The translations under genes and the position numbers were made by a program. The notes beneath the pieces were generated by a model. The model was not told the DNA's origin and searched no databases. It saw only the letters and a program-made list of their open reading frames with translations. From Methanogenium sp. S4BF (GTDB lineage Archaea; Halobacteriota; Methanomicrobia; Methanomicrobiales; Methanomicrobiaceae): DNA of 64,000 bases. This document shows positions 1 to 64,000 of the stretch, piece after piece (positions within the stretch are counted from its first letter, which is position 1; the number at the start of each line of letters is the position of its first letter). The stretch spans positions 1,547,940-1,611,939 of the forward strand of contig NZ_CP091277.1 in assembly GCF_029633965.1 (NCBI RefSeq). Direction: 5' to 3'.

Positions 1-320
1 GGTACGGAGATGTCTGCTTCGATAAAGGTGACGGTGACACCGAGCGCTGCCGCATTCTCCCGTGCAACCGCAAGGGCCGCCTCATCCCAGTCGATCCCGA
101 TGACCTCCCCGGCACCAAGCAGTGCCGCACCGCAGGCAAGAATGCCGGTCCCGCATCCGAGATCGATCACCCGCATGCCCCTGATGTCACCCATATGGTC
201 GGCTTCATGCAAAAAACGGGCGGCCACCACGGCAGGTGTGGCATATTGTTCGCTCTTCGCGTCCGGGTTGGAAAAACCGGCGCAGTCCTCCAGCATCATC
301 TCAAGGTGACGGATACGCAT
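1..320 (-). CDS. METTL5-like class I SAM-dependent methyltransferase (N-terminal part, cut by window edge)
   Basis: Translation of the minus strand from the ATG at 320 begins MRIRHLEMMLEDCAGF and runs open to the window edge, about 106 residues. The SAM-binding motif I (VIDLGCGTGILACGAAL, residues about 55-70) and the acidic end of strand 2 (GIDWDE) are visible. The N-terminal pattern, with LE.ML and F.NPD.K.EQY.TP, is that of the archaeal METTL5/HemK-like group that methylates RNA or protein. The start lies two bases after the dph2 stop, so it is the last visible gene of the ppsA-mfnA-hpt-dph2 operon. The NPPF-type catalytic motif would lie outside the window, so the substrate cannot be stated. 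Confidence 0.8.
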   Translation of the reverse strand, partial: MRIRHLEMMLEDCAGFSNPDAKSEQYATPAVVAARFLHEADHMGDIRGMRVIDLGCGTGILACGAALLGAGEVIGIDWDEAALAVARENAAALGVTVTFIEADISV

Positions 321-322
321 GA

Positions 323-1270
323 TCAGATCTCGTCGATGATATAGTCGTCCCAGTCACGGATGCCCCGCACGATCTCGTACTCCGGCGGTGAGAGGACCGG
401 CACCGGAAACCGCACCTGATCGTCATAGGCAAGGCGCGGGCAGGCGGTGTTGACATAACAGTCATACCCGAGGTTCAGGAGGGAATCGGGCGATACCTCC
501 CGCATGCAGATGATGTCTGCTGCGGGCGAGAGAGACGCCAGATGACGGGCAAGGTCCTCTCTTCGCTGGCCGCTCTTGGTGCTGAGTATGATGCCCACCG
601 TCTTCGCCTGCCGTGCCTTCTCAATCTGGACAAACCGGCGGCGCATGAGGCGGGAGGCATCCGCCTCTTCAGCCCTGCCGGTATACGGGTCAAGGGCCAC
701 CACCCGTGCCCCGGTCGCAAGCCCGACGCCAATCGCATGGAAGACACCCGTTCCCACATAGAGATACTGGCTGGTGCCTGCTGAGCGGGCTGATGCATAG
801 GAGCACCCGAGCACCTGCCCGCGGCAGGGCGTGCGTGCATTGCCGTCACCCACCACCACAGCAAACCCGCGGGCTTCAAGGACGGCTGCGACTGCATCGG
901 TGAGATGTGCATGCTGGACGGTGGTGACCAGCCCCACCGGCCGGCCCTGATCCAACAGGGAAATCGCTCTCTCTGCAATCTCCGGGTCGAAGTCAAACGT
1001 CACCTGCTCATAGATGACACCGGGGCGGTCATCCACCGGTGCATGGCCGAAATGAATGAGCACATCAGCAAGGGCCAGCGCATCGGTTGCGAGATCACAG
1101 GCACCATAGCACGGGTCTCCGCTGATAATGACGGTATACCCCGCCTCCTTCAGGGCGGCGGCCGTCTCCGGGGCCCGCCGTTTCAGTCCTTCCGGAAACT
1201 GGAGGGCAACCGTCCGGGCACCGGATGCACGGAGCTTCTCCCACGTTTCAGAAGTAAGTATCTTTGACAT
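323..1270 (-). CDS. dph2: Diphthamide biosynthesis enzyme Dph2 (2-(3-amino-3-carboxypropyl)histidine synthase)
   Basis: A 315-residue protein of normal length for archaeal Dph2, the radical-SAM-like iron-sulfur enzyme that transfers the 3-amino-3-carboxypropyl group of SAM to the modified histidine of elongation factor 2. Cysteines in the three expected places are present: GDPCYGACD (residues 51-59), CRGQVLGCS (149-157) and NTACPRL near the C-terminus, consistent with ligands of the 4Fe-4S cluster. The start at 1270 (MSKILTSETWEKL) is preferred to the longer open frame because it fits the family N-terminus. It overlaps the end of hpt by 23 nt and is followed after 2 nt by a methyltransferase gene. 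Confidence 0.93.
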   Translation of the reverse strand: MSKILTSETWEKLRASGARTVALQFPEGLKRRAPETAAALKEAGYTVIISGDPCYGACDLATDALALADVLIHFGHAPVDDRPGVIYEQVTFDFDPEIAERAISLLDQGRPVGLVTTVQHAHLTDAVAAVLEARGFAVVVGDGNARTPCRGQVLGCSYASARSAGTSQYLYVGTGVFHAIGVGLATGARVVALDPYTGRAEEADASRLMRRRFVQIEKARQAKTVGIILSTKSGQRREDLARHLASLSPAADIICMREVSPDSLLNLGYDCYVNTACPRLAYDDQVRFPVPVLSPPEYEIVRGIRDWDDYIIDEI

Positions 1271-1798
1271 GCACGCCTGACTCATCAACCTCGATTTCCA
1301 CGAGTGCCTTATATGCCCGGCCAACATCGCATTCGCCGCGTTTAATGACCACAAGAACGTCCTGCACCTCAGCACCGGCCGTCGCGAGACCCTGGAGAAG
1401 GGCCTTCATCGTTCCGCCGGTGGAGAGGACATCATCAACGATGACCACCCGGTCACCTGCCTCAATGCCATTGAGATAGAGTTCGCCTTTGGAGTAGCCG
1501 GTGGACTGGTGCAGGGCCACCTCGCCCGGCAGATCATAATTCCGTTTCCGGACGATGCAGAGCGGGAGATCGGTAAAAAGCGAGAGCGCCACACCGATGT
1601 GGATGCCCATCGCCTCTGCCACCACGATTTTTTCACCCCGGTCAGGTCCAGCACCCGCACCATCTCAACGGCAATTTCCCGCAGGAGGGCCGGTTCAACA
1701 AGGGGGACTCCGTCGCTCACCGGATGGATGAAGTAGTGGTAGTCGCCGCGCTGTACCATCGGACATGATTCAAGGGAAGTTACCAGTTTGTTAAACAT
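1248..1798 (-). pseudogene. hpt: Hypoxanthine/guanine phosphoribosyltransferase, reading frame broken by an apparent -1 indel
   Basis: Two overlapping frames together encode one archaeal Hpt-like purine phosphoribosyltransferase of about 183 residues. The N-terminal part ([20 protein letters not shown]..., start 1798) runs into the wrong frame at the T6 tract 1628-1633 (A6 on the coding strand). Family-like sequence resumes one frame over as [15 protein letters not shown] and continues to the PRPP loop [13 protein letters not shown] and the stop at 1248. One extra A would restore [13 protein letters not shown]. All motifs outside the break look intact, so a sequencing or assembly error, recent mutation or slippage are all possible. 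The start overlaps the mfnA stop by 8 nt and the end overlaps dph2 by 23 nt, so the gene is embedded in the operon. Role if functional: purine salvage. Confidence 0.85.
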
Positions 1799-2888
1799 GC
1801 ATATCGCCAAAATCCTTCAGAAATTCTTCGATTATTGTGGTGGTGATGTGCGGCATACAGACGATTCTCATATGCCCATGACGGGTGCGTGACACCTGCC
1901 ATCCCGCCGGGGCCGCAGGGCAGTCGAACGAGGCGACATTCACCTCGGGTTCGGCGAGGACCGGATACCCCAGCGCCGCCATCCCGTCGATGAGACGGTG
2001 ATGATTTGCCATGCACTCCGCCACAACGGCGGTAAACCCGTCATGCCCCAGATGTTCAATGACCGCGAGGGCACCGGCCACCGCCCCGCCGGACCGGGTG
2101 CCTGCAAGCGTAAACTCCTGTTTTACCGTCAGGTACGGCGTGTCTACGTTCAGTGAGCAGAGCATCGAGGGGTCCCGTGTCAGAAGGCAGCCGACCGGAA
2201 TCGTCGACATCCCCATCTTATGGGGGTCAACCGAGATGCTGGTGACGCCCTCCAGCCGGAAGTCAAAGAGAGGGGCATCCCGCAGAAACGGCAGGACCAG
2301 CCCGCCAAATGCGGCATCGACATGAAACGCGGTATCCCGGTCGAACGCGATGTCCGACAGAGCTGCAATCGGATCGACCACACCGTACTCCGTGGTCCCG
2401 GCCACCCCGACAAGAGCAATGGTATTTTTGTCCATAAGGTCGGCCGCTGCATCTGCATCCATCCGGTACCTGCCGTCCGATGGCGCAACCCGCATCTCAA
2501 GGGAGAGAATTTCACATGCCTTCTCAAATGAGAAGTGTGCAGACTCCGGCACAACGACATTGGGGGAGCGCACATCTGCATTCCTGCGTGCCATCCTGAG
2601 TGCCTGCAGGTTTGATTCTGTGCCGCCCGAGGTTGCATACCCGCAGGCCTCCGGGAGATGCATGAGGGAGCCCACCCGTTCAACAAGGAGCGCCTCAAGG
2701 GATGCCGTCCCTTCAAAAAGCCCGGGGTCACCGAGATTCGACTCGATAAACAGGTTCATGGCCCGCACAGCCACCGGGTGGGGCAGTGTACACATCGAAC
2801 TGAGCACACGCCGGTACCCCCGGTCATCCTCTTTGACCGATAAAAGAAAAGAGAAGAGTTCGTCTTCTGCCAGACCGTTGCTGCGCAT
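1791..2888 (-). CDS. mfnA: L-tyrosine decarboxylase MfnA (methanofuran biosynthesis)
   Basis: A 365-residue PLP-dependent group II decarboxylase, the usual length for the methanogen enzyme that makes tyramine for methanofuran (some homologues also decarboxylate aspartate toward coenzyme A). The PLP lysine sits in SVDPHKMGM at about residue 225, and the cofactor-binding segment [12 protein letters not shown] (about residues 81-92) and the HVDAAFGG aspartate motif are present. The start ATG directly abuts the ppsA stop (TAGATG on the coding strand), indicating translational coupling. This gene is one of the clearest methanogen markers in the window. Tyrosine versus aspartate preference cannot be read from sequence alone. 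Confidence 0.92.
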
Positions 2889-5162
2889 CTATCGTCTCGC
2901 CATATCAAGGATCATCCGCTGCTCGGTCCGTGCAGCCGTTTCGCGGATCTTCGGCACTGCATCAATATTTGCAGAGACACTGGTGATGCCGGTTTTAATG
3001 AGCCATTCAACCATCTCGGGGTCAGATCCTGCCTGCCCACAGATGGAGCACTCGACACCGCCCTCACGGCACCTGCCGATGGCATACTCAATGAGTTTCA
3101 GGACAGCGGGGTGCTTCGGGAAGTACATGTCCGCCACATTCTGGTTGTTGCGGTCGATTGCGAGCGTGTACTGGATGAGATCATTGGTGCCGAATGAGGC
3201 AAAGTTGATGCCCGCAGCAATGAATTCGTCAATCATCAGTGCACTGGACGGAATCTCAATCATAATACCGAGGGTGGTGTTATTCACATCCACGCCCCAG
3301 TCCGCAAGCATCTGCTTTGCACGGATAAACTCATCCGGGTGACCCACAAGCGGGAACATCAGGCCCATGTTGCTGTAGCCCTGTGCCCAGAGGCGCTTGA
3401 ACACCTCAACCTGCAGGCGGAACTGTTCGGTCTGCTGCAGGTCACGGCGGATGCCACGCCATCCAAGCATCGGGTTGTGCTCTTCGGGCTCATCCTCTCC
3501 GCCCTGCATGTTCCTGAACTCGTCTGTCGGGGCATCCAGAGTGCGGACCCAGACCGGCTTTCCGGGGAATGCGTCCAGCACGACCTTGATGCCATCGTAG
3601 AGCTCGGTGATGAACTCCTCTTCCTTATTGTTGCGGATATACCATCCGGGTGTTTTGCCGAGGCCGAGAATCATGTGCTCAATTCTCAGCAGGCCCACAC
3701 CATCTGCTCCGGTAGCCGCAGCCCGTGCGGCAGCCTCTGCAAGGGAGACGTTCACCTTGATGGAGGTCGCGGTGATGATGGGCGCTGCAGCATATGCTGG
3801 CATGGCAACGGCCGGGGCGGCCTCCTCTGCAGTTTTGACAGCGCCCTCATACACGAGCCCTTTCTCGCCGTCCACCGTCACAATGTCCCCTTCTTTGAGG
3901 ACACGGGTGGCTTCCTTTGTTCCGACGACAGCAGGGGTGCCCAGTTCACGGGAGACAATCGCCGCGTGGCAGGTCATGCCGCCTTCATCGGTGATGATGG
4001 CACTTACCTTGCGCATGCCCGGCACCATGTCGGGATTGGTCATCTTTGCGACCATGATGTCACCGTCATTGATCCGCCCCAGGTCTTTTACGCTACTGAC
4101 AATGACAACACGCCCTGTTGCAACCCCGGGTGATGCACCCTGCCCCTCGAGGATAATATTTCCACTGCTGGTTTCGATCCCCTTGGCAACACCGGCATTT
4201 CCGGCGATCGTGGTGATAGGCCGGGACTGGAGAATATAGATGGTGCCGCCGACAATGCTCCACTCCACATCCTGCGGGACACCATAGTGCAGTTCAGAGA
4301 CCTTGCCGAACTTTGCAAGAGCGGCGATCTCGGCATCCGAGAGGACGGGGGCGTTCTGCCGCTCCGGGGAGACAGGCACTTCCTTTGTCCCGTGCTCGCC
4401 GTCCGGCAGGATTTCAATCTTCTTGGTCGCAATATAGCGGTCGACAACCCGCCCGGACCGCTGGTCAAAGACATAGTTGTCAGGCGAGACAGATCCTGAA
4501 ACGACCGCTTCTCCCAGACCCCATGAACCTTCGATGATAGATGTCGGTTCACCGGTGACCGGATGGGACGAGAAGAGCACACCGGCCTTCTCTGAACGAA
4601 CCAGTTCCTGCACAACGACAGCGATGTCAACGATGGAATCGTCAAATCCCTGTTTGGCACGGTAGTAAATCGCGCGTGCACCATAGAGGGATGCCCAGCA
4701 CATCTGAACCGCTTCAATGAGTGCATCGACACCCTTAATGTTCAGGTAGGTATCCTGCTGGCCGGCAAAGCTCGCGTCAGGCAGATCCTCTGCGGTTGCA
4801 CTGGAACGGACAGCAACGACGACATCATCACCCATCTGCACGTATGAACGGATGATATCCTCCCTGATTTCGTCCGGCACCGGTGTCTTCATGACGATGC
4901 CTTTTACCTCTGTTGCCGTCTTTTCCAGGAGGTCCGAGTTCTCGACGTCAAGACCTGAAAGGCGTGAGAATATCTCTTTGTCAATCTCTGCATTCTCGAT
5001 ATAGCGGCGGAATGCCTGTGCGGTCACCACAAATGCGTTTGGGACCGGCAGGCCAACTGAGGTCATTTCTCCAAGAGATGCGCCCTTTCCACCGACGGAA
5101 GGGATATCCTCTTTCTGAATTTCAGCAAGCCACAGAATATTGGGGACTTTTGTCATGCTCAT
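2889..5162 (-). CDS. ppsA: Phosphoenolpyruvate synthase
   Basis: A 757-residue pyruvate, water dikinase that makes PEP from pyruvate and ATP for gluconeogenesis. Domain order is canonical: N-terminal ATP-grasp domain (starting VGGKGASLGEM, with VVVAVRSSATAEDLP near residue 120), swivelling phosphohistidine domain (GGMTCHAAIVSRELGTP, histidine near residue 398) and C-terminal PEP-binding barrel ending in the catalytic-cysteine motif CSICGQAGSDPE (about residue 703). The ATG at 5162 gives MSMTKVP; the ATG at 5156 sits about 9 nt from an AGGTGA Shine-Dalgarno-like site and may be the real start. It heads the ppsA-mfnA-hpt-dph2 operon, fitting an autotroph that assimilates carbon through pyruvate. 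Confidence 0.96.
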   Translation of the reverse strand: MSMTKVPNILWLAEIQKEDIPSVGGKGASLGEMTSVGLPVPNAFVVTAQAFRRYIENAEIDKEIFSRLSGLDVENSDLLEKTATEVKGIVMKTPVPDEIREDIIRSYVQMGDDVVVAVRSSATAEDLPDASFAGQQDTYLNIKGVDALIEAVQMCWASLYGARAIYYRAKQGFDDSIVDIAVVVQELVRSEKAGVLFSSHPVTGEPTSIIEGSWGLGEAVVSGSVSPDNYVFDQRSGRVVDRYIATKKIEILPDGEHGTKEVPVSPERQNAPVLSDAEIAALAKFGKVSELHYGVPQDVEWSIVGGTIYILQSRPITTIAGNAGVAKGIETSSGNIILEGQGASPGVATGRVVIVSSVKDLGRINDGDIMVAKMTNPDMVPGMRKVSAIITDEGGMTCHAAIVSRELGTPAVVGTKEATRVLKEGDIVTVDGEKGLVYEGAVKTAEEAAPAVAMPAYAAAPIITATSIKVNVSLAEAAARAAATGADGVGLLRIEHMILGLGKTPGWYIRNNKEEEFITELYDGIKVVLDAFPGKPVWVRTLDAPTDEFRNMQGGEDEPEEHNPMLGWRGIRRDLQQTEQFRLQVEVFKRLWAQGYSNMGLMFPLVGHPDEFIRAKQMLADWGVDVNNTTLGIMIEIPSSALMIDEFIAAGINFASFGTNDLIQYTLAIDRNNQNVADMYFPKHPAVLKLIEYAIGRCREGGVECSICGQAGSDPEMVEWLIKTGITSVSANIDAVPKIRETAARTEQRMILDMARR

Positions 5163-5400
5163 GGGTCACCTGAATCTTTTTTCTACCACTGTGGAGAACC
5201 ACCACGATGATTGAATATGTGTCCCCCCGGAGAGATATTCAAGTTAACGACTAGAGTCCCTGACAAGGTCCGCATGTGCACAATAGTACTGCGTGTTTTC
5301 CCCGGGTAACGCAGATCACAGACCCTATCACTCAGGTCACCGGGAGGATGCGGGCAAACCATGAATATCAGCAGAGAATAACAAGTACCAGGGAACAATA
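5163..5400. promoter_or_regulatory. Divergent intergenic region between ppsA and serA
   Basis: This 238-nt spacer must carry the promoters of two divergent anabolic units. An AGGTGA ribosome-binding site for ppsA is visible at about 5165-5170 on the minus strand. AT-rich patches occur near 5205-5245, but no single convincing TATA box could be assigned to either side. Confidence 0.5.
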
Positions 5401-6990
5401 GTGACAGATTTTACAGTACTGGTCAGTGACCCGCTGGCGGACGAAGGCGTCGACATCCTTCGTGAATATTGCAATGTCGATGTGAAGACGGGCCTCACCG
5501 AAGAAGAGCTGATTGAGATCATCGGGGCGTATGACGGACTGCTCGTGCGCAGCGGGACGCAGGTCACCGCAAGCGTGATTGCAGCAGCACACCGGCTGAA
5601 GTTCATCGGACGGGCCGGTGCAGGTGTCGACAATATTGACCTTGATGCAGCAACGGAGAAGGGCATCATCGTCGCAAACGCACCTTCCGGCAATACCCTT
5701 GCCGCCTGTGAGCACACCCTTGCCATGATGATGTCACTCTCGCGCAACATTCCGCAGGCGACCGCATCGGTCAAGGCAGGAGAGTGGAAACGCTCACAGT
5801 TCATGGGTGTCGAGCTCAACAACAAGGTGCTTGGCATTGTCGGATTCGGAAGAATCGGGCAGGAACTGGCAACACGGGCAAATGCTCTTGAGATGCGCTG
5901 TCTCGCCTACGACCCGTACATCAACCGTGAGCGGGCAAAAAAGCTCGGTGTTGAGGTCTGCACCCTGGAAGAACTCTTCCCTCAGGCAGATTTCATCACC
6001 GTCCACACACCGCTCGTCAAAGAGACGCGCCACCTCATCAACGCAGATACGATCGCGCAGATGAAGACCGGCGTGCGCATCATCAACTGTGCCCGTGGCG
6101 GCATCATTGATGAAGAAGCACTCGCAGATGCCATCGAAGCGGGAAAGGTTGCAGGCGCAGCGCTCGATGTCTACGAGAACGAACCACCCGAGGGCCAGCG
6201 CATCATCACGCTCCCGCAGGTCATCACCACCCCGCACCTCGGCGCTTCCACAGTCGAGGCACAGCAGAACGTGGCGGTTTCTGTCGCAAAACAGTGCATT
6301 GAGGTGCTTGAAGGCGGCTCAGGACGCTTCGTGGTGAACGCGCCGATGGTGCCTGCTGACCAGCAGGAGAGAATCGAGCCGTATGCACGGCTGGCACAGA
6401 AGATGGGAAAACTCCTGATTCAGCTGACAGACGGCAGAATAGAGTCCATTGAAATCGAGTACGGCGGCAAGGCGGCAGATTTCGGCCGGAATACCAAATA
6501 CATCACCCGCCTTGCACTCAAGGGCATGCTTGACCCGATTCTGCAGGAGCCGGTCAACATCGTGAATGCAGAGTTTGCCGCAACGGAACGCGGCATCCGT
6601 GTGAGCGAGAGCATCACCACCGAGTCAAAGGGATTCACCAACATCATGACCATCACGGTGAAGACCGATACGATGGAAGAGTCTGTCTCCGGCAATGTCT
6701 CTTCGGCAGACAAGATTCGCATCGTTGCCATCGGCGAGTACATGACCGACATGACACCCGGCGGCGACGTGGTCATTTCACGCCACCGTGACGTCCCCGG
6801 TGTCATCGGCCAGTTTGCAACCATCATCGGCCGGCATGATGTCAATATCGCAGGCATGCAGGTCGGCCGCAACCAACCCGGACAGGAAGCCATTATGGTC
6901 CTGAACGTGGATGCGGCAGTCCCGCAGGAAGCGATGGACGAGATCGTCAAAATCGACGGCGTCTCCACCGCGCGCTACGCACAGATATAA
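5401..6990 (+). CDS. serA: D-3-phosphoglycerate dehydrogenase
   Basis: A 529-residue long-form SerA that oxidises 3-phosphoglycerate to 3-phosphohydroxypyruvate, the first step of serine synthesis. The NAD-binding motif GIVGFGRIGQELATRA (about residues 144-159), the catalytic arginine segment INCARGGIIDEEAL (about 229-242) and the catalytic histidine in TTPHLGAST (about 279-287) are visible. After residue about 310 follow the intervening domain and a C-terminal ACT domain (HRDVPGVIGQFATIIGRHDV), which in this family senses serine. The start is GTG at 5401, preceded by a weak GGGA site. It is monocistronic by position, followed by a tRNA gene 102 nt downstream. Confidence 0.96.
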   Translation: MTDFTVLVSDPLADEGVDILREYCNVDVKTGLTEEELIEIIGAYDGLLVRSGTQVTASVIAAAHRLKFIGRAGAGVDNIDLDAATEKGIIVANAPSGNTLAACEHTLAMMMSLSRNIPQATASVKAGEWKRSQFMGVELNNKVLGIVGFGRIGQELATRANALEMRCLAYDPYINRERAKKLGVEVCTLEELFPQADFITVHTPLVKETRHLINADTIAQMKTGVRIINCARGGIIDEEALADAIEAGKVAGAALDVYENEPPEGQRIITLPQVITTPHLGASTVEAQQNVAVSVAKQCIEVLEGGSGRFVVNAPMVPADQQERIEPYARLAQKMGKLLIQLTDGRIESIEIEYGGKAADFGRNTKYITRLALKGMLDPILQEPVNIVNAEFAATERGIRVSESITTESKGFTNIMTITVKTDTMEESVSGNVSSADKIRIVAIGEYMTDMTPGGDVVISRHRDVPGVIGQFATIIGRHDVNIAGMQVGRNQPGQEAIMVLNVDAAVPQEAMDEIVKIDGVSTARYAQI

Positions 6991-7056
6991 GGAATGGCTT
7001 AGAATTCCGGCATCCGGCCCCCGGATACCCGCAAATACCGGAAACAAAACAAATAA

Positions 7057-7066
7057 TTTTTATAAT
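7057..7066 (+). promoter_or_regulatory. TATA box of the tRNA-Val gene
   Basis: TTTTTATAAT lies centred about 31 nt upstream of the tRNA 5' end, in an A/T-rich patch (from about 7047) within otherwise GC-rich sequence. The spacing fits an archaeal box A with transcription starting a few bases before the tRNA. Confidence 0.65.
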
Positions 7067-7092
7067 CCCACAGCTAAGGTATGTAGGCACAG

Positions 7093-7166
7093 GGGCTCGT
7101 GGTCTAGCTGGTTATGACGTCGCCTTGACATGGCGGAGGTCCTGAGTTCGAATCTCAGCGGGCCCA
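7093..7166 (+). tRNA. tRNA-Val (anticodon GAC)
   Basis: A 74-nt cloverleaf can be folded by eye. The acceptor stem pairs 7093-7099 (GGGCTCG) with 7159-7165 (CGGGCCC), with A at 7166 as discriminator. The D-arm region is GTGGTCTAGCTGGTTATGAC. The anticodon stem TCGCC/GGCGG (7120-7124/7132-7136) encloses the 7-nt loop TTGACAT with anticodon GAC (7127-7129). The T-arm is CTGAGTTCGAATCTCAG with the conserved TTCGAAT loop. No intron is seen and no CCA is encoded. A T-rich stretch follows (7168-7190) and may end transcription. Confidence 0.97.
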
Positions 7167-7225
7167 TACCATTCTTCTTTTTGTGTTTCTTTGTCCATTG
7201 TTTATACAGGAGCGAAGCGTTGCGC

Positions 7226-8383
7226 ATGGCAGAGATATCCCATCCTTATGATCTGCAAATCCCGGCCGGCAAATCCGGCTACCCGGTCATCCTCTTTTTC
7301 ATCTGCGGCGAGGGGCTGGGTCACACCTCACGCTGCCTGAAGGCGGCGCAATACTGTGAGGCACAGGGCGCAGTCTGCCATCTCGCCGCCTACGGACAGT
7401 CACACATCTTCCTGACCAAAGCGGGATGGCCGCGCCTGCACACCACCCCGCGGGAAGTGACCCTCGCAGGAAACATGGGGCTTTTCTGCATCAGAAAGAC
7501 CCTCTGGAACTCAAAAGGGGTGCCCCGCGATCTCGCCCGGTCATACCGGCAGGCGCGTGACCTGATAGCACAGATACAGCCCGACATCGTCATCGCAGAT
7601 ACGATGTATGCACCGGTTGAGGCGGCCCGGCGTGATGATGTGCCGGTGCTCTTTATCACCAACCAGAACAGCTTCTCCACCCTCGCGGGCGGCGGAGAGA
7701 ACGGGTGGGCAGCTCTGGGCCGCCTGATATCCTGGTACCTCACCCTGCCGGACCAGGTCATCATCCCCGACTTCGCCCCGCCGGCGACGGTGAGCAGATA
7801 TAATATCGAGATACCACCCGAACGTGAGAGCCAGTACCGGTTCATCGGCCCCTTAATCGACATCTCCCGGGAGCAGTACCCTTGTGCAGAGAAGACCATC
7901 TTTGCATCATTCGGCGGCGAACCGTTCAAGATACCCCTCTACCGGCACCTGGCAGAGATTGCCGGACGGCGCAGCGACCTCGCTTTCGAGGTCTTTGCCC
8001 AGGTGCCGGGTCTGCCGGATGCGACAGAGAACTTCCGAACCCACGGATATGTGCCGGACCTTCTGGCCCATCTCTGCTGTGCCGAAGTCGCCATCCTCCA
8101 CGGCGGGCTCACCACCCTGCACGAGGCACTCTTTTTCCAAAAACCGGTGGTGATGGTGATTGACCCGCACCACCCCGAACAGGGCAACAATGCCCGTGCG
8201 ATCACCGAGATGGGGGCAGGGGTGATGATCCGGGGGGACGAGGCAGACACAGACCGGCTGGAGGCGGCCATTGAAGAGGCGCGCCGGCTTGCGGTGCCTG
8301 ACCTCTCCGCACACTACACCCGGGAGAACGGAAGGATGCATCTCTGGAAAGAGATTCAGGAAACCTTACGGTATACGCAGTGA
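7226..8383 (+). CDS. MurG/UDP-glycosyltransferase-like glycosyltransferase
   Basis: A 385-residue GT-B fold protein. The N-terminal domain has the glycine-rich acceptor-side motif ICGEGLGHTSRC (about residues 31-42), seen in MurG/GT28-like enzymes, and the C-terminal nucleotide-sugar region contains ILHGGLTTLHEALFFQKPVV (about residues 290-310), the usual diphosphate/ribose-binding pattern of UDP-glycosyltransferases. The start at 7226 was chosen because the longer open frame runs back into the tRNA. Sugar and acceptor are unknown; cell-surface glycolipid or glycan synthesis is an inference. A short unknown gene follows 21 nt downstream on the same strand. Confidence 0.8.
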   Translation: MAEISHPYDLQIPAGKSGYPVILFFICGEGLGHTSRCLKAAQYCEAQGAVCHLAAYGQSHIFLTKAGWPRLHTTPREVTLAGNMGLFCIRKTLWNSKGVPRDLARSYRQARDLIAQIQPDIVIADTMYAPVEAARRDDVPVLFITNQNSFSTLAGGGENGWAALGRLISWYLTLPDQVIIPDFAPPATVSRYNIEIPPERESQYRFIGPLIDISREQYPCAEKTIFASFGGEPFKIPLYRHLAEIAGRRSDLAFEVFAQVPGLPDATENFRTHGYVPDLLAHLCCAEVAILHGGLTTLHEALFFQKPVVMVIDPHHPEQGNNARAITEMGAGVMIRGDEADTDRLEAAIEEARRLAVPDLSAHYTRENGRMHLWKEIQETLRYTQ

Positions 8384-8404
8384 AACAGACAGACGGAATA
8401 GATC

Positions 8405-9088
8405 ATGGATAAGGGATGGAAGACACTCATTGCAATCACTCTTGTGTTCTGTATCGGCGTCAATGGCCTGATTCTCGCGGCAGGGATGAATTATCCGGAC
8501 GGATTTGCCCTCGCAGGTATTCAGATCACGAGTGTTTACCGGTATGATGTGACCCTCACCGGAACGGGAACCGCAGAGAATGTGACCCTCATGATCCCCC
8601 TGCCGTCCGCAGGCGGGGACTCGCCCGTCGGAGATGCCATGGTGAGCGGCCATGCAGAGCGAATCCCGGCCGACTGGACCGTGGAGGAGGTGGGGGCAGG
8701 AGATGCCGTATTCCTGAAAATCACCGCACCATCCCTCTCCTTTGCCGGCGGCCCAATCACCTTCGGGACGGTGACATCCGCCTCCTGCCTCATTAATACC
8801 GCAGACCCTGCCGGAGAGACCTGTCTGCTGCGCCCGAAAGAAAACAGGAGAGAGGAGGACGGGGTGACATATTATACCGCACCCATCTACGCCGTCTATG
8901 AGATGCCCGAGGGGGAGGGAATGGGTATCACGGTGCATCTGGACGGCGCCAACACCTGGAGATACCCCGTCCTCTCCGGAAACCATCTCAGAGACACCCT
9001 CACCCTTGCAGGGGGCATTCATGGTGGCGGGTGGCAGACAGCAGACGGCACGCTCACTGTCGCCATCGGCAAATATTCTCTCATCTGA
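8405..9088 (+). CDS. Conserved-type unknown protein with one N-terminal membrane anchor
   Basis: A 227-residue protein not recognised. Residues about 7-26 form one hydrophobic segment (LIAITLVFCIGVNGLILAAG), a signal anchor or uncleaved signal. The rest is soluble-like, rich in beta-forming and small residues, with two cysteines (SCLIN, ETCLL) that could form a disulfide outside the cell. It starts 21 nt after the glycosyltransferase gene and is probably co-transcribed with it. A surface location is inferred from the anchor only. Confidence 0.6.
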   Translation: MDKGWKTLIAITLVFCIGVNGLILAAGMNYPDGFALAGIQITSVYRYDVTLTGTGTAENVTLMIPLPSAGGDSPVGDAMVSGHAERIPADWTVEEVGAGDAVFLKITAPSLSFAGGPITFGTVTSASCLINTADPAGETCLLRPKENRREEDGVTYYTAPIYAVYEMPEGEGMGITVHLDGANTWRYPVLSGNHLRDTLTLAGGIHGGGWQTADGTLTVAIGKYSLI

Positions 9089-9143
9089 AAAAAAAACAGC
9101 CGGCACCATAACCATTTTTTTCTGCGTCAACCAACGCTGGTGT

Positions 9144-9338
9144 ATGAACCGCACAGACATTCAGCGGGTTGAGGCAGGGGACGCATTCTGCATCTGCCCC
9201 GTCTGCGGATACACCGATGCCTTCCATACCGCGCTTCTGAGATCGGCTGACGGCACCGGCTACGATATTATATACATCTGCCCCGAGTGCCATTCACGGT
9301 TTGATATCGGAATGAAGACACGGGAGCCCTTTCTCTGA
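9144..9338 (+). CDS. Small zinc-ribbon protein
   Basis: A 64-residue protein starting at the ATG at 9144. It has two CPxC knuckles, CPVCGYTD (about residues 19-26) and CPECHSRFD (about 48-56), the four-cysteine arrangement of a zinc ribbon. The longer open frame upstream overlaps the previous gene and is rejected. Such proteins often bind nucleic acid or serve as assembly factors, but no specific role is visible. The next gene begins 54 nt downstream. Confidence 0.65.
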   Translation: MNRTDIQRVEAGDAFCICPVCGYTDAFHTALLRSADGTGYDIIYICPECHSRFDIGMKTREPFL

Positions 9339-9392
9339 CCCCCATGACTGCAATACCGGTAACAGCGGCACATGCTACAAGGAGAGAACACA

Positions 9393-10421
9393 ATGCCTGA
9401 CGGATGCACCATCGTTGCCCACGGGCCGGAGGTCTTTGATGCAGGCGACATTGATACGGTAAGCGCTGCACTTCTTCCAAAGGAGATTGTCGTGGCAGGC
9501 GTGATGGCCCGGACCGCAGCAGAGGAGTCCGGGTTTCCCTGCCGGTTCAATACCCGCCCGCCGTCGCTTGTGTTCCGACACCTCCCTTCAGGAACAGAGG
9601 CGTGGCTCTTAAACCGGGGCAAAACACCCGCTTCCGGCGAGGAGTTCGGACGGATTGTCGCATCACGGTGCGACCGGCCGGTATACCATATTGAATGCAG
9701 CAGCCGGACAATCTACGGGTGGAACGGGGCAGACCCCCGCCGCACCGGAGAGGCAGCACGCCGCCTCGGATATGCCACAGTACTCCTGACTGCAGACACA
9801 CGGGCACCAGACACCTGCGTCCGGGAAATTCGCGGGTGCATCCCTGGTGAGCCCGTCTTTGTAAACGGCATCGTCGTTGGCCATGCCACGGCAGAGACAG
9901 CCATCATTGCACCGGAGAACGGAGGGGTACGGGCAGTATCCGGCATCACCCTCAAACCCCACGGCACAGAGAAACTGCTCAGGGGAGGGCCGGTAGACCT
10001 GTCACGGGCATGGTGCAAGTCAGGACCGGTCCGCTCACAGACCGCACAGGTGGCAGACCGGCGCACCCCCTCCGGACGCATCGCCGTCATCGACCATGCC
10101 GCCTGCGACATCTATAGCATGGTGGACATCACCACCTGCGGCGTGGTCTCCATCGGTGATGACACCACCGCTGTCTGCGGGCATATCTGTGCCCATCTGG
10201 GCATCCCCATCTTCGGGGTGACCGACGGCGATGCAGACACCGTGATTGACCACTCCTGCTGTGCTGGCTCGGTGATTGTAGAGGTGACCGAGGGCAGGGA
10301 TGATGAAAAAGGGCTGGAGATTGCAGAGACAGTCCCTGCCGCACCCTGCCACTGGGATCAGTGGGTAGCTGCCACCCTCCGCACCCGCACCGACATCCGC
10401 ATCGTGAGGGATGCCCGGTGA
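9393..10421 (+). CDS. DUF2117-like archaeal protein
   Basis: A 342-residue soluble protein. The opening motif VAHGPEVFDAGD and the phrase VVAGVMARTAAEESG match what I recall of the methanogen DUF2117 family, whose function is unknown. The ATG at 9393 is preferred over the one at 9372 because GGAGAG lies about 7 nt upstream of it. The C-terminal half holds several Cys/His pairs (VCGHICAHLG, DHSCCAGS), which could bind a metal. Its TGA overlaps the GTG start of nreA (GTGA), so the two are translationally coupled; a link to genome maintenance is inference from that coupling. Confidence 0.65.
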   Translation: MPDGCTIVAHGPEVFDAGDIDTVSAALLPKEIVVAGVMARTAAEESGFPCRFNTRPPSLVFRHLPSGTEAWLLNRGKTPASGEEFGRIVASRCDRPVYHIECSSRTIYGWNGADPRRTGEAARRLGYATVLLTADTRAPDTCVREIRGCIPGEPVFVNGIVVGHATAETAIIAPENGGVRAVSGITLKPHGTEKLLRGGPVDLSRAWCKSGPVRSQTAQVADRRTPSGRIAVIDHAACDIYSMVDITTCGVVSIGDDTTAVCGHICAHLGIPIFGVTDGDADTVIDHSCCAGSVIVEVTEGRDDEKGLEIAETVPAAPCHWDQWVAATLRTRTDIRIVRDAR

Positions 10422-11581
10422 AGCCCGGCCAGCTCTGCTCACAGTGCAAGGGCAAAGGGATGTGCGGCCTGCCCCGCTGCCCCGTGATGGAGCGGTTTCA
10501 TGCCTCCGTCCGGGTGAAGCCCTCCGACTCCTATATGGGCGGGGCACCGTCGGTCTTTGTCGGGACACACGGCTACCCGAAGATGGCAGGCGGCCCGCTC
10601 CTCATCGGTGAGAGCGACAACCCGGAGGTCTGGGTCGAGAAGGCATACACCATTGATGATATCGTCGGCGTCCGGTCACGGACCATCCGGGGGAACACCG
10701 CTGCCGCCTCCCGCGGGGCGGATGCAATGCAGGAAATTGCCCTTTCAGCAGTGCCTCTTGATGTGGAGGTCGCCTTCACCCGGCCGGTGGCATTTGACCT
10801 CCGGTTTGACGGGACGATTACCCCGGTCGGCCTCTCAGGCGACATGAGAAGAATCGATGTCCTGGACAATGCCAAAACACCCCGCCCGGTCGAAAAAGCA
10901 GTGGGCGACACCGACCTGAAGGCGGCCGATGCAGTCTGGGACCTCTACCGGGACGGAGTGGGTGTCCATCAGGTATCCCAGCTGCTGAGTGCGGGCCTTC
11001 TTGGCCGGCAGCGGAAGGTGGTGCCGACCCGGTGGAGCATCACCGCAGTTGATGACATGCTGGGAAAGGCGGGCAGGGCGGCCATCTCCCGCAACACCGC
11101 ACTGGATGAGGTACTCGTCTTTGCTTCCACCCTGCACGGGAACACCATCGTCTGTATCCTCACCCCCGGTGATTTCCGCTTTGAGATGATCGAGCACTGG
11201 CAGGCCGGCAGCATGTGGGGAGGTGCCGGCGGGGCCATTATGACGGACAAAGAGAGCAGGAAACAAAAATCCGGGTACTCCCCCATTGCAGGGGCCTACT
11301 ACTCCGCTCGCCTCGCCGTCCTTGACTATCTCCGCACCACCGGCAGATCAGCGCGGGCCATCGTTATCCGGAGCATCGCCAATTCATACTGGGCTCCCCT
11401 TGGGACCTGGGTCATCCGGGAGGCAGCACGACAGGCGATGGCACAGCCGCCCGTCTCCTTTGAAGACCTCACCGGGGCACAGGGGTATGCCACCGCCCTC
11501 CTGGGAGCCGATGACTGGGTACGTCACAGCACCCTCCTCCGGGAGATACCTGCTCAGAAAACCCTTTTTGATTCCTTCTGA
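10418..11581 (+). CDS. nreA: Nre-type DNA repair protein with PCNA-interacting motif
   Basis: A 387-residue protein of the archaeal Nre family, implicated in repair after DNA damage. The N-terminal zinc finger has four cysteines (CSQCKGKGMCGLPRC, residues about 7-21). The family block SDNPEVWVEKAYTIDDIVG follows, and the protein ends in QKTLFDSF, a PIP-box-like tail expected to bind the PCNA sliding clamp. The GTG at 10418 overlaps the previous stop and places the zinc finger close to the N-terminus as in the family. Recognition rests on the finger, the conserved middle and the PIP tail together. Confidence 0.88.
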   Translation: MKPGQLCSQCKGKGMCGLPRCPVMERFHASVRVKPSDSYMGGAPSVFVGTHGYPKMAGGPLLIGESDNPEVWVEKAYTIDDIVGVRSRTIRGNTAAASRGADAMQEIALSAVPLDVEVAFTRPVAFDLRFDGTITPVGLSGDMRRIDVLDNAKTPRPVEKAVGDTDLKAADAVWDLYRDGVGVHQVSQLLSAGLLGRQRKVVPTRWSITAVDDMLGKAGRAAISRNTALDEVLVFASTLHGNTIVCILTPGDFRFEMIEHWQAGSMWGGAGGAIMTDKESRKQKSGYSPIAGAYYSARLAVLDYLRTTGRSARAIVIRSIANSYWAPLGTWVIREAARQAMAQPPVSFEDLTGAQGYATALLGADDWVRHSTLLREIPAQKTLFDSF

Positions 11582-11595
11582 AGAAACCACGATGG

Positions 11596-11603
11596 TTAAA
11601 TAC
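11596..11603 (+). promoter_or_regulatory. TATA-like box before the membrane protein gene at 11627
   Basis: TTAAATAC lies about 24-31 nt upstream of the ATG at 11627, in the 45-nt gap after nreA. The distance would give a very short or absent leader. Confidence 0.45.
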
Positions 11604-11626
11604 CTCTAACCAGAAGCATAATTCAT

Positions 11627-12388
11627 ATGAATTTACGGCTGGCTGCACCCCTATGTTCCGGACTGTTGGCAGCACTTGCGATTCCCGTACAGGCCGCAGA
11701 TACACAGCATGTCTACGAAGGCCTCAGTACAAATCAGTATCTGCAGATCATGATTGCAACGCTTGTCATGGTAACAGTATTCATCGCCATATTCTACATC
11801 ATCGGTAAGAAACACTCACGCCGGACAAACGTGAACCCGGTCACCAAAAATCTGGCCATGATTCTTGCCATCCTCTACCTTATTGTCGGGACATTTCTCC
11901 TGATCATTGATTTTATTGTGCTCATCGAACCATATGCGGCGACAAATGCATTCACCTATGTTGTCCAGACATTCCAGTATTACTTCCCTGAAATGGTCTT
12001 TGGCATCATCATCGTCGGTGCAGCAGGCCTTCTGCTCTATCTGGTCGGCTTCTATATCCTGGTCTTTGTCCGGGATTCAGTCAAAATAGCCAAAACTGAT
12101 GAGAAATATCATATCCAGGCCTCTTCTGAAGTAGACCCGGATGTGAGCACGGGTAAAGTGGAGTACACCAAACTTGTATACCAGGTCTCAGAATGGGACA
12201 CCGGAGAGCCCCTCTCAGACGGTAAAATCCGCCTGGAGACGAAAGATGGCACCCTGATGATGATCAAGTATACTGATTACACCGGAGAGGTGGACTTCGG
12301 CAAACTCCGCGGCAGGGAAGATGACTACTATGCATATGTCGAAGGTGACCGGGAGCGGCAGGAATACCGCCTTATCACCCTCACCTAG
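11627..12388 (+). CDS. Unknown multi-pass membrane protein with C-terminal soluble domain
   Basis: A 253-residue protein not recognised by family. It has an N-terminal signal-like segment (LAAPLCSGLLAALAIPVQA), then three membrane segments at about residues 40-62, 78-103 and 122-150. The soluble C-terminal domain (about 160-253) includes a repeat-like beta segment (GEPLSDGKIRLETKDGTL) resembling the regulatory domain that often decorates archaeal surface proteins. The gene ends 8 nt inside the convergent DNA ligase gene. Function unknown. Confidence 0.65.
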   Translation: MNLRLAAPLCSGLLAALAIPVQAADTQHVYEGLSTNQYLQIMIATLVMVTVFIAIFYIIGKKHSRRTNVNPVTKNLAMILAILYLIVGTFLLIIDFIVLIEPYAATNAFTYVVQTFQYYFPEMVFGIIIVGAAGLLLYLVGFYILVFVRDSVKIAKTDEKYHIQASSEVDPDVSTGKVEYTKLVYQVSEWDTGEPLSDGKIRLETKDGTLMMIKYTDYTGEVDFGKLRGREDDYYAYVEGDRERQEYRLITLT

Positions 12389-14021
12389 CCGACTGTGCCG
12401 CAAACCGTTCTTCAATCATCCGGAGGGTTTCAATCTCCTCCGGGCTTTTATCTTCCCGCAGACGGATAAACCGGGGGAACCGGAGGGCAAACCCGCCGGT
12501 ATAATTCGGACTCCGCTGAATCTCTGCATACCCCACTTCCACGACAATCTCCGGTTCAACATGGACCATCTTCCCTTCTTCTGAGAGGATATTCCCGGAG
12601 AGGGCGGCATACATCTCCTGCAGCGCCTCATCCGAAAAACCGGTCGCCACCTTGGAGAGCGGGATAAACGAACCGTCATCACCCAGACAGGAGAGCAGGA
12701 ACGACCCGAAGATATGCGCCCGTTTCCCCTCCCCCCACTCCGCAGCGGTGATCACCAGATCAATGGTGTCCACCGCCGGCTTGATTTTCACCCAGAGTTT
12801 GCCGCGGACACCCGGCGTATAGGGCGAGCGGGGGTTCTTGATCATGATGCCCTCATGCCCGTCGTCAAGGGCAGTGCGGTAGAGGAGGTCAATCTCTTCT
12901 TCATCCCCGCTTACCAGCTGGGGTGCCACATATGCGTCCGAAACAGCCGCATCCAGACGCTCCCTGCGCTGTGCAAAGGGAAGGTCAATGAGCGTCTCAC
13001 CGTCGATCCAGAGAATGTCAAAGACATTTGGTCTGAGAGTAATTTCCTCAATATGAGAAGCGACGTCATGCTTGCGCCGGAACCGGCGGAGCACATACTG
13101 GAAGGGCAGGGGGCGGCCGTCACGGACAGCGATGACCTCGCCGTCAAGGATGATGTCATGCGGTGTGGCTGCATCGAGCATCTCCACGACATCGGGGATG
13201 GCATGGGTCACCTCCTCGAGCTTCCGGGAGTACATCCGGCAGATGCCCCCTGCCTTATGAAACTGAAACCGGGTTCCGTCGTATTTGTATTCTGCCGCAA
13301 GCACGCCTGCCTCGCTGAGCATCTCGGTCACCGTGCCCTGTTTGGCAAGCATCATCTTTACCGGCCTGAACGGCTCGATATGAACTGCATACAGGGCATC
13401 CTCGCCCCGGTGTGCGATGAGGGCCACCTCGCCCAGATCATTTGCCGCCTGATAGGCATGCTCCACGGCGGCAGGGCTGACCGAAAAGGCCCCTGCAATG
13501 GCATCCCGCATTGTCCCTTCGCCGATGCCTATCCTGAGCTCCCCTAAAAGCAGACGGGCCAGATACCGGCCTTCAAGAGGTGAGGCGTTGCCAAAGAGCC
13601 GTCGCAGTACCCGGTCCTTCTCTTTCTGGGATTTGCTCCCCCCGGTTGCGGCAAGGAGCGTGAAGTCATGCCCGATGTCACCGAGTGTCAGGGACTCGGA
13701 GAAAAACGACATCTGCTCTTTTTTCGCGAGCAGTGACTCAACCGCCCTGCCGGGGTCCCCGCTGCGGTTGACGGTGCTGACGACCGCCCGGCGGTCCCTG
13801 CCTGCCACATAGGCCACCGCGTCATAGACACTGTTCGGGCCGATGCCGATCTTCTCCTGGCTCCAGTCAGGGAAGGTCCGCCCCATCAGGTAGCGGATGA
13901 AAAGCGGGAGATCCGCTTCATCGAGTGACGAAAGGGCGTCCCGGACGATGGCAGTCATATCCAGCCTGCCGTTGGTATTCTCCAGCGACTCACATATACG
14001 GGAAAATGCAAGAAAATCCAT
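12381..14021 (-). CDS. lig: ATP-dependent DNA ligase
   Basis: A 546-residue archaeal-type ligase that seals nicks during replication and repair. The adenylation motif I is EYKYDGTRFQFH at about residue 245 (lysine nucleotide acceptor), followed by motif III LDGEVIAV, motif IV GHEGIMIKNP and motif V LWVKIKP. The N-terminal DNA-binding domain (LSSLDEADLPLFIRYLMGR...) and the C-terminal OB domain are full length. The ATG at 14021 (MDFLAFSRICESLE) matches the family start and lies about 10 nt from a GAGGTG site. It overlaps the upstream hydrolase gene only if an earlier ATG is used. Confidence 0.95.
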   Translation of the reverse strand: MDFLAFSRICESLENTNGRLDMTAIVRDALSSLDEADLPLFIRYLMGRTFPDWSQEKIGIGPNSVYDAVAYVAGRDRRAVVSTVNRSGDPGRAVESLLAKKEQMSFFSESLTLGDIGHDFTLLAATGGSKSQKEKDRVLRRLFGNASPLEGRYLARLLLGELRIGIGEGTMRDAIAGAFSVSPAAVEHAYQAANDLGEVALIAHRGEDALYAVHIEPFRPVKMMLAKQGTVTEMLSEAGVLAAEYKYDGTRFQFHKAGGICRMYSRKLEEVTHAIPDVVEMLDAATPHDIILDGEVIAVRDGRPLPFQYVLRRFRRKHDVASHIEEITLRPNVFDILWIDGETLIDLPFAQRRERLDAAVSDAYVAPQLVSGDEEEIDLLYRTALDDGHEGIMIKNPRSPYTPGVRGKLWVKIKPAVDTIDLVITAAEWGEGKRAHIFGSFLLSCLGDDGSFIPLSKVATGFSDEALQEMYAALSGNILSEEGKMVHVEPEIVVEVGYAEIQRSPNYTGGFALRFPRFIRLREDKSPEEIETLRMIEERFAAQSAR

Positions 14022-14028
14022 CTGCATC

Positions 14029-14811
14029 TCACACCTCAATCGTCCGGGTCACCACGTGCTGCAAGCCGACTTCCAGTTCCACATCATGAGAGAAGAGCGC
14101 GAGTGTCTCCCTGGCGGTCGCAAGCGCCTTTTCCTGCGTATTGTTCTCTTCGGACAGATGGGCAAGGACTGCGACAGAGAGGTCAGAACAGAGTTCACTC
14201 AGCACATTGGACGCCGCCCGGTTCGAGAGGTGCCCCCGGTTTTTGTCTGCAATACGCCGTTTCAGAAAGACGGGGTAGGGCCCGTTCTCCAGCATCACCG
14301 GGCAGTGATTGCTTTCAAGAACGAGGCCGTCACACCGGGCGAGAAATCCCATCATCGCGGTGGTAACCATCCCGGTATCGGTGCAGACACCTACCGTCAC
14401 CTCGCCGTCTGATATGCAGAATCCGGTCGGGTCCGCCGCATCGTGGGATGTGGAGAACGGCGTCACCGAGAACGTACCCGTATCAAACGCCTCTCCCGGC
14501 ATAACCCGGTGCAGGGCAGCCGCTCCTGAAGATTTCAGGGTCTCTTTCACCCCGGCGAGCGTCCCCCCGGTGCCGAAGACGGGCATCGGGCACTGGCGGG
14601 TAAAGACATCAATGCCCCGGATATGGTCAGAGTGCTCGTGGGTGATGCAAAGTCCTTCCACCCGGGATATATCGCCCCCGCAGGCCGCAACAGATGAGCG
14701 GATACGCCGGCTGCTGATGCCCGCATCCACCAGAAGGGCACCCCCGTTCCCTTCGATATAGATGCTGTTCCCTTTGCTGCCGCTCGCAAGGACGGTTACC
14801 TTCATTGCCAA
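14029..14811 (-). CDS. Metallo-beta-lactamase-fold hydrolase (YycJ/WalJ-like)
   Basis: A 260-residue MBL-fold protein. The metal motif HEHSDH (about residues 57-62), a second histidine in STSHDA and the acidic CTDTG are in the expected order, and SNHCPVM and LAHLSEENN follow. The N-terminus VLASGSKGNSIYIE is typical of the YycJ-type single-stranded nuclease-like group. GGAGGA lies 7 nt before a TTG at 14811; an ATG two codons later (14805) is the alternative start. It lies just upstream of the DNA ligase gene, which would fit a DNA-processing role, but this is inference. Confidence 0.85.
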   Translation of the reverse strand: MAMKVTVLASGSKGNSIYIEGNGGALLVDAGISSRRIRSSVAACGGDISRVEGLCITHEHSDHIRGIDVFTRQCPMPVFGTGGTLAGVKETLKSSGAAALHRVMPGEAFDTGTFSVTPFSTSHDAADPTGFCISDGEVTVGVCTDTGMVTTAMMGFLARCDGLVLESNHCPVMLENGPYPVFLKRRIADKNRGHLSNRAASNVLSELCSDLSVAVLAHLSEENNTQEKALATARETLALFSHDVELEVGLQHVVTRTIEV

Positions 14812-14996
14812 TATGTTGTCCTCCGCAGATGGTAAAAGTCACCTCTCTGCACACATCCCGCCACACATATCCGGTTGTCTGTTTTTGGGCATCCTGTTGA
14901 CCAGCACCGGATGAAGCGCACGCGGGCTGAAAAGTTCCCGCCATCCGCTGGCAGACGCCTGAAACGGCCCGGAGAGAGAAAAAGAGAAACGGGGAC

Positions 14997-15806
14997 CTAA
15001 TCCGCCGTGATCAGCGTGCCGGGGTTTTCACCTTTAAGGGCACGCTCGAGGGTGCCGCGCTCATGGCCGTTTATGATACGGATTTCCCGGATATTTTTTG
15101 CATGCATCAGGAGCTCAACGACCTTGCGCTCCAGCACGAGATCGTCCATATCAAGGCTGAGCAGTTCTCCTGCTGTGATCTCTTTGATGAGGTCTGCCTC
15201 AGGATTGACAAACGGATTTTCCGTGAAGAGACCGTCCACATTCTTCAGCAGGGTGCAGGTCTTTGCCCCGATGACCTCTGCTGCGAGGAAGGCACCGGTA
15301 TCAGTCCGGTGCTGCGGGATGTAGGATCCGGGCGAGGGTTCTTCGAAGTAGCTGTATGGCGGTGTGCCTGCCATCACCGGCAGAAGGCCCATCCGTACCA
15401 GCATGGGAATGTCCATGATGTCATCCGCCGGGATGCGGATGCCCCCGTCTTCTGAGAGCAGGGCCGCAACCATCTTTGCATTCTGTGAACTCACGTCACC
15501 GGAGAGTTCTGCGAGAATTCCGGTCGGCATACCGAGGTCGATACCCACGTCCATCACATGACGGACACGGACACCGCCGCCCACCACGACAAGCATCTCA
15601 TACTGTTCTTTTAAGAGACGGATTTCATCAAGGAGGGGCAAAAGCACCGTAGACCCAAAGTCCACCGTCCCGTGCCCGCCGATTTTAACCACGTTCAGAT
15701 TGGGTGCAATGCGTACGGTCCGGTCCTGATGCTCTCCATACTCCAGAGATCTGCGTACCAGGGTCTCCCCCTGGAATTTGTTTTTAATCTCCCGGCGTGT
15801 TTTCAT
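14997..15806 (-). CDS. Molybdenum-storage-protein-like amino acid kinase family protein
   Basis: A 269-residue amino-acid-kinase-fold protein. The N-terminal nucleotide-binding pattern KIGGHGTVDFGS (about residues 40-51), the glycine loop VVVGGGVRVRHVMDVG (about 73-88) and IPQHRTDTGAFLAAE (about 160-174) are present. The combination VRVRHVMDVGIDLGMPTG plus HRTD.GAFL resembles the MosA/MosB subunits of molybdenum storage protein more than true UMP kinase. If so, it would bind ATP and store molybdate or tungstate as oxide clusters. A MOT1-type transporter gene 1.2 kb away supports this. UMP kinase remains the alternative. Confidence 0.72.
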   Translation of the reverse strand: MKTRREIKNKFQGETLVRRSLEYGEHQDRTVRIAPNLNVVKIGGHGTVDFGSTVLLPLLDEIRLLKEQYEMLVVVGGGVRVRHVMDVGIDLGMPTGILAELSGDVSSQNAKMVAALLSEDGGIRIPADDIMDIPMLVRMGLLPVMAGTPPYSYFEEPSPGSYIPQHRTDTGAFLAAEVIGAKTCTLLKNVDGLFTENPFVNPEADLIKEITAGELLSLDMDDLVLERKVVELLMHAKNIREIRIINGHERGTLERALKGENPGTLITAD

Positions 15807-15825
15807 CAAATCACTGACCAGAGAT

Positions 15826-15835
15826 ATATTTTATA
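15826..15835 (-). promoter_or_regulatory. TATA box for the molybdenum-storage-like gene
   Basis: On the minus strand TATAAAATAT sits 20-29 nt before the ATG at 15806, so the transcript would be leaderless or nearly so. No strong Shine-Dalgarno site is seen, in agreement. Confidence 0.6.
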
Positions 15836-15925
15836 CCAGTAAAGGTTTCCTGTTTTCGGTTACCCTGGCAGGTCATGTCCGGCACACCCGAAAACACCCC
15901 AACCCCGTTGCCGTAGTACAAACAG

Positions 15926-15935
15926 ATATATACAT
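15926..15935 (+). promoter_or_regulatory. TATA box for the tandem small-protein genes
   Basis: ATATATACAT lies about 70 nt upstream of the first small-protein start at 16003. Transcription would begin near 15957, inside or beside the palindrome at 15954-15969, so a repressor bound there could block initiation. Confidence 0.5.
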
Positions 15936-15953
15936 CCAACGGGCATGTATGCA

Positions 15954-15969
15954 TATATCAGCTGATATA
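15954..15969. promoter_or_regulatory. 16-bp perfect palindrome, candidate operator
   Basis: TATATCAGCTGATATA reads identically on both strands. It lies between the divergent molybdenum-storage-like gene and the tandem small-protein genes, about 20-35 nt downstream of the plus-strand TATA box. Position and symmetry suit a dimeric regulator. An 8-bp palindrome TATGCATA lies just upstream (15948-15955). Confidence 0.5.
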
Positions 15970-16002
15970 GCACCTGCATAGCAGCTGGAGGATGTGAGCA
16001 AA

Positions 16003-16221
16003 ATGAAGATCTATGTAAGACCACGCACAAAAGTCGGCGAAGGCGTCCACCAGCCGCAGTTCAAGGTCGTCGCCACCACCGGCGATAGAACGGAGCAGAT
16101 CAAATTCCAGTCAAAGCACCTCCGCAAATCCGAGCTTGAGCAGATTGCAGAGGATACCGGTGCTACACTGGTCTACCTGAAGCCGGCCGGCGGCACTGGT
16201 GCCGGCGGTAAGAAGGACTAA
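16003..16221 (+). CDS. Small basic protein A, first of two tandem paralogues (unknown)
   Basis: A 72-residue protein beginning MKIYVRPRTKVGEGVHQP and sharing this opening with the gene 53 nt downstream. The two align along their length: KVVA.TG, a lysine-rich centre, LRKSELEQIAEDTGA against FRKKELETIAADVGA, a hydrophobic strand ending in P, and a Gly/Lys-rich tail. The ATG at 16003 is chosen over the GTG at 15994 because it matches the paralogue and has GGAGG about 11 nt upstream. No family is recognised. The predicted beta-beta-helix-beta pattern and basic charge allow nucleic acid or ligand binding, but this is only suggestive. Confidence 0.7.
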   Translation: MKIYVRPRTKVGEGVHQPQFKVVATTGDRTEQIKFQSKHLRKSELEQIAEDTGATLVYLKPAGGTGAGGKKD

Positions 16222-16274
16222 ATACTATACCACCGATTTTGGGTTGTCCGCAAAGCGGAAAAGAGGGGAACAGC

Positions 16275-16490
16275 ATGAAAATATACGTACGTCCGCGACA
16301 GAAAGTCGGAGAGGGGGCGCATCAGCCAATGTTCAAGGTTGTTGCTGTCACCGGAAAGGGTGAGGAGAAACTGAAAATGGAAGCAGGCCATTTCCGGAAA
16401 AAGGAGCTGGAGACGATTGCCGCCGATGTCGGTGCAGAGATCGTGATGCTCGAACCGTCCGCGACCGAATCAGGAAAAGGCAAAACCTAA
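16275..16490 (+). CDS. Small basic protein B, second of two tandem paralogues (unknown)
   Basis: A 71-residue protein, MKIYVRPRQKVGEGAHQP at the N-terminus, clearly a duplicate of the previous gene, with divergence in the centre (KGEEKLKMEAGHFRKKELE). A strong GAGGGG site lies about 6 nt upstream of the ATG at 16275. The pair probably forms one transcript starting near 15957 and ending at the T-run at 16500. Keeping two distinct copies suggests a heteromer or specialised roles. Function unknown; placed between Mo-storage-like and Mo-transport genes. Confidence 0.7.
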   Translation: MKIYVRPRQKVGEGAHQPMFKVVAVTGKGEEKLKMEAGHFRKKELETIAADVGAEIVMLEPSATESGKGKT

Positions 16491-16499
16491 CCACCAGCC

Positions 16500-16506
16500 T
16501 TTTTTT
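16500..16506 (+). terminator. T-run terminator after the tandem small genes
   Basis: A run of seven T (16500-16506), followed by a further pyrimidine-rich stretch, starts about 10 nt after the second stop. This is the typical oligo-T archaeal termination signal. Confidence 0.5.
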
Positions 16507-16534
16507 CCTTTCCTGCCCAATACCGCATACTTCT

Positions 16535-16897
16535 ATGGCATCACTTGACATTCCTGCGCTCTTTCATGCAGCAGCTGAGATCCTTATCCGGGAAGACCAG
16601 CGCATTTCAGTTGAATATTCCGCAGGAGAAGCGAGAATACGGTTTCCCACCACCCGCCGCCTTGCCCGGTATCTTGATGTGCCCCATTACTATGTCCTCC
16701 CTGTGTTCAGCATGATGGAGGAGAAGCATCTGGTCAGACGGGAAGAACGGGTCGGGATATCCACAACAGGTGCGGGCACCATGCTCTTTCTGGACGTCAT
16801 CCGGGGTTCAATGCCCGATGAGGCAGCCGCTCTTTTAGGGGAGGGGACCATTGCCGCACTTGCAGCGCTGCATTCTTCTGCGGCATCTGCGCCATAA
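16535..16897 (+). CDS. Winged-helix-like protein, possible transcription regulator
   Basis: A 120-residue soluble protein. The central part (about residues 35-80) has the pattern of a winged helix-turn-helix: FPTTRRLARYLDVPHYYVL, then a helix ending in MEEKHLVRREERVGISTTGAG, where a turn-rich wing would follow. A hydrophobic helical C-terminus could dimerise. No exact family is recognised. It lies between the tandem small genes and a MOT1-type transporter gene, so it is a candidate for the factor that reads the palindrome at 15954, but this is inference from position. Confidence 0.55.
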   Translation: MASLDIPALFHAAAEILIREDQRISVEYSAGEARIRFPTTRRLARYLDVPHYYVLPVFSMMEEKHLVRREERVGISTTGAGTMLFLDVIRGSMPDEAAALLGEGTIAALAALHSSAASAP

Positions 16898-17002
16898 ATT
16901 CAATAGTACTCCCGGACACCGGAAAGAGAGAGGAATAGCAATACCTATCGTCAGAAATAATGATACTATCCTGATTTGACCGGAATAAACCGGAGAGATG
17001 AC

Positions 17003-18187
17003 ATGGACCTGCTGACAGAACATCCATATAACAAAGAGGACCTGCCGAAACCCGCATTTACCCTGCGGGAGGCTGCCGGATCGGTGGGTGATTTCGGAAC
17101 GATTCTGCCGATTGTCTTCGGGGTGGCCCTCGTGTCAGACATGCACATCAGCCATATTCTCTTTTTTTTCGCGGTCTGGTTCATCATTTCCGGGTATTAC
17201 TACCGCCTGCCGGTACCCATCGAGCCCATGAAGGCCATCGGGGCAGTGGTAATAGCCGGTTCACTGACGCAGGATATCATTGCTGCATCCGGCATCATCG
17301 TCGGGATCTTCTTTCTTCTGGCAGGTCTGATGCGATGGATGGAGACGCTGAAGCGCTACATCCCGCAGAATGTCATCCGGGGCGTTCAGGCGGGCCTTGC
17401 ACTCCTGCTCCTCCGTTCAGCCTTTGGATTTGCGACGGGGGACATCATTCCGTTTGCCGTGGCAACCCTTGTCATCGGACTCTTCTGGGTCGGTGCGAAG
17501 TATACCCGGCTGCCGGATATCTCCGCCCTTATCGTGGTCTTCGGAGGTGTGGGAGCAGGGATACTCATCTCCGGGATGCCGGAGTTTGCCCTTCCTGCCC
17601 TTCCAACCCTCTTTCTGCCCTCACCGGGGGTGTTTGTCCCGGCATTCACCGACCTTGTCCTCCCGCAGGTGCCGCTCACCATCACCAATGCCATTCTGGC
17701 CACGTCTCTTCTGACCATTGACCTCTTCCGCCACGAAATAAAACCGGACCGCCTCTCTGCAACCATCGGGGTGATGAACCTGGTCTCGGTTCCCTTCGGC
17801 GGATTTCCCATGTGCCACGGCGCAGGTGGCATGGCGGGACAGTACCGCTTCGGCGCACGCACCGGCGGGGCAAATATCATCGCAGGCATCATCCTGCTCG
17901 CCTTTGCCATTTTCTTCGCCTCAGCAGGCGTGCTCTCCATCATTCCCACCGGCATATTCGGTGCCCTCCTGCTGTTTGTGGCAATCGAGCTGGGGATTCA
18001 TGCGACCAAAACCGACTCTCCCGTGGTGACCGGCGTCATGGCAGTGCTCTCCCTCGCAGGCACCATCACGATTGCATTCATTGTCGGCATGGTTCTTGCA
18101 TGGGGACGAATCGGGTACCGGAAACGCAAAGGGCGCAAAGCAGGTGCCGGAGAGACGAATACTCCACAAGAACAATCCGAAGAATAA
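17003..18187 (+). CDS. MOT1-type molybdate/sulfate transporter
   Basis: A 394-residue integral membrane protein with about 10-11 hydrophobic helices and a charged C-terminal tail. Two signature stretches of the MOT1 family are visible: LPVPIEPMKAIGAVVIAG (about residues 71-88) and GGFPMCHGAGGMAGQYRFG (about 267-285). The N-terminal AAGSVGDFGTILPI also fits. Members carry molybdate into cells; tungstate or sulfate are alternatives. The ATG at 17003 follows GGAGAG by about 6 nt. The nearby molybdenum-storage-like gene supports an oxyanion role; methanogens need Mo or W for formylmethanofuran and formate dehydrogenases. Confidence 0.87.
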   Translation: MDLLTEHPYNKEDLPKPAFTLREAAGSVGDFGTILPIVFGVALVSDMHISHILFFFAVWFIISGYYYRLPVPIEPMKAIGAVVIAGSLTQDIIAASGIIVGIFFLLAGLMRWMETLKRYIPQNVIRGVQAGLALLLLRSAFGFATGDIIPFAVATLVIGLFWVGAKYTRLPDISALIVVFGGVGAGILISGMPEFALPALPTLFLPSPGVFVPAFTDLVLPQVPLTITNAILATSLLTIDLFRHEIKPDRLSATIGVMNLVSVPFGGFPMCHGAGGMAGQYRFGARTGGANIIAGIILLAFAIFFASAGVLSIIPTGIFGALLLFVAIELGIHATKTDSPVVTGVMAVLSLAGTITIAFIVGMVLAWGRIGYRKRKGRKAGAGETNTPQEQSEE

Positions 18188-18912
18188 AACAGAGGGCTAA
18201 AGCGTTCCGCCGGGTGGGTGCAGTATGTCATATGCACCCGGTGCGACGAAAGGCCCCCATCCAAGGACAGTGTGCCGGATGCGTGTGCCGGTTCAGACTG
18301 AGAGGAAGATTCTGCCTGAGTGCACGAACCGTCAGGGCCGCTCACAGGGTTGTGGGAAGCATGGTGTTACTGGAGCGGTATATGATCCTTGTATTCCTTC
18401 CGGTGAGGGGCAGGCGTACGAGGGTCGGGCTATGTGATACGGCCACTGGGTGTGAGCCCGGGTCCATGAGATTGGTTCTGCTCCCGTTTGGGAGGGGTTG
18501 ATGATTCCACAGTGATTGAAGGGTGCAGGGGATCACAGGTTCGTGCAGGGCGGAAGGGAGGAGGACGACCAGACAAACGGCCAGGCAGAGTGAGGGAATG
18601 CTCGGAAATGAGCTTTGGGCGAGAATTCCTTTGAAGGTCACATTTGTCGGGTGTCTGCAGGAGGTACGAAAGATCATGAGGTATGGTGCTATGCCGTCGT
18701 ACCTGCCACACGAAGTCCCTTCCGCAGGGTATTCGGCATCCGGTTCAGATATCCTCACAGAGCATCGGGTTTTTCTGAATATAACTCTTTACATTTGCTC
18801 AAATGTCAACAATATTTATTTACCATGCCCTTCCCTTCCCGCCGGATGTATATCAGAAAGGAACGCCTGCCAGACGTACCATTATGCCATTTTGAAACGA
18901 ACGCATCTCCAT
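18188..18912. other. 725-nt region without a supportable gene; several hairpins
   Basis: No open frame here has family-like sequence or the C-ending codon bias of the neighbours. The plus strand is purine-rich over about 18190-18780. Clear inverted repeats are GGGTGCA/TGCACCC (18216-18222/18233-18239) and AGGTACGA/TCGTACCT (18662-18669/18697-18704), the latter enclosing GGTAT/ATGCC. The last 130 nt (18780-18912) are AT-rich, with AATATTTATT (18810-18819) a possible box A for hisD. SRP and RNase P RNA were considered and not supported. It may be an unknown structured RNA or a decayed gene. Confidence 0.4.
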
Positions 18913-20160
18913 ATGTTGAAACCGCTGCAGGTCGAGGCGTGGGTGCAGTCACGCCGGTCTGACCTTGATGATGTACGGGAGCCGGTTGAGGCAATCATAC
19001 GCCAGGTGCGGGAGGGGAAGGACGCCGCCCTGCGTGACCTGACGGCCCGGTTTGACGGAATCGAGATAGAGGACTTCCGTGTCACAGAAGAGGAGATAGA
19101 GGCGGCATACGATGATATTTCCCCCGAAATTGCTGAGCGCCTTATCGAGGCAGAGGCGCGAATCACCCAGTTCCATGAGCTGCAGAAACGCACCGGCATG
19201 TGGCTGCAGGAGACAGAGCCCGGCATCACCCTCGGGGTAAAGACGACGCCGCTCTCCCGTATCGGCGCCTACGTGCCCGGCGGGAGGGCCGCATACCCGT
19301 CCACCGCCCTGATGACTGCAGTTCCCGCACGCGTGGCAGGCGTTAAAGAGATCTGCTGCTGCACACCACCCCCCATCCACCCCCTGACGCTTGTCGCCCT
19401 CGATATTGCTGGCGTGTCTGAGATCTACCGTCTCGGCGGGGCGCAGGCCATCGCTGCAATGGCCCTCGGGACGGAGACAGTCGCACCGGTGCAGAAGATC
19501 GTCGGTCCGGGGAACATCTTTGTGACAGCGGCAAAGATGATGCTCCGCGACCATGCGGAGATTGACTTCCCCGCAGGCCCCTCGGAGATTGGCATCATCG
19601 CAGACAGCACCGCGATACCTGAGTATATCGCAGCAGACATCATGGCACAGGCCGAGCATGACCCGAAGGCCGCCTGCATCCTTGTCACGACCGACCCCGC
19701 CATTGCCGAGGCGGCATCAGCGGAAGTGGCCCGGATGTTTGAACAGAGCCCACGAAAAGAGATTATCGAAAAGGCACTGGCGAACTCCGGCTACATCATC
19801 GCAGAGACACTGGACGAGGCCATCAGCATGATGAACGGGATTGCGCCCGAGCACCTCTCCATCCAGGTGGCAGACACCTTTGCCGTCCTTTCAAAAATCG
19901 AGAATGCAGGCTCCATCTTCGCAGGCCCCTTCACTGCGGTTGCCTGCGGGGACTATGCCTCCGGCACCAACCATGTCCTCCCGACAGCCGGGTATGCCCG
20001 GATGTACTCAGGACTTAACGTGGACCACTTCTGCAAGACGTCGACCATTCAGATGATTGACCGGGAAGGGCTGGAAGCGATTGGCGATATTGTCGAGACG
20101 CTTGCCGATGCGGAAGGATTGCATGCCCATGCTGAATCGGTCAGGGTTCGGCGGAAATAA
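18913..20160 (+). CDS. hisD: Histidinol dehydrogenase
   Basis: A 415-residue zinc enzyme performing the last two steps of histidine synthesis (L-histidinol to L-histidine, two NAD). Recognisable blocks: YVPGGRAAYPST (about residues 117-128), KIVGPGNIFVTAAK (about 196-209), IDFPAGPSEI, AQAEHDPKA, the catalytic APEHLSIQV (about 312-320) and GDYASGTNHVLPT with the zinc-ligand aspartate (about 346-358). The ATG at 18913 gives the normal N-terminus; the longer frame upstream lacks family sequence. Its last about 300 nt are duplicated at 20811-21059, with the hicBA genes in between. Confidence 0.95.
   Translation: MLKPLQVEAWVQSRRSDLDDVREPVEAIIRQVREGKDAALRDLTARFDGIEIEDFRVTEEEIEAAYDDISPEIAERLIEAEARITQFHELQKRTGMWLQETEPGITLGVKTTPLSRIGAYVPGGRAAYPSTALMTAVPARVAGVKEICCCTPPPIHPLTLVALDIAGVSEIYRLGGAQAIAAMALGTETVAPVQKIVGPGNIFVTAAKMMLRDHAEIDFPAGPSEIGIIADSTAIPEYIAADIMAQAEHDPKAACILVTTDPAIAEAASAEVARMFEQSPRKEIIEKALANSGYIIAETLDEAISMMNGIAPEHLSIQVADTFAVLSKIENAGSIFAGPFTAVACGDYASGTNHVLPTAGYARMYSGLNVDHFCKTSTIQMIDREGLEAIGDIVETLADAEGLHAHAESVRVRRK
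19864..20160 (+). repeat. hisD 3'-end duplication, upstream (intact) copy
   Basis: This segment of hisD is repeated in the same orientation at 20811-21059. Long blocks match nearly exactly (for example TTCAAAAATCGAGAATGCAG), while scattered third-position changes show the copies are not recent identical duplicates. The upstream copy keeps the GDYASGTNHVLPT segment that the other lacks. Confidence 0.9.
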
Positions 20161-20323
20161 GAATATCAACCTATTTTTGGAATCTGTTGAGTGATCTCAG
20201 AATATGAAAACGGGATTACCCAACCCCCATAACGACTGCCAATAATCCATACAAAGGCATCCTCACAAAAAGCTAATACATACACAACCAATACCAGACT
20301 ACCAATACAGGGACCGAATATAT

Positions 20324-20539
20324 ATGAAACTTGATATCGTTCTTGAAAAGGAAGAAGACGGTGGGTACTCCGCCCACTGTCCGGCCCTCAAGGGATGCCA
20401 TTCTCAGGGCAGGACACGGGAAGAAGCGCTGGAAAATATGCAGGAAGCTATAGAACTGTATCTTGAAGTCGCCCATGATCTCGCCTCCCGTCAGGTAACA
20501 TCACAGCCGGGTTCAATCCTCGTTGATCTCGCAGTATGA
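20324..20539 (+). CDS. hicB: HicB-type antitoxin
   Basis: A 71-residue protein with the HicB partial RNase-H fold pattern: an N-terminal strand MKLDIVLEKEEDGGYSAHCP, then ALKGCHSQGRTREEALENMQEAI and a helix toward the C-terminus. It neutralises HicA. No added DNA-binding domain is seen. Its stop overlaps the hicA start (ATGA), giving the order antitoxin then toxin. The pair sits between hisD and a truncated hisD copy, so it looks inserted. Confidence 0.88.
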   Translation: MKLDIVLEKEEDGGYSAHCPALKGCHSQGRTREEALENMQEAIELYLEVAHDLASRQVTSQPGSILVDLAV

Positions 20540-20769
20540 ATACAAAGCGCCTTCTTCCGATATCCGGAAAAGATATGGTTCGGGTTTTTTCAAAAATCGG
20601 ATTTCAGGTTGAACGCAAACGTGGCAGTCATATCATCATGAGCCGTGGCGATGAAATCCTTGTCATCCCGGATCACAATCCAATATCAAAAGGGACTGAA
20701 CGTGAACTCATCAAAGACGCGGGCCTTACAGTAGAAGCGTTCAACGAACTGCTCAAAGGAAAGAAGTAA
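20536..20769 (+). CDS. hicA: HicA-type mRNA interferase toxin
   Basis: A 77-residue protein with the HicA double-stranded-RNA-binding-like fold signature: SGKDMVRVFSKIGFQVERKR, then GSHIIM with the conserved catalytic histidine, IPDHNPISKGTERELIKDAG and a short C-terminal helix. It would cleave mRNA when freed from HicB. All expected residues are present, so it should be active. Translation is coupled to hicB by the 4-nt overlap. Confidence 0.88.
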   Translation: MNTKRLLPISGKDMVRVFSKIGFQVERKRGSHIIMSRGDEILVIPDHNPISKGTERELIKDAGLTVEAFNELLKGKK

Positions 20770-20810
20770 CGGGAACTTAAAGAGAGCTCAATCGTCCATC
20801 CCGGATATGA

Positions 20811-21059
20811 CAGGTGGCGGACAGCTTTGCCATTCTTTCAAAAATCGAGAATGCAGGCTCCATCTTCGCCGGCCCCTTCACCACAGCAGGATATGCCCGG
20901 ATGTACTCAGGGATCATTGTGGACCCCTTCTGCAAGACGTCGACCATCCAGATGATTGACCGGGAAGGGCTGGAAGCGATCGGCGATATTGTCGAGACGC
21001 TCGCCGACGCGGAAGGACTGCATGCACATGCTGAGTCGGTCAGGGTTTGGCGAAAATAA
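20811..21059 (+). pseudogene. Truncated, internally deleted copy of the hisD 3' end
   Basis: This 249-nt piece matches hisD 19864-20160 in the same frame and ends at a matching TAA. Relative to hisD it lacks 48 nt, in frame, that encode the segment around GDYASGTNHVLP with the zinc-ligand aspartate, so it could not be active even if joined to the rest. No start signal is seen before it. Divergence from hisD is mostly synonymous, suggesting an origin from a related hisD allele or an old duplication. It closes the hicBA insertion on the right. Confidence 0.9.
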
Positions 21060-21250
21060 GATCCTGATACTCATTTTTGCTCAGGAGAGCATCCGGTATC
21101 CTCCGACTCTGTATGAAAAGCGAATAGCGATATACATTCTTTGTTTTGCGCCGTTTCCAGGGAGTATACCACTCTATCACGAATATTCAGACCATCCCAA
21201 TCTTCAGTTCCTGTAATTCTGCCAGGAATAATCCATTCGATTCAGTCGTC

Positions 21251-22612
21251 TTACGGCAAATACCACTCCACCAACGCCAGAAACTCCTCAACCGTCTCCC
21301 GTGAATACGGCCCCTCTTCATAGGCCGTGACAATCGTCATCGCATCACGGAAGGTGGAGAGGGCCATGAGAAATCCGTATGGCCAGCAGACACAGGGGAG
21401 GAGGCAGACATCCCGGAGACGGAGGGGGTGCCCGTTGATTCCTTCAGGCGGGAGGAAGTCCTCCTCCCTGAATATTCCAATATTTGAGAATACCGGGTTC
21501 TTCTGCCCGGTCGTTTCATATCCCTGCATCATCGCATCAAAAAACTGCCGGACCGCAGGCATCCCGCCCGCACAGATCTCCTCGTAGAAGAGGATGCACC
21601 CAAGCCCCATTGCAAGGCCCTCCGCCTTCCGTTTCTTCGTCACCGCCGTCACCTGACAGATGGCATCCTCCAGCCGTGCGTCTTCTCCGGCGGTGACGGT
21701 GACCTCATAGGCGACCGAGAGGTTCATGGGCAGACTGGCTCCGGTTTCATCGGCGGCGTATGCAGCGGCCGGACAGCCTGCAGCACCTGACAGAGCAAGC
21801 GGGCGGCGAAGATCCGCTGAGGTCAGAAGGGACCGGGGCTGGTCAGGGTCAGCGGGGTTGTTCCGGACTTTTTGGAATGCGAGGAAGAAGGCACCGATCA
21901 TGATGTCGTTTATTGTCGCGCCGTGCCGTTTCCCGAATGCCTTGGCCCGCCCGAGACGCTCAGGTGAAAGGGTCCGGGACGAAATCCTGGGCGTCCCCCT
22001 CCCCGTTCGTTCGGCGGGGAACCGCCACCGATCCACAAAGGGCTCCTCGCTATCGCGGGCCGCCTGCATCTCCTCTGCGGTGAACCGGGCAAGAACCGGA
22101 CCAGTAGTCCGGTCATACCACCCGGCGGGGGCGGGCCGGAAGTCCGGGTCCTGTTCGAGCTCGCCATATACCCGGAAAAGCTGGCGTGCCAGATCCCGGA
22201 GGCCGCCTGCGTCAGAGAAGCCGTGATGGCAGGTGACCGTGACCCGATCGCCCCCCATCTCACGTGACAGGCTTACCCGCAGCTGCGGCCCGTTCCGGAC
22301 GTCAAGAGGTGCCGGAGGACACTCCGGAGGCATCGGAGTGACATCACCGTTTCCGGGCGGCGGACATTCAAAGGCCCGCCCCCACTCCCCTTCGGAAATC
22401 TCCTCCCAGCGGGGCATCCCGTTTTCTTCCGCAAACCGTGACCGGAGATACGGGTTCGCTTCAAGCAGGCGCATGGTGGCTGTCTGCAGAACCGTTTCGT
22501 CGAGGTGCCCGTCAAACGCAAAGACAAGGTGCATCGTCGGGTCATAGATGCGCTCAAAATAGACATTGAAGAGGTCAAAGGCGGGTGCCGGACGGCCGGG
22601 GGGAAGCGTCAT
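21251..22612 (-). CDS. Stand-alone condensation-domain-like acyltransferase
   Basis: A 453-residue protein. The motif HHGFSDAGG (about residues 129-137) matches the HHxxxDG active-site motif of the condensation/acyltransferase superfamily (NRPS condensation, PapA, wax-ester synthase types), and a phenylalanine-rich opening DLFNVYFERIYDPTMHLVFA and NDIMIGAFFLAFQK resemble their N- and C-lobes. No carrier, adenylation or other domain is fused. It probably transfers an acyl group to an unknown alcohol or amine acceptor. The start at 22612 (MTLPPGRPAPAF) is the first in frame. A related fragment ends the window at 63848. Confidence 0.7.
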   Translation of the reverse strand: MTLPPGRPAPAFDLFNVYFERIYDPTMHLVFAFDGHLDETVLQTATMRLLEANPYLRSRFAEENGMPRWEEISEGEWGRAFECPPPGNGDVTPMPPECPPAPLDVRNGPQLRVSLSREMGGDRVTVTCHHGFSDAGGLRDLARQLFRVYGELEQDPDFRPAPAGWYDRTTGPVLARFTAEEMQAARDSEEPFVDRWRFPAERTGRGTPRISSRTLSPERLGRAKAFGKRHGATINDIMIGAFFLAFQKVRNNPADPDQPRSLLTSADLRRPLALSGAAGCPAAAYAADETGASLPMNLSVAYEVTVTAGEDARLEDAICQVTAVTKKRKAEGLAMGLGCILFYEEICAGGMPAVRQFFDAMMQGYETTGQKNPVFSNIGIFREEDFLPPEGINGHPLRLRDVCLLPCVCWPYGFLMALSTFRDAMTIVTAYEEGPYSRETVEEFLALVEWYLP

Positions 22613-22834
22613 ATCAGAGGATATTTTTCTCCTGAAGGGATATGTGCTTTCACCTGCGGTTTCACGTTATATCAGGGGATAGCCGGAATCGGATAGCGAA
22701 ATCGATACCGGTTCCGATTCGGGCACCGGACCCGGTGAACGAAGATGAATGATGCGAAAATATCCGTCGTACGAGTAACTATTTCGTGAACTGCGCTGTA
22801 CTCTCAGTATGAAACGGCACTCTGCAGGTGAAAT

Positions 22835-24409
22835 ATGACTGACAGAAGCCCCGTCCTCAGGGACGCCGCAATCGGTATCGGTGCCGGAATCGTCATCACC
22901 GGGCTCATCCATCTCTTCCCGGAAGGATGGATGCACCTTTCCTCATATAACCAGACCCTCCTCGGGATGGGAATCATCCATATGTATGCATCTCTTCTGC
23001 TGGTGCTCTTCTTTGCCGGATGCATGATTCCCTTCGTGCTTCATACGGATGCCCGGCAACCGATCATCCTGCATGCCGCCCTGACCGGCATCATCGCAGC
23101 AGGCGTGGCCCGCGTCCTGCCGTTCATCGGAAAGCCTGTATACATTCTCTCGTCGCTTCTCTCAACAATGCCGCAACTGTTCGTAATCCTTGCCTGCGGA
23201 ATGCTTGTCTCCGCCTCCGGCGGATGTGTTGCCTCAGCTATCAGGAGGGAGGAGGAGGGAAAAACTGCATCCCTGGTTCCGGTAGCAGTTGCAATTATCG
23301 CAGTGATCGTCCTTCCGCCGCTTCTTGCCGCTGCAGGCGTATATACGGCCATCATCTCCCCGGCCCCCTATACCGGCGGTTCACCGGGGCAATCGACCGA
23401 CCTGCGGTTACTGAAACTCTCCCCTGACGGCAGTCCGGAGTGGGAGGAGACGGTGGACATCAGCACCTATGACGGGCCAGATGCCCTCGCCGAATTTCCG
23501 GACGGATATCTCCTGACGGCAACAGAATACAGCCAGGAATACAACACCATTCATCTGATCCGGCTGGACGGGGATGGCAACCACACCCGTTTGTCTGCTA
23601 TCCAATCCGGATTTAGCCCGGTCACATCCATCGTCCCCACACCGGACGGCGGATTTCTCCTTGCAACAGAAACGCCGGAGATCATGCACATCACGACCAC
23701 GGGAGAAGTCCTCTGGACGAGACCACTTTCAACCGGAAGCCAGGGACAGGGACCTGTCTCCCTTCTGGCCCGTGATGACGGCACCTTCGTTGCCGCGTGG
23801 ACAAACCGGACCGCCTGTCTGGATGCAAACGGGACCATCCTCTGGGATGTATCCCCCGACACAATAGGGAGCGGACCATCCTTCGCCGTCCTTACGGAGG
23901 CTGATAATGGCGGCGTTCTGGTCTGCACGGAAGGGAAGCACATCAAGGCCGATAATCAATATACGGTTTATCCGGTTGCTGTCCGCCTCGATGCAGACGG
24001 TACCATTCAGTGGGAAAAATCCTTCGGCAACGGGAACACCGACACCGTTTTGGGCACCTGGCAGAACGAAAACGGACATACTATCCTCTATCGTACCACC
24101 ACATTCCCAAAAGATCTCTGGGGCAACGTTGTGCAGGCATACACCAGTCACCTCATCAGCCTGAGTGACGATGGAGCCGTAACCGGATTGCAGGAAGTCC
24201 CGGATACCGGCGGAGATGTGATCCCGTCACCATCCGGAGGATACCTCTCCCCTGACACCGGGGAGACCACCATCACCGGCACCGCATATGATACGGGGGG
24301 ACAGGTAATCTGGACAGAGGAATACGACATACAGGCGAATCCCTACTCTCTCCGGGGCATCGGAACAGCAGACGGCGGATATCTCATCGCCGTCTCCTCC
24401 CCCTCATGA
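22835..24409 (+). CDS. Membrane-anchored beta-propeller (PQQ-like repeat) protein
   Basis: A 524-residue protein. The N-terminal 175 residues hold about five hydrophobic helices; the remainder (about 185-520) is an extracellular-type beta-propeller built from repeated blades with patterns such as DGSPEWEETVD, TTGEVLWTRPL, ANGTILWDVSP and DGTIQWEKSFG, the W-containing signature of PQQ-like repeats. An AGGTGA site lies about 4 nt before the ATG. It ends 6 nt inside the convergent gene at 24404. No ligand or enzyme activity is visible; a surface structural or sensing role is a guess. Confidence 0.7.
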   Translation: MTDRSPVLRDAAIGIGAGIVITGLIHLFPEGWMHLSSYNQTLLGMGIIHMYASLLLVLFFAGCMIPFVLHTDARQPIILHAALTGIIAAGVARVLPFIGKPVYILSSLLSTMPQLFVILACGMLVSASGGCVASAIRREEEGKTASLVPVAVAIIAVIVLPPLLAAAGVYTAIISPAPYTGGSPGQSTDLRLLKLSPDGSPEWEETVDISTYDGPDALAEFPDGYLLTATEYSQEYNTIHLIRLDGDGNHTRLSAIQSGFSPVTSIVPTPDGGFLLATETPEIMHITTTGEVLWTRPLSTGSQGQGPVSLLARDDGTFVAAWTNRTACLDANGTILWDVSPDTIGSGPSFAVLTEADNGGVLVCTEGKHIKADNQYTVYPVAVRLDADGTIQWEKSFGNGNTDTVLGTWQNENGHTILYRTTTFPKDLWGNVVQAYTSHLISLSDDGAVTGLQEVPDTGGDVIPSPSGGYLSPDTGETTITGTAYDTGGQVIWTEEYDIQANPYSLRGIGTADGGYLIAVSSPS

Positions 24410-24829
24410 GATCCCGGAGAGAAACAGCAGAATCCACAGGGCAGCAAGAGGCAGAGCCAGAATCCGCGGAAGGCTCTCCTTTTTTGAAGCCATCCATCCG
24501 ATCAGCCCGAGACAGAGAGGCAGGATCAGATGATACCCTGAAAACCTGAGCAGATATGCCATATCCATGGGATACGTTGCAAAGCCCGGAGAGAAAAGAA
24601 TCAGGAGAAGCAAAAACACGTATGAGAAAGTGCCTGCAAGGAATGCCCGGATTGCATCACCGGTCAGATACCCGAACAGCATGGCTCCTGAGGGATACCC
24701 GAAGAGCATAATGACAGCGAGAACCGGGTACACATACAGTGCAGCGGTGAGAATCGCAAAGCCGAGAAGGTAGAGGACCAGAAGAACGTTTTTTCTTTCA
24801 GGACTCATCTGGTCATACCGCTCTCTCAT
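24404..24829 (-). CDS. Unknown four-helix membrane protein
   Basis: A 141-residue protein with four hydrophobic segments (about residues 16-36, 38-55, 61-84 and 95-140 as one or two helices) and a short charged N-terminus MRERYDQMSPERKN. No motif is recognised. Its 3' end overlaps that of the propeller gene by 6 nt (convergent). The next plus-strand gene starts 174 nt beyond its 5' end. Confidence 0.55.
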   Translation of the reverse strand: MRERYDQMSPERKNVLLVLYLLGFAILTAALYVYPVLAVIMLFGYPSGAMLFGYLTGDAIRAFLAGTFSYVFLLLLILFSPGFATYPMDMAYLLRFSGYHLILPLCLGLIGWMASKKESLPRILALPLAALWILLFLSGIS

Positions 24830-25003
24830 GGGAGAGGGATTTCATCTTCTCCGCCATGAAGGTTTGCCGGGAGTACCCGTCTCTCCGATGCATCCCAACC
24901 TTTACCATACCGGACAGGAAAATCCCTGTCTATGGGCCACAGGATCCGGGGATGCGATACGTCCGCCATCTTTGTGAAAGCGGGAGCACTGATCCGCAAC
25001 CGG

Positions 25004-26353
25004 ATGAAGGGCGTCGCAGCATTCTGCCTTATTCTTTCATTGATATTCTGCGCCGGATGCATCACAGAAGACCGCGGGGCACAGATGCCAAAAGATGCCG
25101 TGAACGGGACACAGTTTTCCGGCTGGTCGCAGTACCCGTCCATCTCCGGCGACGGAAGTATGGTCGCCTTTGTCACCGGTGCCGACGACCCGGAGCGGCC
25201 GTTCATGCAGTATCCGGCAGACATCCGAATACGCAGTCAGGAGACAGGCCAACTCATCAGCGTCAAAGAGGCTGCGGCACTCCCGGAGAAATACGCCATA
25301 TTCACCTATCCCTCGCTCTCCGGTGATGGCAGATACTGTGCCTTTGAAACAGCATCCCGCATCTCACAATCAGATTACGTCTCAGGAAAAACCGGCCTCT
25401 ACGGGATCTTTGTCTTCGACGCACAGACCGGGGAAACCGCCTGTGTCTCGGTGGCCTCCGACGGCACCCAGGGAAATGCCCGGTCGGAACACCCCGTCAT
25501 CTCAGACGACGGCCGCTATGTCACCTTCTCCTCATGGGCAACCAATCTGGTGGAGAATGATACGAATGCCGTCGCGGATGTCTTCGTTCACGACCGGCAG
25601 ACAGGAGAGACCACCTGCATCACCGGAGGAGACGGACTTTCCGGCCCGTCCTCCATCTCCGGCGACGGACGTGTGGTTGTCCTCGCGTCCACGGCATCTG
25701 ACCTGGTGCAGGGCGACACCAATGGCGAGACCGATATCTTCACGTACAACCGCCTGACAGGTGTCACCGTCCGTGTTTCTGTCTCTTCAGACGGCACGGA
25801 GGGAAACGGCTCCTCTGTCAGCCCGGATATTTCAACAGACGGCAGATTTGTCTCATTCCGGTCATGGGCCTCCAATCTGGCGGAGGGCGACACCAACGGC
25901 GTGGATGATGTCTTTGTGCACGACTGCCTCACAAACGAGACCACCCGTGTGAGGGATGCAACACCCGGCACCTTTGAGCTGGGGTGGTCACGTTCACCTC
26001 CGCTCTCCGGGGATGGGCGGTATGCAGCATTTGAATCTGCTGCCGAAACCCTGGCTGCGGGAGACACGAACCGGATGGAGGATGTCTTCGTCTGTGACAC
26101 CAAGACCGGACAGACAACACTTATATCGGTCGCTTCTGACGGGTCACCCGGGAACGGGAACTCAAATGCCCCTGACCTCTCCCGTGACGGCCGCCATGTG
26201 GTCTTTGTATCTGAGGCATCCAGTCTGGTGGAGGGCGATGAGAACGGATATGCCGATGTGTTTGTACATGACCGGGAGACGGGCAGAACCACCATGATAT
26301 CCTGCTATCCGGACAACAGAACTCCGGTTCTGCCGAGGGAGCAGACCACGTGA
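25004..26353 (+). CDS. TolB/PD40-type beta-propeller lipoprotein with calcium-loop-like repeats
   Basis: A 449-residue exported protein. The start at 25004 gives a signal peptide ending in FCAGC, a near-lipobox (cysteine 19), so it is probably a lipoprotein. The body is made of about seven propeller blades, each with a phrase like ISDDGRYVTFSSWATNL, followed by an acidic loop (NDTNAVADVF, GDTNGETDIF, GDTNGVDDVF, GDTNRMEDVF, GDENGYADVF) with the D-x-N/D pattern of calcium loops, then VHDRQTGETT. This repeat type is widespread in bacterial and archaeal surface proteins. Function unknown. Confidence 0.75.
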   Translation: MKGVAAFCLILSLIFCAGCITEDRGAQMPKDAVNGTQFSGWSQYPSISGDGSMVAFVTGADDPERPFMQYPADIRIRSQETGQLISVKEAAALPEKYAIFTYPSLSGDGRYCAFETASRISQSDYVSGKTGLYGIFVFDAQTGETACVSVASDGTQGNARSEHPVISDDGRYVTFSSWATNLVENDTNAVADVFVHDRQTGETTCITGGDGLSGPSSISGDGRVVVLASTASDLVQGDTNGETDIFTYNRLTGVTVRVSVSSDGTEGNGSSVSPDISTDGRFVSFRSWASNLAEGDTNGVDDVFVHDCLTNETTRVRDATPGTFELGWSRSPPLSGDGRYAAFESAAETLAAGDTNRMEDVFVCDTKTGQTTLISVASDGSPGNGNSNAPDLSRDGRHVVFVSEASSLVEGDENGYADVFVHDRETGRTTMISCYPDNRTPVLPREQTT

Positions 26354-26441
26354 AAAACCGTACCTGCAGAGAATAATTGCCCCCATGCCGGGCAGGAACG
26401 GTCCTGATTCCCGGCGGGTATCCGGTGTCCGGTAAGGGGGC

Positions 26442-26451
26442 AAAAAAAAAA
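26442..26451 (-). terminator. Terminator of the trp operon
   Basis: A run of ten A on the plus strand (ten T in the transcript) lies 27 nt beyond the trpA stop, the typical archaeal oligo-T terminator. Confidence 0.6.
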
Positions 26452-26477
26452 CAGCGGGGAGAGGGCGAGGAGGAGGG

Positions 26478-27278
26478 CTACCGGACACGGCCGGCATCCA
26501 CCACCGCTGCCTTCATGCGGGCGATGTAGTCCGAGAGTGCCTCTTGCATCCCCTCAGCATCACCGGCGTGCCTCTCGATTATTTCCACAATGGCGCTGCC
26601 GACAATTACCCCGTCCACCCCGGCCGCCACTGCCTGCCGGGCGTGCGTTTCTGTCGCGATACCAAAGCCGAGGGCAAGCGGCATCGTGGTCTCTTCCCGG
26701 ACCCCCTGTATCAGGGGAAGGGCGGTATCCGAGAGCGTGGTCCGTTTCCCGGTCACCCCCGAGAGGGAGACCAGATACAGAAAGCCGCCGGCCATATCTG
26801 CAATCCGTTTCACCCGCTCAGAGGGAGTGGTCGGCGTCACGGTAAATATCGGTGCAATCCCGGTCTCTTTTGCATGCTCCATCACCAGATCCGCCTCTTC
26901 CACCGGCATATCAACGATCAAAATCCCGTCTACGCCGGCCTCTTTTGCTTCCCGATAGAAGCGTGCGGGCCCACGGGAACAGACCGTGTTGCAGTAGACC
27001 AGCAGGACAACAGGCACATCCGATTCCTTCCGGACGTCCCGCACCAGTGCAAAGGCCGCATCGGTCGTTGCACCGGCAGCAAGCGCCCGTTCATCGGCCC
27101 GCTGGATAACCGGACCGTCACCCACCGGATCAGAGAACGGGATACCCAGCTCAAGGATGTCTGCCCCGGCCCGGATGAGGGTCTTTGCCACCGCATGCGA
27201 GGTTTCCACGTCAGGATCGCCTGCCACCGCAAAGGCGATGAACGCCGGCTGTTTAAAGGTTTCTTCAAATCTGTTCAT
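26478..27278 (-). CDS. trpA: Tryptophan synthase alpha subunit
   Basis: A 266-residue TIM barrel cleaving indole-3-glycerol phosphate to indole and glyceraldehyde-3-phosphate. Catalytic glutamate in [20 protein letters not shown] (about residues 40-59) and the aspartate in [11 protein letters not shown] are present; the phosphate site is LGFGIAT and GVIVGSAIV. Its start overlaps trpB by 14 nt. It is the last gene of the operon, followed by an oligo-T terminator. Confidence 0.96.
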
Positions 27279-28431
27279 GCACTACCTCCCGTGAGATATC
27301 CTTGTCACCCCTCCCCGAGAGGTTGACGATGACAATATCGTCTTTTTCGAACCGGCCCTGCTCTCTCATGAGATAGGCCACCGCATGCGACGACTCAAGG
27401 GCCGGCACGATACCCTCCCTGCGTGAGAGGTAGCGGAAAGCCCGCAGAACAGCATCGTCACGAACGCTCTCATACCGCACCCGGCCGGTATCTTTGAGCA
27501 TGCTGTGCTCCGGCCCGACTGCCGGGTAGTCAAGGCCCGCCGCAACCGAGTATGTGTCAATGACCTGCCCGTCATCATCCTGAAGCAGGTAGGAGAGGGC
27601 GCCGTGCAAAATCCCCGGCCGCCCCGCTTCAAGCGATGCGCCGTGTTCGCCGGGTTCATTCCCTCTGCCACCGGCTTCCACACCGGTGAGTGCCACATTG
27701 TCCTTCAGGAAGGGATGGAACATGCCGATGGCATTGGATCCGCCGCCCACGCAGGCGATAATCTCATCGGGGAGGCAGCCCTCCCGTTCAAGCACCTGTG
27801 CACGGGCCTCTTTTCCGATAACCGTCTGGAAATCCCGGACCATCTCCGGGTACGGGTGCGGGCCGACGACCGACCCGAGGATATAGGCCGAATCCTCACT
27901 GCTGGCCGCCCATTCCCGCATCGCCTCATTGACCGCATCCTTCAGGGTCGCCGTCCCCCCCGTAACCGGAATGACCTTCGCCCCTAAGAGTTCCATCCGG
28001 AATACATTGAGCTGCTGGCGTCTGCAGTCCGTCTCTCCCATATACACCTCCACCGGGAGGTCAAGCACGGCACCCGCAATGGCTGTCGCGACACCGTGCT
28101 GGCCCGCTCCGGTCTCGGCAATCAGCCGTTTTTTGCCCATATGACGGGCAAGAAGGGCCTGTCCGAGGGTATTGTTGAGTTTATGCGCCCCGCTGTGAAG
28201 GAGGTCTTCGCGTTTGAGATAGACTTTGCATCCCATATCTGCTGAGACATTCCTGCAGAAGGTCAGGGGAGTCTCCCTCCCGGCATACTCCTTCAGGTAG
28301 AATGCAAGCTCATCCCTGAACTCGCTCGTCGAGCAGACGGAGCCATACCCCTCCTCAAGCGCCGTTACGGCAGCCATCAGGGTTTCCGGCACAAACTGCC
28401 CGCCGTACGGGCCAAACCGCCCTTTGCTCAT
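27265..28431 (-). CDS. trpB: Tryptophan synthase beta subunit
   Basis: A 388-residue PLP enzyme joining indole and serine. The PLP lysine is in [13 protein letters not shown] (about residue 82), phosphate-binding loop in [10 protein letters not shown] and the alpha-subunit tunnel region in AETGAGQHG. It is the short TrpB1 type that pairs with TrpA. The ATG at 28431 overlaps the trpF stop as ATGA. Confidence 0.96.
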
Positions 28432-28997
28432 GCATGCCTCCTGCACGCACTGACAAACGCACGCACCAGACGGGGATCCTTTATCCCGGGCCGGCTCTCG
28501 ACGCCTGATGCCACATCAAGGGCATAGGGGCCGAGGGCGGCGGCCGCCCCGACATTCTCCGGGGAGAGGCCTCCGGCAAGGACAACCGGAAGAGAGGAGC
28601 TCTCCAGCACCTGCCGGGCGAACTCCCGCTCAAACGGCCGTCCTTTTCCCCTGCTTGCATCGATTACGAGTGCATCGCAGGGATGGGACGTCTTCTCACC
28701 GGGAGCAACCATGCGCAGAACTCTTGCACGGGTGCGGGGGAGGGAGACATCTGCTCCCACCTGCACCGCCGCAGGACTGAGGGAAAGTATCTCATCAATC
28801 TCCTCGGCATTCTCTGTCGCGGTCACACAGACCCCGGTGGTAAACGGGCCGAGCGCGTCAAGAATCTCTCCTGCACACTCCACGGCTACTGAACGCGGAG
28901 AGTCGCTGAAAACAACGATGCCCACCGCATCTGCTCCGGCATCTTCTGCCAGACGGGCATCCTCAGTCGAGGTCACCCCACATATCTTTATGCGCAT
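28428..28997 (-). CDS. trpF: Phosphoribosylanthranilate isomerase
   Basis: A 189-residue TIM barrel converting phosphoribosylanthranilate to CdRP. The catalytic cysteine is in the N-terminal MRIKICGVT and the aspartate in [12 protein letters not shown]; the phosphate site is [10 protein letters not shown] and LDVASGVES. Slightly shorter than bacterial TrpF, as usual in this group. It overlaps trpC by 10 nt and trpB by 4 nt, so translation is coupled on both sides. Confidence 0.94.
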
Positions 28998-29734
28998 ACT
29001 AATTCCTCCAGCATCATCTTCGGGTCTTTTGCTGACATGAGTGCCGTCCCGGTCAGGAAGGCGTCAGCATGGGGGGCAAGCCGCCGGATATCCTCCGGCC
29101 CGCGAATCCCGCTCATCGAGACAACAATTCTGCCGGCATTCCGCAGGGGCCCTGCCAGTGCAGCCGTTGTCCCCGGAATGACCTCCAGTGTCCGGAGGTC
29201 ACGATTGTTTATTCCGATTATTTCCGCACCGGATGCAAGCGCCATTGCTGCTTCAGCCGGTGTGTGCACCTCAACAAGGGGTTCGAGGCCCGCTGCATAC
29301 GCGGCACAGACAAACTCACCGAGGCGCCCTTTCAGAAGACCGGCGATCAAAAGCACGGCATCGGCTCCGAGGGCCCGGGTTTCCTGAATCTGGCGGATAT
29401 CGATGATGAAATCCTTTCTCAGCACCGGGAGGGAGACAGCGCTCTTTACCGCTGCAATATCTTCCGGCCGACCGCCAAAGAATGCGGGTTCGGTGAGGAC
29501 CGAAAGGGCTGCACAGCCCCCCTTCCGGTATGCTTCTGCGATTTCTCCCGGGTCCGTTCGTTCCCGGATCATACCCTCTGAAGGGGAGGAGAACTTGATC
29601 TCTGCGATCACCGCACGCCTGTCCTGCACAGAGGTAATGGCCTCCTTCAGGCTCAGCGGACAGTCCATCTCCGTGGCCGCTTCGGGCTCCCTGATGCGAA
29701 GCTGAGTCGCCCGGATAATGTCATCCAGTATCAT
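28988..29734 (-). CDS. trpC: Indole-3-glycerol-phosphate synthase
   Basis: A 248-residue TIM barrel closing the indole ring. Signatures: AEIKFSSPSEG (about residues 44-54, catalytic lysine), LRKDFIID (lysine, about 105-112), VEVHTPAEA, IIGINNRDLRT and VSMSGIRGPED. Full length. It overlaps trpD by 4 nt (ATGA) and trpF by 10 nt. Confidence 0.96.
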   Translation of the reverse strand: MILDDIIRATQLRIREPEAATEMDCPLSLKEAITSVQDRRAVIAEIKFSSPSEGMIRERTDPGEIAEAYRKGGCAALSVLTEPAFFGGRPEDIAAVKSAVSLPVLRKDFIIDIRQIQETRALGADAVLLIAGLLKGRLGEFVCAAYAAGLEPLVEVHTPAEAAMALASGAEIIGINNRDLRTLEVIPGTTAALAGPLRNAGRIVVSMSGIRGPEDIRRLAPHADAFLTGTALMSAKDPKMMLEELVCA

Positions 29735-30744
29735 TGCGCCTCTCCGGTCATGCCAATCAGGGACTCAAGTTTTCCCAGGGCCCGCCCTGAGTCAATCGCA
29801 TCTTCCGCACGGCGGATACCTGCTTCCAGCGAATGCGCCTCTCCGCCGATGCAGATGGCAGCCCCGGCATTCATGAGCACGATATCGCGTGCCGGCCCCT
29901 CGCTGCCTCTGAGCACATCCATGAGCATTTCTGCATTCCGCTCTGCATCGCCTCCCCTGAGTGCAGCCGGGCTGGCCTCAGGAATGCCGAAGTCACGGCA
30001 CCGGATCTCATAGCATTCTGTGGTCCCGTTCTTCAGTTCAGAGATCCGTGTGACCCCGGTCGTTGTGATCTCATCCAGCCCGTCGCCATGGACGACCATC
30101 GCCCGCTCTGTGCCCAGGGTATTCAGTACTTCGGCAACCGTTCCGGTGAGTTCGGGGCGATAGACCCCAACGAGCTGGGCCTGGGCCCCGGCCGGGTTTG
30201 CGAGCGGTCCAAGGATGTTGAAGATGCTGCGTGTCCCGATCTCTCTTCTCGGTCCGGCAACCGTTTTCATGGCCGGATGGTGGAGGGGTGCATACAGAAA
30301 TCCGATGCCAATCTCTTCGATGATGCGGCATGTCCGCTCAGGCGGTATGGTAAGGCAGACACCGACCCGCTCCAGCAGGTCCGCCGAACCGCACCGGCTG
30401 CTCACACTCCTGTTGCCGTGTTTGACGACCGGGACACCGGCACCGGCGGCCACAAACGCGGCTGCCGTGCTGATATTAAACGTGCCCCGCATGTCCCCGC
30501 CGGTCCCACAGGTGTCAACGAGCGTGCCTTTCACCTGCGGCCGGATGGATGCGGCATGCTCCCTGAGCACGCCCGCACAGGCGGCAATCTCAGCTGTGGT
30601 CTCTCCCTTCATGCTCAGTGCGGTCAACAATGCCCCGATCTGCGCATCCGTGGCATCACCGGTCATCATCAGATCCATGGCAGAGGCCGCCTCATCTGTG
30701 GTAAGATTGGTATGAGCCGTCGCCTTTGCAATTGCAAGCTGCAT
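29731..30744 (-). CDS. trpD: Anthranilate phosphoribosyltransferase
   Basis: A 337-residue enzyme transferring phosphoribose from PRPP to anthranilate. The PRPP loop DTCGTGGDMRGTFN (about residues 80-93), the KHGNRSVSSRCGSADLLE anthranilate/PRPP block and the metal-site GDGLDEIT are present. The ATG at 30744 is joined to the trpG stop as TGATG; an ATG three codons earlier (30753) is also possible. Coupled at both ends inside the operon. Confidence 0.95.
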   Translation of the reverse strand: MQLAIAKATAHTNLTTDEAASAMDLMMTGDATDAQIGALLTALSMKGETTAEIAACAGVLREHAASIRPQVKGTLVDTCGTGGDMRGTFNISTAAAFVAAGAGVPVVKHGNRSVSSRCGSADLLERVGVCLTIPPERTCRIIEEIGIGFLYAPLHHPAMKTVAGPRREIGTRSIFNILGPLANPAGAQAQLVGVYRPELTGTVAEVLNTLGTERAMVVHGDGLDEITTTGVTRISELKNGTTECYEIRCRDFGIPEASPAALRGGDAERNAEMLMDVLRGSEGPARDIVLMNAGAAICIGGEAHSLEAGIRRAEDAIDSGRALGKLESLIGMTGEAQ

Positions 30745-31319
30745 CACCGGCATCCACTCCCCAGGAAGTTCTCCATCATATGGAGACCATGTTCTGTGAG
30801 GATGCTCTCCGGGTGAAACTGGATGCCTTCTATCGGATAATCGCGGTGGCGGACTCCCATGACATAGCCGTCATCGCAGCTGACCGCGGTCACTGCCAGT
30901 TCATCGGGAAGGGTCGCTTTGTCCACGATGAGCGAGTGATACCGGGTCGCGGTAAACGGGTTCTCAATCCCGGAGAAGATTCCGGCCCGGTCATGTGATA
31001 TGAGAGATGTCATCCCGTGCATCAGATTCTGTGCCCGTACGATTTCCCCCCCAAAACTCTGGCAGATGGCCTGATGCCCAAGGCAGACACCAAGTGTCGG
31101 AATGTCCCGTGAGAAGGTCGTGAGCGCATGGAGACAGAGCCCGGATTCCTCGGGACGCCCGGGACCGGGGGAGAGGATGACCCGCTCGACATCCCGGAGA
31201 CGAAGCGTATCAGCCGATACATCATTCTGTACGACCACCGGCTCTGCACCGAGACGGCCGATCATCTGGCAGAGGTTGTAGGTGAAACTGTCGTAGCAGT
31301 CAATAACAAGCACCTTCAT
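30744..31319 (-). CDS. trpG: Anthranilate synthase glutamine amidotransferase subunit
   Basis: A 191-residue class I glutaminase giving ammonia to TrpE. The triad is visible: cysteine in LGVCLGHQAI (about residue 79) and the His/Glu pair in IQFHPESIL near residue 172. LILSPGPGRPEE-like opening loop is present as VILSPGPGRPEESG. It overlaps trpE by 4 nt (ATGA) and meets trpD at TGATG. Confidence 0.96.
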   Translation of the reverse strand: MKVLVIDCYDSFTYNLCQMIGRLGAEPVVVQNDVSADTLRLRDVERVILSPGPGRPEESGLCLHALTTFSRDIPTLGVCLGHQAICQSFGGEIVRAQNLMHGMTSLISHDRAGIFSGIENPFTATRYHSLIVDKATLPDELAVTAVSCDDGYVMGVRHRDYPIEGIQFHPESILTEHGLHMMENFLGSGCR

Positions 31320-32788
31320 GATCGCTCCTCCGCCATTTTGATGGCCGCAAGCATGGCTCCGGCTTTTATGGTGGTCTCGGCAAATTCCGTTTCCGGCACT
31401 GAGTCTGCAACAATCCCGGCCCCCGACTGGACCGAGGCCTTCCCGTCCTCAATGATAACCGTCCGGATGGCAATCGCAAGATTCAGGTCCCCGTTCAGCC
31501 CGAGGTAGCCTGCCGCCCCTGCGTAGATGCCTCGTTTTTCGTTCTCCAGCTCATCGATAATCTGCATGGCACGTATCTTCGGGGCACCGGAGACGGTCCC
31601 TGCCGGAAAACAGGAAATAAAGGCATCAAACCGGTCACAGTCCCCCCTGAGTTCGCCGCTCACCCGTGAGACAATATGCTGGACATGGGAGAACTTCTCG
31701 ACTGCCATGAAGGTTTCCGGGGCAACCGAGCCATAGGTGCAGACCCTGCCCAGATCATTTCTGGCCAGATCGACAAGCATCAGATGTTCCGCACATTCCT
31801 TTCGGTCAGCGAGGAGATCCTGCGCCAATTCAATGTCCTCTTCACCGTTTCGTCCCCGTGGACGGGTGCCGGCGATGGGGACGGTTGTGACGGTGCGTCC
31901 CTCCACCCGCACCAGCATCTCCGGGCTGGAGCCGATAATCTGCCGCTTCCCGAAGTCGAGGAAATACATGTAATTGCTCGGGTTTACTTCCCTGAGGGCT
32001 GAATACAGGGCGATGGGTGGCGCCGTAAAGTCACAGGTCAGCCTCCGCGAGATGACGGCCTGGAGAATCTCACCTGCATGGACATACTCCCGTGCCTGCG
32101 CCACCTGCTCTTCAAATGCCTCCTGTGTAAGGTTCGGGGCGGGACGTATCTCAGCGGGCGTCCCGGTGTTATTCTTCTGCCCTGCAGGTTTCTGGACCAG
32201 CTCCCTGATTCGCCGTTCCGCATTCCGGTATTCCTCTGCAGGAACTGAATCTTCCGTGATCAGCGGGTAACTGAAAAGGTAGCTGATATTTTCAGTATGG
32301 TCGGTGACAATGCTTTCACGGGTGAGCATAAACTCAGCCAGCGGCGTCACGGCATCTGCCGGATGAGACGGAGTAATCCGGCTGTACAGTGAGTAGACGA
32401 GGTCATAGGCAAAGTATCCGGCAAAGCACCCGGTAAATTCCGGCGTGTTCTCTGCGTATACCGTAAAGGCATCAACAATGGAACGGACGATATCCACCGG
32501 TGTTCTGCCGGCCGCCACCCGCCGTGCAGAGGCGACATACTGCTCGTCGCCAGCCAGACCGACATCCTCTCCGACGGATATGGTCAGCACGGGATCGATG
32601 CCCATCACCGAGTGCCGTGCATCCCGCCTCTGCCTGTCGAGGGATTCAAGAATAAATGCATATTCACCCGCAGGAATGAAACCTTCCGGCAGGATTGTAC
32701 AGAGGGGGATTATCGCGGGCTTTGTGCAGTATTCTGCAATCGTTTCAAATTTTTCCAATGATATGTTCAGTGTTATTGCGGTTTCCAT
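31316..32788 (-). CDS. trpE: Anthranilate synthase component I
   Basis: A 490-residue chorismate-using enzyme and first gene of trpEGDCFBA. The C-terminal catalytic domain has GEILQAVISRR, IIGSSPEMLVRVEG, PIAGTRPRGRNGEED and TVSGAPKIRAMQII; the N-terminal region (about residues 1-180) is the regulatory domain that normally binds tryptophan. The start at 32788 (METAITLNISLEKFET) has GGTGGA immediately upstream; the longer frame adds no family sequence. The TATA box lies at 32827-32836. Confidence 0.96.
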   Translation of the reverse strand: METAITLNISLEKFETIAEYCTKPAIIPLCTILPEGFIPAGEYAFILESLDRQRRDARHSVMGIDPVLTISVGEDVGLAGDEQYVASARRVAAGRTPVDIVRSIVDAFTVYAENTPEFTGCFAGYFAYDLVYSLYSRITPSHPADAVTPLAEFMLTRESIVTDHTENISYLFSYPLITEDSVPAEEYRNAERRIRELVQKPAGQKNNTGTPAEIRPAPNLTQEAFEEQVAQAREYVHAGEILQAVISRRLTCDFTAPPIALYSALREVNPSNYMYFLDFGKRQIIGSSPEMLVRVEGRTVTTVPIAGTRPRGRNGEEDIELAQDLLADRKECAEHLMLVDLARNDLGRVCTYGSVAPETFMAVEKFSHVQHIVSRVSGELRGDCDRFDAFISCFPAGTVSGAPKIRAMQIIDELENEKRGIYAGAAGYLGLNGDLNLAIAIRTVIIEDGKASVQSGAGIVADSVPETEFAETTIKAGAMLAAIKMAEERS

Positions 32789-32826
32789 TCCACCGGCATC
32801 ACCTATGCACATATTTGCACACCATT

Positions 32827-32836
32827 GTATAAATAT
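32827..32836 (-). promoter_or_regulatory. TATA box of the trp operon
   Basis: On the minus strand ATATTTATAC lies about 40-49 nt upstream of the trpE ATG, predicting a leader of roughly 15-20 nt. Just upstream is TGTACT, one base from the TGTACA element known for the TrpY repressor of Methanothermobacter; a single imperfect site is weak evidence of that control. Confidence 0.6.
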
Positions 32837-32940
32837 GCAGTACAGGAGACAACACTGCGAAGACCATATACATCACTTCAGAAGGAATGAGCACGTTTTG
32901 CAGAGAGCACCACCAATGCTTCTGCCAGAATACCACCCGA

Positions 32941-33000
32941 AATGCGGCATTATGCGGCATTATGCGGCATACAATTTTAACATTTCCCAAATGCGGTTAT
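32941..33000 (+). promoter_or_regulatory. Array of ATGCGGCAT repeats, candidate operator
   Basis: Three contiguous 10-nt units with core ATGCGGCAT occupy 32941-32970, and a fourth, partial unit (ATGCGGTTAT) lies at 32991-33000. Each core is nearly symmetric (ATGC-G-GCAT), so each could bind a regulator dimer or a half. The array ends just upstream of the TATA box of the ABC exporter and lies over 100 nt from that of trpE, so it more likely serves the exporter. Confidence 0.6.
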
Positions 33001-33003
33001 CAC

Positions 33004-33013
33004 TACATATATA
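33004..33013 (+). promoter_or_regulatory. TATA box of the ABC exporter operon
   Basis: TACATATATA sits about 40-49 nt upstream of the ATG at 33053 and directly after the ATGCGG repeats. Confidence 0.55.
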
Positions 33014-33052
33014 TTGCATTTAATCAGAAAACTACCATTATCGGAGTTTTTC

Positions 33053-33781
33053 ATGCCGTCTGCCATCACAACCGATATCATAACAAAATGTTTTGGAGAC
33101 CTGAGGGCCGTTGATTCGGTCAGCCTCTCTGTCGAAAAAGGCAGCCTCTTCGGGCTTCTGGGGCAGAACGGTTCGGGAAAGACAACGATGATTAAGATGC
33201 TCACCGGGCAGATGAAGCCATCTTCCGGAACAGCAAGGGTGCTTGGCATCGACCCTTCCACCGCACCTGTTGCAGTCAGACAGGCGGTCGGCATCATCCC
33301 GGAACAGGAGACGCCCCCCAGTTTTCTCACCTCAGAAGAATATCTGGCCTTTGTCGGAAAGATACGAAATATCGAGGACATTGAAGAAAAATCACAATGG
33401 TGGTTTGATTACCTTGATTTCGGAGACAAACGAGACGTCCTGTGCAAGGATCTCTCACGGGGAACACGCCAGAAGCTGATGTTTGCCCAGGCATTTCTTC
33501 ATACTCCTGAACTTGCGCTGATTGACGAACCCCTGATTAACCTCGATCCTGTCATGCAGCGAAAGGTGAAGCATTTTTTAACAGATTACGTCCGTTCCGG
33601 CAAAACCATCTTTTTATCCACCCATATCCTTGAAATTGCAGAAGATATCTGTTCAGACTTTGCCATTCTCCATAAAGGGAACCTGCTGCATGCAGGAACA
33701 GTGAGGGAACTTACAGACAAACACATTCATCTGGATGATTTTTTCATGGATCTTGTCGAACGAGGGCACATGGATGTTTGA
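33053..33781 (+). CDS. ABC transporter ATP-binding protein (exporter type)
   Basis: A 242-residue ATPase. Walker A is LLGQNGSGKTTMIKML (about residues 36-51), Q-loop in VGIIPEQETPPSF, signature LSRGTRQKL in place of the common LSGGQ, Walker B LALIDEPLINLD and switch histidine in LSTHILEI. GGAG lies 7 nt before the ATG at 33053. Its last codons overlap the start of the permease gene, so the two form one exporter. The N-terminal ITTDIITKCFGDLRAVD is typical of the CcmA/NatA-type group. Substrate unknown. Confidence 0.9.
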   Translation: MPSAITTDIITKCFGDLRAVDSVSLSVEKGSLFGLLGQNGSGKTTMIKMLTGQMKPSSGTARVLGIDPSTAPVAVRQAVGIIPEQETPPSFLTSEEYLAFVGKIRNIEDIEEKSQWWFDYLDFGDKRDVLCKDLSRGTRQKLMFAQAFLHTPELALIDEPLINLDPVMQRKVKHFLTDYVRSGKTIFLSTHILEIAEDICSDFAILHKGNLLHAGTVRELTDKHIHLDDFFMDLVERGHMDV

Positions 33782-35180
33782 ACTTTTTACCACCATGTTC
33801 AAAGAAGAATGGAGGATGCATTCAACGCTGTTTGGCAGCCTGAATTTTGCCCTCTTTCCGGTGCTCATCTTTGGAATCGCCTTTATGGGGGCATTCCTGA
33901 TCCCCCTGATTGGTACCATGATGGACCTGTCCATACTGGTAATCGCGATGCACGCAAACTTTGCCCTTCTGGGGATCATGGTCGGCTCATTCGGCCTGAT
34001 GGGAAAAGAGATCATGAACCGGCGGTTCGGGCAGGCAAGCCTGATTGCTTATTCTGCACGCAGCCTTCCGGTCTCAGAAAAACGATTGTTTCTGAATTTC
34101 GTTGTCAAAGACATCGTCTATTACTTCATCCTCTGGGTGATGCCATTTTGTTTAGGATTTATCCTGGCAGCACCGCTTCTCGGGATGAGTCTGCATTATC
34201 CGCTTCTCGCCCTTTTGACACTCACCCTCTCGTTTCTCACCGGCCTGTGTGCAGTGTTTCTGCTATCGGCGGGATATTCCCGAAGCAAGGCAGCGTTTGC
34301 AGTTGTCATTGCAATCACGGCGGCATCGGCGGCTCTGTTCGTATTCGGGTTTAACGGAGGGGTGACTGCACTTTTCCCACCGCTCACAGTCTTTTATTCA
34401 TTCTCGGCTGAAACCCTTGCAGTATCCGTGGGAGTAATTCTCACGCTGTTTGCCCTCTCGATGATCTTTTTCACCTCCGATTACCAGAGTGCGGAGAAGC
34501 ACTACAAAAACCGGCACACCCCGCTCTCGCGAAATCTTGCCGGACTGCCTGCACATGATCTGGTTGCAAAGGATTTCATCGATCTCTACCGGAGCGGTAT
34601 CGGAATCGGCCAGACCCTGTTCTCATTTCTTCTGCCGCTGGGCCTGATCTGGCTTATTCTTTCGGTCATGGGGGGATTTCTTCCGCAGGAAAAGCTGCTA
34701 TTCATTTTTGCGGTGGTAACAGGCGTCATATCCTCGACGATGTATACATGGCTGACCGAATTTGATGCGATTGCGTCGTACATGTTCCTGCCCCTTCAGA
34801 TATCGTCGGTGATAAAGGCAAAGATTGAGTCATTTACCGTCCTGCAGGCACTTCCCGTCATATTTCTGATCTGCGTTGCACTTTCTTCCGGGACTGCTGC
34901 ATTCATCCCGCATGCGCTGCTTTTATCCCTTACCACCTCATTTTTTGCACTCTCGGTCATGGTCCGGTTCTGTGGACTCTCTCCTTCCACCCTGATTTAT
35001 AATGTCAGGATCTTTCTGACCTACCTGCTTCTGATCGGCCCGCCGATACTGGTACTCATTACCCTTGCATTCATCAGTCCGCTCTTTGCGTTTGCAGGCA
35101 TCCTTCTCCTGATTCCCGCATGGCACCTCATGCACAGCGGGTTTCAGAAATGGGACAATACAGACTTTACAGGGTTCTAA
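33774..35180 (+). CDS. ABC-2-type permease
   Basis: A 468-residue membrane protein with about 11-12 hydrophobic segments, paired with the ATPase by an 8-nt overlap. The ATG at 33774 yields MFELFTTMFKEEWRMHSTLFGS, a cytoplasmic amphipathic start typical of ABC-2 permeases; a large soluble loop near residues 240-280 separates two helix bundles. It probably exports a lipid, peptide or drug, but substrate-specific residues are not recognised. An operator-like array controls the transcript. Confidence 0.8.
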   Translation: MFELFTTMFKEEWRMHSTLFGSLNFALFPVLIFGIAFMGAFLIPLIGTMMDLSILVIAMHANFALLGIMVGSFGLMGKEIMNRRFGQASLIAYSARSLPVSEKRLFLNFVVKDIVYYFILWVMPFCLGFILAAPLLGMSLHYPLLALLTLTLSFLTGLCAVFLLSAGYSRSKAAFAVVIAITAASAALFVFGFNGGVTALFPPLTVFYSFSAETLAVSVGVILTLFALSMIFFTSDYQSAEKHYKNRHTPLSRNLAGLPAHDLVAKDFIDLYRSGIGIGQTLFSFLLPLGLIWLILSVMGGFLPQEKLLFIFAVVTGVISSTMYTWLTEFDAIASYMFLPLQISSVIKAKIESFTVLQALPVIFLICVALSSGTAAFIPHALLLSLTTSFFALSVMVRFCGLSPSTLIYNVRIFLTYLLLIGPPILVLITLAFISPLFAFAGILLLIPAWHLMHSGFQKWDNTDFTGF

Positions 35181-35354
35181 CCCACCATTTCAGCATTTTT
35201 CGTTCTGTCCGGGGAACACACTCCTGAAGAATACCATGCCTGGGAACAGGGATTCTCCGAAATGATATTCTAAAAACCTGCCAGTAAAAATCAATGCTGT
35301 TGCATCGAACAGAAAAGAGGAAAAAGAGATTGAATTACCTCTCCCCAAAAGTTC

Positions 35355-36200
35355 TCACGTACCCTTGGATGCCGTATAGAATGTCACTGCATCCCCGCTT
35401 TGGAATTCTTCAGGGGACAACAGGTTTTCATGGCAGATTATGCCTGAAAAACCCTTATCCTCCAATATGGGCAGTAAATCAGAATAGGTGTAATAATGAG
35501 TCCAGAAACGATAGACCTGATATTCATCCGGTTCGGAACAGACAACTGTCTGGCTGAGAATCACATTCTCCGACTCATAATGAAATGATTCGGATAATGC
35601 CATGTACGGCCTGTTTTTCCAGAAACCGGAATCAGTAACTTCCCAGGTCTTTGCATGGATGTTCATTATCTCAGGAGTCTTTGCGTTCATGGTATCAAAA
35701 ATAAAAACCCCTCCGGGTTTTAATGCAGCATACACATTTTCAAGAAGCCGGGATCTTTCATCAGGAAGGAGCACATCAAAGTCACAAAAGATCATTACAA
35801 CAAGATCAAATTTCTCCTTAAAGCTGATATCAAGGTAATTCTGGCAAATGTATGTAATATGTGAATTATTCTCAGCAGTTTTCTCTTTTGCATATTCAAT
35901 CGAGCGTTTTGAGAGATCAACACCGGTAACTCTGTGCCCTTTTTCTGCGAAAATCTCACAGTATAACCCTGGCCCGCATCCAAGATCCAGAATGTCGGCA
36001 TTCTCTTTTCCCAACTGCTCTAAAATCCAGCTAACAGTTTTCGTGATTGCAGGCCTCTTTCTGCTTGCAAGATCCGATTCCTGACTTAAATGAGTCTTAA
36101 GAAGGAATTTTGAGATGTGTTCATCATCCCACATCACGGCATTTCCTTTTTCGTATAGTATTGGTCTTTTTGTTATTGAGCGAAGGTTTTCCACATTCAT
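35355..36200 (-). CDS. Class I SAM-dependent methyltransferase (unknown substrate)
   Basis: A 281-residue methyltransferase. Motif I is DILDLGCGPGLYCEIFAEKG (about residues 69-88), then GVDLSKRSIEYAKE and the post-motif FDLVVMIFCDFDVL, LKPGGVFIFDTMN. The N-terminus and the substrate region (about 180-260, with many aromatic residues) give no specificity. Codon use is AT-richer than in neighbouring genes, suggesting later arrival. It stands alone between the ABC exporter and serS. Confidence 0.8.
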   Translation of the reverse strand: MNVENLRSITKRPILYEKGNAVMWDDEHISKFLLKTHLSQESDLASRKRPAITKTVSWILEQLGKENADILDLGCGPGLYCEIFAEKGHRVTGVDLSKRSIEYAKEKTAENNSHITYICQNYLDISFKEKFDLVVMIFCDFDVLLPDERSRLLENVYAALKPGGVFIFDTMNAKTPEIMNIHAKTWEVTDSGFWKNRPYMALSESFHYESENVILSQTVVCSEPDEYQVYRFWTHYYTYSDLLPILEDKGFSGIICHENLLSPEEFQSGDAVTFYTASKGT

Positions 36201-36435
36201 TTTTAATCCCCGATTGTCACAATTACGTCCAAATTATCGTTCATATTTATTTCCGGATTTACTCCTGCAAACAGGTCATTCATACTGGTATTCTCATTAA
36301 GGATTAAAAATTGATTCAACAGAGGGAAATCTCAGTAATTCCCAGCATTTTCTCTTCCTATCGCAATAAAGGAGAGACCAGGGTGAAACTCAGAGCGAAA
36401 GTTACTATTGAAAAATATTCGGGAACCGGCGCCAC

Positions 36436-36443
36436 AAAAAAAA
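36436..36443 (-). terminator. Oligo-T terminator after serS
   Basis: Eight A on the plus strand (T8 in the serS transcript) lie immediately beyond the serS stop at 36447. Confidence 0.55.
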
Positions 36444-36446
36444 GTA

Positions 36447-37724
36447 TTACAGGGTTTCTGCGCCGTTCATATAGGGGCGCAGCACTTCAGGAATGACAAC
36501 CGTGCCGTCCTCTTCCTGGTAATTTTCCATAATCGCCCGGATGGTGCGGGTGGTTGCAACTGCGGTGCTGTTGAGGGTATGGACGAAGTTTTTGGTCTCG
36601 AAGTCATGGGCGTCCCGTGCCCGGATATTGAGCCGCACCGACTGGTATGCCGTACAGTTGGAGCAGGACACAAGCTCGCGGTAGGTATTCTCGCGGGGCA
36701 TCCAGACCTCGATGTCGTACTTCTTTGCAGCTACGGTTCCGATATCCCCGGTGCAGATGTCAACCACCCGGTACGGAAGGCCGAGCATCTGGAAGATATC
36801 CTCTGCGTTTTTCAGGAGTTCGTCAAGCAGACCCCATGAATCCTCGGGTTTGCAGTAGATGAACTGCTCGACCTTGTTGAACTGATGAACCCGGAAGAGA
36901 CCCCGCGTGTCAAGCCCGTGGGATCCGATTTCACGCCGGAAGCAGGGGCTTACCCCGGCAAACTTGAGCGGGAGATCTTTCTCCTCGAAGATCTCGTTCA
37001 TGTACATCGCGGCCATCGGGTGCTCGCTGGTGGCAATCAGGAACTCGTCCTCGCCGTCAATCGCATACATCACATTCTCAAAATCCGCGAGATCGGTGAC
37101 ACCCTCATATGCGGCCCGGTTCATCATATAGGGCGGGATGACCGGGGTATAGCCACGTTCGCAAAGGAGATCAAGGGCAAAGCGCTGGAGGGCCAGGTCC
37201 ATGAGCGCCAGATTGCCTTTCAGCATGTAAAAGCCGGAGCCGGATATTTTGGCTGCCCGCTCAAACTCTGCAAGGCCCTTTTCGACCGCAAGTTCACCGT
37301 GGTTTTTCATCTCAAAAGAAGGAACAAGAGGTTCACCCCAGGTTTTCGCCTCGACGTTTTCCGAGTCGTCGCATCCCACGGGAACACTCTCATGAAGGAT
37401 GTTGGGAATCCGCATCTGGTAGAAGCGCAGTTTCTGGTTTATCTCCTCAAGTGCCGCCTCATCTTCCTTAATCTTTGCAGGAAGGGATTTTGCCTCTTCA
37501 AGGAGCGCTGTCACATCCTGTTTTGCCTTCTTTGCTTCCTTTATTTCCCGGCTGATGATATTGCGCCGGTTTCGCATGACATTGATCTCGATCTGCATCT
37601 CACGCGACCGGATATCCTTCTCCAGCAGATCGTCGATCCAGGCAAGCTTTTCGGCATCGCCCCTCTTGGTGAGATCCGCCCTGACGACGTCCGGGTTGTT
37701 TCGTATAAATTTTAATTCGAGCAT
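36447..37724 (-). CDS. serS: Seryl-tRNA synthetase (common bacterial/eukaryal type)
   Basis: A 425-residue class II synthetase charging tRNA-Ser. The N-terminal coiled-coil arm (about residues 25-105, rich in Lys/Glu) and the catalytic core are complete: motif 2 around PCFRREIGSHGLDTRGLFRV and motif 3 around GAETL-proximal NSTAVATTRTIRAIMENYQ, with VPVGCDDSENVE before the core. It is the common SerRS, not the rare methanogen form found in Methanococcus. Monocistronic with an oligo-T terminator. Confidence 0.96.
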   Translation of the reverse strand: MLELKFIRNNPDVVRADLTKRGDAEKLAWIDDLLEKDIRSREMQIEINVMRNRRNIISREIKEAKKAKQDVTALLEEAKSLPAKIKEDEAALEEINQKLRFYQMRIPNILHESVPVGCDDSENVEAKTWGEPLVPSFEMKNHGELAVEKGLAEFERAAKISGSGFYMLKGNLALMDLALQRFALDLLCERGYTPVIPPYMMNRAAYEGVTDLADFENVMYAIDGEDEFLIATSEHPMAAMYMNEIFEEKDLPLKFAGVSPCFRREIGSHGLDTRGLFRVHQFNKVEQFIYCKPEDSWGLLDELLKNAEDIFQMLGLPYRVVDICTGDIGTVAAKKYDIEVWMPRENTYRELVSCSNCTAYQSVRLNIRARDAHDFETKNFVHTLNSTAVATTRTIRAIMENYQEEDGTVVIPEVLRPYMNGAETL

Positions 37725-38048
37725 AACTTCTTGTCATGTATGCCCATCATAGGGGATTATTGTTACGAGCATTCGTTTCTGACACCCATCCTGCGATGGA
37801 GTTATCCATCGTATTCCGACAGGAGGGGGCGCCAGTAAGGGCAGTGTCCGGTAAAGACCGTTGATAATAGCTCACAATAATACCGGGAGTTGCCAAAGTC
37901 CGGCAACAGCCGGGGGGGCGGTGCCATTTAATAGGCGCCATTGTTCCGGGGAAACCCTTCTGTGATGCCGGAACAGGGCATCCCGAAAACCCATGCCACG
38001 TGAGGAGGTGTGTGCCGCGGTGACGAACACGGCAGAAGTACCTTTCAT
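37725..38048. other. Gene-free spacer with two short hairpins
   Basis: No credible gene is seen in these 324 nt. Two perfect or near-perfect hairpins are present: GTTGCC/GGCAAC (37889-37894/37902-37907) and GGTGCC/GGCGCC (37920-37925/37934-37939) around an AT-rich loop TTTAATA. The part next to 37725 must hold the serS promoter. Nothing else is identified. Confidence 0.4.
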
Positions 38049-38429
38049 CTATTCATCGCACGCCGTGGTTTTTTTCCCGGTCATTCCCGAGAGGATGGGC
38101 ACAACGCCGAGCATCTTCAGCGTGCCCTTCCCCGTATTCATGAACAGGTGATTTTCACAGGGAAGGGTATAGATGACATCGCCTGCACGGACCGGCGTCT
38201 CCGTTTTGTCATCACCGACAACGACCCCTTCCCCTTCCAGCAGGTATAATATCTGCTCTTCCTGATGCCGGTGCCAGTTTGTGGACCCGCCCGGGCCAAA
38301 TTCCAGAAGCCAGAGAGCGGACTGCGGGCTGTCATCGGCAGCGGTCAACAGAAACCGGGCCATTATGTTTGAAAAACCCGGCTTTTTGATCTCTTCTGCC
38401 GGGACATCATCTGCGTGTCTGAGGATCAT
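38049..38429 (-). CDS. Small cupin-domain protein
   Basis: A 126-residue single cupin. Metal-binding motif 1 is visible as NWHRHQEEQILYLLEGEG (about residues 54-71: two His, Glu and later His) and motif 2 as YTLPCENHLFMNTG (about 91-104). Such proteins bind metal or small ligands; enzyme activity cannot be told. The sequence preceding residue 50 (FLLTAADDSPQSALWLLEFGPGG) gives the first strand pairs. It is the first minus-strand gene to the left of the pilin cluster. Confidence 0.8.
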   Translation of the reverse strand: MILRHADDVPAEEIKKPGFSNIMARFLLTAADDSPQSALWLLEFGPGGSTNWHRHQEEQILYLLEGEGVVVGDDKTETPVRAGDVIYTLPCENHLFMNTGKGTLKMLGVVPILSGMTGKKTTACDE

Positions 38430-38570
38430 ACACGGAACTATTGACAGCAGTCATGGAATAAAAGGTACGCCCATCCCGGGAGGGTGTAACTACACGCCTG
38501 AGAGCATACACGCAAAAAACGGAAATGCACGAGTGCATATTCTGCTGTTTGCACCGCATGGTGCTCCTCT

Positions 38571-39134
38571 TTACATCTCCGCCTCTTTGTCCGCAATAAT
38601 CACACCCAGATTATCATCCTTTATCAAAACCCGCCACGTCCCATCTCCGAAGGGCTGCGGATAGGACCAATTGGCTCCCCAGGTGCTGTCATCTCCGATG
38701 CGGGAGTAGGCGTTTGTGATATAATACTGACCGTTTATACCGGGTGAAACGGTGAAATACCAGAATTCAGCCCCGGGATTGATCTTCTGCCCTTTCATGG
38801 TGACAGACTGCATGGCCTCATGCGAACCGCCGTTTGGATCAATAAGCATGAATTTGATACCTTCTGTCCCCGCATACACCCCTTCCTCATACCGGAGGTC
38901 AAGCTCGTTTCCGAACGTGAACCGGATCTTTATCGCATCCGCATTCCACGTGGCAGGCGCCGAAAGTGCCGGAACAACGGTGGCATCCATGATGGCGTAC
39001 TGGGGAGTATAGTCCCCAATTGAACTGTCTTCCTCAACATGCATCACATAGGTAAAGATCACAGCGGCAAACGCCACGAGGAGAAATATCATGAGAATAT
39101 TTCCGATATTCTGTGAAATTCCGGAATCATCCAT
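38571..39134 (-). CDS. Archaeal type IV pilin-like protein (copy 1)
   Basis: A 187-residue protein with a class III signal: MDDSGISQNIGNILMIFLLV, where cleavage after G5 would leave Q at +3, then a hydrophobic helix of about 20 residues. The rest is a beta-rich ectodomain (DATVVPALSAPATWNADAI..., GSHEAMQSVTMKGQKI...). It is the same length as, and aligns throughout with, the protein at 39949. This pattern is that of archaeal adhesion pilins. An AT-rich 300-nt spacer (39135-39432) without a gene lies upstream. Confidence 0.8.
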   Translation of the reverse strand: MDDSGISQNIGNILMIFLLVAFAAVIFTYVMHVEEDSSIGDYTPQYAIMDATVVPALSAPATWNADAIKIRFTFGNELDLRYEEGVYAGTEGIKFMLIDPNGGSHEAMQSVTMKGQKINPGAEFWYFTVSPGINGQYYITNAYSRIGDDSTWGANWSYPQPFGDGTWRVLIKDDNLGVIIADKEAEM

Positions 39135-39432
39135 TATATTTCTGTTGGTACATCACAGGATATACATTTTTAATTGATTATGGATTTCAGGCAAGAATTG
39201 AAATATAGGACGATAATTAAGTAATAAAGCCAGCGGAACGATCATGGTGAGATCAGATTCAGAACAGATGCAGAACAGATGCAGATTCACCGGCACACAG
39301 GCAGGGATATCTTCCATGACCCATGTGAGCACCCCGGTGTGACCGGCCCATCCCCGGTGCTCCCTCACCTCACACTCATCAGCCCATCCAGCCGTCCGGT
39401 CTTACAGGCAAAAAAAAGGGATGAGTCACTCG

Positions 39433-39876
39433 TCATACTCCCCCATCATCCGTTTCAGATTCGAGATGGGCGGCCCGCCGGCAGATTGCAGTCAAAAGAC
39501 CGGATGTAAAGGCAGATTCAATCGCCCCTTCACAGAACCGCTCCTGCCGGATGACCACCGTAAGAAGCCGGGACAGCTGGTCCGGGGTGGCACGGCCCAT
39601 GCATGCGGGGTCGTCACGCAGCGTTTCGGCTTCCGGTGTATGTGCCCAGTCGAGCCAGTTGAAGTCTGTCCGGACCCAGCCAAGGTCATAAGCTGCCCGG
39701 ATAAACGCTTCGGCATTACCGGAGAAACAGAAATCCGGCATCGTCATAACGCCGGGAGACGCCTCTTTTGATTCATTCCAATGCCCAAAGCTGAAGTCGG
39801 GATGCTCAAAGAGCGGGAGGAATGCGGCAAGGCCGTGGAGGCGCTGTCTGAGTGTCGGGCCAATGGTTTGTGTCAT
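39433..39876 (-). CDS. DUF6508-like protein of unknown function
   Basis: A 147-residue soluble protein. LPLFEHPDFSFGHWN, then a C-terminal half with FIRAAYDLGWVRTDFNWLDWAHTPEAE, match what I recall of the DUF6508 family, which has no known role. The start at 39876 (MTQTIGPTLRQRL) has GGTGAG about 9 nt upstream. It separates two paralogous pilin genes on the same strand. Eight A at 39410-39417 on the plus strand form an oligo-T terminator for it. Confidence 0.6.
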   Translation of the reverse strand: MTQTIGPTLRQRLHGLAAFLPLFEHPDFSFGHWNESKEASPGVMTMPDFCFSGNAEAFIRAAYDLGWVRTDFNWLDWAHTPEAETLRDDPACMGRATPDQLSRLLTVVIRQERFCEGAIESAFTSGLLTAICRRAAHLESETDDGGV

Positions 39877-39948
39877 CAGATGTATCTCACCAATACTATC
39901 CTGTCCGTACCAGAAAGCCTTCACCCCGACTGCTGCAGATTAACAAAT

Positions 39949-40512
39949 TCAGATCGTCACCACTTCGTCGGCAATGAGAACCCCAAGACTATCATCAATG
40001 ATCTGCACCCGCCAGGTCCCCGACGCAAGAGATTTCGGGTATGACAACGCCCCACCGAGGATGCTCTCATCTGCGATTCTTGCATATGAATTTGTGATGT
40101 AGTACGGCCCACTGATGTCGGAAGAAAGGGTAAAACAGTACAATTCTGCACCCTGAGATACCGTCTTCCCTGTCATTGTCACTGATGAAATGAGTTCATG
40201 TGACCCCCCATCCGGATCAATGAGAACAAATCGGGTGCCCTCAATGCCGCTATGAGTCCCTTCCTCATAGTCAAAATACAGCGTATTGCAGGAAACAAAA
40301 TGAATCTTGATTGAATCGGCATCCCACGTGCCAGGTGCCGAGAGTGCAGGGACCGCTTCACCATCAACAACTGCATACCGGGTACGATAGCCATCCATGG
40401 AACTGACATCTCCAAGGTGCATCAGATTGCCAAAGATAATGCCAACAAGCGCCACCACAATAAACACCGTAAGGATACCCCCGATAACCTCCGACACCCC
40501 GGTATCATCCAT
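39949..40512 (-). CDS. Archaeal type IV pilin-like protein (copy 2)
   Basis: A 187-residue paralogue of the protein at 38571. The start MDDTGVSEVIGGILTVFIVV carries the classic archaeal pilin N-terminus with cleavage after G5 and glutamate at +3. Ectodomain blocks match the first copy (ALSAPGTWDADSIKIHF, LIDPDGGSHELISSVTM, YYITNSYARIADES, GTWRVQIIDDSLGVLIAD). It may be the second subunit of one pilus or an alternative surface pilin. The upstream 40513-40628 region holds its promoter. Confidence 0.82.
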   Translation of the reverse strand: MDDTGVSEVIGGILTVFIVVALVGIIFGNLMHLGDVSSMDGYRTRYAVVDGEAVPALSAPGTWDADSIKIHFVSCNTLYFDYEEGTHSGIEGTRFVLIDPDGGSHELISSVTMTGKTVSQGAELYCFTLSSDISGPYYITNSYARIADESILGGALSYPKSLASGTWRVQIIDDSLGVLIADEVVTI

Positions 40513-40628
40513 TCACAAATGTGGATTACGGTATCGGATAAATACTGACCATATGACATGGCCCACAGGAAAGGCATGATTCGGTTAAAAGAGGAAAAAT
40601 ATACCTATTTTGCCGGGAGAGGATGTGG

Positions 40629-40692
40629 TCATTCATCCCCACAAAAATGATCACCCTGTCCACAGGTTCACAGGAAGCATCTTCCGTTCAGG
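40629..40692. repeat. 64-nt direct repeat, left copy
   Basis: This 64-nt sequence (TCATTCATCCCCACAAAAAT at its start, ending CTTCCGTTCAGG) recurs in the same orientation at 41793-41856, with two mismatches. The pair flanks the cyclase-like gene and its surroundings at a distance of 1164 nt. Confidence 0.92.
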
Positions 40693-40725
40693 ACAATGGA
40701 GGAGTCACGAAAATTTGTAACTTTC

Positions 40726-41580
40726 TTATGAAGGAGGAGTGTACTGTAATCGCAATTCTTTAATCGGGATACCTCCACAATGAATAAGAAAATCAGTAGT
40801 GTTCTTAATCTTAATTTCAATATTTTTCTCATCAATGCTCTTGTTGTGCTGAGAAAAGGCATCCACAACCCTTTTTTGAATGATGGCTACATCTGTTGTG
40901 CTGTTCAGATGTTCAAGGCCGGGCACAATTTGTCTGAATCTTAATATATCATCCCACCTTAGTGCGGGATTTCGCCGATTTCTGCCATCAGGAATCCTGT
41001 GATCCGATACAATAAGTTCCTGATTGAATGGATGGCTTCGAACGCGAATATTTTCAATCCCACGCCAGTTTACAATTTGTGTTGGTGGCTGTTGTTGCAT
41101 CTTTTCTACTACAGAGTCACAGAAAATAACTCCACTCCAGCTACATTTTTTCTCAGCCATATAGGCTTCGAGAATTGGTTTTCCAAAAAAATACCGATCA
41201 GTTACAATATATTCACCAAAACTAATGGCACCACGTAACGGCACTCCTTTTTCAAATGCTAATCGAGTTAATATTGCTGCTTTTTCAATTAGTGTTGGTC
41301 CGAAATTATGGATATGCCCATTTGGTAATTGAGGTACTTTTTCATAGAGAATAATGGTGTCAGAAAAAACAAAGGTGCTGGTAGGATGGATACATAAATC
41401 CTGTGAGGGATCAACCCCACCCATTGTTACTGCCTCATTATCCAGAGTGTCAAGGATAGGACCAATAATGTCGCATAAATATTCAAGACCATTCTTTGCG
41501 ATAATCTCTTTAAATCCTAAAATATCAAAAAATCCAAAGAAACCGGTTATCTTCTGTTTATCACTATTGTTAGATTTCAT
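40726..41580 (-). CDS. Class III nucleotide-cyclase-like protein of unknown role
   Basis: A 284-residue soluble protein. It has the spaced motif set of a class III cyclase-like fold: FFDILGF at residues 17-23 (D19), VFSDTIILY at 71-79 (D74), and RGAISFGE at 116-123 with FFGKPILEAYMAEKK at 131-145, where the cyclase core and its dimer wing would lie. No membrane or sensory domain is fused. Whether it makes a cyclic nucleotide is unknown; some stand-alone homologues belong to Pycsar-type defence, but no effector gene is adjacent here. It is AT-rich relative to the window and lies between 64-nt direct repeats, as if imported. Confidence 0.55.
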   Translation of the reverse strand: MKSNNSDKQKITGFFGFFDILGFKEIIAKNGLEYLCDIIGPILDTLDNEAVTMGGVDPSQDLCIHPTSTFVFSDTIILYEKVPQLPNGHIHNFGPTLIEKAAILTRLAFEKGVPLRGAISFGEYIVTDRYFFGKPILEAYMAEKKCSWSGVIFCDSVVEKMQQQPPTQIVNWRGIENIRVRSHPFNQELIVSDHRIPDGRNRRNPALRWDDILRFRQIVPGLEHLNSTTDVAIIQKRVVDAFSQHNKSIDEKNIEIKIKNTTDFLIHCGGIPIKELRLQYTPPS

Positions 41581-41903
41581 AGATTCAAATGATTAATTGG
41601 TTCGGATAGAGAAAAATGAAACGTCATCAGTATAGAATAACCAAAATGCTGTGAATGCATGCATTCTATTCACTGCCTGCTTATCAAATGGGGCATAATT
41701 ACATCCAAAATTCATCTGGAAGAATGGTTTATTTATGGCGAGAATCGGAGGCCCATTCAGACCAGACAAACAAGGGGGAAAGAAAGAATTCATCATTCAT
41801 CCCCACAAAAATGATCGCCCTGTCCACAGGTACACAGGAAGCATCTTCCGTTCAGGTTTCGCCTGTGCAGATGCCACTGCTGCCCCGTGCTCATCCACGG
41901 CTT
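41581..41903. other. AT-rich spacer holding the right direct repeat
   Basis: No gene is supported here. The first 210 nt upstream of the cyclase-like gene are AT-rich and probably hold its promoter. The 64-nt repeat lies at 41793-41856, and the last 45 nt are the 3' flank of the pyrophosphohydrolase pseudogene. Confidence 0.4.
41793..41856. repeat. 64-nt direct repeat, right copy
   Basis: Matches 40629-40692 with two substitutions (at the ATCACC/ATCGCC and GGTTCA/GGTACA positions). It ends 47 nt from the end of the pyrophosphohydrolase pseudogene, so the repeat was probably single before the cyclase-like segment arrived. Confidence 0.92.
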
Positions 41904-42238
41904 TCACCTCCTATCCCCGACAAACACCAGCACCGAATATTCAAAAAACCCGCCCCGCTCGAGAGCCTTTGTCTGCCGGATCTGCTCCAGCTCCTCTGCT
42001 GAAACGCCCCTTGAGTTCAGCCACCCGGTAACAGACCTCAAGGAGGTCGGCAAGCTCCTCGGGGTCTTTTGATTCGAGATATTCCTCCAGCTCCTCGATG
42101 AGCCTGTATTCCAGATGCCGGAGAAACGTCCGGTCAGTGTATTGCAGCACCTCACATGGCCTTCCCTGAGAGCGAATAATCTCAGGGATGCGGTCACGGA
42201 CGGCCTTTTGGGATTTATTCTGTGTAGTAATGGCTCAT
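41904..42238 (-). pseudogene. MazG-like nucleoside triphosphate pyrophosphohydrolase, frameshifted twice
   Basis: Pieces in two frames make one MazG-like protein of about 105 residues: RDRIPEIIRSQGRP, EYRLIEELEEYLESKDPEEL with the EEyxE-type metal helix, ADLLEVCYRVAELKG with the E-x-A-D pattern, then, in another frame, VSAEELEQIRQTKALERGGF and FEYSVLVFVGDR to the stop. The start ATG at 42238 (MSHYYT) reaches a stop before joining the RDRIPE frame, and a second shift is at the GGGG tract near 42007-42010. With two breaks it is probably a dead gene. The start overlaps the stop of the upstream antitoxin-like gene (ATGA). Confidence 0.75.
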
Positions 42239-42462
42239 GCCCCCAGCCGAATTTCACCGGATGGCTTCTCTGCCATATCCGCACGTTCCTCATTGAAGCC
42301 AGACCCCCGGAGAATCTCTGAGAGCTCCTTTTGGGGAGAGGTATATTTCAGCGTCACTTCCGGGATACTCATGTCTGGTATGCCCTTCAGACAGAACAAC
42401 CGTTCATACGCTTCATCTGATATATCAACGATTCTCGCCCCCGTGATTGTGTATATGCACAT
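42235..42462 (-). CDS. Small antitoxin-like protein (VapB/DUF7557 type)
   Basis: A 75-residue protein beginning MCIYTITGARIVDISDEAYE and continuing RLFCLKGIPDMSIPEVTLKY, a pattern of archaeal ribbon-helix-helix-type antitoxins (I-S-D-E-A-Y-E-R-L ... S-x-x-x-V). The C-terminus is charged (EILRGSGFNEERADMAEK). No toxin follows; instead its stop overlaps the start of the MazG-like pseudogene. It is thus an orphan antitoxin or a regulator left after loss of the partner. The frame can be extended upstream, but the ATG at 42462 fits the family start. Confidence 0.5.
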   Translation of the reverse strand: MCIYTITGARIVDISDEAYERLFCLKGIPDMSIPEVTLKYTSPQKELSEILRGSGFNEERADMAEKPSGEIRLGA

Positions 42463-42532
42463 AGACAAAGATAACATTTTTTGGAGGCCTAAAAAAGGAA
42501 AAATATCGCATCCCCGCCGAGAAAGGCATTCT

Positions 42533-43237
42533 TTATTGAGCCCTGCCGGGAACCGGATTCCAGCCACCTGCCAGCCTCTCCGCCTTAATGAGTCTGGATA
42601 TCCCGTGCAGTGAAGAGTGCACCTTCCGGTACCTGACTTCAGCTGTCAATAGATTCAGGATGAGCTCACCTGGCGTTTCAAACGGCTCAATCCCGACATA
42701 GGAAGAGAAGAGCTCAAACGGTGTATGGGCATCAGAACCCACCGAGACAGGCTTCATCCATTCATCCGCGAGACGCTGAGCGAGCACATTTGCCTCCAGC
42801 GTCACATTGCGTGCATTGTATCCTTCAATAATATCGATGCGGCCGACAAGCTCCATCAGCGTATCACGCCGGATGGCAGTGGACCGGTAGGTGCAGAAGG
42901 GATGGGGCACAATCGAGATTGCCCCCTGATCCCGGATTATGTCAAGGGTCTCTGCTGCCGTGAGATAGGCCGGGACTTCCTCGTTCAGAAAGAGGCCGAT
43001 GATCTCTCCCTCGCTTGTCAGAATTTCCTCAGCAAGGATGACCGGCACATCAGGTGACTGCTCCCTGATGAGGCGGTAGGTCTCCTCTGCACCCAGGATG
43101 CTGTTATGATCGCAGACAATCGGAAGAATCCCATATTTTTTCCAGCCGTCCGCAATTGTCTTTGGACTATTCGAGGCATCAGACGAGTAGTATGAATGCA
43201 CGTGCATATCCAGGCGGATGTGTTCCGGAGGAGTCAT
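42533..43237 (-). CDS. PHP-domain metal-dependent phosphoesterase
   Basis: A 234-residue PHP-fold protein. Metal-binding motifs in order: DMHVHSYYSSDASNSP (about residues 10-25), IVCDHNSILG (40-49), a central glutamate in ILAEEILTSEGEIIG, IVPHPF (about 109-114) and VGSDAHTPFE (about 166-175). Related proteins hydrolyse phosphoesters such as nucleoside 3',5'-bisphosphate or RNA ends; substrate unknown. A TATA-like GTATATTC lies about 10-20 nt upstream, suggesting a nearly leaderless mRNA. Confidence 0.85.
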   Translation of the reverse strand: MTPPEHIRLDMHVHSYYSSDASNSPKTIADGWKKYGILPIVCDHNSILGAEETYRLIREQSPDVPVILAEEILTSEGEIIGLFLNEEVPAYLTAAETLDIIRDQGAISIVPHPFCTYRSTAIRRDTLMELVGRIDIIEGYNARNVTLEANVLAQRLADEWMKPVSVGSDAHTPFELFSSYVGIEPFETPGELILNLLTAEVRYRKVHSSLHGISRLIKAERLAGGWNPVPGRAQ

Positions 43238-43548
43238 TACATGAATATACTATTTCTTGTTAAGAAAGGGTTTGTCGACATAGAGTATATTCAGAATATG
43301 AAATCCATATTCTTTTCGCCGGCACGAGGCACACCATCAAACCTGCCTTATGCCCAGACACATATCCACGAGGATGTCTGGCCCAACCGTACTAACCGAT
43401 GTCACCCATCATTTTCGCAGATCCAAAAAAAAAGAGAACACCATTCTTTTGAACGGAGACAGGTGAGAACTGCCCTCTGCAGCTTCATAACGGGCAGAGA
43501 GAGGTGAACCCCCCTTTGCCGCACCACACCCGAAATCCACAGCGGGTT
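43238..43548. other. Spacer with no supportable gene
   Basis: The first 50 nt hold the PHP gene promoter on the minus strand. A short plus-strand frame (MNILFLVKKGFVDIEYIQ...) exists but has no family-like sequence and changes character after 40 codons. A nine-A run at 43427-43435 is seen. Confidence 0.35.
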
Positions 43549-44898
43549 TTACCGGCTCTTCCGCCTGCCGGTCACCAGATAATAACCCGCAAGCAGCACA
43601 ATACCCACAATCACGGCAAGAGAAACCGGATTCAGCAGTAGATCTTTCACCGGATTGCCGGCCGCCCCGTTCACCTGCTGCACAATCTGATCAGAGAGAA
43701 TCAGGGTGTCGCGTGCATCCCGGTATTTGATCTCGGCATTCAGGCCGTATGGTACTTCAAGCGAGCCGGATGCAAGTTTGACCGTGAAGTCGGCGCTCTT
43801 CGTCTCATTGGGCGCCATGTCACCGAGGAGCGCCGTATCAACCGAGGCGCTCAGGGGTGAGCCCGGCACAATCCGTGCCCGTGCGTCATATGCCGTTGCA
43901 TCACCGGTATTCCTGAACATCACCCGGATAGCCTTCGTCTCACCGGGCTCAATTTCAACAGGCCCGGAGACGATGGCAAAGGATGCCCCTGCACCCACGG
44001 GAACGCCTGTTCTCTCAGAGACCGACCGTTGCGGCTCACCATGCTCATCGGTGTAGACAATCATCACCTCTTCCGGGTAGAGGCCTGCACTGGCATCATC
44101 ACTCACATATGCCGTAAAGGTCACGTCCGTCACCGCACCCGGTGCGAATTCACCGATGAATACACCCCCGTCCACCAGCCGGAAGACGCCGGAAAGGCTC
44201 GTTAGTTCAGCAGCAGCGACGGTGCCCTTCGCATACCCCGCATTCTTCAGGGAGACCGTGATGGTCCCCGTCTGTCCGGGACAGAGATTTTCTGCCTGAA
44301 GCGAGAGAATCTCCGGCTTCACTTCTCCTTTGATCCTCACCGGGACCTCCAGCCGGACGGTCTTCTCCTCATAGGTATACTGCCACTCCCCGGACGGGAG
44401 CAGATGCTGGGCTGCCGCATAATGATAATCAGCACTGACAGAGAGCACACAGGTGCCTGCCGGAGCATTCTCATCCACATGGGCATAGGCCGTAAAAGAC
44501 CGGCTCTCCCCCGCCGGGATGTCACCGATGAGATAGGGCTCTGACTGTACCGAGAGAGGCGCACCCGCAACTTCAAGACCTGCGACCGTGCCCAGTGCGG
44601 TGGTCGGGTTGAGGGTGAAGACCGTGTATTCCAGCTCCCGGAGGACTTCCGTATCCACACCCTGGTTTTCAACGACAAAGTCCAGCCGGATATCGGTCCC
44701 CGGAACGAACTCATCGGTTCCTGAAAGCGTTGCATAGAGCGAAGGTTCGCTCCGGACAAACGCCTCTCCGGCACCGCACACCGGACCGGTGAGGACACAG
44801 AGAAACAGCCCGGCAAGGATACCGCACAGGACAAGCCGCCGGATTCCTTTGGTTGCCCCGCCCGCCCGGCACGGTGGCAGGAGACGAGTGCGCCTCAC
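43549..44898 (-). CDS. COG1361-type S-layer/surface protein, second gene of pair
   Basis: A 449-residue exported protein: a signal peptide (RLVLCGILAGLFLCVLTGPVCGA, cleavage near residue 43), then three or four CARDB-like beta-sandwich repeats (FVVENQGVDTE, TVSLKNAGYAKGT, RVMFRNTGDATAYDAR) and a C-terminal membrane anchor (about residues 423-443) with a basic tail. Its GTG start overlaps the stop of the paralogue upstream (GTGA). With its paralogue it lies divergent to an RND transporter, a grouping often seen in methanogens. A role in the cell envelope is inferred. Confidence 0.85.
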   Translation of the reverse strand: MRRTRLLPPCRAGGATKGIRRLVLCGILAGLFLCVLTGPVCGAGEAFVRSEPSLYATLSGTDEFVPGTDIRLDFVVENQGVDTEVLRELEYTVFTLNPTTALGTVAGLEVAGAPLSVQSEPYLIGDIPAGESRSFTAYAHVDENAPAGTCVLSVSADYHYAAAQHLLPSGEWQYTYEEKTVRLEVPVRIKGEVKPEILSLQAENLCPGQTGTITVSLKNAGYAKGTVAAAELTSLSGVFRLVDGGVFIGEFAPGAVTDVTFTAYVSDDASAGLYPEEVMIVYTDEHGEPQRSVSERTGVPVGAGASFAIVSGPVEIEPGETKAIRVMFRNTGDATAYDARARIVPGSPLSASVDTALLGDMAPNETKSADFTVKLASGSLEVPYGLNAEIKYRDARDTLILSDQIVQQVNGAAGNPVKDLLLNPVSLAVIVGIVLLAGYYLVTGRRKSR

Positions 44899-46193
44899 GG
44901 TTCCTGCCTTCCGCCCTGCTGTTTCCGGCGGTATAAAAAGAACCCGCCGAATGCGACAATCAGCACACCAAGGACTGCCATGAGATACATCGTGGTATTG
45001 TCCGCTGGCTGAACATCAACGATGACCTTCACCGTATCAGAGACATAATTGTTGTTCAGTGCGTCGTTGTAGCGGATTTCAGAATCAAGCGAATATTTCT
45101 TGATGGTCGCTGCCTTGTCCACCTGAACACGGTAGACCGCCTCTGCCGATTCACCCGGTTTCAGGTCACCGAGGTAGACATTGGAATCGGTGCCGGAGAA
45201 GGGATCGACGACACTGATTCTGCCCTGTGCCTGGTATGCAGTCGCGGCACCCGTATTCCGGTAGGTCACATGAATCAGGCTGTCTTCCCCTGCCTTTGCC
45301 GCCGCAGGGTCACTCACCGCAGCAAACGTGATTTTGCCCAGGAAATTCACCCCGATAAGAACCGGGCTCGTCATCGCATCCATCCCTTCATAATCCTTAT
45401 ACAGACCAAAGACGGTCAGCGGATACTGCTGCGTCTCATCCGCATCCTGTGAAACCGACACCTTCACGCGGGGGGTGATCGTCTCTCCGGCGGCGAACTC
45501 ACCGACATAGATGTTGGCCTCGACCGGAGTAAGCGGCCCGTTTCCGCCCGGCTCGATATACAGGGCGAAATGGGCGGCATCATCGGTGCCCGTGTTTGTG
45601 ACCGCCATTGTGACATACCCCTCGCCGCCGGCATTGAGGTCAGTGGACTGCACATCGGTTATCGCAAGGATGACAGATGGCGTCACGACGACGGTCACCG
45701 GAAGGTCCTCGGTGACCGTCGCAAAATGGTATGTGATGGCATCCTGCCCCGACTGGTCATACGACTGCATATACTCATACGCCACCCGGGCTGTCATGGC
45801 ATAGGTGCCGGCGGCGGCATCTGCCGGGATGTGGATATCAAAGGATGCTTTTTCCACGATCCCTGACGGAAGGATGCCCAGCACCTGCGTATCGGACTTC
45901 ACGGTAACGGGGGCGTTTCCCGGCAGGAGGGTCACCTTCACCGACCGCGCCGTATTCGGCAGATAATCCGGGGTCAGATACCGGAGCTGAACCAGTTTCA
46001 TGTCAATCAGCCCACGGTTTTCTACAAGGAGGGGAAGTTCTGCATCCTCGTCCGGACTGAACTGATTGCTCCCGGATACGGAGACCGAGATGACCGGGCC
46101 ATCAGTGAAAAATTTCTCCCCTGCAAGACCCGGTGACACTGCCAGTACCAGGAGGAGAAGACCGGCAGTCACAAAGAGATAGCGTGATTTCAT
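44895..46193 (-). CDS. COG1361-type S-layer/surface protein, first gene of pair
   Basis: A 432-residue paralogue of the next gene. A signal peptide (YLFVTAGLLLLVLAVSPGLAG) is followed by repeats (LLVENRGLIDMKL, MAVTNTGTDDAAHFAL, VTYRNTGAATAYQAQGR) and a C-terminal anchor (MYLMAVLGVLIVAFGGFFLY) with a basic tail. The pair is translated from one mRNA. The promoter must lie in 46194-46420, an AT-rich 227-nt region shared with the RND gene. Repeats of this sort are glycosylated surface or envelope-scaffold modules in archaea. Confidence 0.85.
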   Translation of the reverse strand: MKSRYLFVTAGLLLLVLAVSPGLAGEKFFTDGPVISVSVSGSNQFSPDEDAELPLLVENRGLIDMKLVQLRYLTPDYLPNTARSVKVTLLPGNAPVTVKSDTQVLGILPSGIVEKASFDIHIPADAAAGTYAMTARVAYEYMQSYDQSGQDAITYHFATVTEDLPVTVVVTPSVILAITDVQSTDLNAGGEGYVTMAVTNTGTDDAAHFALYIEPGGNGPLTPVEANIYVGEFAAGETITPRVKVSVSQDADETQQYPLTVFGLYKDYEGMDAMTSPVLIGVNFLGKITFAAVSDPAAAKAGEDSLIHVTYRNTGAATAYQAQGRISVVDPFSGTDSNVYLGDLKPGESAEAVYRVQVDKAATIKKYSLDSEIRYNDALNNNYVSDTVKVIVDVQPADNTTMYLMAVLGVLIVAFGGFFLYRRKQQGGRQEP

Positions 46194-46420
46194 AGATACA
46201 CCAGCGTTGACCTGAACAGCGCATTTTGTTCGGACAAACCCGCAGTCCCGGTACTAACAATATTATACGTACTCTTTAAACGTCTTTACATACGGATAGT
46301 CAGATTCAGAGGATTATTTTAAGGGCAAATCAGAATCATACTATTATTCGGGATTAAATACGCCGACAGACATCATCATGCCATCCAATATCGGGAGGCA
46401 TCTGCCGGAACCACGGGACG

Positions 46421-48703
46421 GTGCGCACCATCACAATCAGCATTCCTTCACTCTACAGCAGTCTTGCAGGGACCGTATACCGGCATCACAGATCTGTGCT
46501 TGCGGCCATGGCCATCCTCCTTTTTGCCGGACTCTTTGCTGCAACCGGCATCCAGTTTGAATCATCGTCAGACCAGTACCTGGACAAATCAACCCCTGAG
46601 GGGATACTCTACGACCAGTACAACGAACAGTTTGTCTCTGATACCTATATCCTCCTCATCCAGACGGCCGACCCTGCAGACTATACCCTCCTGCAGGACC
46701 TCCGGATACTCGAAGAAGAGATCAGACGCCTCGAATATGTCACCGAAACAAATTCGCTCGGCGATGTTCTGGCAGAAGTGAATGGTGGCATGATGCCGCA
46801 GAATCCGGAAATAACAACAGAAATACTCTCACTCCTGCCCGCAGACATCAAAGACACCTTCATCCCCGACAGCCAGACGGGACTCTTGTATGTCACCATC
46901 AAACAGGGCATATCAACCGACGTCTCACAGACCATCCTCCCCAGTCTGGAGACACTGACAGATGAAGCAGACCTCCCGCCCGGCACCGTTATCGATGTAA
47001 CCGGCGCCACCCCCTATAATGCTGAACTGCAGGATGACATGGTCATGTCAGGAGTGGTCCTCATCGTGGGTGCGCTCATCCTGATGGCAATCGTGCTCTT
47101 CATCCTCTTCTCCAACATGCGCCACTGGTTCCTCCCGCTCATTATCCTCGCATTCGGCCTTGTATACACCTTCGCTCTGTTGAGCCTTCTGGGAGTGAAA
47201 ATAAATAACGGCGCTATCGCATCGTTTCCCATTCTGCTCGGGCTGGGTATTGATTATGCGGTCCAGTTTCACGCACGGTTTGATGAAGAGCGGCGGGAAG
47301 GGGCCTCAATGGAGGCAGCCACCCGGGACACCCTGAAGAATACCGGGCCGGCCGTGCTGCTTGCCATGCTTGCAACCACAATGGGATTTCTCGCCATGTT
47401 CATCTCCCCGGTGCCGATGATAAAGACGTTTGCCGTCGTCTCCATCATCGGGGTCGCCTGCTGTTACTTCACAGCACTCCTCGGATTTCCCGCTTTTGCT
47501 GCACTCCTCGGATATATCCCGAAAGACGGGAAGCCGACACTGATGATGCGGGCCATGAACCGCTACAATCATCTGCTGGAAGGACTGGTCGGACGGGTAT
47601 CTGCATCCGCGGTTCCTGTACTCATCATTGCCGTGGTGATTGCCTTCGCGGGCATCTCGCTCGACCCGGGCATTCCCATCGACACCGACACCAAGTCGAT
47701 GGCGCCGCCTGACCTGCCGGCCCAGATTGCCCTCGACAAGGTGCAGGATGTACGGGGTTCTGTCACACCCTTCCCCCTTTATATCCGGGGGGATGACCTC
47801 AAAAGCATTGAAGCAATACAGTGGATTGATGCATTCAGCACACGGGCTGTCTCTGAACATGACGAGATCACCAAAGCGGACAGTATTGCGTCCCTCGTCA
47901 GAAAGCAGAACAACGGGGTAATACCCGATGACCAGGGCACCCTGAATGCCGTCCTTGCGGAAATTCCTGCATCCAAAAAAGACCCGTACCTGGAGGGCGA
48001 CAACGAAGCGGTCATCTCATTTACCACCCTCATTCTCACCATCGATGAACAGAACGAATTAAAAAAGCAGGTCGAAGCAGATGTCATCTGGTCTGAACCC
48101 CCGCCGCACCTTGAAGTCTATGCGACCGGTGACTTTGACCTCTACACCAACCTGATGGATATGATCGCATCCAGCAAGGAGGCAATGACAAATCTCGGGT
48201 TTGTCCTGATATTCCTCTTTTTAATTCTTGCATACCGGAGAATCCATGCCATCACGCCGGTCGTTCCCATCATCTGCATCGTCGGCTGGAACGCCGTCGC
48301 CATGATCCTGATAGGCCTCCACTACAACCCAATCAGTGCCTGCCTCGGCTCAATGACCATCGGGGTTGCAGCAGAGTATACGATTCTTGTGATGGAGCGG
48401 TTCTCTGAGGAGAAGGAGCTTGCCGCGGACCCCGCTGAAGCCATCCGGACATCGGTGCAGAAAATAGGATCCGCTGTGACCGTCTCCGGCCTCGTAACGG
48501 CAGGCGGATTCTCCGCACTCATGCTCTCGGTCTTCCCCATCGTCTCCAGTTTCGGCCTTTCCACCGTGATTGCCGTCTTATTCTCACTGATAGGAGCAAT
48601 CGTCATTATGCCAGCCGTCCTCACCCTGATGGTGGCGGTGGAAAAGCGGCTCAGAAACAAGAAGACAGACAGCATGACGGGCACCTCATCAGGCACCCGG
48701 TAA
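46421..48703 (+). CDS. RND-superfamily transporter (HAE3/MMPL-like)
   Basis: A 760-residue membrane protein with two homologous halves, each with a large extracellular loop and about six helices. Helix-4 motifs: FPILLGLGIDYAVQFHARFDEE in the first half (GLGIDY, about residues 268-273) and GSMTIGVAAEYTILVMERFSEE in the second (GVAAEY). The aspartate of the first half is replaced by glutamate in the second. The start is a GTG at 46421, chosen as first in frame. This single-subunit exporter type in archaea lacks the bacterial outer-membrane partner. It faces the COG1361 pair; export of a lipid or envelope component is plausible but not shown. Confidence 0.85.
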   Translation: MRTITISIPSLYSSLAGTVYRHHRSVLAAMAILLFAGLFAATGIQFESSSDQYLDKSTPEGILYDQYNEQFVSDTYILLIQTADPADYTLLQDLRILEEEIRRLEYVTETNSLGDVLAEVNGGMMPQNPEITTEILSLLPADIKDTFIPDSQTGLLYVTIKQGISTDVSQTILPSLETLTDEADLPPGTVIDVTGATPYNAELQDDMVMSGVVLIVGALILMAIVLFILFSNMRHWFLPLIILAFGLVYTFALLSLLGVKINNGAIASFPILLGLGIDYAVQFHARFDEERREGASMEAATRDTLKNTGPAVLLAMLATTMGFLAMFISPVPMIKTFAVVSIIGVACCYFTALLGFPAFAALLGYIPKDGKPTLMMRAMNRYNHLLEGLVGRVSASAVPVLIIAVVIAFAGISLDPGIPIDTDTKSMAPPDLPAQIALDKVQDVRGSVTPFPLYIRGDDLKSIEAIQWIDAFSTRAVSEHDEITKADSIASLVRKQNNGVIPDDQGTLNAVLAEIPASKKDPYLEGDNEAVISFTTLILTIDEQNELKKQVEADVIWSEPPPHLEVYATGDFDLYTNLMDMIASSKEAMTNLGFVLIFLFLILAYRRIHAITPVVPIICIVGWNAVAMILIGLHYNPISACLGSMTIGVAAEYTILVMERFSEEKELAADPAEAIRTSVQKIGSAVTVSGLVTAGGFSALMLSVFPIVSSFGLSTVIAVLFSLIGAIVIMPAVLTLMVAVEKRLRNKKTDSMTGTSSGTR

Positions 48704-48819
48704 TCCCCGGAAAGACACTCTTTTTTATGGGACCATCTCCTGCAGGCGTGCCATGCAGACAAAATGGCAGATCTGCCCGGAACAGCCATGGAACAACCCC
48801 CGCACCGGCAGGAGGAGAG

Positions 48820-49863
48820 TTAATACCACTGCGAGAGGTCCGATCTCCCGGTGGGTTTTGCTTCGGATGCCGGAAGCTGGCACTCAGCTGTACCCGCCGG
48901 CGCAGGATACCGGTACACCGGCGCCTTTGACCGTGCCCCAAACCGGCTTTCTCCCGGCCCTGTGTCCTCCACATCCGAGGCCACTTCATGAAGAATGGCG
49001 CTCGTATTGTCGGCCTGGTGGACGGCCCATGCCTCAACCGTATGGGGTTTCGGGTCTCCGTAGGGCCCGTGGTGGGTCTGGACAATATGAAGCAGGTGGC
49101 TAAGGTCCTGCCCGTCCACGTCAGTCTCAGCCGCCGCCTGTTCAATGATGGAGATGCCCGGGCTGATATGCCCGAGGAGAGAGTATATCGGAAGCTGGGA
49201 GTACGAGAAGCCCTGCTCTGCAAAACAGACGGCCTTTCCCACATCATGGAGAAGCGCCCCTGCCACTGCGACATCCCGGTCTGCAGAGATGCCTTCCGCA
49301 CCGGTCAGGAAGGCCTCTGTGTACCGGACCACCTCCAGCGTGTGTTCGGCAAGCCCGCCGCGATAGGCATGGTGCTTCGCGCGAGCAGCGGGAACGAAAA
49401 AGAAGGCGTCATGGGAGGCAAAGACCCGCTCAACCAGCTCACGCAGCCCCGGACGGGTGATGCCTGCTGCCATCCGGAGAAGCCCGGCACGGTTCTTCGT
49501 GCAGTCAGCGGGCGAGAAGACAAAGTCATTGGCATCAAGCGGGGCATGATCTGCAGGACCACCGATCAGATGGTCAACGCCTTCGTTCACACTCATCTGC
49601 AGTTCGCCGTTGTAGACAGAGGCCTGCCCGGCGATCCGGTGAGCCATCCCCTCACGGATGGCATGGTAGGCCTCTGCCACCTGCCCGTTTAGCCCGTTCA
49701 CGCCCCATATCTTGCATGCCATCGTGCCGGTCGCGTCACTGAGTGTGCAGGTGATATACTGCCCGCGTTTGCCTTCCCGGATCTCAGCATTGCTGATGAC
49801 AAAGAGGTCATCAATCAGATCCCGGTCTCCGACCGACTGAATGGTGTTCTTCTTCTTCTCCAT
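48820..49863 (-). CDS. OB-fold plus HD-domain protein, YhaM-like 3'-5' exoribonuclease
   Basis: A 347-residue protein: an OB-type nucleic acid-binding region (about residues 14-95, GQYITCTLSDATGTMACKIWG), then an HD domain with YRGGLAEHTLEVV, AVAGALLHDVGKAVCFAEQG and HIVQTHHGPYGD as metal sites. This domain order is that of YhaM-type 3'-5' exonucleases. The ATG at 49863 (MEKKKNTIQSVGDRDL) fits the family start. The C-terminal 50 residues are low-complexity and not conserved-looking. Target is probably RNA, inferred from the family only. Confidence 0.85.
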   Translation of the reverse strand: MEKKKNTIQSVGDRDLIDDLFVISNAEIREGKRGQYITCTLSDATGTMACKIWGVNGLNGQVAEAYHAIREGMAHRIAGQASVYNGELQMSVNEGVDHLIGGPADHAPLDANDFVFSPADCTKNRAGLLRMAAGITRPGLRELVERVFASHDAFFFVPAARAKHHAYRGGLAEHTLEVVRYTEAFLTGAEGISADRDVAVAGALLHDVGKAVCFAEQGFSYSQLPIYSLLGHISPGISIIEQAAAETDVDGQDLSHLLHIVQTHHGPYGDPKPHTVEAWAVHQADNTSAILHEVASDVEDTGPGESRFGARSKAPVYRYPAPAGTAECQLPASEAKPTGRSDLSQWY

Positions 49864-49903
49864 AATCTCTGAATCCCTGTCGTATCTGATTCCCGTATCG
49901 ATA

Positions 49904-50611
49904 CTATTCGTTTGACCGGCGGCCAAACCGGATCTGCACAAGCCCTTTCAGCATGGCAATACCGGTCGTACTGCCGACCCGTGAATCCGGCTGGTCCTCC
50001 CAGCGGATGGGCACTTCCCGGACCATATACCCCTGCCGTTTCATCTGCCACAGGAGTTCAACGTCAAACTCAAACCCCTGTGACCGGACAGACGGCAGGA
50101 CTGCCTGCACTGCCGGTGTCCGGAATACCTTTGCCCCGCACTGGGTGTCATGATACGGCAGGGCAAAGATGAGCCGGACAAAGAGATTGAACAGCCGGCT
50201 CTGCACCTGCCGTCCCATGCTCTGGCGCACCGGCACACAGGCGCCCTCGATCCAGCGTGAACCGATAGCCCCGTCCACATCCGCAAGCACGGAGAAGAGC
50301 CGCCGCATCTCGATGACGGTGGTCGACCCGTCGGCATCCATAAACCCGGCATACGGTGTTTCTGCACGCATCAGACCGGCCGCAACTCCCCCGCCTTTGC
50401 CCAGACGCTCAGGATATTCACGGCACTCCAGCCGGCAGGACGGATGAGCCAGTGCAAAGGCTCGAACAATACCTGCGGTATCGTCATCGCCGTCGCTGAC
50501 GACGATGACCGGCCCCCGGTATGCTGCAAGCCCACCCAGTAATCCCCCAATCCTGCCCGCTTCATTGTAGGCCGGAATGACAATGGTGCAGTCCTCTTCC
50601 CTGACCGTCAT
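49904..50611 (-). CDS. Family 2 glycosyltransferase, dolichyl-phosphate sugar synthase-like
   Basis: A 235-residue GT-A enzyme. CTIVIPAYNEAGRIGGLL (about residues 8-25), the nucleotide-binding VVSDGDDDT, the metal-binding FMDADGSTT (about 92-100), and SQGFEFDVELLWQMKRQGY with IRWEDQPDSRV near the end fit the DPM1/AglJ-like group that loads a sugar on dolichyl phosphate. No membrane segment is seen, so a cytoplasmic-face location is likely. The donor sugar cannot be told. The stop of the upstream DJ-1 gene overlaps the start (ATGA). Confidence 0.85.
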   Translation of the reverse strand: MTVREEDCTIVIPAYNEAGRIGGLLGGLAAYRGPVIVVSDGDDDTAGIVRAFALAHPSCRLECREYPERLGKGGGVAAGLMRAETPYAGFMDADGSTTVIEMRRLFSVLADVDGAIGSRWIEGACVPVRQSMGRQVQSRLFNLFVRLIFALPYHDTQCGAKVFRTPAVQAVLPSVRSQGFEFDVELLWQMKRQGYMVREVPIRWEDQPDSRVGSTTGIAMLKGLVQIRFGRRSNE

Positions 50612-51132
50612 TCCGGGCAGGAGGAGAGGGCTTCAATGACCTCTTCTGCAAATGCAGCCGCAGCAAGCGGGCCGTTCGCGGTAATGATCAGGTCATCCAC
50701 CACGACCGGAATGTCAGTGAAGGTCACACCCTTCTCGGCAAATGCCTTCTCAGAGAGCCGGGTCTTAAAGACGGTCGCCTGCCGCCCCTCAAGAATGCCG
50801 GCATAGGCGAGGACAACCGGTGCAAGGCAGATCGCCGCCACCACTTTTCCGTCGTCATACATCGTCCGGACAAGGGCACGCAGTTCAGTGTTCGGCCAGA
50901 GGTATTCGGCAGAGCCGGCGCCGCCGACTATAACAATACCATCATAGAGAGCGGGATCGCTTTCTTTGATGGACTGCGACACCTCAACCGTTTCTCCCAG
51001 CATACCCATGCAGGATCCCGGCTTGTCGGTGGCTACATCAAAGGCAATGCCTGCTTCGGTAAAGGCCTGCGCAGGGACAAGATATTCCTCATCCCTGAAC
51101 TTTTCGTGTGCGATGACCATGAGCAGTTTCAT
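50608..51132 (-). CDS. DJ-1/PfpI family protein
   Basis: A 174-residue flavodoxin-like protein. A glutamate/aspartate cluster in HEKFRDEEYLVP (about residues 9-20), GGAGSAEYLWP and the nucleophile-elbow-like VAAICLAPVVLAYAG (cysteine near residue 100) fit the family, which includes proteases, chaperones and glyoxalases. A His follows differently from proteases, so protease activity is doubtful. Co-translated with the glycosyltransferase gene by 4-nt overlap. Likely role: protein quality control or aldehyde detoxification; unproven. Confidence 0.82.
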   Translation of the reverse strand: MKLLMVIAHEKFRDEEYLVPAQAFTEAGIAFDVATDKPGSCMGMLGETVEVSQSIKESDPALYDGIVIVGGAGSAEYLWPNTELRALVRTMYDDGKVVAAICLAPVVLAYAGILEGRQATVFKTRLSEKAFAEKGVTFTDIPVVVDDLIITANGPLAAAAFAEEVIEALSSCPE

Positions 51133-51228
51133 ACTCTTAGGTCAGTACCACAGGTTCATTAAGCCTGCGCAGACGATGCGGAAGATAAAGCCCAATTCAT
51201 AAAGGGAAAGACAGCAAACATACCAATA

Positions 51229-51645
51229 ATGAGCTACCTCGAAGAGATCTCCCTGAAAGGCCGGGACGCAAACCCCTTCTTCCGGATGATGGGGATTGAT
51301 ATCGTTTCCTACGGTGAGGGACAGGCAGTCCTCACGATGGACGTCCGGCCCGACATGATGAACGGCGACGGATGGCTGCAGGGCGGCGTCTATACCGCCC
51401 TTGCAGACGAGGCGATGGCTCTCGCCCTCTTCACCGTCCTGAAAGGAAGCGAGATCACCGCGACCATCAGTGAGTCCACGTCATTCTACCGGGGAGTGCA
51501 GGACGGGACCATTGTTGCGGAGGGCACCGTTATCCGGAAAGGCAGAAAAGTCGCCTTCACCAAAGGCGTGGTCAGGCGGCCGGGAGAAACAGGCGAGGTC
51601 CTTGCTGAGTCCTCTGCATCCTTTGCAGTGATCGCACAGCAGTAG
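51229..51645 (+). CDS. PaaI-type hotdog-fold thioesterase
   Basis: A 138-residue hotdog protein. NGDGWLQGGVYTALADEAM (about residues 45-63) is the central helix region where the acidic catalytic residue sits; SESTSFYRGVQDGTIVAEG and VVRRPGETGEVLAESSASFAV complete the sheet. It would hydrolyse an acyl-CoA or acyl-thioester. A TATA-like ATTCATAAAG lies about 25-35 nt before the ATG, giving a short or no leader. It stands between two divergent units. Confidence 0.85.
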   Translation: MSYLEEISLKGRDANPFFRMMGIDIVSYGEGQAVLTMDVRPDMMNGDGWLQGGVYTALADEAMALALFTVLKGSEITATISESTSFYRGVQDGTIVAEGTVIRKGRKVAFTKGVVRRPGETGEVLAESSASFAVIAQQ

Positions 51646-51838
51646 TCATCCGCCAATACGATAGTTCCTGTTTTTCCCGTCTTCTCATTTTCATTCTTTT
51701 CAGCACCGTCTGCCGGGCATATACAGCCGAACCGGTCCCTGCAAGGGAAACTCCCGCCGCATCCCTGAACCACCCCTGCAAAAAACCGATCTCTCAATAA
51801 TCTTTATCCAATCCGAACCTGTAATTAGCAGTGTAATA

Positions 51839-52285
51839 ATGGAAGTATTCGCTCTTGGATGGATTCTGATCTCAATCGGAGTCATACTGCTCTTAATAGA
51901 GGCCTTCAACCCGGGGTTCTTCCTTGCAGTCCCCGGCACCACGCTCATCATCATCGGTGCCGTCTCATTGCTCTTCCCGGAGATCTTCAGTTCAACCTGG
52001 ATCATTCTGATAGGCATCGCAACCGCCCTCATTGCCGCAGGCGGCAGTGTATGGTTGTATGCACGGATAACCCCGGACAAGGCCCCGTCCACGATCAGCA
52101 AGGACTCTCTTGCCGGAAAGACCGGGATTGTGACAACAGCCGTGGTGGAGGATACCATCAAAGGAAAGGTCGTCATCGACAATGTGGACTGGAGTGCACG
52201 GTCCGCAGGCGGCAGTATCGCTGTCGGAAAAAAAGTACGCGTCGTGAAATCCGTGGGGGTACACGTCGTGGTTGAGGAGATATAA
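51839..52285 (+). CDS. NfeD-like membrane protein
   Basis: A 148-residue protein with two to three N-terminal membrane helices (GWILISIGVILLLIEAFNPG, FLAVPGTTLIIIGAVSLLF, IILIGIATALIAAGGSVWLY) and a C-terminal OB-like domain (about residues 85-148, AGKTGIVTTAVVEDTIKGKV). This is the short NfeD form without protease domain that always accompanies a slipin/SPFH gene, here 5 nt downstream. A box A-like TCTTTATCC precedes the ATG by about 30 nt. Role: membrane microdomain partner of the slipin. Confidence 0.88.
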   Translation: MEVFALGWILISIGVILLLIEAFNPGFFLAVPGTTLIIIGAVSLLFPEIFSSTWIILIGIATALIAAGGSVWLYARITPDKAPSTISKDSLAGKTGIVTTAVVEDTIKGKVVIDNVDWSARSAGGSIAVGKKVRVVKSVGVHVVVEEI

Positions 52286-52290
52286 CAGAC

Positions 52291-53400
52291 ATGGCATTAT
52301 TGGAACTGGGTGACACCATATTCACCATCATTCTCGTGCTCGCAATCATCCTCATCTTTGCAAAAGGTGTCGTGATTGTGCAGCCGTACCAGCAGGCGCT
52401 TGAAATACGGCTGGGCCAGTACAGGGGCCCGCTGAACCCGGGATTCCGGTGGGTGATCCCCTTTATCACCGACATCATCAAGATTGACCTGAGAACACAG
52501 GTGATGGACGTCCCGCGTCAGGAGGTCATCACCAAGGACAACTCACCCACAAACGTGGACGCCATCGTCTACGTCCGGGTGATTGACCCGGAGAAGTCTG
52601 CATTTGAGGTATCCAACTTCCGGATGGCCACCGTGGCCCTCGCCCAGACCAGCCTGCGTGGCATCATCGGCGACATGGAACTCGATGAGATTCTCTATAA
52701 CCGGGACCTGATAAACACCCGCCTGCGTGACATTCTCGACCGCGAGACCGACCAGTGGGGCGTAAAGGTCGAGCGCGTCGAAATAAAAGAGGTCGACCCG
52801 GTCGGAGCGGTCAAGCAGGCGATGACCGAACAGACGGCGGCAGAGCGTGAACGCCGTGCCGCAATCCTCCGCGCAGACGGTGAGAAGCGATCAGCCATTC
52901 TCACCGCGGAAGGGAAACGCCAGTCGATGATCCTCGAAGCAGAAGGCGACCGCCAGAGCAGGATTCTCCGGGCGGAAGGTGACCGGAAATCCCGGATACT
53001 GCAGGCGCAGGGTGAGGCGCAGGGTTTGCGCATCCTCTCCCTCGGGTCCCGGGCGCTGGACCGGAAGGCAATCACGGTGCTCTCCCTGGATGCCCTCAAA
53101 CAGATGTCCGACGGTCAGGCAACGAAGATCATCTTCCCGTTCGAACTCTCAGGCCTCATCAAACAGAGTGCAAAGTTCCTCGGCGAAGAGGCAGAGGTGC
53201 TCATCGACGAGGACTGGAAGGATGTTATGCTGGACGAATCCATCCTCGGGAAGTCTCCGGCAGAAGAGAACATCAGTGACGCAGCAGAGTATGTGAAGGA
53301 GATCGAAAAGAAGATTCAGACGCTGGAAGACCCGACCACACCGGTGAATCTTGAATCATCCCTGAAACCGCCGGAAACTCCGGACACCGGCAAAGAATAA
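52291..53400 (+). CDS. SPFH/Band 7 slipin-type membrane protein
   Basis: A 369-residue protein: one N-terminal membrane segment (TIILVLAIILIFAKGVVIV), SPFH domain (about residues 30-180, with EIRLGQYRGPLNPGFRWVIP), and a long charged coiled-coil region with repeated ILRADGEKRSAILTAEGKRQ-like blocks (about 190-240) before a C-terminal tail. It oligomerises into membrane scaffolds, with the NfeD partner directly upstream. Terminal tail (about 310-369) is acidic and variable. Confidence 0.9.
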   Translation: MALLELGDTIFTIILVLAIILIFAKGVVIVQPYQQALEIRLGQYRGPLNPGFRWVIPFITDIIKIDLRTQVMDVPRQEVITKDNSPTNVDAIVYVRVIDPEKSAFEVSNFRMATVALAQTSLRGIIGDMELDEILYNRDLINTRLRDILDRETDQWGVKVERVEIKEVDPVGAVKQAMTEQTAAERERRAAILRADGEKRSAILTAEGKRQSMILEAEGDRQSRILRAEGDRKSRILQAQGEAQGLRILSLGSRALDRKAITVLSLDALKQMSDGQATKIIFPFELSGLIKQSAKFLGEEAEVLIDEDWKDVMLDESILGKSPAEENISDAAEYVKEIEKKIQTLEDPTTPVNLESSLKPPETPDTGKE

Positions 53401-53559
53401 CCCATTTCTCCATCCATTTTCCGGAGGACACACTCCCGTCAGGCAGACATATCCACCCGCGCCGCACCGGCAGATTTGGACCTCCGGACCCTGCCAAAAG
53501 ACCATTGTGCATGCCCTGCCGCCACGGGGTAACCTCAATGATAAAGTGAGGGTACATGC

Positions 53560-53569
53560 TATAATATAG
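53560..53569 (+). promoter_or_regulatory. TATA box of the pyrG operon
   Basis: TATAATATAG lies about 52-61 nt upstream of the pyrG GTG start, predicting a leader of some 25-30 nt that includes the GGGAAGGGG ribosome-binding region. Confidence 0.55.
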
Positions 53570-53620
53570 GCAAGGAGTACCAGTCGGCTCTATACACTCC
53601 GGTCGGGAAGGGGATATCAG

Positions 53621-55207
53621 GTGAAATATATTGTTGTAACAGGCGGTGTGATGAGTGGCCTCGGAAAAGGCATCACCACCGCATCCATTGGCCGTCTGCT
53701 AAAAAACCGTGGATATGCGGTAACCGCGGTAAAAATTGACCCGTACCTGAATATTGACGCAGGTACGATGAACCCGGGCCAGCACGGTGAGGTATATGTC
53801 CTCTCGGACGGCGGAGAAGTTGACCTTGACCTCGGCAATTATGAGCGGTTTCTGGATATTGAACTCACATCCGCCCATAACATCACCACGGGAAAGGTCT
53901 ACCGGGAAGTCATCGAGAAGGAGCGTCGTGGGGACTATCTGGGCGCAACGGTCCAGATAATCCCGCATATTACCGCCCAGATCAGGGATTTCATCGCAGA
54001 AGCAGCCAAAATAGAGGTTTCCCCCGGTGAAGCCCCGGAGATCTGTCTGGTTGAGGTCGGCGGCACGGTCGGTGATATCGAGAGTATGCCATTCCTGGAG
54101 GCAGTCCGTGAGATGCGCGCCGAACTCCCGAAAGAGGATATGGCCCTCGTGCATGTCACTCTGGTTCCCGCAGACAATATGGGTGACCACAAGACCAAAC
54201 CGACCCAGCACTCGGTGAAGGCCCTGCGGGAACTGGGCCTGCAGCCGGACGTCATCGTCGGCAGAAGCGACTGCATCATGAGCGCTGCCACAAAGAGAAA
54301 GATCTCCGCGTTCACGGATGTGTCAGCAAAGGCGGTTATCAGCGCGATTACCGCCCCCGACATCTATCTGGTGCCGATGGAGATGGAGAAGGAGGGACTC
54401 GCAGAAGTGATCGCCGAACAGCTTCACCTGAAGGCCCGGGAACCGGAAAACAGCTGGTACACGCTCATCAACCGGGAGAGCACAGCCCGTGTGACCATTG
54501 CCATCGTGAGCAAATACGGCATCGAGGATGTCTATATCTCCATCAAGGAATCCCTGAAACATGCCGGGTTCGCTCTTGCAACTGAAGTGGACATCCGGTG
54601 GCTGGATGCAGAAACATTCTCCAGCGATGAACTCGCGGATGTGGACGGAGTGCTCGTACCCGGTGGATTTGGCAACCGGGGCATTGAAGGGAAAATAAGG
54701 GCCATCGAATACGCCCGAACCCACAAAAAACCCTATCTCGGCCTCTGCCTCGGGTTCCAGCTCGCAGTTATCGAGTATGCCCGCAATGTTGCAGGCATTC
54801 CCGATGCAACAAGTGAAGAGATGGGGCCCGGCTCCCACGTCATCGCTATTCTTCCTGAACAGGAAGATGTGGAGGATTTGGGCGGTACGATGCGTCTCGG
54901 AAACTGCACGGCAGATATCCGCAGAGGTACCCGGGTGCATGCTCTCTATGGCACTGACACCATCACCGAACGCCACCGGCACCGCTATGAGGTAAACCCT
55001 GAATATATCGGACAGTTAGAAGAGGCAGGACTCGTCTTCTCCGGCACCTGCGGACAGCGGATGGAGACCTGCGAACTGAATCAGGATACATTCTTCCTCG
55101 CAACCCAGTTCCACCCGGAATTCAAATCAACCCCGACCCACCCGTCACCCCCCTATGTCGGCTTTGTCCAGGCATGTCGCGAACAGAAATTACAGAAAAT
55201 GGAGTAG
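53621..55207 (+). CDS. pyrG: CTP synthase
   Basis: A 528-residue enzyme making CTP from UTP. The N-terminal synthetase domain opens with [17 protein letters not shown] (P-loop) and includes [10 protein letters not shown]; the C-terminal glutaminase has its nucleophile in [16 protein letters not shown] (about residue 377-392) and the His/Glu pair in [12 protein letters not shown]. The start is GTG at 53621, with GGGG about 9 nt upstream. First gene of a row of six on one strand (pyrG, guaAb, argD, hisC, adenylate kinase, AIP synthase), all tightly packed. Confidence 0.97.
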
Positions 55208-55213
55208 GCAATC

Positions 55214-56131
55214 ATGGTAAAAACAGAAAAATTTATTGAAGAAGCAATCGCGGACATCCGCCAGAAGGCCGGCGATGACTATGTGGTCATGGCCCTCTCG
55301 GGCGGTGTAGACAGCTCGGTCTGTGCAGAACTTGCAAAGCGGGCAATCGGAGACCGCCTCATTCCCATCTATGTGGATACAGGCCTGATGCGGAAAGGAG
55401 AGAGCGACCGGATTCGCGAGCTCTTCAGTGACATTAACCTGAAGATGGTTGATGCGTCAGAAGAGTTCATCTCGGCCCTGAAAGGTGTCACCGACCCCGA
55501 AGAGAAGCGTAAAATCATCGGCGAGAAGTTCATCCGCGTCTTTGAGCGTGAGGCACGCGAGACAAAGGCCGCCTACCTGCTGCAGGGCACCATTTATCCC
55601 GATATCATCGAGAGCGAAGGCGGTATTAAAAGCCACCACAATGTCGGCGGTCTGCCCGTTGACATCGACTTCAAGGGTGTCATCGAACCGCTCGTTGACC
55701 TCTACAAAGATGAAGTCAGGGAAGTCGCAGGCGCACTTGCAATGCCCACCGAGATCCAGCACCGGATGCCCTTCCCGGGGCCGGGCCTTGCCGTCCGCTG
55801 TGTTGGTGAGGTGACCGAGGAGAAGATTGCCATCGTCCGTGAGGCAAACGCCATCGCAGAAGAGGAGCTGGTCGAACAGTTCAGCCCGTGGCAGTGCCTT
55901 GCGGCAGTCATCGGCCTCGGTACCGGGGTGAAAGGGGACATCCGCCTCCATGGGTGGATTGTTGCCGTCCGTGCAGTCTATTCCCGTGATGCAATGACCG
56001 CAGAACCGGTTGAAGTGCCGTGGGAGAACCTGCACCGCATCGCATCGCGGATAACCGCAGAAATTCCGGGCGTCTCCCGGGTGGTCTACGACATCACCCC
56101 CAAACCCCCGGCAACCATCGAATACGAGTGA
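55214..56131 (+). CDS. guaAb: GMP synthase, ATP-pyrophosphatase subunit (split archaeal form)
   Basis: A 305-residue subunit carrying the PP-loop ATPase ([17 protein letters not shown], about residues 26-42) and the C-terminal dimerisation domain ([20 protein letters not shown]..., [18 protein letters not shown] at the end). It uses XMP, ATP and ammonia; the separate glutaminase subunit is not in the window. It starts 6 nt after pyrG. Confidence 0.95.
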
Positions 56132-56166
56132 TAAGAAAGCAAGACAGAAGAGAGGAAGCGAGAATA

Positions 56167-57300
56167 ATGGTACAGAATGAATACCGTGATATGTGTGAGA
56201 CATACCTGATGCGCAACTTCAGCCGTGATCTGTTGATCACACGCGGCAAAGGGGCACGGGTATGGGACGATGAGGGAAATGAATACATCGACTGTGTGGC
56301 AGGCATCGCTGTCTGTTCCACCGGCCACTGCCACCCGAGAGTATCAGAGGCCATCTGCCGCCAGGCACAGGAGCTCATCCATATCTCAAACCTCTTCTAT
56401 GTCCCCGGACAGGCAGAACTTGCCAAACGGATTGCAGAGAAGGCGGGCATCAAAGGCGGACGTGTCTTCTTCTCCAATTCCGGAACAGAAGCTGTTGAGG
56501 CGGCCATAAAACTCGCCCGTGTCCGCACCGGAAAGAAGCGGTTCATCGCGTTTAAATCCGGGTTCCACGGCCGGACGTGCGGTGCACTCTCCCTGACCTA
56601 CAAGGAGGCCTACCGTCTCCCCTTCTGCCCTCTCCCGTATGAATGCGAATTCATCGAATACGGCGACATCGAGGGCCTGAAGGCGGTAATGGACGGGACA
56701 ATAGCGGCTGTCATCACCGAACCGGTACAGGGTGAAGCAGGTGTCATCCCCGCACCTGACGGATTCCTGGAGGAAGTACGCAGCATCTGTACCGAAAACG
56801 ACGCACTCCTGATAATTGACGAGGTGCAGACCGGATTCGGGCGGACCGGGAAATGGTTCGGCTTCCAGCATGCGGACATCGAGCCTGACATCATCACGAT
56901 GGCTAAGGGCATCGCCTCCGGGTTCCCCATGGGCGGCATCGTCGCACGGGAGGGGCTGGAGTTTCTCCCCGGCGAACATGGCGGCACCTTCAACGGCGGC
57001 CCGCTTGCCTGTGCAGCAGCACACGCCACCCTTGATGTCCTTGAGGAAATCATCGATGACATCGAACGCAGAGGGAAACGCTTCCGTGACGGGCTCGCTG
57101 CCTGCAACCCCCGTCAGCGGGGCCTGATGATCGGCATCACCCTCGGTGACCGCTGTGCACAGGTGAAGGAGTATTGTGAGAAACACGGGGTGCTCGTCAA
57201 CTGCACCAGCGGAAACCTCCGCCTCATCCCGCCGCTCGTTATCACCGACGAGGATATTGACCAGGCGGTCAGGGTTATCAATGAAGCACTTGATTCGTGA
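56167..57300 (+). CDS. argD: Acetylornithine aminotransferase-type class III transaminase
   Basis: A 377-residue PLP transaminase. Cofactor motifs: FFSNSGTEAVEAAIKLAR (about residues 100-117), DEVQTGFGRTGKW (about 218-230) and the lysine in TMAKGIASGFPMGG (about 246-259). The length, the NFSRDLLITRGKGARVWD opening and the HPRVSEAI-like block fit ArgD of arginine synthesis; some archaeal homologues also serve lysine synthesis. The ATG at 56167 follows a GAGG site by about 8 nt. Its end overlaps hisC by 20 nt. Confidence 0.92.
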   Translation: MVQNEYRDMCETYLMRNFSRDLLITRGKGARVWDDEGNEYIDCVAGIAVCSTGHCHPRVSEAICRQAQELIHISNLFYVPGQAELAKRIAEKAGIKGGRVFFSNSGTEAVEAAIKLARVRTGKKRFIAFKSGFHGRTCGALSLTYKEAYRLPFCPLPYECEFIEYGDIEGLKAVMDGTIAAVITEPVQGEAGVIPAPDGFLEEVRSICTENDALLIIDEVQTGFGRTGKWFGFQHADIEPDIITMAKGIASGFPMGGIVAREGLEFLPGEHGGTFNGGPLACAAAHATLDVLEEIIDDIERRGKRFRDGLAACNPRQRGLMIGITLGDRCAQVKEYCEKHGVLVNCTSGNLRLIPPLVITDEDIDQAVRVINEALDS

Positions 57301-58345
57301 AGTATTTCTGGAAGAAGGGTATGTCTTTGCGACACGGGCAGCGGATATCGCCCGTGAAGCGGGGCACACCCGCCCGGCACGTCTGGCGAGCAATGAAAAC
57401 CCGTTTCCACCGTCACCGAAGGCAGTCAAGGCGGCAACAGACGTCTTGCCCAACGCAAACCGCTACCCGGACGAGACAAACCGTGAGTTCATCGCCGCAC
57501 TGAAAAAGCGGCACGGCGACTACCGGTTTGTAGCAAGCGTCGGCATGGACGGCATCATTGACACCGTCATCCGCACCTTTATCACAGACGGGGACCCGGT
57601 GGCGGTGGCAACACCCACCTACTCCTACTACGGGCTTGCTGTGCGGGCGCAGGGAGGCGCCACCGTATCTGTACCCCGGAAGGAGGACTTCTCCGTTGAC
57701 CCGGCGTCGTTCTGCAGGGATGCGGCAGGGACAAAACTTGCCTTCCTCTGCACCCCGAATAATCCGACCGGGACAACGGAGACGACGGAGACCGTCGCAC
57801 AGATCTGTGAGAACTATGAAGGGATTCTCTTCCTTGACTGTGCCTATATCGAGTTTGACGGAACCGACTACCGTCCCCTGATGAAGAAATTCGACAACCT
57901 CATCATCGGAAGGACGATGTCCAAGGCCTATTCGCTTGCCGGACTGCGGGTCGGATACGCCTTTGTGCCGGCATGGTACGAACCCTTCTACAACCGGGCG
58001 GCAACCCCCTTCACCCTCAACATGGTCTCGCAGGCAGCCGGCGCAGCGGCCTTAAGAGACACCGTGCATGTGAAAACAATCGTATCGGTCGTCCAGGAAT
58101 GGCGCCAGCGGTTCATCGATGAATGCCCGTTCCCGGTCGTACCCGGCGGGGCGAACTTTGTGATGGTGGACGTGGCGCCCCGCACAGCCGAGGATGTGGT
58201 GACAGAGCTCGCACAAAAGGGGGTCATTGTCCGGTCCTGTGCCAGTTTCCCCGGACTTCCGGACCACTACATCCGTGTCTCCATCGGTGAACCGTGGGAG
58301 AACGAAGCATTCATCACTGCCATCGGTGAGATATACCAGCCATGA
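57281..58345 (+). CDS. hisC: Histidinol-phosphate aminotransferase
   Basis: A 354-residue class II-fold PLP transaminase. Signatures: LASNENPFPPSP (about residues 31-42), a substrate-binding DPVAVATPTYSYYGL, NNPTGTTE, and the PLP lysine in GRTMSKAYSLAGLRVGYA (about residue 214). The start at 57281 overlaps argD; no better later start is seen. It makes histidinol phosphate from imidazole acetol phosphate; hisD is 37 kb away, so histidine genes are scattered as is usual in methanogens. Confidence 0.93.
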   Translation: MKHLIREVFLEEGYVFATRAADIAREAGHTRPARLASNENPFPPSPKAVKAATDVLPNANRYPDETNREFIAALKKRHGDYRFVASVGMDGIIDTVIRTFITDGDPVAVATPTYSYYGLAVRAQGGATVSVPRKEDFSVDPASFCRDAAGTKLAFLCTPNNPTGTTETTETVAQICENYEGILFLDCAYIEFDGTDYRPLMKKFDNLIIGRTMSKAYSLAGLRVGYAFVPAWYEPFYNRAATPFTLNMVSQAAGAAALRDTVHVKTIVSVVQEWRQRFIDECPFPVVPGGANFVMVDVAPRTAEDVVTELAQKGVIVRSCASFPGLPDHYIRVSIGEPWENEAFITAIGEIYQP

Positions 58346-58854
58346 TGACCGCGCTTACCGGGACACCCGGTACCGGAAAAACAACCATCGCCTCCATCCT
58401 CAATGCCCGCGGCATGCAGGTTGTGTCGCAGAAGCAGTCGATGGAACCCTACCTCCTCGAGCATGACGCTGAACGCGACACCGACATCATCGACGAGGAT
58501 GCATGGGTGGACGCCTTTGTCCCGGTGGAGGGCATCATCGAAGGCCACCTCACCCATCTTCTGCCCGCAGACCGGGTGGTTGTGCTGCGCTGCCGCCCCG
58601 ATATCCTCGCCGCACGGCTGAGAGCACGCGGATATGCCGAGGAGAAAGTGCAGGAGAATGCGGAGGCAGAGGCACTGGATGCGATTCTCATCGAAGCACT
58701 CGAAGTGCACCCGGAGGAGCATATCACGGTGATTGACACCACAACTCAGAGTGCGCAGGAGACAGCAGATGAGATCGAGGCATTTATCCGTGGTGATGCG
58801 CCACATACCCTCACTATACCTGACTGGTCAGAATTTTTAGGAAGAGATGTATGA
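58342..58854 (+). CDS. Adenylate kinase family protein (AK6/Fap7-like)
   Basis: A 170-residue P-loop kinase: ALTGTPGTGKTTIASILN (residues 4-21), then a central IIEGHLTHLLPADRVVVLRC (acceptor and LID-side region, about 65-84) and LRARGYAEEKVQENAEAE. This is the short AK6/Fap7 type that in archaea and eukaryotes acts in ribosome small-subunit maturation besides making ADP. Its ATG overlaps the hisC stop (4 nt) and its own stop overlaps the next gene by 4 nt. Confidence 0.88.
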   Translation: MMTALTGTPGTGKTTIASILNARGMQVVSQKQSMEPYLLEHDAERDTDIIDEDAWVDAFVPVEGIIEGHLTHLLPADRVVVLRCRPDILAARLRARGYAEEKVQENAEAEALDAILIEALEVHPEEHITVIDTTTQSAQETADEIEAFIRGDAPHTLTIPDWSEFLGRDV

Positions 58855-59447
58855 CCGTTGACAATTACCGCCCCCGTGTCCAGTGGATCGTTGAACCGGT
58901 AGCCAAAGGTATGGCAAAGGTCGGGTTTACGCCGAATGCCTGTTCAGTGATCTCCTTTCTGGCGGCGGTTGCCGCAGGTGCTGCATTCTATTACGAGGCG
59001 GCCCTTTTAGGCGTCATCTGTGTACTCCTCAATGCCTTCTTTGACGGGGTGGACGGGGCGATTGCCCGTGTCACCGGCAGCGCCGGGATGAAGGGGGACT
59101 TCCTCGACCATGTCATCGACCGGTATGCAGACATCTTCATCATCACCGGCATATTCGCAGGGCCCCTCGCCTCCCCTTTTATCGGCGTCTTTGCCCTCAC
59201 AGGTGTCCTCATGTCCTCATATCTGGGGACACAGGCACAGGCGGTGGGCGTGGGCCGGGTCTACGGCGGCATCCTCGGCCGGGCCGACCGCCTGCTCCTC
59301 CTCATCGTCTTCGGGATCATCGCCGGATTCATTCCGGGCGCGGTGTATGCAGGCATCACGGTGATGGACGGAATGCTCATAATATTCGGTGTCCTCGGAC
59401 ATATCACCGCCCTGCAGCGGTTCCATGAGACCTGGAAACAGCTCTGA
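58851..59447 (+). CDS. CDP-alcohol phosphatidyltransferase, archaetidylinositol-phosphate synthase-type
   Basis: A 198-residue membrane enzyme with the CDP-OH-PT signature D-G-x2-A-R-x8-G-x3-D-x3-D, here FDGVDGAIARVTGS, then GMKGDFLDHVIDRYAD (about residues 64-95), and six or so membrane helices. In methanogens this gene attaches inositol phosphate to CDP-archaeol. It follows the kinase gene with a 4-nt overlap and ends the pyrG transcript; a run of T near 59453-59459 may terminate it. Confidence 0.88.
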   Translation: MTVDNYRPRVQWIVEPVAKGMAKVGFTPNACSVISFLAAVAAGAAFYYEAALLGVICVLLNAFFDGVDGAIARVTGSAGMKGDFLDHVIDRYADIFIITGIFAGPLASPFIGVFALTGVLMSSYLGTQAQAVGVGRVYGGILGRADRLLLLIVFGIIAGFIPGAVYAGITVMDGMLIIFGVLGHITALQRFHETWKQL

Positions 59448-59925
59448 ATATCTTTTTTTCCGGCTCATCACATTTTTTCCTGACTCTGATTTTCACCATC
59501 TTTTGCCGTATTATATGCCATACCCGGAGCAGGAGGGATGCCTGCCCGGACCTCTTTTTACTATCGCAAATGGGAGTTGGCCCAGGCAGGGAGGAGGGCT
59601 CCCCCTTCCTTCCTTCCTTCCTTCCTTCCTTTTCAATTCAGGGCAGGGAATTATCTGCCTAAAATAACGAAGAGCGACCAAATCCCTGACTTTGATGAAG
59701 GGAAAGATGGCATCACATCAGGATTCCGGGATAGAAAGGTTTTGAACAGACTCAGAAAACAACATACCCCTCTCTCCCGCCCGGCATACGCCTGCTCCTC
59801 CTCTCCCCACGGAGAGAGAGAGGCGGTTCATGCGATGGGACGGTTAGCCGCGGTAGCAAAAAACCATATATTCCGGCCAAATTTTTATTCATCAGGCGTC
59901 AAATATCACATTGAAGAGGATAATC
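59448..59925. other. Spacer with a (CCTT)7 microsatellite and the rsgA promoter
   Basis: No real gene is supported in these 478 nt. It holds a T-rich terminator-like stretch after the lipid gene, the (CCTT)7 tract, and an AT-rich part with ATTTTTATTC at 59880-59889, a likely box A for rsgA. The low-complexity frames running through the tract have no family-like sequence. Confidence 0.45.
59604..59631. repeat. Tetranucleotide repeat (CCTT)7
   Basis: Seven uninterrupted copies of CCTT (28 nt) lie in the spacer between the AIP synthase and rsgA genes, about 290 nt upstream of the rsgA start. Such tracts can change in copy number; it is not inside a gene. Confidence 0.95.
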
Positions 59926-61032
59926 ATGACCATCCCGGAAGAATCTTCAAACCAACCAGAACAGACAGATACTACCACAGCTCTCCATGAACTCGGGTGG
60001 GACGAAAAACAGGAAAATGCATTCTCCCGCTATACAGGCCCCTACATTCCCGGAAGGGTCGCATCACGGCACAAGACAGTTTTCGATGTACTCCTTCCGG
60101 ATGAAACCGTCCGGGTGGGAACATCCGGTGCGCTCCGGCGTCTCGGGAAAGTCCCCGCAGTCGGCGACTTCGTGGTGCTCCTCGACCAGCCCGAAACCGG
60201 ATCCAGGATGATTGTCGACATTCTTCCCCGGCGAAGTACACTGTCCCGGGGTGCACCGGGTGACGGCGGGTCCTGTCAGGTGATTGCAGCAAACCTCGAC
60301 ACGGTCTTCATCGTCACCGCGGCAGGGCGGGACTTCAATCTCCGGCGGCTGGAACGCTACCTTGCGGTTGTGCATGCGTCCGGTGCCCGGCCGGTCATCG
60401 TCATCAACAAATCGGACGTGGCAGAGGATGCAGATGCACTCGTTGAAGAGACTGCCGCCATCGCCGGGGATACCCCCGTTGTGCTGACCAGCGCCCGTGA
60501 GGGGAGCGGGCTTGCAGCACTTGGCCCGTTCCTTTCGGCAGGAACAACCGTCGCCCTCGTCGGCTCGTCCGGGGTCGGAAAGTCCACCCTCATCAACGCA
60601 CTCCTCGATGACACAGTGCAGGAGACCTTTGACGTGCGGGACTATGATGAGCGGGGGCGGCACACTACCACGGTCCGTCAGCTCTTCAGTCTCCCTTGCG
60701 GGGCGATGGTCATCGACAACCCCGGGGTCCGGGAAATCCAGCTGGGAAATGCCGCCGCAGGACTGGCCGAGACCTTCGCAGATATCGCTGAATTTGCCAC
60801 AGACTGCCGGTACCGTGACTGCCGCCATGACGGGGAGCCCGGCTGTGCCGTGCAGGAGGCAGTAAATGCGGGGCTCATCCCTGAAGAACGTCTCCTCTCC
60901 TACCAGCGACTCGTGAAGGAGGCCGATTTTCAGGCGGAAAAAGATGACATCGGACTTAAACGGCTTGAAAAGAAGAAATATAAATGGATTGGAAAAGCCG
61001 CGAAGCAGCTAAATAAAGAGAAGGGCAGATAA
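59926..61032 (+). CDS. rsgA: Ribosome small subunit-dependent GTPase RsgA
   Basis: A 368-residue circularly permuted GTPase. An N-terminal OB-like domain (about residues 30-90) is followed by G motifs in permuted order: NKSD (G4, about 157-160), GSSGVGKST (G1, about 210-218), TTTVRQL (G2) and DNPGVRE (G3), and then a zinc-binding cluster ([14 protein letters not shown], about 290-303). It helps 30S ribosomal subunits mature. RsgA is common in bacteria and found in only some archaea, so transfer from bacteria is likely in the lineage. The ATG at 59926 follows AGAGGAT by about 6 nt. Confidence 0.9.
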
Positions 61033-61039
61033 AAAAATC
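61033..61039 (-). terminator. Oligo-T terminator after the dGTPase-like gene
   Basis: Seven A on the plus strand (T7 in the transcript from the minus strand) lie 14 nt beyond the stop at 61053. Confidence 0.5.
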
Positions 61040-61052
61040 TGTCCTTCATTCC

Positions 61053-62240
61053 TCACGGTCCATGGTTCCGAAAATGCCGTTTCGGAATCAGAAGCTCCTG
61101 CGCAACCGACTCAAAGTATTTGTCCGTCATCCCCGCCAGATAGTCACGTACGAGTTCTGGTGGTGTTGCCGTATCCAGGTAGGCGGATGAAACCCACTCC
61201 GCACGGATGAGGTCCTGGTAGATAAGCGAGTCTGTCTGCTCTTCTTCGACATCTCCGAGAAACCGTTCAAAGAGCACCCCGTAGAGATTTTTGATGAGCG
61301 GGTCCTGGGCGTGCAGGACGGCATTTTCATAGATATTTGCATAGTTGTACTGTTTCAGCATCTTCACGCAGGCTGATATTTCCGGTGAAAACCCGACCTC
61401 CCCACAGTCAAAACTGCAGGCAATCACGTCCCGGCAGACCGTGTCGATGATGGACGCGTTGAACCGGCGGTAATCTCCCGCGAGGGAGAACAGTGTCCGG
61501 CACTCCTCCGGGAGACCGGGGAGGGAGGGGGCGAGGCAGCCAATCTCGATTGCGTCCTGCAGGTCACGCCCGAGATAGGCAATGGTGTCTGCGATGCGCA
61601 CCACGCACCCCTCAAGCGTGCCGGGAACCTGATCCTTCTTCTGCTGCATCAGCTCCCGTTTTTGGGAAAGCCCTTCCGGAGTCGTGATCGGTTCAGGTGC
61701 AAGACGGGTATTATGCACCTCCCCGTCATGACAGAGAATCCCGTCCAACACCTGCAGGGTGAGATTCGTATCCTCAATTGTATCAAGAAACTGTATACTC
61801 TGCACGTTATGACAGAAACGGCCGATATTCTGTGTTTCACAAATTTCAGAGAGACACTGTTCCCCGAAGTGCCCATAGGGCGGGTGGCCGATGTCATGCC
61901 CAAGGGCGATGGCCTCAATTAAGTCCTCGTTTAAGAAGAGGGCACGTCCGATGGTCCTCCCGATCTTCGCCACCAGCTGGATATGGATCGCACGGTGGGT
62001 GATATGCTCGTTGTCCAGCAGGTAAAAGACCTGTGTCTTGTCGATATACCGTGAAAAGGCCCGCGAGTGAATAATCCGGTCGATGTCGCGGAAAAAGGGA
62101 GGCCGGATGACCCGGTCCTCCGGCAGCCCCCCGTCCCTCCGTATGGCCGCATCGTCACGGCAGGCATGGGAAGAGAGAAGCGCTGCCTTCTCCTTTAGCC
62201 TCCGGGTAATCGCATCGAGCTGTGCACCCGCTATCTCCAT
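61053..62240 (-). CDS. dGTP triphosphohydrolase-like HD protein
   Basis: A 395-residue HD-domain enzyme. The histidine/aspartate metal set is visible: the IIHSRAFSRYIDKTQVF opening, ITHRAIHIQLVAKIG, and the core IALGHDIGHPPYGHFGEQ (about residues 107-124), followed by an acidic DTIEDTNLTL and a further DTIAYLGRDLQDA. These are diagnostic of dGTPase-type dNTP triphosphohydrolases, which control dNTP pools or defend against phage. The ATG at 62240 (MEIAGAQLDAIT) is preferred; an earlier GTG has no ribosome-binding site. It lies 27 nt after the MATE gene on the same strand. Confidence 0.9.
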   Translation of the reverse strand: MEIAGAQLDAITRRLKEKAALLSSHACRDDAAIRRDGGLPEDRVIRPPFFRDIDRIIHSRAFSRYIDKTQVFYLLDNEHITHRAIHIQLVAKIGRTIGRALFLNEDLIEAIALGHDIGHPPYGHFGEQCLSEICETQNIGRFCHNVQSIQFLDTIEDTNLTLQVLDGILCHDGEVHNTRLAPEPITTPEGLSQKRELMQQKKDQVPGTLEGCVVRIADTIAYLGRDLQDAIEIGCLAPSLPGLPEECRTLFSLAGDYRRFNASIIDTVCRDVIACSFDCGEVGFSPEISACVKMLKQYNYANIYENAVLHAQDPLIKNLYGVLFERFLGDVEEEQTDSLIYQDLIRAEWVSSAYLDTATPPELVRDYLAGMTDKYFESVAQELLIPKRHFRNHGP

Positions 62241-62267
62241 GGTATGAGGATTGCCTGCCACACCACA

Positions 62268-63653
62268 TTAAACCGATTCTTCCGACCGGTCCCTCTCACG
62301 GATCAGCTTCTGTGTAGAGAAACGTGCCCAGGCAAATCCAACGCCCGCACCGATGGTGTTCCCGATGACAAGGCCCCACCAGACCCCCGCAAGACCCCAC
62401 CCGAGGGTGACTGCAAGAAGATAACAGGAGACGATGGTCAGGAAGATGGTGCGTATCAACGTCACGGTAAGAGCGTCCATGCCCCGCCCGAATCCCTGGA
62501 GAAGAGACGCAGAGAACATGCCGAAGCCGATGGCAGGGAAGAAGAAGCAGACCGTCTGCAAAAAGATGACGAGGCCGGGATAGAGGTGGGCGGCATCATC
62601 ACTATAGGTGAAGGCATGGGCAATATATGGGGCAAAGAGATAGACGGCGGCTGTTGCCGCAAGACTGATGCCGAGCCCCAGACGGATGGCATAAAGATGC
62701 CCCTCCTCCGCCTTCCGGATGATGCCTGCCCCGTAGGCCGCCCCGCATACCGATACAACCGCCGTTGAGATGCCGAGAAGCGGGGTGACACCGATGGTGA
62801 TCACCCGCCAGCCGGTGGTATAGATGGCGATACCATCTGTTGTTGCCACCATGAGAATGATGAGGTTGAGAGCGAAGGTCGTCGCAGCCATTGAAATATG
62901 CTGCACAGATGCAGGAATGCCAACCTTCAGGATCTCCCGGGTGATCGGCCGGGAAAAGGAGAAACCGGCAAAGGATATCTGGACATGTGTATCCCGTTTC
63001 ACAAAGATCCACCAGAATATCGGAATGCAGGCAGTGATGAACGCAATAACCGTCGCCCACGCTGCTCCCTCCACCCCCATCCCCAGCCCGTATATGAAGA
63101 CCGGGTCAAGGATGATATTCACAAGAGAGCTCACAAGCATCACATACATCGTCCGTTTTGCATCCCCCTCACCGCGGAGCACTGCACTGCCGATGGCAAG
63201 AAAGAGAATGAAAAATGTGCCAAGGAAGATAATGTCCGCATACCCCGCGGCCATCACGGTGACCGGCGTGTCCCCGAGTATCAGGCCGAAGTAATCTGTT
63301 ACGATGAGTCCCGTGATGGTAATAATGACAGAGAACACGACCACCAGAACAGCTGTGTGGGTGGCGACACTGTTTGTGCCTTCCCGGTCACGCATGCCGA
63401 TATGGCGGGATACCGCAGCGCCCGCACCGACCCCCATGCCGTTTGCAAAGCCGAATACGGCAAAGAAGAACGGGAAGAAGAACCCGACCGCCGCAAGTGC
63501 GTCGGCACTGATGCCTGCCACCCAGAATGCATCGGTCAGGTTATAGATCGTCTGGAGGACCATGCCGACCATGACGGGCCAGGCAAGGCTGCGTATGGCC
63601 GGTTTCGGGTCGCCGAGAAGGGTTTCGACACCTGCTTTCATCTGACCCCTCAT
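62268..63653 (-). CDS. MATE-family multidrug/toxin efflux transporter
   Basis: A 461-residue membrane protein with twelve hydrophobic segments in two MatE halves. The first half opens with SLAWPVMVGMVLQTIYNLTDAFWVAG (helix 1-2 with the conserved asparagine and aspartate) and the second with ILKVGIPASVQHISMAAT, as in the NorM/DinF group. It would use a sodium or proton gradient to export cationic compounds. GGAGGAG lies 5 nt before the ATG at 63653, deciding the start. Confidence 0.92.
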   Translation of the reverse strand: MRGQMKAGVETLLGDPKPAIRSLAWPVMVGMVLQTIYNLTDAFWVAGISADALAAVGFFFPFFFAVFGFANGMGVGAGAAVSRHIGMRDREGTNSVATHTAVLVVVFSVIITITGLIVTDYFGLILGDTPVTVMAAGYADIIFLGTFFILFLAIGSAVLRGEGDAKRTMYVMLVSSLVNIILDPVFIYGLGMGVEGAAWATVIAFITACIPIFWWIFVKRDTHVQISFAGFSFSRPITREILKVGIPASVQHISMAATTFALNLIILMVATTDGIAIYTTGWRVITIGVTPLLGISTAVVSVCGAAYGAGIIRKAEEGHLYAIRLGLGISLAATAAVYLFAPYIAHAFTYSDDAAHLYPGLVIFLQTVCFFFPAIGFGMFSASLLQGFGRGMDALTVTLIRTIFLTIVSCYLLAVTLGWGLAGVWWGLVIGNTIGAGVGFAWARFSTQKLIRERDRSEESV

Positions 63654-63847
63654 GTATTCTCCTCCGGCACGCAGAGGGACAGATCACAACCATTGCGGAT
63701 ACACCTGATGTCATACCAGATACAAACCACGGGCCAAAGACAGGTCCGAACTCCCTGAATACCATTCATCTGCCTTTTACTTAAACCGCGGAAATGATAA
63801 CCCTGCCCCGGAGAGGATGAGTCCTGCGAAAAAATGATGTAAAAAAG

Positions 63848-64000
63848 TTACCGGAGGGAGATCTCTTCTATGAGATACACCCGCATCGCTTCAGCAAGGG
63901 CACGGATCTTCTGCGGGTCATGGGCATCAGCGCAGGAAGGAATGGAGACTGTCATCTCCCCGCGGTAGGTGGAGACATAGCCACCGATACCTGGCGGGTA
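63848..64000 (-). CDS. C-terminal fragment of a condensation-like protein (cut by window edge)
   Basis: The last 50 codons of a minus-strand gene, read in frame from the window edge (GIGGYVSTYRGEMTVSIPSC...) to a TAA at 63848. The order of a beta strand STYRGEMTVSI, a polar loop and the helix LAEAMRVYLIEEI resembles the C-terminus of the protein at 21251 (LSTFRDAMTIVTAY, then VEEFLALVEWYL), so it may be a second member of the condensation/acyltransferase superfamily. The identification rests on this short match only. The gap 63654-63847 holds the MATE promoter region. Confidence 0.4.
   Translation of the reverse strand, partial: YPPGIGGYVSTYRGEMTVSIPSCADAHDPQKIRALAEAMRVYLIEEISLR

Follow-up and report, generated by a model that had tools for sequence, protein, structure and literature searches.

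The molybdenum storage protein (MoSto) is an alpha-beta heterohexamer, (alpha-beta)3, built from two paralogous subunit genes; it loads molybdenum or tungsten oxide clusters in an ATP-dependent manner and has been regarded as peculiar to some nitrogen fixers. According to a 2019 study, MoSto has no known homologs (PMC6448029), and in the open-access literature we found no paper on a molybdenum storage protein in methanogens or Geobacter. Within MosA, Glu129 binds the molybdate cluster (PMC5066560) and a histidine is also among the cluster ligands (PMC6294228). The Mop/Tub/molbindin proteins, which are about 70 amino acids long and consist of a TOBE domain, have a proposed cytoplasmic role with tungstate or molybdate (PMC11980592). 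The comparisons reported here indicate that the MosA/MosB family occurs widely among methanogens and metal-reducing bacteria and that in the archaea it is uncoupled from nitrogenase.

The window analysed is a 64,000-nucleotide stretch of a Methanogenium chromosome (a single-contig genome of 2.51 Mb), and all evidence presented is computational. As a preliminary description of this DNA had proposed, five genes lie within 3.2 kb (positions 14997-18187), the kinase-like one being divergent from the others over a short control region. The gene for an amino-acid-kinase-fold protein (PF00696; 269 aa from its ATG) occupies 14997..15806 on the minus strand, and a divergent control region of ~195 bp (15807..16002) separates it from four plus-strand genes. 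These encode a 72-aa protein (copy 1, 16003..16221), a tandem 71-aa copy (copy 2, 16275..16490), a 120-aa winged-helix DNA-binding protein that is probably a local regulator (16535..16897) and a MOT1-type oxyanion transporter of 394 aa (17003..18187). All five proteins are conserved in relatives, and the five open reading frames can therefore be taken as real genes. The other assignments of the preliminary description also held: the small proteins are paralogs with 58% identity, the 120-aa protein has a winged-helix fold in its AlphaFold model, and the transporter matches the Pfam family MFS_MOT1 (PF16983) in two stretches at 188.5 bits (cut-off 30), from which it is predicted to be a molybdate/tungstate carrier. 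No Wtp, Mod or Tup genes adjoin the locus in the window genome, and an Rfam search of the window returned a single tRNA, with no molybdenum-cofactor riboswitch at the gathering threshold.

By sequence, the kinase-fold protein belongs to the MosA/MosB family. It matches Azotobacter MosB (E 6.9e-51) and MosA (E 1.2e-46) over the full length but the best UMP kinase at only E 2.4e-10, and it is 35-37% identical to MosA and MosB as against 26% to PyrH of its own genome, where a separate true pyrH is located outside this locus. Its score with the NCBIfam family pyrH_arch (58.3 bits) is below the cut-off of 158. In a tree of 36 sequences that included MosA, MosB and methanogen PyrH, the kinase clade together with MosA and MosB is split from methanogen PyrH at 100/100. 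Identity as a true UMP kinase, which had been raised earlier as the outcome that would count against a storage-like gene, is thus rejected on the E-values, the sub-cut-off score, the presence of another PyrH and the tree, even though PyrH belongs to the same superfamily. The likeness to the Azotobacter vinelandii protein (PDB 2OGX, 4F6T, 6GU5) extends from the amino-acid-kinase fold and common clade to the loops, with the plan GTPPY...IPxHRTDTG kept in the window protein and the core residues K41, G78, R82 and N109 common to it, MosA and MosB. Both systems also occur in hosts with high demand for molybdenum or tungsten. The closest named relatives are Methanogenium, the kinase-fold protein of M. 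marinum being 86% identical.

Of the earlier claim of MosA/MosB-like loops, the homology therefore stands along the full length, but the residues that ligate the cluster in MosA have been replaced. In the alignment, Glu129, His140 and His156 of MosA correspond to P126, L136 and S152 of the window protein, and in the other aligned members of the clade to K, H or A at the Glu129 site, L, I or M at the His140 site and G at the His156 site. We take His140 and His156 to be the histidine ligands of MosA, and these residues are present at those positions in 2OGX_A. MosB likewise lacks all three MosA ligands. Because the ligands are replaced and the window genome has a single kinase gene where MoSto needs two, the protein is, on its sequence, a member of the family but not MoSto, and the absence of the MosA ligands means that the cluster chemistry of MoSto is not simply transferable to it. 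The product of the single gene is probably a homo-oligomer. Storage would be its most likely role, since no characterised proteins are closer to it than MosA and MosB.

The 71- and 72-aa proteins, whose tandem arrangement is seen in five Methanogenium genomes, matched no Pfam or NCBIfam family in profile searches. They resemble molbindins in size but not in domain content: none of 33 members of the 72-aa family had a TOBE match (PF03459) at E 0.5, and a TOBE/molbindin reading was rejected on this ground. The AlphaFold model of the 72-aa protein (pLDDT 76) predicts the order b-b-b-a-b. Its structural neighbours are mostly NDUFS4-type and weak (best E 0.013; Z 3 to 4), with scores in the range of common arrangements, and there is no significant sequence match to NDUFS4-type proteins; we do not claim such kinship. 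Across archaea and bacteria, the residues I3, R6, R8, K10, P18, H39, R41, E44 and A54 are invariant in the family, a strongly basic set.

We examined the co-occurrence of these genes at two scales. Among 40 relatives, 26 carry the kinase gene, and these 26 genomes have the small gene in every case, the winged-helix gene in 22 and MOT1 in 25, so the neighbours do travel together; a lack of joint conservation, the second outcome that would have counted against the preliminary description, did not occur. Across the phylum, surveyed as 393 genomes (each species represented once, with kinship among the species), 67 have both the kinase and the 72-aa gene, three have only the small gene, none has only the kinase and 323 have neither. 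The three exceptions are genomes that are 70 to 85% complete: in G081 the gene is at a contig end, in G067 it is broken by a stop and in G058 it lies beside a frame-broken regulator. In seven genomes (G030, G035, G195, G257, G272, G314 and G401) the kinase gene and the small gene are both present in two copies. In the G030/G035 group each kinase copy has its own divergent 72-aa gene, and these kinase pairs do not fall as MosA plus MosB in the tree.

The kinase and 72-aa pair is also present in Geobacter, Desulfuromonas, Geomonas, Anaeromyxobacter and an Asgard archaeon. In the Geobacter-type bacteria the small gene follows the kinase gene on the same strand at a distance of ~100 bp, and these loci yielded no homolog of the winged-helix protein. 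Nine further genomes, all reached through the kinase locus and searched whole, have both genes in nine of nine cases. In contrast, the 72-aa gene is missing from the whole record of each of two Azospirillum plasmids that carry canonical mosA and mosB, a comparison with canonical mosAB that covers these two plasmids. The 72-aa protein is best seen as a partner of the kinase-fold protein rather than of the regulator, because bacteria retain the two genes together even where the regulator is absent.

Unlike MoSto, the module in archaea has no linkage to nitrogenase. The kinase is present in 8 of 50 holders of nifD and in 59 of 343 other genomes (Fisher p = 1.0 over the 393 genomes, a statistic that ignores shared ancestry), and the eight nifD holders among the 67 kinase holders correspond to the background rate. 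The window genome itself has nifD, but a nitrogenase accessory function as a general explanation was rejected on the basis of this survey. Hydrogenotrophic methanogens need molybdenum and tungsten for formylmethanofuran and formate dehydrogenases, and given the lack of association with nifD, these enzymes presumably set the demand served by this module.

Genes for the transport of molybdate and tungstate and for cofactor synthesis recur near the module in other organisms. In other methanogens the neighbours include WtpA (406.8 bits, cut-off 355), ModA (79 bits, cut-off 62.5), a Wtp-type permease and ATPase, a MobB-MoaE fusion and TrmO, and at Geobacter-type loci they include tup-type transporter genes, moeA, moaC and a MogA/MoaB-type gene. 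Handling of molybdenum or tungsten is the best reading of the module because such genes recur in two domains and because an operator is shared with tupA-type genes (see below). The module most likely handles tungstate or molybdate, and TupA and WtpA suggest tungsten as the favoured metal. The earlier proposal that the small proteins and the regulator take part in metal-oxyanion handling is supported by this context, from WtpABC, ModA and MobB-MoaE in archaea to tup, moeA and moaC in the Geobacter type and the operator before tupA-type genes.

The model of the 120-aa protein has a pLDDT of 90, and its best fold matches are winged-helix domains of the DtxR/IdeR/MntR kind (E 0.014), with a DtxR-type comparison giving Z 8.4 over 76 residues at rmsd 2.3 and other winged-helix families following closely. 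Like regulators of the ModE and TunR type, it is a winged-helix protein tied to molybdenum and tungsten genes, but unlike them it has no TOBE or ModE family match among Pfam and NCBIfam profiles. Its position makes it the likely reader of a palindrome array in the divergent gap, which on sequence grounds is a candidate operator of the module. In the window this array (15954..15987) comprises the perfect palindrome TATATCAGCTGATATA (15954-15969) and three CANNTG boxes (15959-15964, 15971-15976 and 15982-15987). The palindrome has no other exact match in the window, and with up to two mismatches it has three matches against 0.57 expected. Five aligned Methanogenium genomes share a stretch of invariant positions in the gap that includes the TATATCAGCTGATATA region, and have many invariant columns in an element on the kinase-gene side (TTTATACCAGTAAAGGTTTCCTGTTTTC, 15829..15857), which may be the promoter of the kinase gene or a half-operator.

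Order-wide, the divergent gap has CANNTG boxes ~12 bp apart with the consensus ACCANNTGGTATANCANNTG. The pattern CANNTGNTATANCA is present in 47 of 58 distinct divergent intergenic regions, compared with a mean of 0.09 in dinucleotide shuffles, which do not account for shared ancestry. In genome-wide searches with one mismatch allowed, 31 of the order's 60 genomes had the consensus, nearly always at the kinase/small-gene promoter; it was present in 27 of 38 known kinase holders and in none of 14 known non-holders. The copy in the window differs from the consensus ACCANNTGGTATANCANNTG at more than one base and was detected with a related pattern. G408, G191 and G172 each have a further operator copy immediately upstream of a TupA-type gene, which links the operator with the uptake of tungstate. 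In G191 and in G172 this gene has a single NCBIfam match, to the tungstate-binding protein TupA (174 and 199 bits, below the equivalog cut-off of 400), and for G408, where the gene is cut by a contig end, the assignment was made by eye.

We consider it likely, with a probability of roughly two in three, that this is a tungstate/molybdate homeostasis locus with a MosA/MosB-family cage, a 72-aa partner and winged-helix control. The oxyanion would enter through the MOT1-type carrier, or in relatives by ABC transporters of the Wtp, Mod or Tup kind, and would be taken by the MosA/MosB-family protein into an oligomeric cage in an ATP-dependent manner. The cage would release it for the synthesis of cofactors, most probably those of the formylmethanofuran and formate dehydrogenases. 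The basic 72-aa protein would be an obligate partner of the cage, most likely a bound accessory subunit or a protein that hands over the oxyanion, and the winged-helix protein would bind the palindromic CANNTG array of the divergent promoter and adjust the module to metal status. The computations show the homology, the distinction from UMP kinase, the nearly perfect joint occurrence of the kinase and 72-aa genes, and an operator sequence that is conserved and recurs before tupA-type genes; that the protein stores metal, the chemistry of the store, the role of the 72-aa protein, operator binding by the winged-helix protein and the favoured metal are the parts that we infer. We tentatively suggest, at somewhat less than even odds, that the 72-aa proteins are an unrecognised family and the obligate subunit of a second, single-gene MosA/MosB branch, in which the conserved basic residues K2, R6, R8, K10, H39 and R41 might bind the oxyanion or the cluster, or act as a gate to the cage, in place of the MosA ligands, and that this branch stores tungsten or molybdenum in methanogens and in Geobacter-type bacteria, hosts that need not be nitrogen fixers. 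The MosA/MosB-family gene described here comes with a small partner that has no name, and its candidate operator is defined. The banking of tungsten or molybdenum by methanogens for their CO2-reducing enzymes thereby becomes directly testable, and the 72-aa protein can now be approached as a possible part of a metal-oxide cage.

Alternatively, the kinase-fold protein might be an ATP-using enzyme or chaperone for the oxyanion rather than a store, with the 72-aa protein as its regulatory subunit and the locus still related to molybdenum or tungsten. Such a role would fit the missing MosA ligands, the single gene in place of an alpha-beta pair, the MobB-MoaE, MoeA, MoaC and MogA-type genes nearby in several genomes and the obligate small partner that is absent from canonical MosAB. 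Nevertheless, the homology to MosA/MosB is full-length with the same loop plan, and MosB also lacks the MosA ligands; we regard this alternative as rather unlikely. It is hardly credible that the protein is a second nucleotide or small-molecule kinase resembling UMP kinase, with the metal genes as coincidental neighbours: the common superfamily, the weak pyrH_arch match of 58 bits and the database label of uridine kinase on MosB homologs might suggest so, but that score is far below the cut-off, a PyrH is encoded elsewhere in the genome, the two groups part in the tree and the molybdenum/tungsten context recurs in archaea and bacteria.

The remaining alternative concerns the 72-aa protein, which might be a co-regulator of the winged-helix protein instead of a partner of the kinase. 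The small gene in archaea does adjoin the winged-helix gene on the same strand, and its conserved basic residues could touch DNA. However, the downstream position of the small gene at Geobacter-type loci, where the winged-helix homolog was not found, and its doubling in step with the kinase gene make co-regulation distinctly improbable, and partnership with the cage remains our preferred reading.

Searches of plasmid records with the 72-aa gene also returned one weak match, from Rhizobium (E 3e-3). In G004, a genome of the same genus as the window, the kinase gene, the small genes and the winged-helix gene are absent together, and the last 37 codons of the kinase gene are located directly beside MOT1.

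The locus of a congener (G004) is a natural loss of the module in which the MOT1 importer has been retained. All that remains of the MosA/MosB-family kinase gene is its last 37 codons (L047, 4759-4946); an intact MOT1 gene immediately adjoins this remnant, and both the small genes and the winged-helix regulator gene are absent as well.

Some Geobacter-type genomes, which carry the kinase and 72-aa gene pair, have two 72-aa genes for a single kinase gene (L067 and G419), with one copy located apart from the kinase; at L067 this distant copy adjoins transporter and moeA genes.

Members of an IDDTD-motif protein family (e.g. L030, 14540-15235, and L096, 4154-4933) recur close to the module: among archaea at 8 of 31 loci, and among bacteria at 8 of 23. 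The family distantly resembles TiaS and methanogenesis marker protein 11, with scores under both cut-offs. In several relatives (L027, L028, L035 and L036) the methyl-coenzyme M reductase genes mcrB and mcrD lie within a few genes of the module, and the Mo/W transporter cluster of these methanogens repeatedly includes the tRNA methyltransferase TrmO (nine loci; L028, 4618-5157, and homologs).

Within the window itself, a HicB/HicA-type pair (20324-21059; PF15919 and PF07927 matches) is flanked by hisD on one side; on the other, the hisD C-terminus occurs a second time as a partial copy. The arrangement looks like an insertion accompanied by duplication of the hisD end.

What the first reader, a model, noticed from the sequence alone, without database searches (positions are those of the whole stretch)
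40629..41856. Cyclase-like gene on an AT-rich segment between 64-nt direct repeats
Seen: a 64-nt sequence with two mismatches occurs on both sides of one gene, 1164 nt apart, and the enclosed DNA is clearly AT-richer. The gene has FFDILGF, FSDT and RGAISFGE in class III cyclase order, without sensor or membrane domains. Known: stand-alone class III cyclase-like proteins occur in Pycsar-type defence, normally with an effector. Inference: this is a one-gene cargo inserted by recombination at the repeat, perhaps signalling or defence. No recombinase or effector is present nearby.
Basis: partly seen in the sequence, partly recalled or inferred. Interest (0 to 1): 0.75.

Follow-up and report, generated by a model that had tools for sequence, protein, structure and literature searches.

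The report
Inserted cyclase-like gene between repeats
A methane-producing archaeon carries a single foreign gene, slipped into the tail end of a decaying gene, that encodes an odd relative of the enzymes that make cyclic AMP; some of its relatives sit beside antiviral genes or in bacterial viruses, so it may belong to the arms race with viruses, but this is untested.

Summary
Two 64-nt copies (62/64 identical) flank a 1100-bp segment of 37.5% GC holding one 284-aa gene; the repeat has no third copy in the genome. A same-genus genome has the empty site: one copy at the same place between the same two neighbours. The repeat is not an intergenic element: it encodes the last 20 codons and stop of a MazG-like gene (a frameshifted relic here) whose Cys-containing tail recurs in some relatives. 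That is the anatomy of insertion at a gene's 3' end, without an integrase. The protein models as a class III nucleotidyl cyclase fold. It belongs to a family without a Pfam, NCBIfam or PADLOC model (phrog_23933, function unknown), seen in 14 of 392 sampled genomes of its phylum and in phage contigs; a minority of loci lie beside type I/II restriction, Shango, Pbe or a Panacea antitoxin. All 43 surveyed members keep both metal aspartates; none has the Asn/Arg transition-state pair. The window gene itself has no defence neighbour. Most likely: a horizontally moved, defence-linked nucleotide-acting enzyme, probably growth-arresting, not a classical Pycsar cyclase. Fold and insertion are well supported; function is inferred.

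The parts
40726..41580 (-). 284-aa stand-alone class III cyclase-fold protein (the cargo gene); metal Asp D19 and D74, conserved R116, G117, A139, E143, K257
   Evidence: ORF; model and fold matches; residue survey; codon-position identity with the G103 homolog 58/70/35% suggests protein-level selection
40693..41792 (.). inserted AT-rich segment (1100 bp, 37.5% GC) absent from the orthologous site in G001
41793..41856 (-). right repeat copy: last 20 codons plus TGA stop of the MazG-like gene (LNGRCFLCTCGQGDHFCGDE*), contiguous with the gene body
40629..40692 (-). left repeat copy: second, detached copy of the same 3' end, with a stop codon where the right copy has Cys; the inferred remainder of the original target site
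41857..42231 (-). body of the MazG-like target gene, frameshifted relic (homology 42231-41998 and 41920-42207)
   Evidence: the name MazG-like is recalled from motifs, Pfam gives no family for the intact G023 relative
39949..40512 (-). 187-aa left flanking gene (N-terminus looks pilin-like, recalled label); same neighbour at the empty site
41581..41792 (.). 212-bp upstream region carried with the cargo gene, presumably its own promoter (inference)

Best explanation
A single foreign gene with its own upstream region was inserted into the 3' end of a MazG-like gene in one lineage of an archaeal genus. The incoming DNA carried, or regenerated, a copy of the gene's last 20 codons and stop, leaving 64-bp direct repeats (inferred att-like event; integrase lost or supplied in trans, or short-homology recombination of a circle). 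The cargo encodes a class III cyclase-fold protein of an unnamed family (phrog_23933) that is scattered among archaea, bacteria and phages and in several places sits with antiviral systems. It probably binds a nucleotide through two metal aspartates (conserved, not assayed) but lacks the canonical Asn/Arg transition-state pair. The most likely role is a defence-linked or toxin-like enzyme that changes nucleotide pools or makes a nucleotide product that arrests the cell, acting without a CNB-type receptor (inference).
For: Empty site with one copy and both flanks in place in G001; repeat equals the C-terminal tail up to the stop codon, a tail also found in 5 of 15 MazG-like copies elsewhere; no third copy in the genome; insert far AT-richer; cargo protein not found in the 6 other genomes held of the genus at E<=1e-4. 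Fold: pTM 0.76, VIA Z 13.2 to Rv1264, the 50 listed entries are all class III cyclases. Defence or TA neighbours confirmed by HMM: type I RM (L039, L047, L071), Shango SngB-SngC (L044), PbeA-PbeC (L043), HaeII RM (L064), Panacea antitoxin (L069). Phage side: 27 of 27 aligned members match phrog_23933 at E<=1, the window protein at 2e-7. D19 and D74 in 43 of 43; N137 with R/K141 in 0 of 43. No PF00027 protein in the genome. Published precedent, abstract and passages seen: a Panacea-neutralised putative nucleotide cyclase toxin of a Burkholderia prophage (PMC8832971).
Against: The window gene has no defence neighbour: 0 of 10 nearby ORFs match PADLOC. For 9 of 13 other archaeal loci and 21 of 24 viral ones I could assign no defence system, and no background rate was measured. 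Absence of PF00027 is weak evidence: the four archaea among the 14 controls do not ring either (10 bacterial controls do, names). None of 15 other MazG-like copies has a duplicated tail within the 6-16 kb searched downstream, so att-site behaviour is unproven. Mean pLDDT is only 71.6, residues 170-207 below 50. Whether the published prophage toxin belongs to this family was not tested. Same-genus G004 holds a distant paralog (E 4.9e-7), so the genus is not wholly without the family.
Confidence: 0.55

Rival explanations
1. A working cyclic mononucleotide synthase, as in Pycsar or ordinary cAMP signalling, whose receptor is encoded elsewhere.
For: Class III fold; both metal Asp kept in 43 of 43.
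Against: None of 43 members has Asn at 137 together with Arg or Lys at 141, while two archaeal PF00211 proteins aligned in the same register have Asn and Lys; no PF00027 protein in the genome (weak, since the archaeal controls lack it too); in a PADLOC scan of 27 members the best match of any was E 0.0071.
Confidence: 0.18
2. A catalytically dead cyclase-fold protein that senses or binds a nucleotide or a phage component, an accessory or inhibitor (for example of restriction systems) in phages and defence operons.
For: Loss of the Asn/Arg pair; placement among type I RM genes in three loci; phage carriage fits an anti-restriction role too.
Against: Invariant metal aspartates and near-invariant K257 (42 of 43) and E143 (37 of 43) suggest that catalysis is kept; Panacea and Shango partners do not fit one anti-restriction role.
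Confidence: 0.21
3. The gene is ancestral in the genus and was lost in relatives by recombination between the repeats, rather than gained here.
For: Direct repeats allow precise loss; the empty site comes from a draft genome of 59% completeness.
Against: Strongly deviant GC and GC3; the nearest homolog lies in a different family at an unrelated locus; a single-copy 3' end of this kind belongs to MazG-like genes elsewhere.
Confidence: 0.06
4. A rival only for the way in: the insertion came by short-homology recombination of DNA carrying a fragment of a close relative's MazG-like gene, not by site-specific recombination.
For: No integrase nearby, one PF00589 match in the whole genome; no second insertion of this kind found; 2 mismatches between the copies.
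Against: A direct repeat that includes and restores a gene's 3' end is a usual layout for integrases of mobilizable elements (PMC5704250, passages seen).
Confidence: 0.4

Closest known systems
Class III nucleotidyl cyclases (PF00211; e.g. Rv1264 1y11, soluble adenylyl and guanylyl cyclases)
   Same: Same fold (VIA Z 13.2, rmsd 4.6 over 171 residues); D19 and D74 align with the metal Asp of two archaeal PF00211 proteins
   Different: No Asn/Arg pair in 43 of 43; position 70, where canonical enzymes carry a base-recognising Lys (recalled), is variable; near-invariant K257 in a C-terminal helix; 3 of 27 members match PF00211 at E<=1, best 0.0036
Pycsar pyrimidine cyclases (PycC)
   Same: Stand-alone class III-type cyclase fold; defence link in part of the family
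   Different: No PADLOC match for the protein or ten neighbours; no PF00027 protein in the genome
PanT of Burkholderia prophage phi52237 (Panacea-neutralised putative nucleotide cyclase toxin, PMC8832971)
   Same: Phage-borne, no CDD domain, cyclase similarity seen by HHpred (paper); Panacea partner as for our L069
   Different: Membership in this family not tested (sequence not fetched); no Panacea gene recognised beside the window gene (by eye)
CIME-type elements (att-flanked, integration genes lost; PMC5704250)
   Same: Direct repeats, one including a gene's 3' end; no integrase
   Different: Only 1.1 kb and one gene; no active relative or second insertion found; archaeal host

Membership tests
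Class III nucleotidyl cyclase fold | cyclase core matching solved class III structures | tested here: met
   73 Foldseek matches at E<=1e-3; the 50 listed are class III cyclases; listed Z 11.7-13.2
Class III nucleotidyl cyclase (catalytic) | two metal-binding Asp | tested here: met
   D19 and D74 in 43 of 43; same columns as the metal Asp of L093 and L094 (role of these Asp recalled)
Class III nucleotidyl cyclase (catalytic) | transition-state Asn and Arg (or Lys) | tested here: not met
   N137 with R/K141 in 0 of 43; N at 137 in 2, R at 141 in 1, K at 141 in 7
Pfam Guanylate_cyc PF00211 | match over gathering score | tested here: not met
   no hit for the window protein
Pycsar | cyclase recognised by PADLOC models | tested here: not met
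   no PADLOC family for the window protein
Pycsar | adjacent effector with a cNMP receptor domain (PycTM or PycTIR) | tested here: not met
   ten neighbouring ORFs give no PADLOC match at E<=0.01; no PF00027 in the genome
Pycsar | makes cUMP or cCMP | not testable with these tools
   needs an assay
phrog_23933 family | profile match | tested here: met
   E 2e-7 for the window protein; 27 of 27 members at E<=1, best 2.1e-65
CIME / att-flanked element | direct repeats that include the 3' end of a target gene, empty site with one copy | tested here: met
CIME / att-flanked element | derived from an element with integrase, or mobilised by one | tested here: inconclusive
   no integrase at the site; no second insertion behind 15 MazG-like copies
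Panacea (PanAT) toxin-antitoxin | Panacea antitoxin gene adjacent | tested here: inconclusive
   none recognised by eye at the window (Pfam not run on its neighbours); present for L069

The most novel reading that the evidence does not exclude
phrog_23933 is an undescribed single-protein antiviral or toxin family that re-uses the class III cyclase fold for a different nucleotide reaction (two metal Asp plus conserved Lys/Glu, no Asn/Arg), is traded between archaea, bacteria and phages as a one-gene cargo or as an add-on to restriction, Shango, Pbe and ParA-coupled modules, and works without a cyclic-nucleotide receptor.
Probability: 0.33. Interest if true: 0.75.

Novelty: new variant of a known kind. 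Interest (0 to 1): 0.5.

Why it matters
Surveys that start from PF00211 or PADLOC models would miss this protein, although it keeps half of a cyclase active site and its relatives keep company with several unrelated antiviral systems. If it is an enzyme, it shows cyclase-fold chemistry without the Asn/Arg pair, testable with one small protein. The window also gives a clean case of a one-gene cargo entering an archaeal genome at a gene's 3' end.

Tried and rejected
Intergenic repeat element: rejected, two copies in 2.51 Mb. Chance: rejected. Target-site duplication by an IS: judged unlikely from general knowledge (64 bp is long; no transposase seen by eye). Recurrent att hotspot: looked for a duplicated tail behind 15 MazG-like copies in 14 stretches (6-16 kb downstream); none, the one hit being a tandem MazG-like copy in G016. 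Flanking repeat of the G103 homolog: only short weak matches; its surroundings hold dispersed repeats instead. Single-protein scan of genome contigs: nothing; with A2 two loci. Viral-contig scans with A2 and A6: nothing. L069 and L060 proteins against the phages collection: nothing. hhalign of A8 against one PF00211 protein did not align; adding two such proteins with MAFFT gave the register. PDB sequence searches: the window protein only chance matches (best E 0.63), the profile none. Pfam and PADLOC gave nothing for the 196-aa and 219-aa neighbours in L045 and L039; I had read the L045 one as AbiU2-like by eye, without tool support, and do not count it. The pooled PADLOC scan of 47 neighbours (neighbours of archaeal loci not yet scanned plus seven chosen from viral loci and one more from L039) lists families such as PDC-S02, PDC-S41 and PD_DExK but not which member they belong to, so they are not counted. 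No control set was scanned, so enrichment over background is not measured. Rows dropped before the 43-member count: repeat loci of one contig or identical proteins (L035, L037, L051, L061, L062, L067, L074, L076) and the gapped G476 fragment. Paper searches for this family showed Pycsar and PanAT work as the only relevant items; the statement that I saw no description of the family is limited to those listings.

Full report
What is there. The two 64-nt copies lie at 40629-40692 and 41793-41856 and differ at two positions. A whole-genome search gave these two and two 14-nt matches at E 1.7. The 1100 bp between them has 37.5% GC in a 55.9% GC window; only 0.04% of 1100-nt windows are as AT-rich. 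It holds one gene, 40726-41580 on the minus strand, 284 aa. The genome carries MCR alpha (E 1.5e-65), so the host is a methanogenic archaeon.

What the repeat is. A same-genus genome, G001, has the orthologous site with a single copy: window 40628-40693 aligns at 81% to L014:5467-5400, the left neighbour (39948-40512) to L014:6161-5595 and the right neighbour (41920-42207) to L014:5297-5009; no part of the insert matches between them. Read on the minus strand, the right copy is LNGRCFLCTCGQGDHFCGDE followed by the stop; the repeat ends exactly at that stop codon. Relatives of the right neighbour in other genera carry the same kind of tail inside one open frame: G023 LSFLCTCEKTDHIFEEE, G018, G012 LLGTCERSDYVYED, G109 RRLLCTCERGDHVFEED and G007 ICRCERSDFIYESD. 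That is 5 of the 15 copies read, which include paralogs in G000 and G001; 10 lack the tail. I call the gene MazG-like from recalled motifs; Pfam gave no family for the G023 protein. In the window the gene is frameshifted, and G002 and G004 hold broken remnants. So the repeat is the 3' end of a protein gene. Integrases of mobilizable elements often leave this layout, and an element that kept att sites but lost integration genes is called a CIME (PMC5704250, passages seen). No integrase lies in the insert; the genome has one PF00589 recombinase, at C1:181114, more than 1 Mb away. No other MazG-like copy shows a second tail in the 6-16 kb searched downstream. Site-specific insertion followed by loss, and short-homology insertion, both remain open.

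What the protein is. Pfam and PADLOC gave nothing for the window protein and PDB sequences only chance matches. A protein search of 150 relatives found itself, a 49% identical homolog in G103 and a remote one in G082. With a five-row profile, 14 of 392 genomes drawn from the phylum match at E<=1e-6, the window genome included; a G476 fragment is one more close relative. Identity with the G103 gene by codon position is 58, 70 and 35%, as expected under selection on the protein. Viral-contig scans gave 3, 2 and 27 loci with three profiles, partly the same contigs, and nothing with two others. All 27 rows of A8 match phrog_23933, of unknown function, at E<=1, the window row at 2e-7; 3 of 27 match PF00211 at E<=1 (best 0.0036); NCBIfam and PADLOC gave only isolated matches of single members, E 0.006 or more.

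The AlphaFold2 model (27 sequences, mean pLDDT 71.6, pTM 0.76) has the core well predicted and residues 170-207 poorly. The 50 Foldseek rows and the 50 VIA-align rows listed are class III cyclases, Rv1264 first (E 2.3e-5; Z 13.2, rmsd 4.6, 171 aligned). The viral library gave one match at E<=1e-3, a giant-virus protein. Among 43 members (repeat loci left out) D19, D74 and G117 are invariant, R116 is kept in 40, K257 in 42, A139 in 40, E143 in 37. With two archaeal PF00211 proteins added, D19 and D74 fall on their metal aspartates, position 137 on their Asn and 141 on their Lys; no member has Asn with Arg or Lys there. The roles of these residues in canonical cyclases are recalled. In a FastTree tree the window protein groups with G103 (support 0.998), then with a Verrucomicrobiales protein (0.86), and members from archaeal genomes are scattered among bacterial and viral ones. 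This fits horizontal movement, though many deep branches are weak.

Neighbours. The window gene has none of interest: ten ORFs between 38049 and 46193 match no PADLOC model at E<=0.01. Elsewhere, HMM-confirmed: HsdS, a 219-aa protein, cyclase and HsdR in L039; HsdM, two cyclases and HsdS in L047 (HsdS by eye); HsdS, cyclase and an HsdM N-terminal domain in L071; SngB-SngC-cyclase (Shango) in L044; PbeA-PbeC-164 aa-cyclase in L043; C5 methylase-HaeII nuclease-cyclase in L064; Panacea-cyclase in L069. That is 4 of 13 other archaeal loci and 3 of 24 non-redundant viral ones. I scanned chosen neighbours, so these are minima; no background rate was measured. A ParA-type ATPase gene overlaps or abuts the family gene in L065, L068 and L072 (HMM reported for L068 only). 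Several viral copies lie, by eye, between terminase, portal, head or tail genes, as prophage cargo genes often do.

How it may work. A published Panacea partner, PanT of Burkholderia prophage phi52237, is a putative nucleotide cyclase by HHpred; in E. coli it inhibits transcription more than translation and triggers RelA-dependent ppGpp (PMC8832971, abstract and passages seen). It is a lead, not a test: I did not fetch its sequence. Pycsar pairs a cyclase having two catalytic aspartates with PycTM or PycTIR (PMC11224242, passages seen); here no neighbour matches PADLOC and the genome has no PF00027 protein. The last point is weak, because the archaeal controls lack PF00027 too. My best reading is a nucleotide-acting, growth-arresting or defence-linked enzyme without classical cNMP signalling. 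Shown: insertion, target, predicted fold, conserved residues, family spread. Inferred: catalysis, defence role, mechanism of insertion.

Verdict. In the libraries used here the family appears only as an unnamed phage cluster; as a cyclase-fold family with a changed active site and, in part, defence company it is a new variant of a known kind.

Noticed in passing
L016:5230-6225 and 6540-6576 (genome G004): Another single ORF (331 aa, no Pfam match) lies near a half copy of the MazG-like tail in the corresponding region of a same-genus genome; a second copy of the tail was not seen. The region may collect single foreign genes.
   Followed up: partly
L065:496-2300, L068:4912-6630, L072:4931-6690: A ParA/MinD-type ATPase gene overlaps or abuts a family member in three viral contigs, as in a translationally coupled two-gene module (HMM for L068, the others by eye).
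   Followed up: partly
L047:8280-12119 (genome G082): Two different family members in tandem sit between the modification and specificity genes of a type I restriction locus.
   Followed up: partly
L091:1045-5672 (genome G023): The intact MazG-like gene lies between a 385-aa protein that looks HNH-like (by eye) and an AAA ATPase that looks McrB-like (by eye; Pfam AAA_5), so it may itself be a defence-associated gene.
   Followed up: no
window 41653-41666: Perfect 14-nt palindrome GAATGCATGCATTC within a larger dyad (GTGAAT...ATTCAC) upstream of the cargo gene; possible operator.
   Followed up: no
window about 34800-36500: A second AT-rich patch around a 281-aa methyltransferase-like ORF (35355-36200, GC 0.411).
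   Followed up: no
L038:5259-5679 (genome G103): Two dispersed repeat elements (about 200 nt and 50-120 nt) with many copies in genomes of that genus lie just upstream of the G103 homolog.
   Followed up: no
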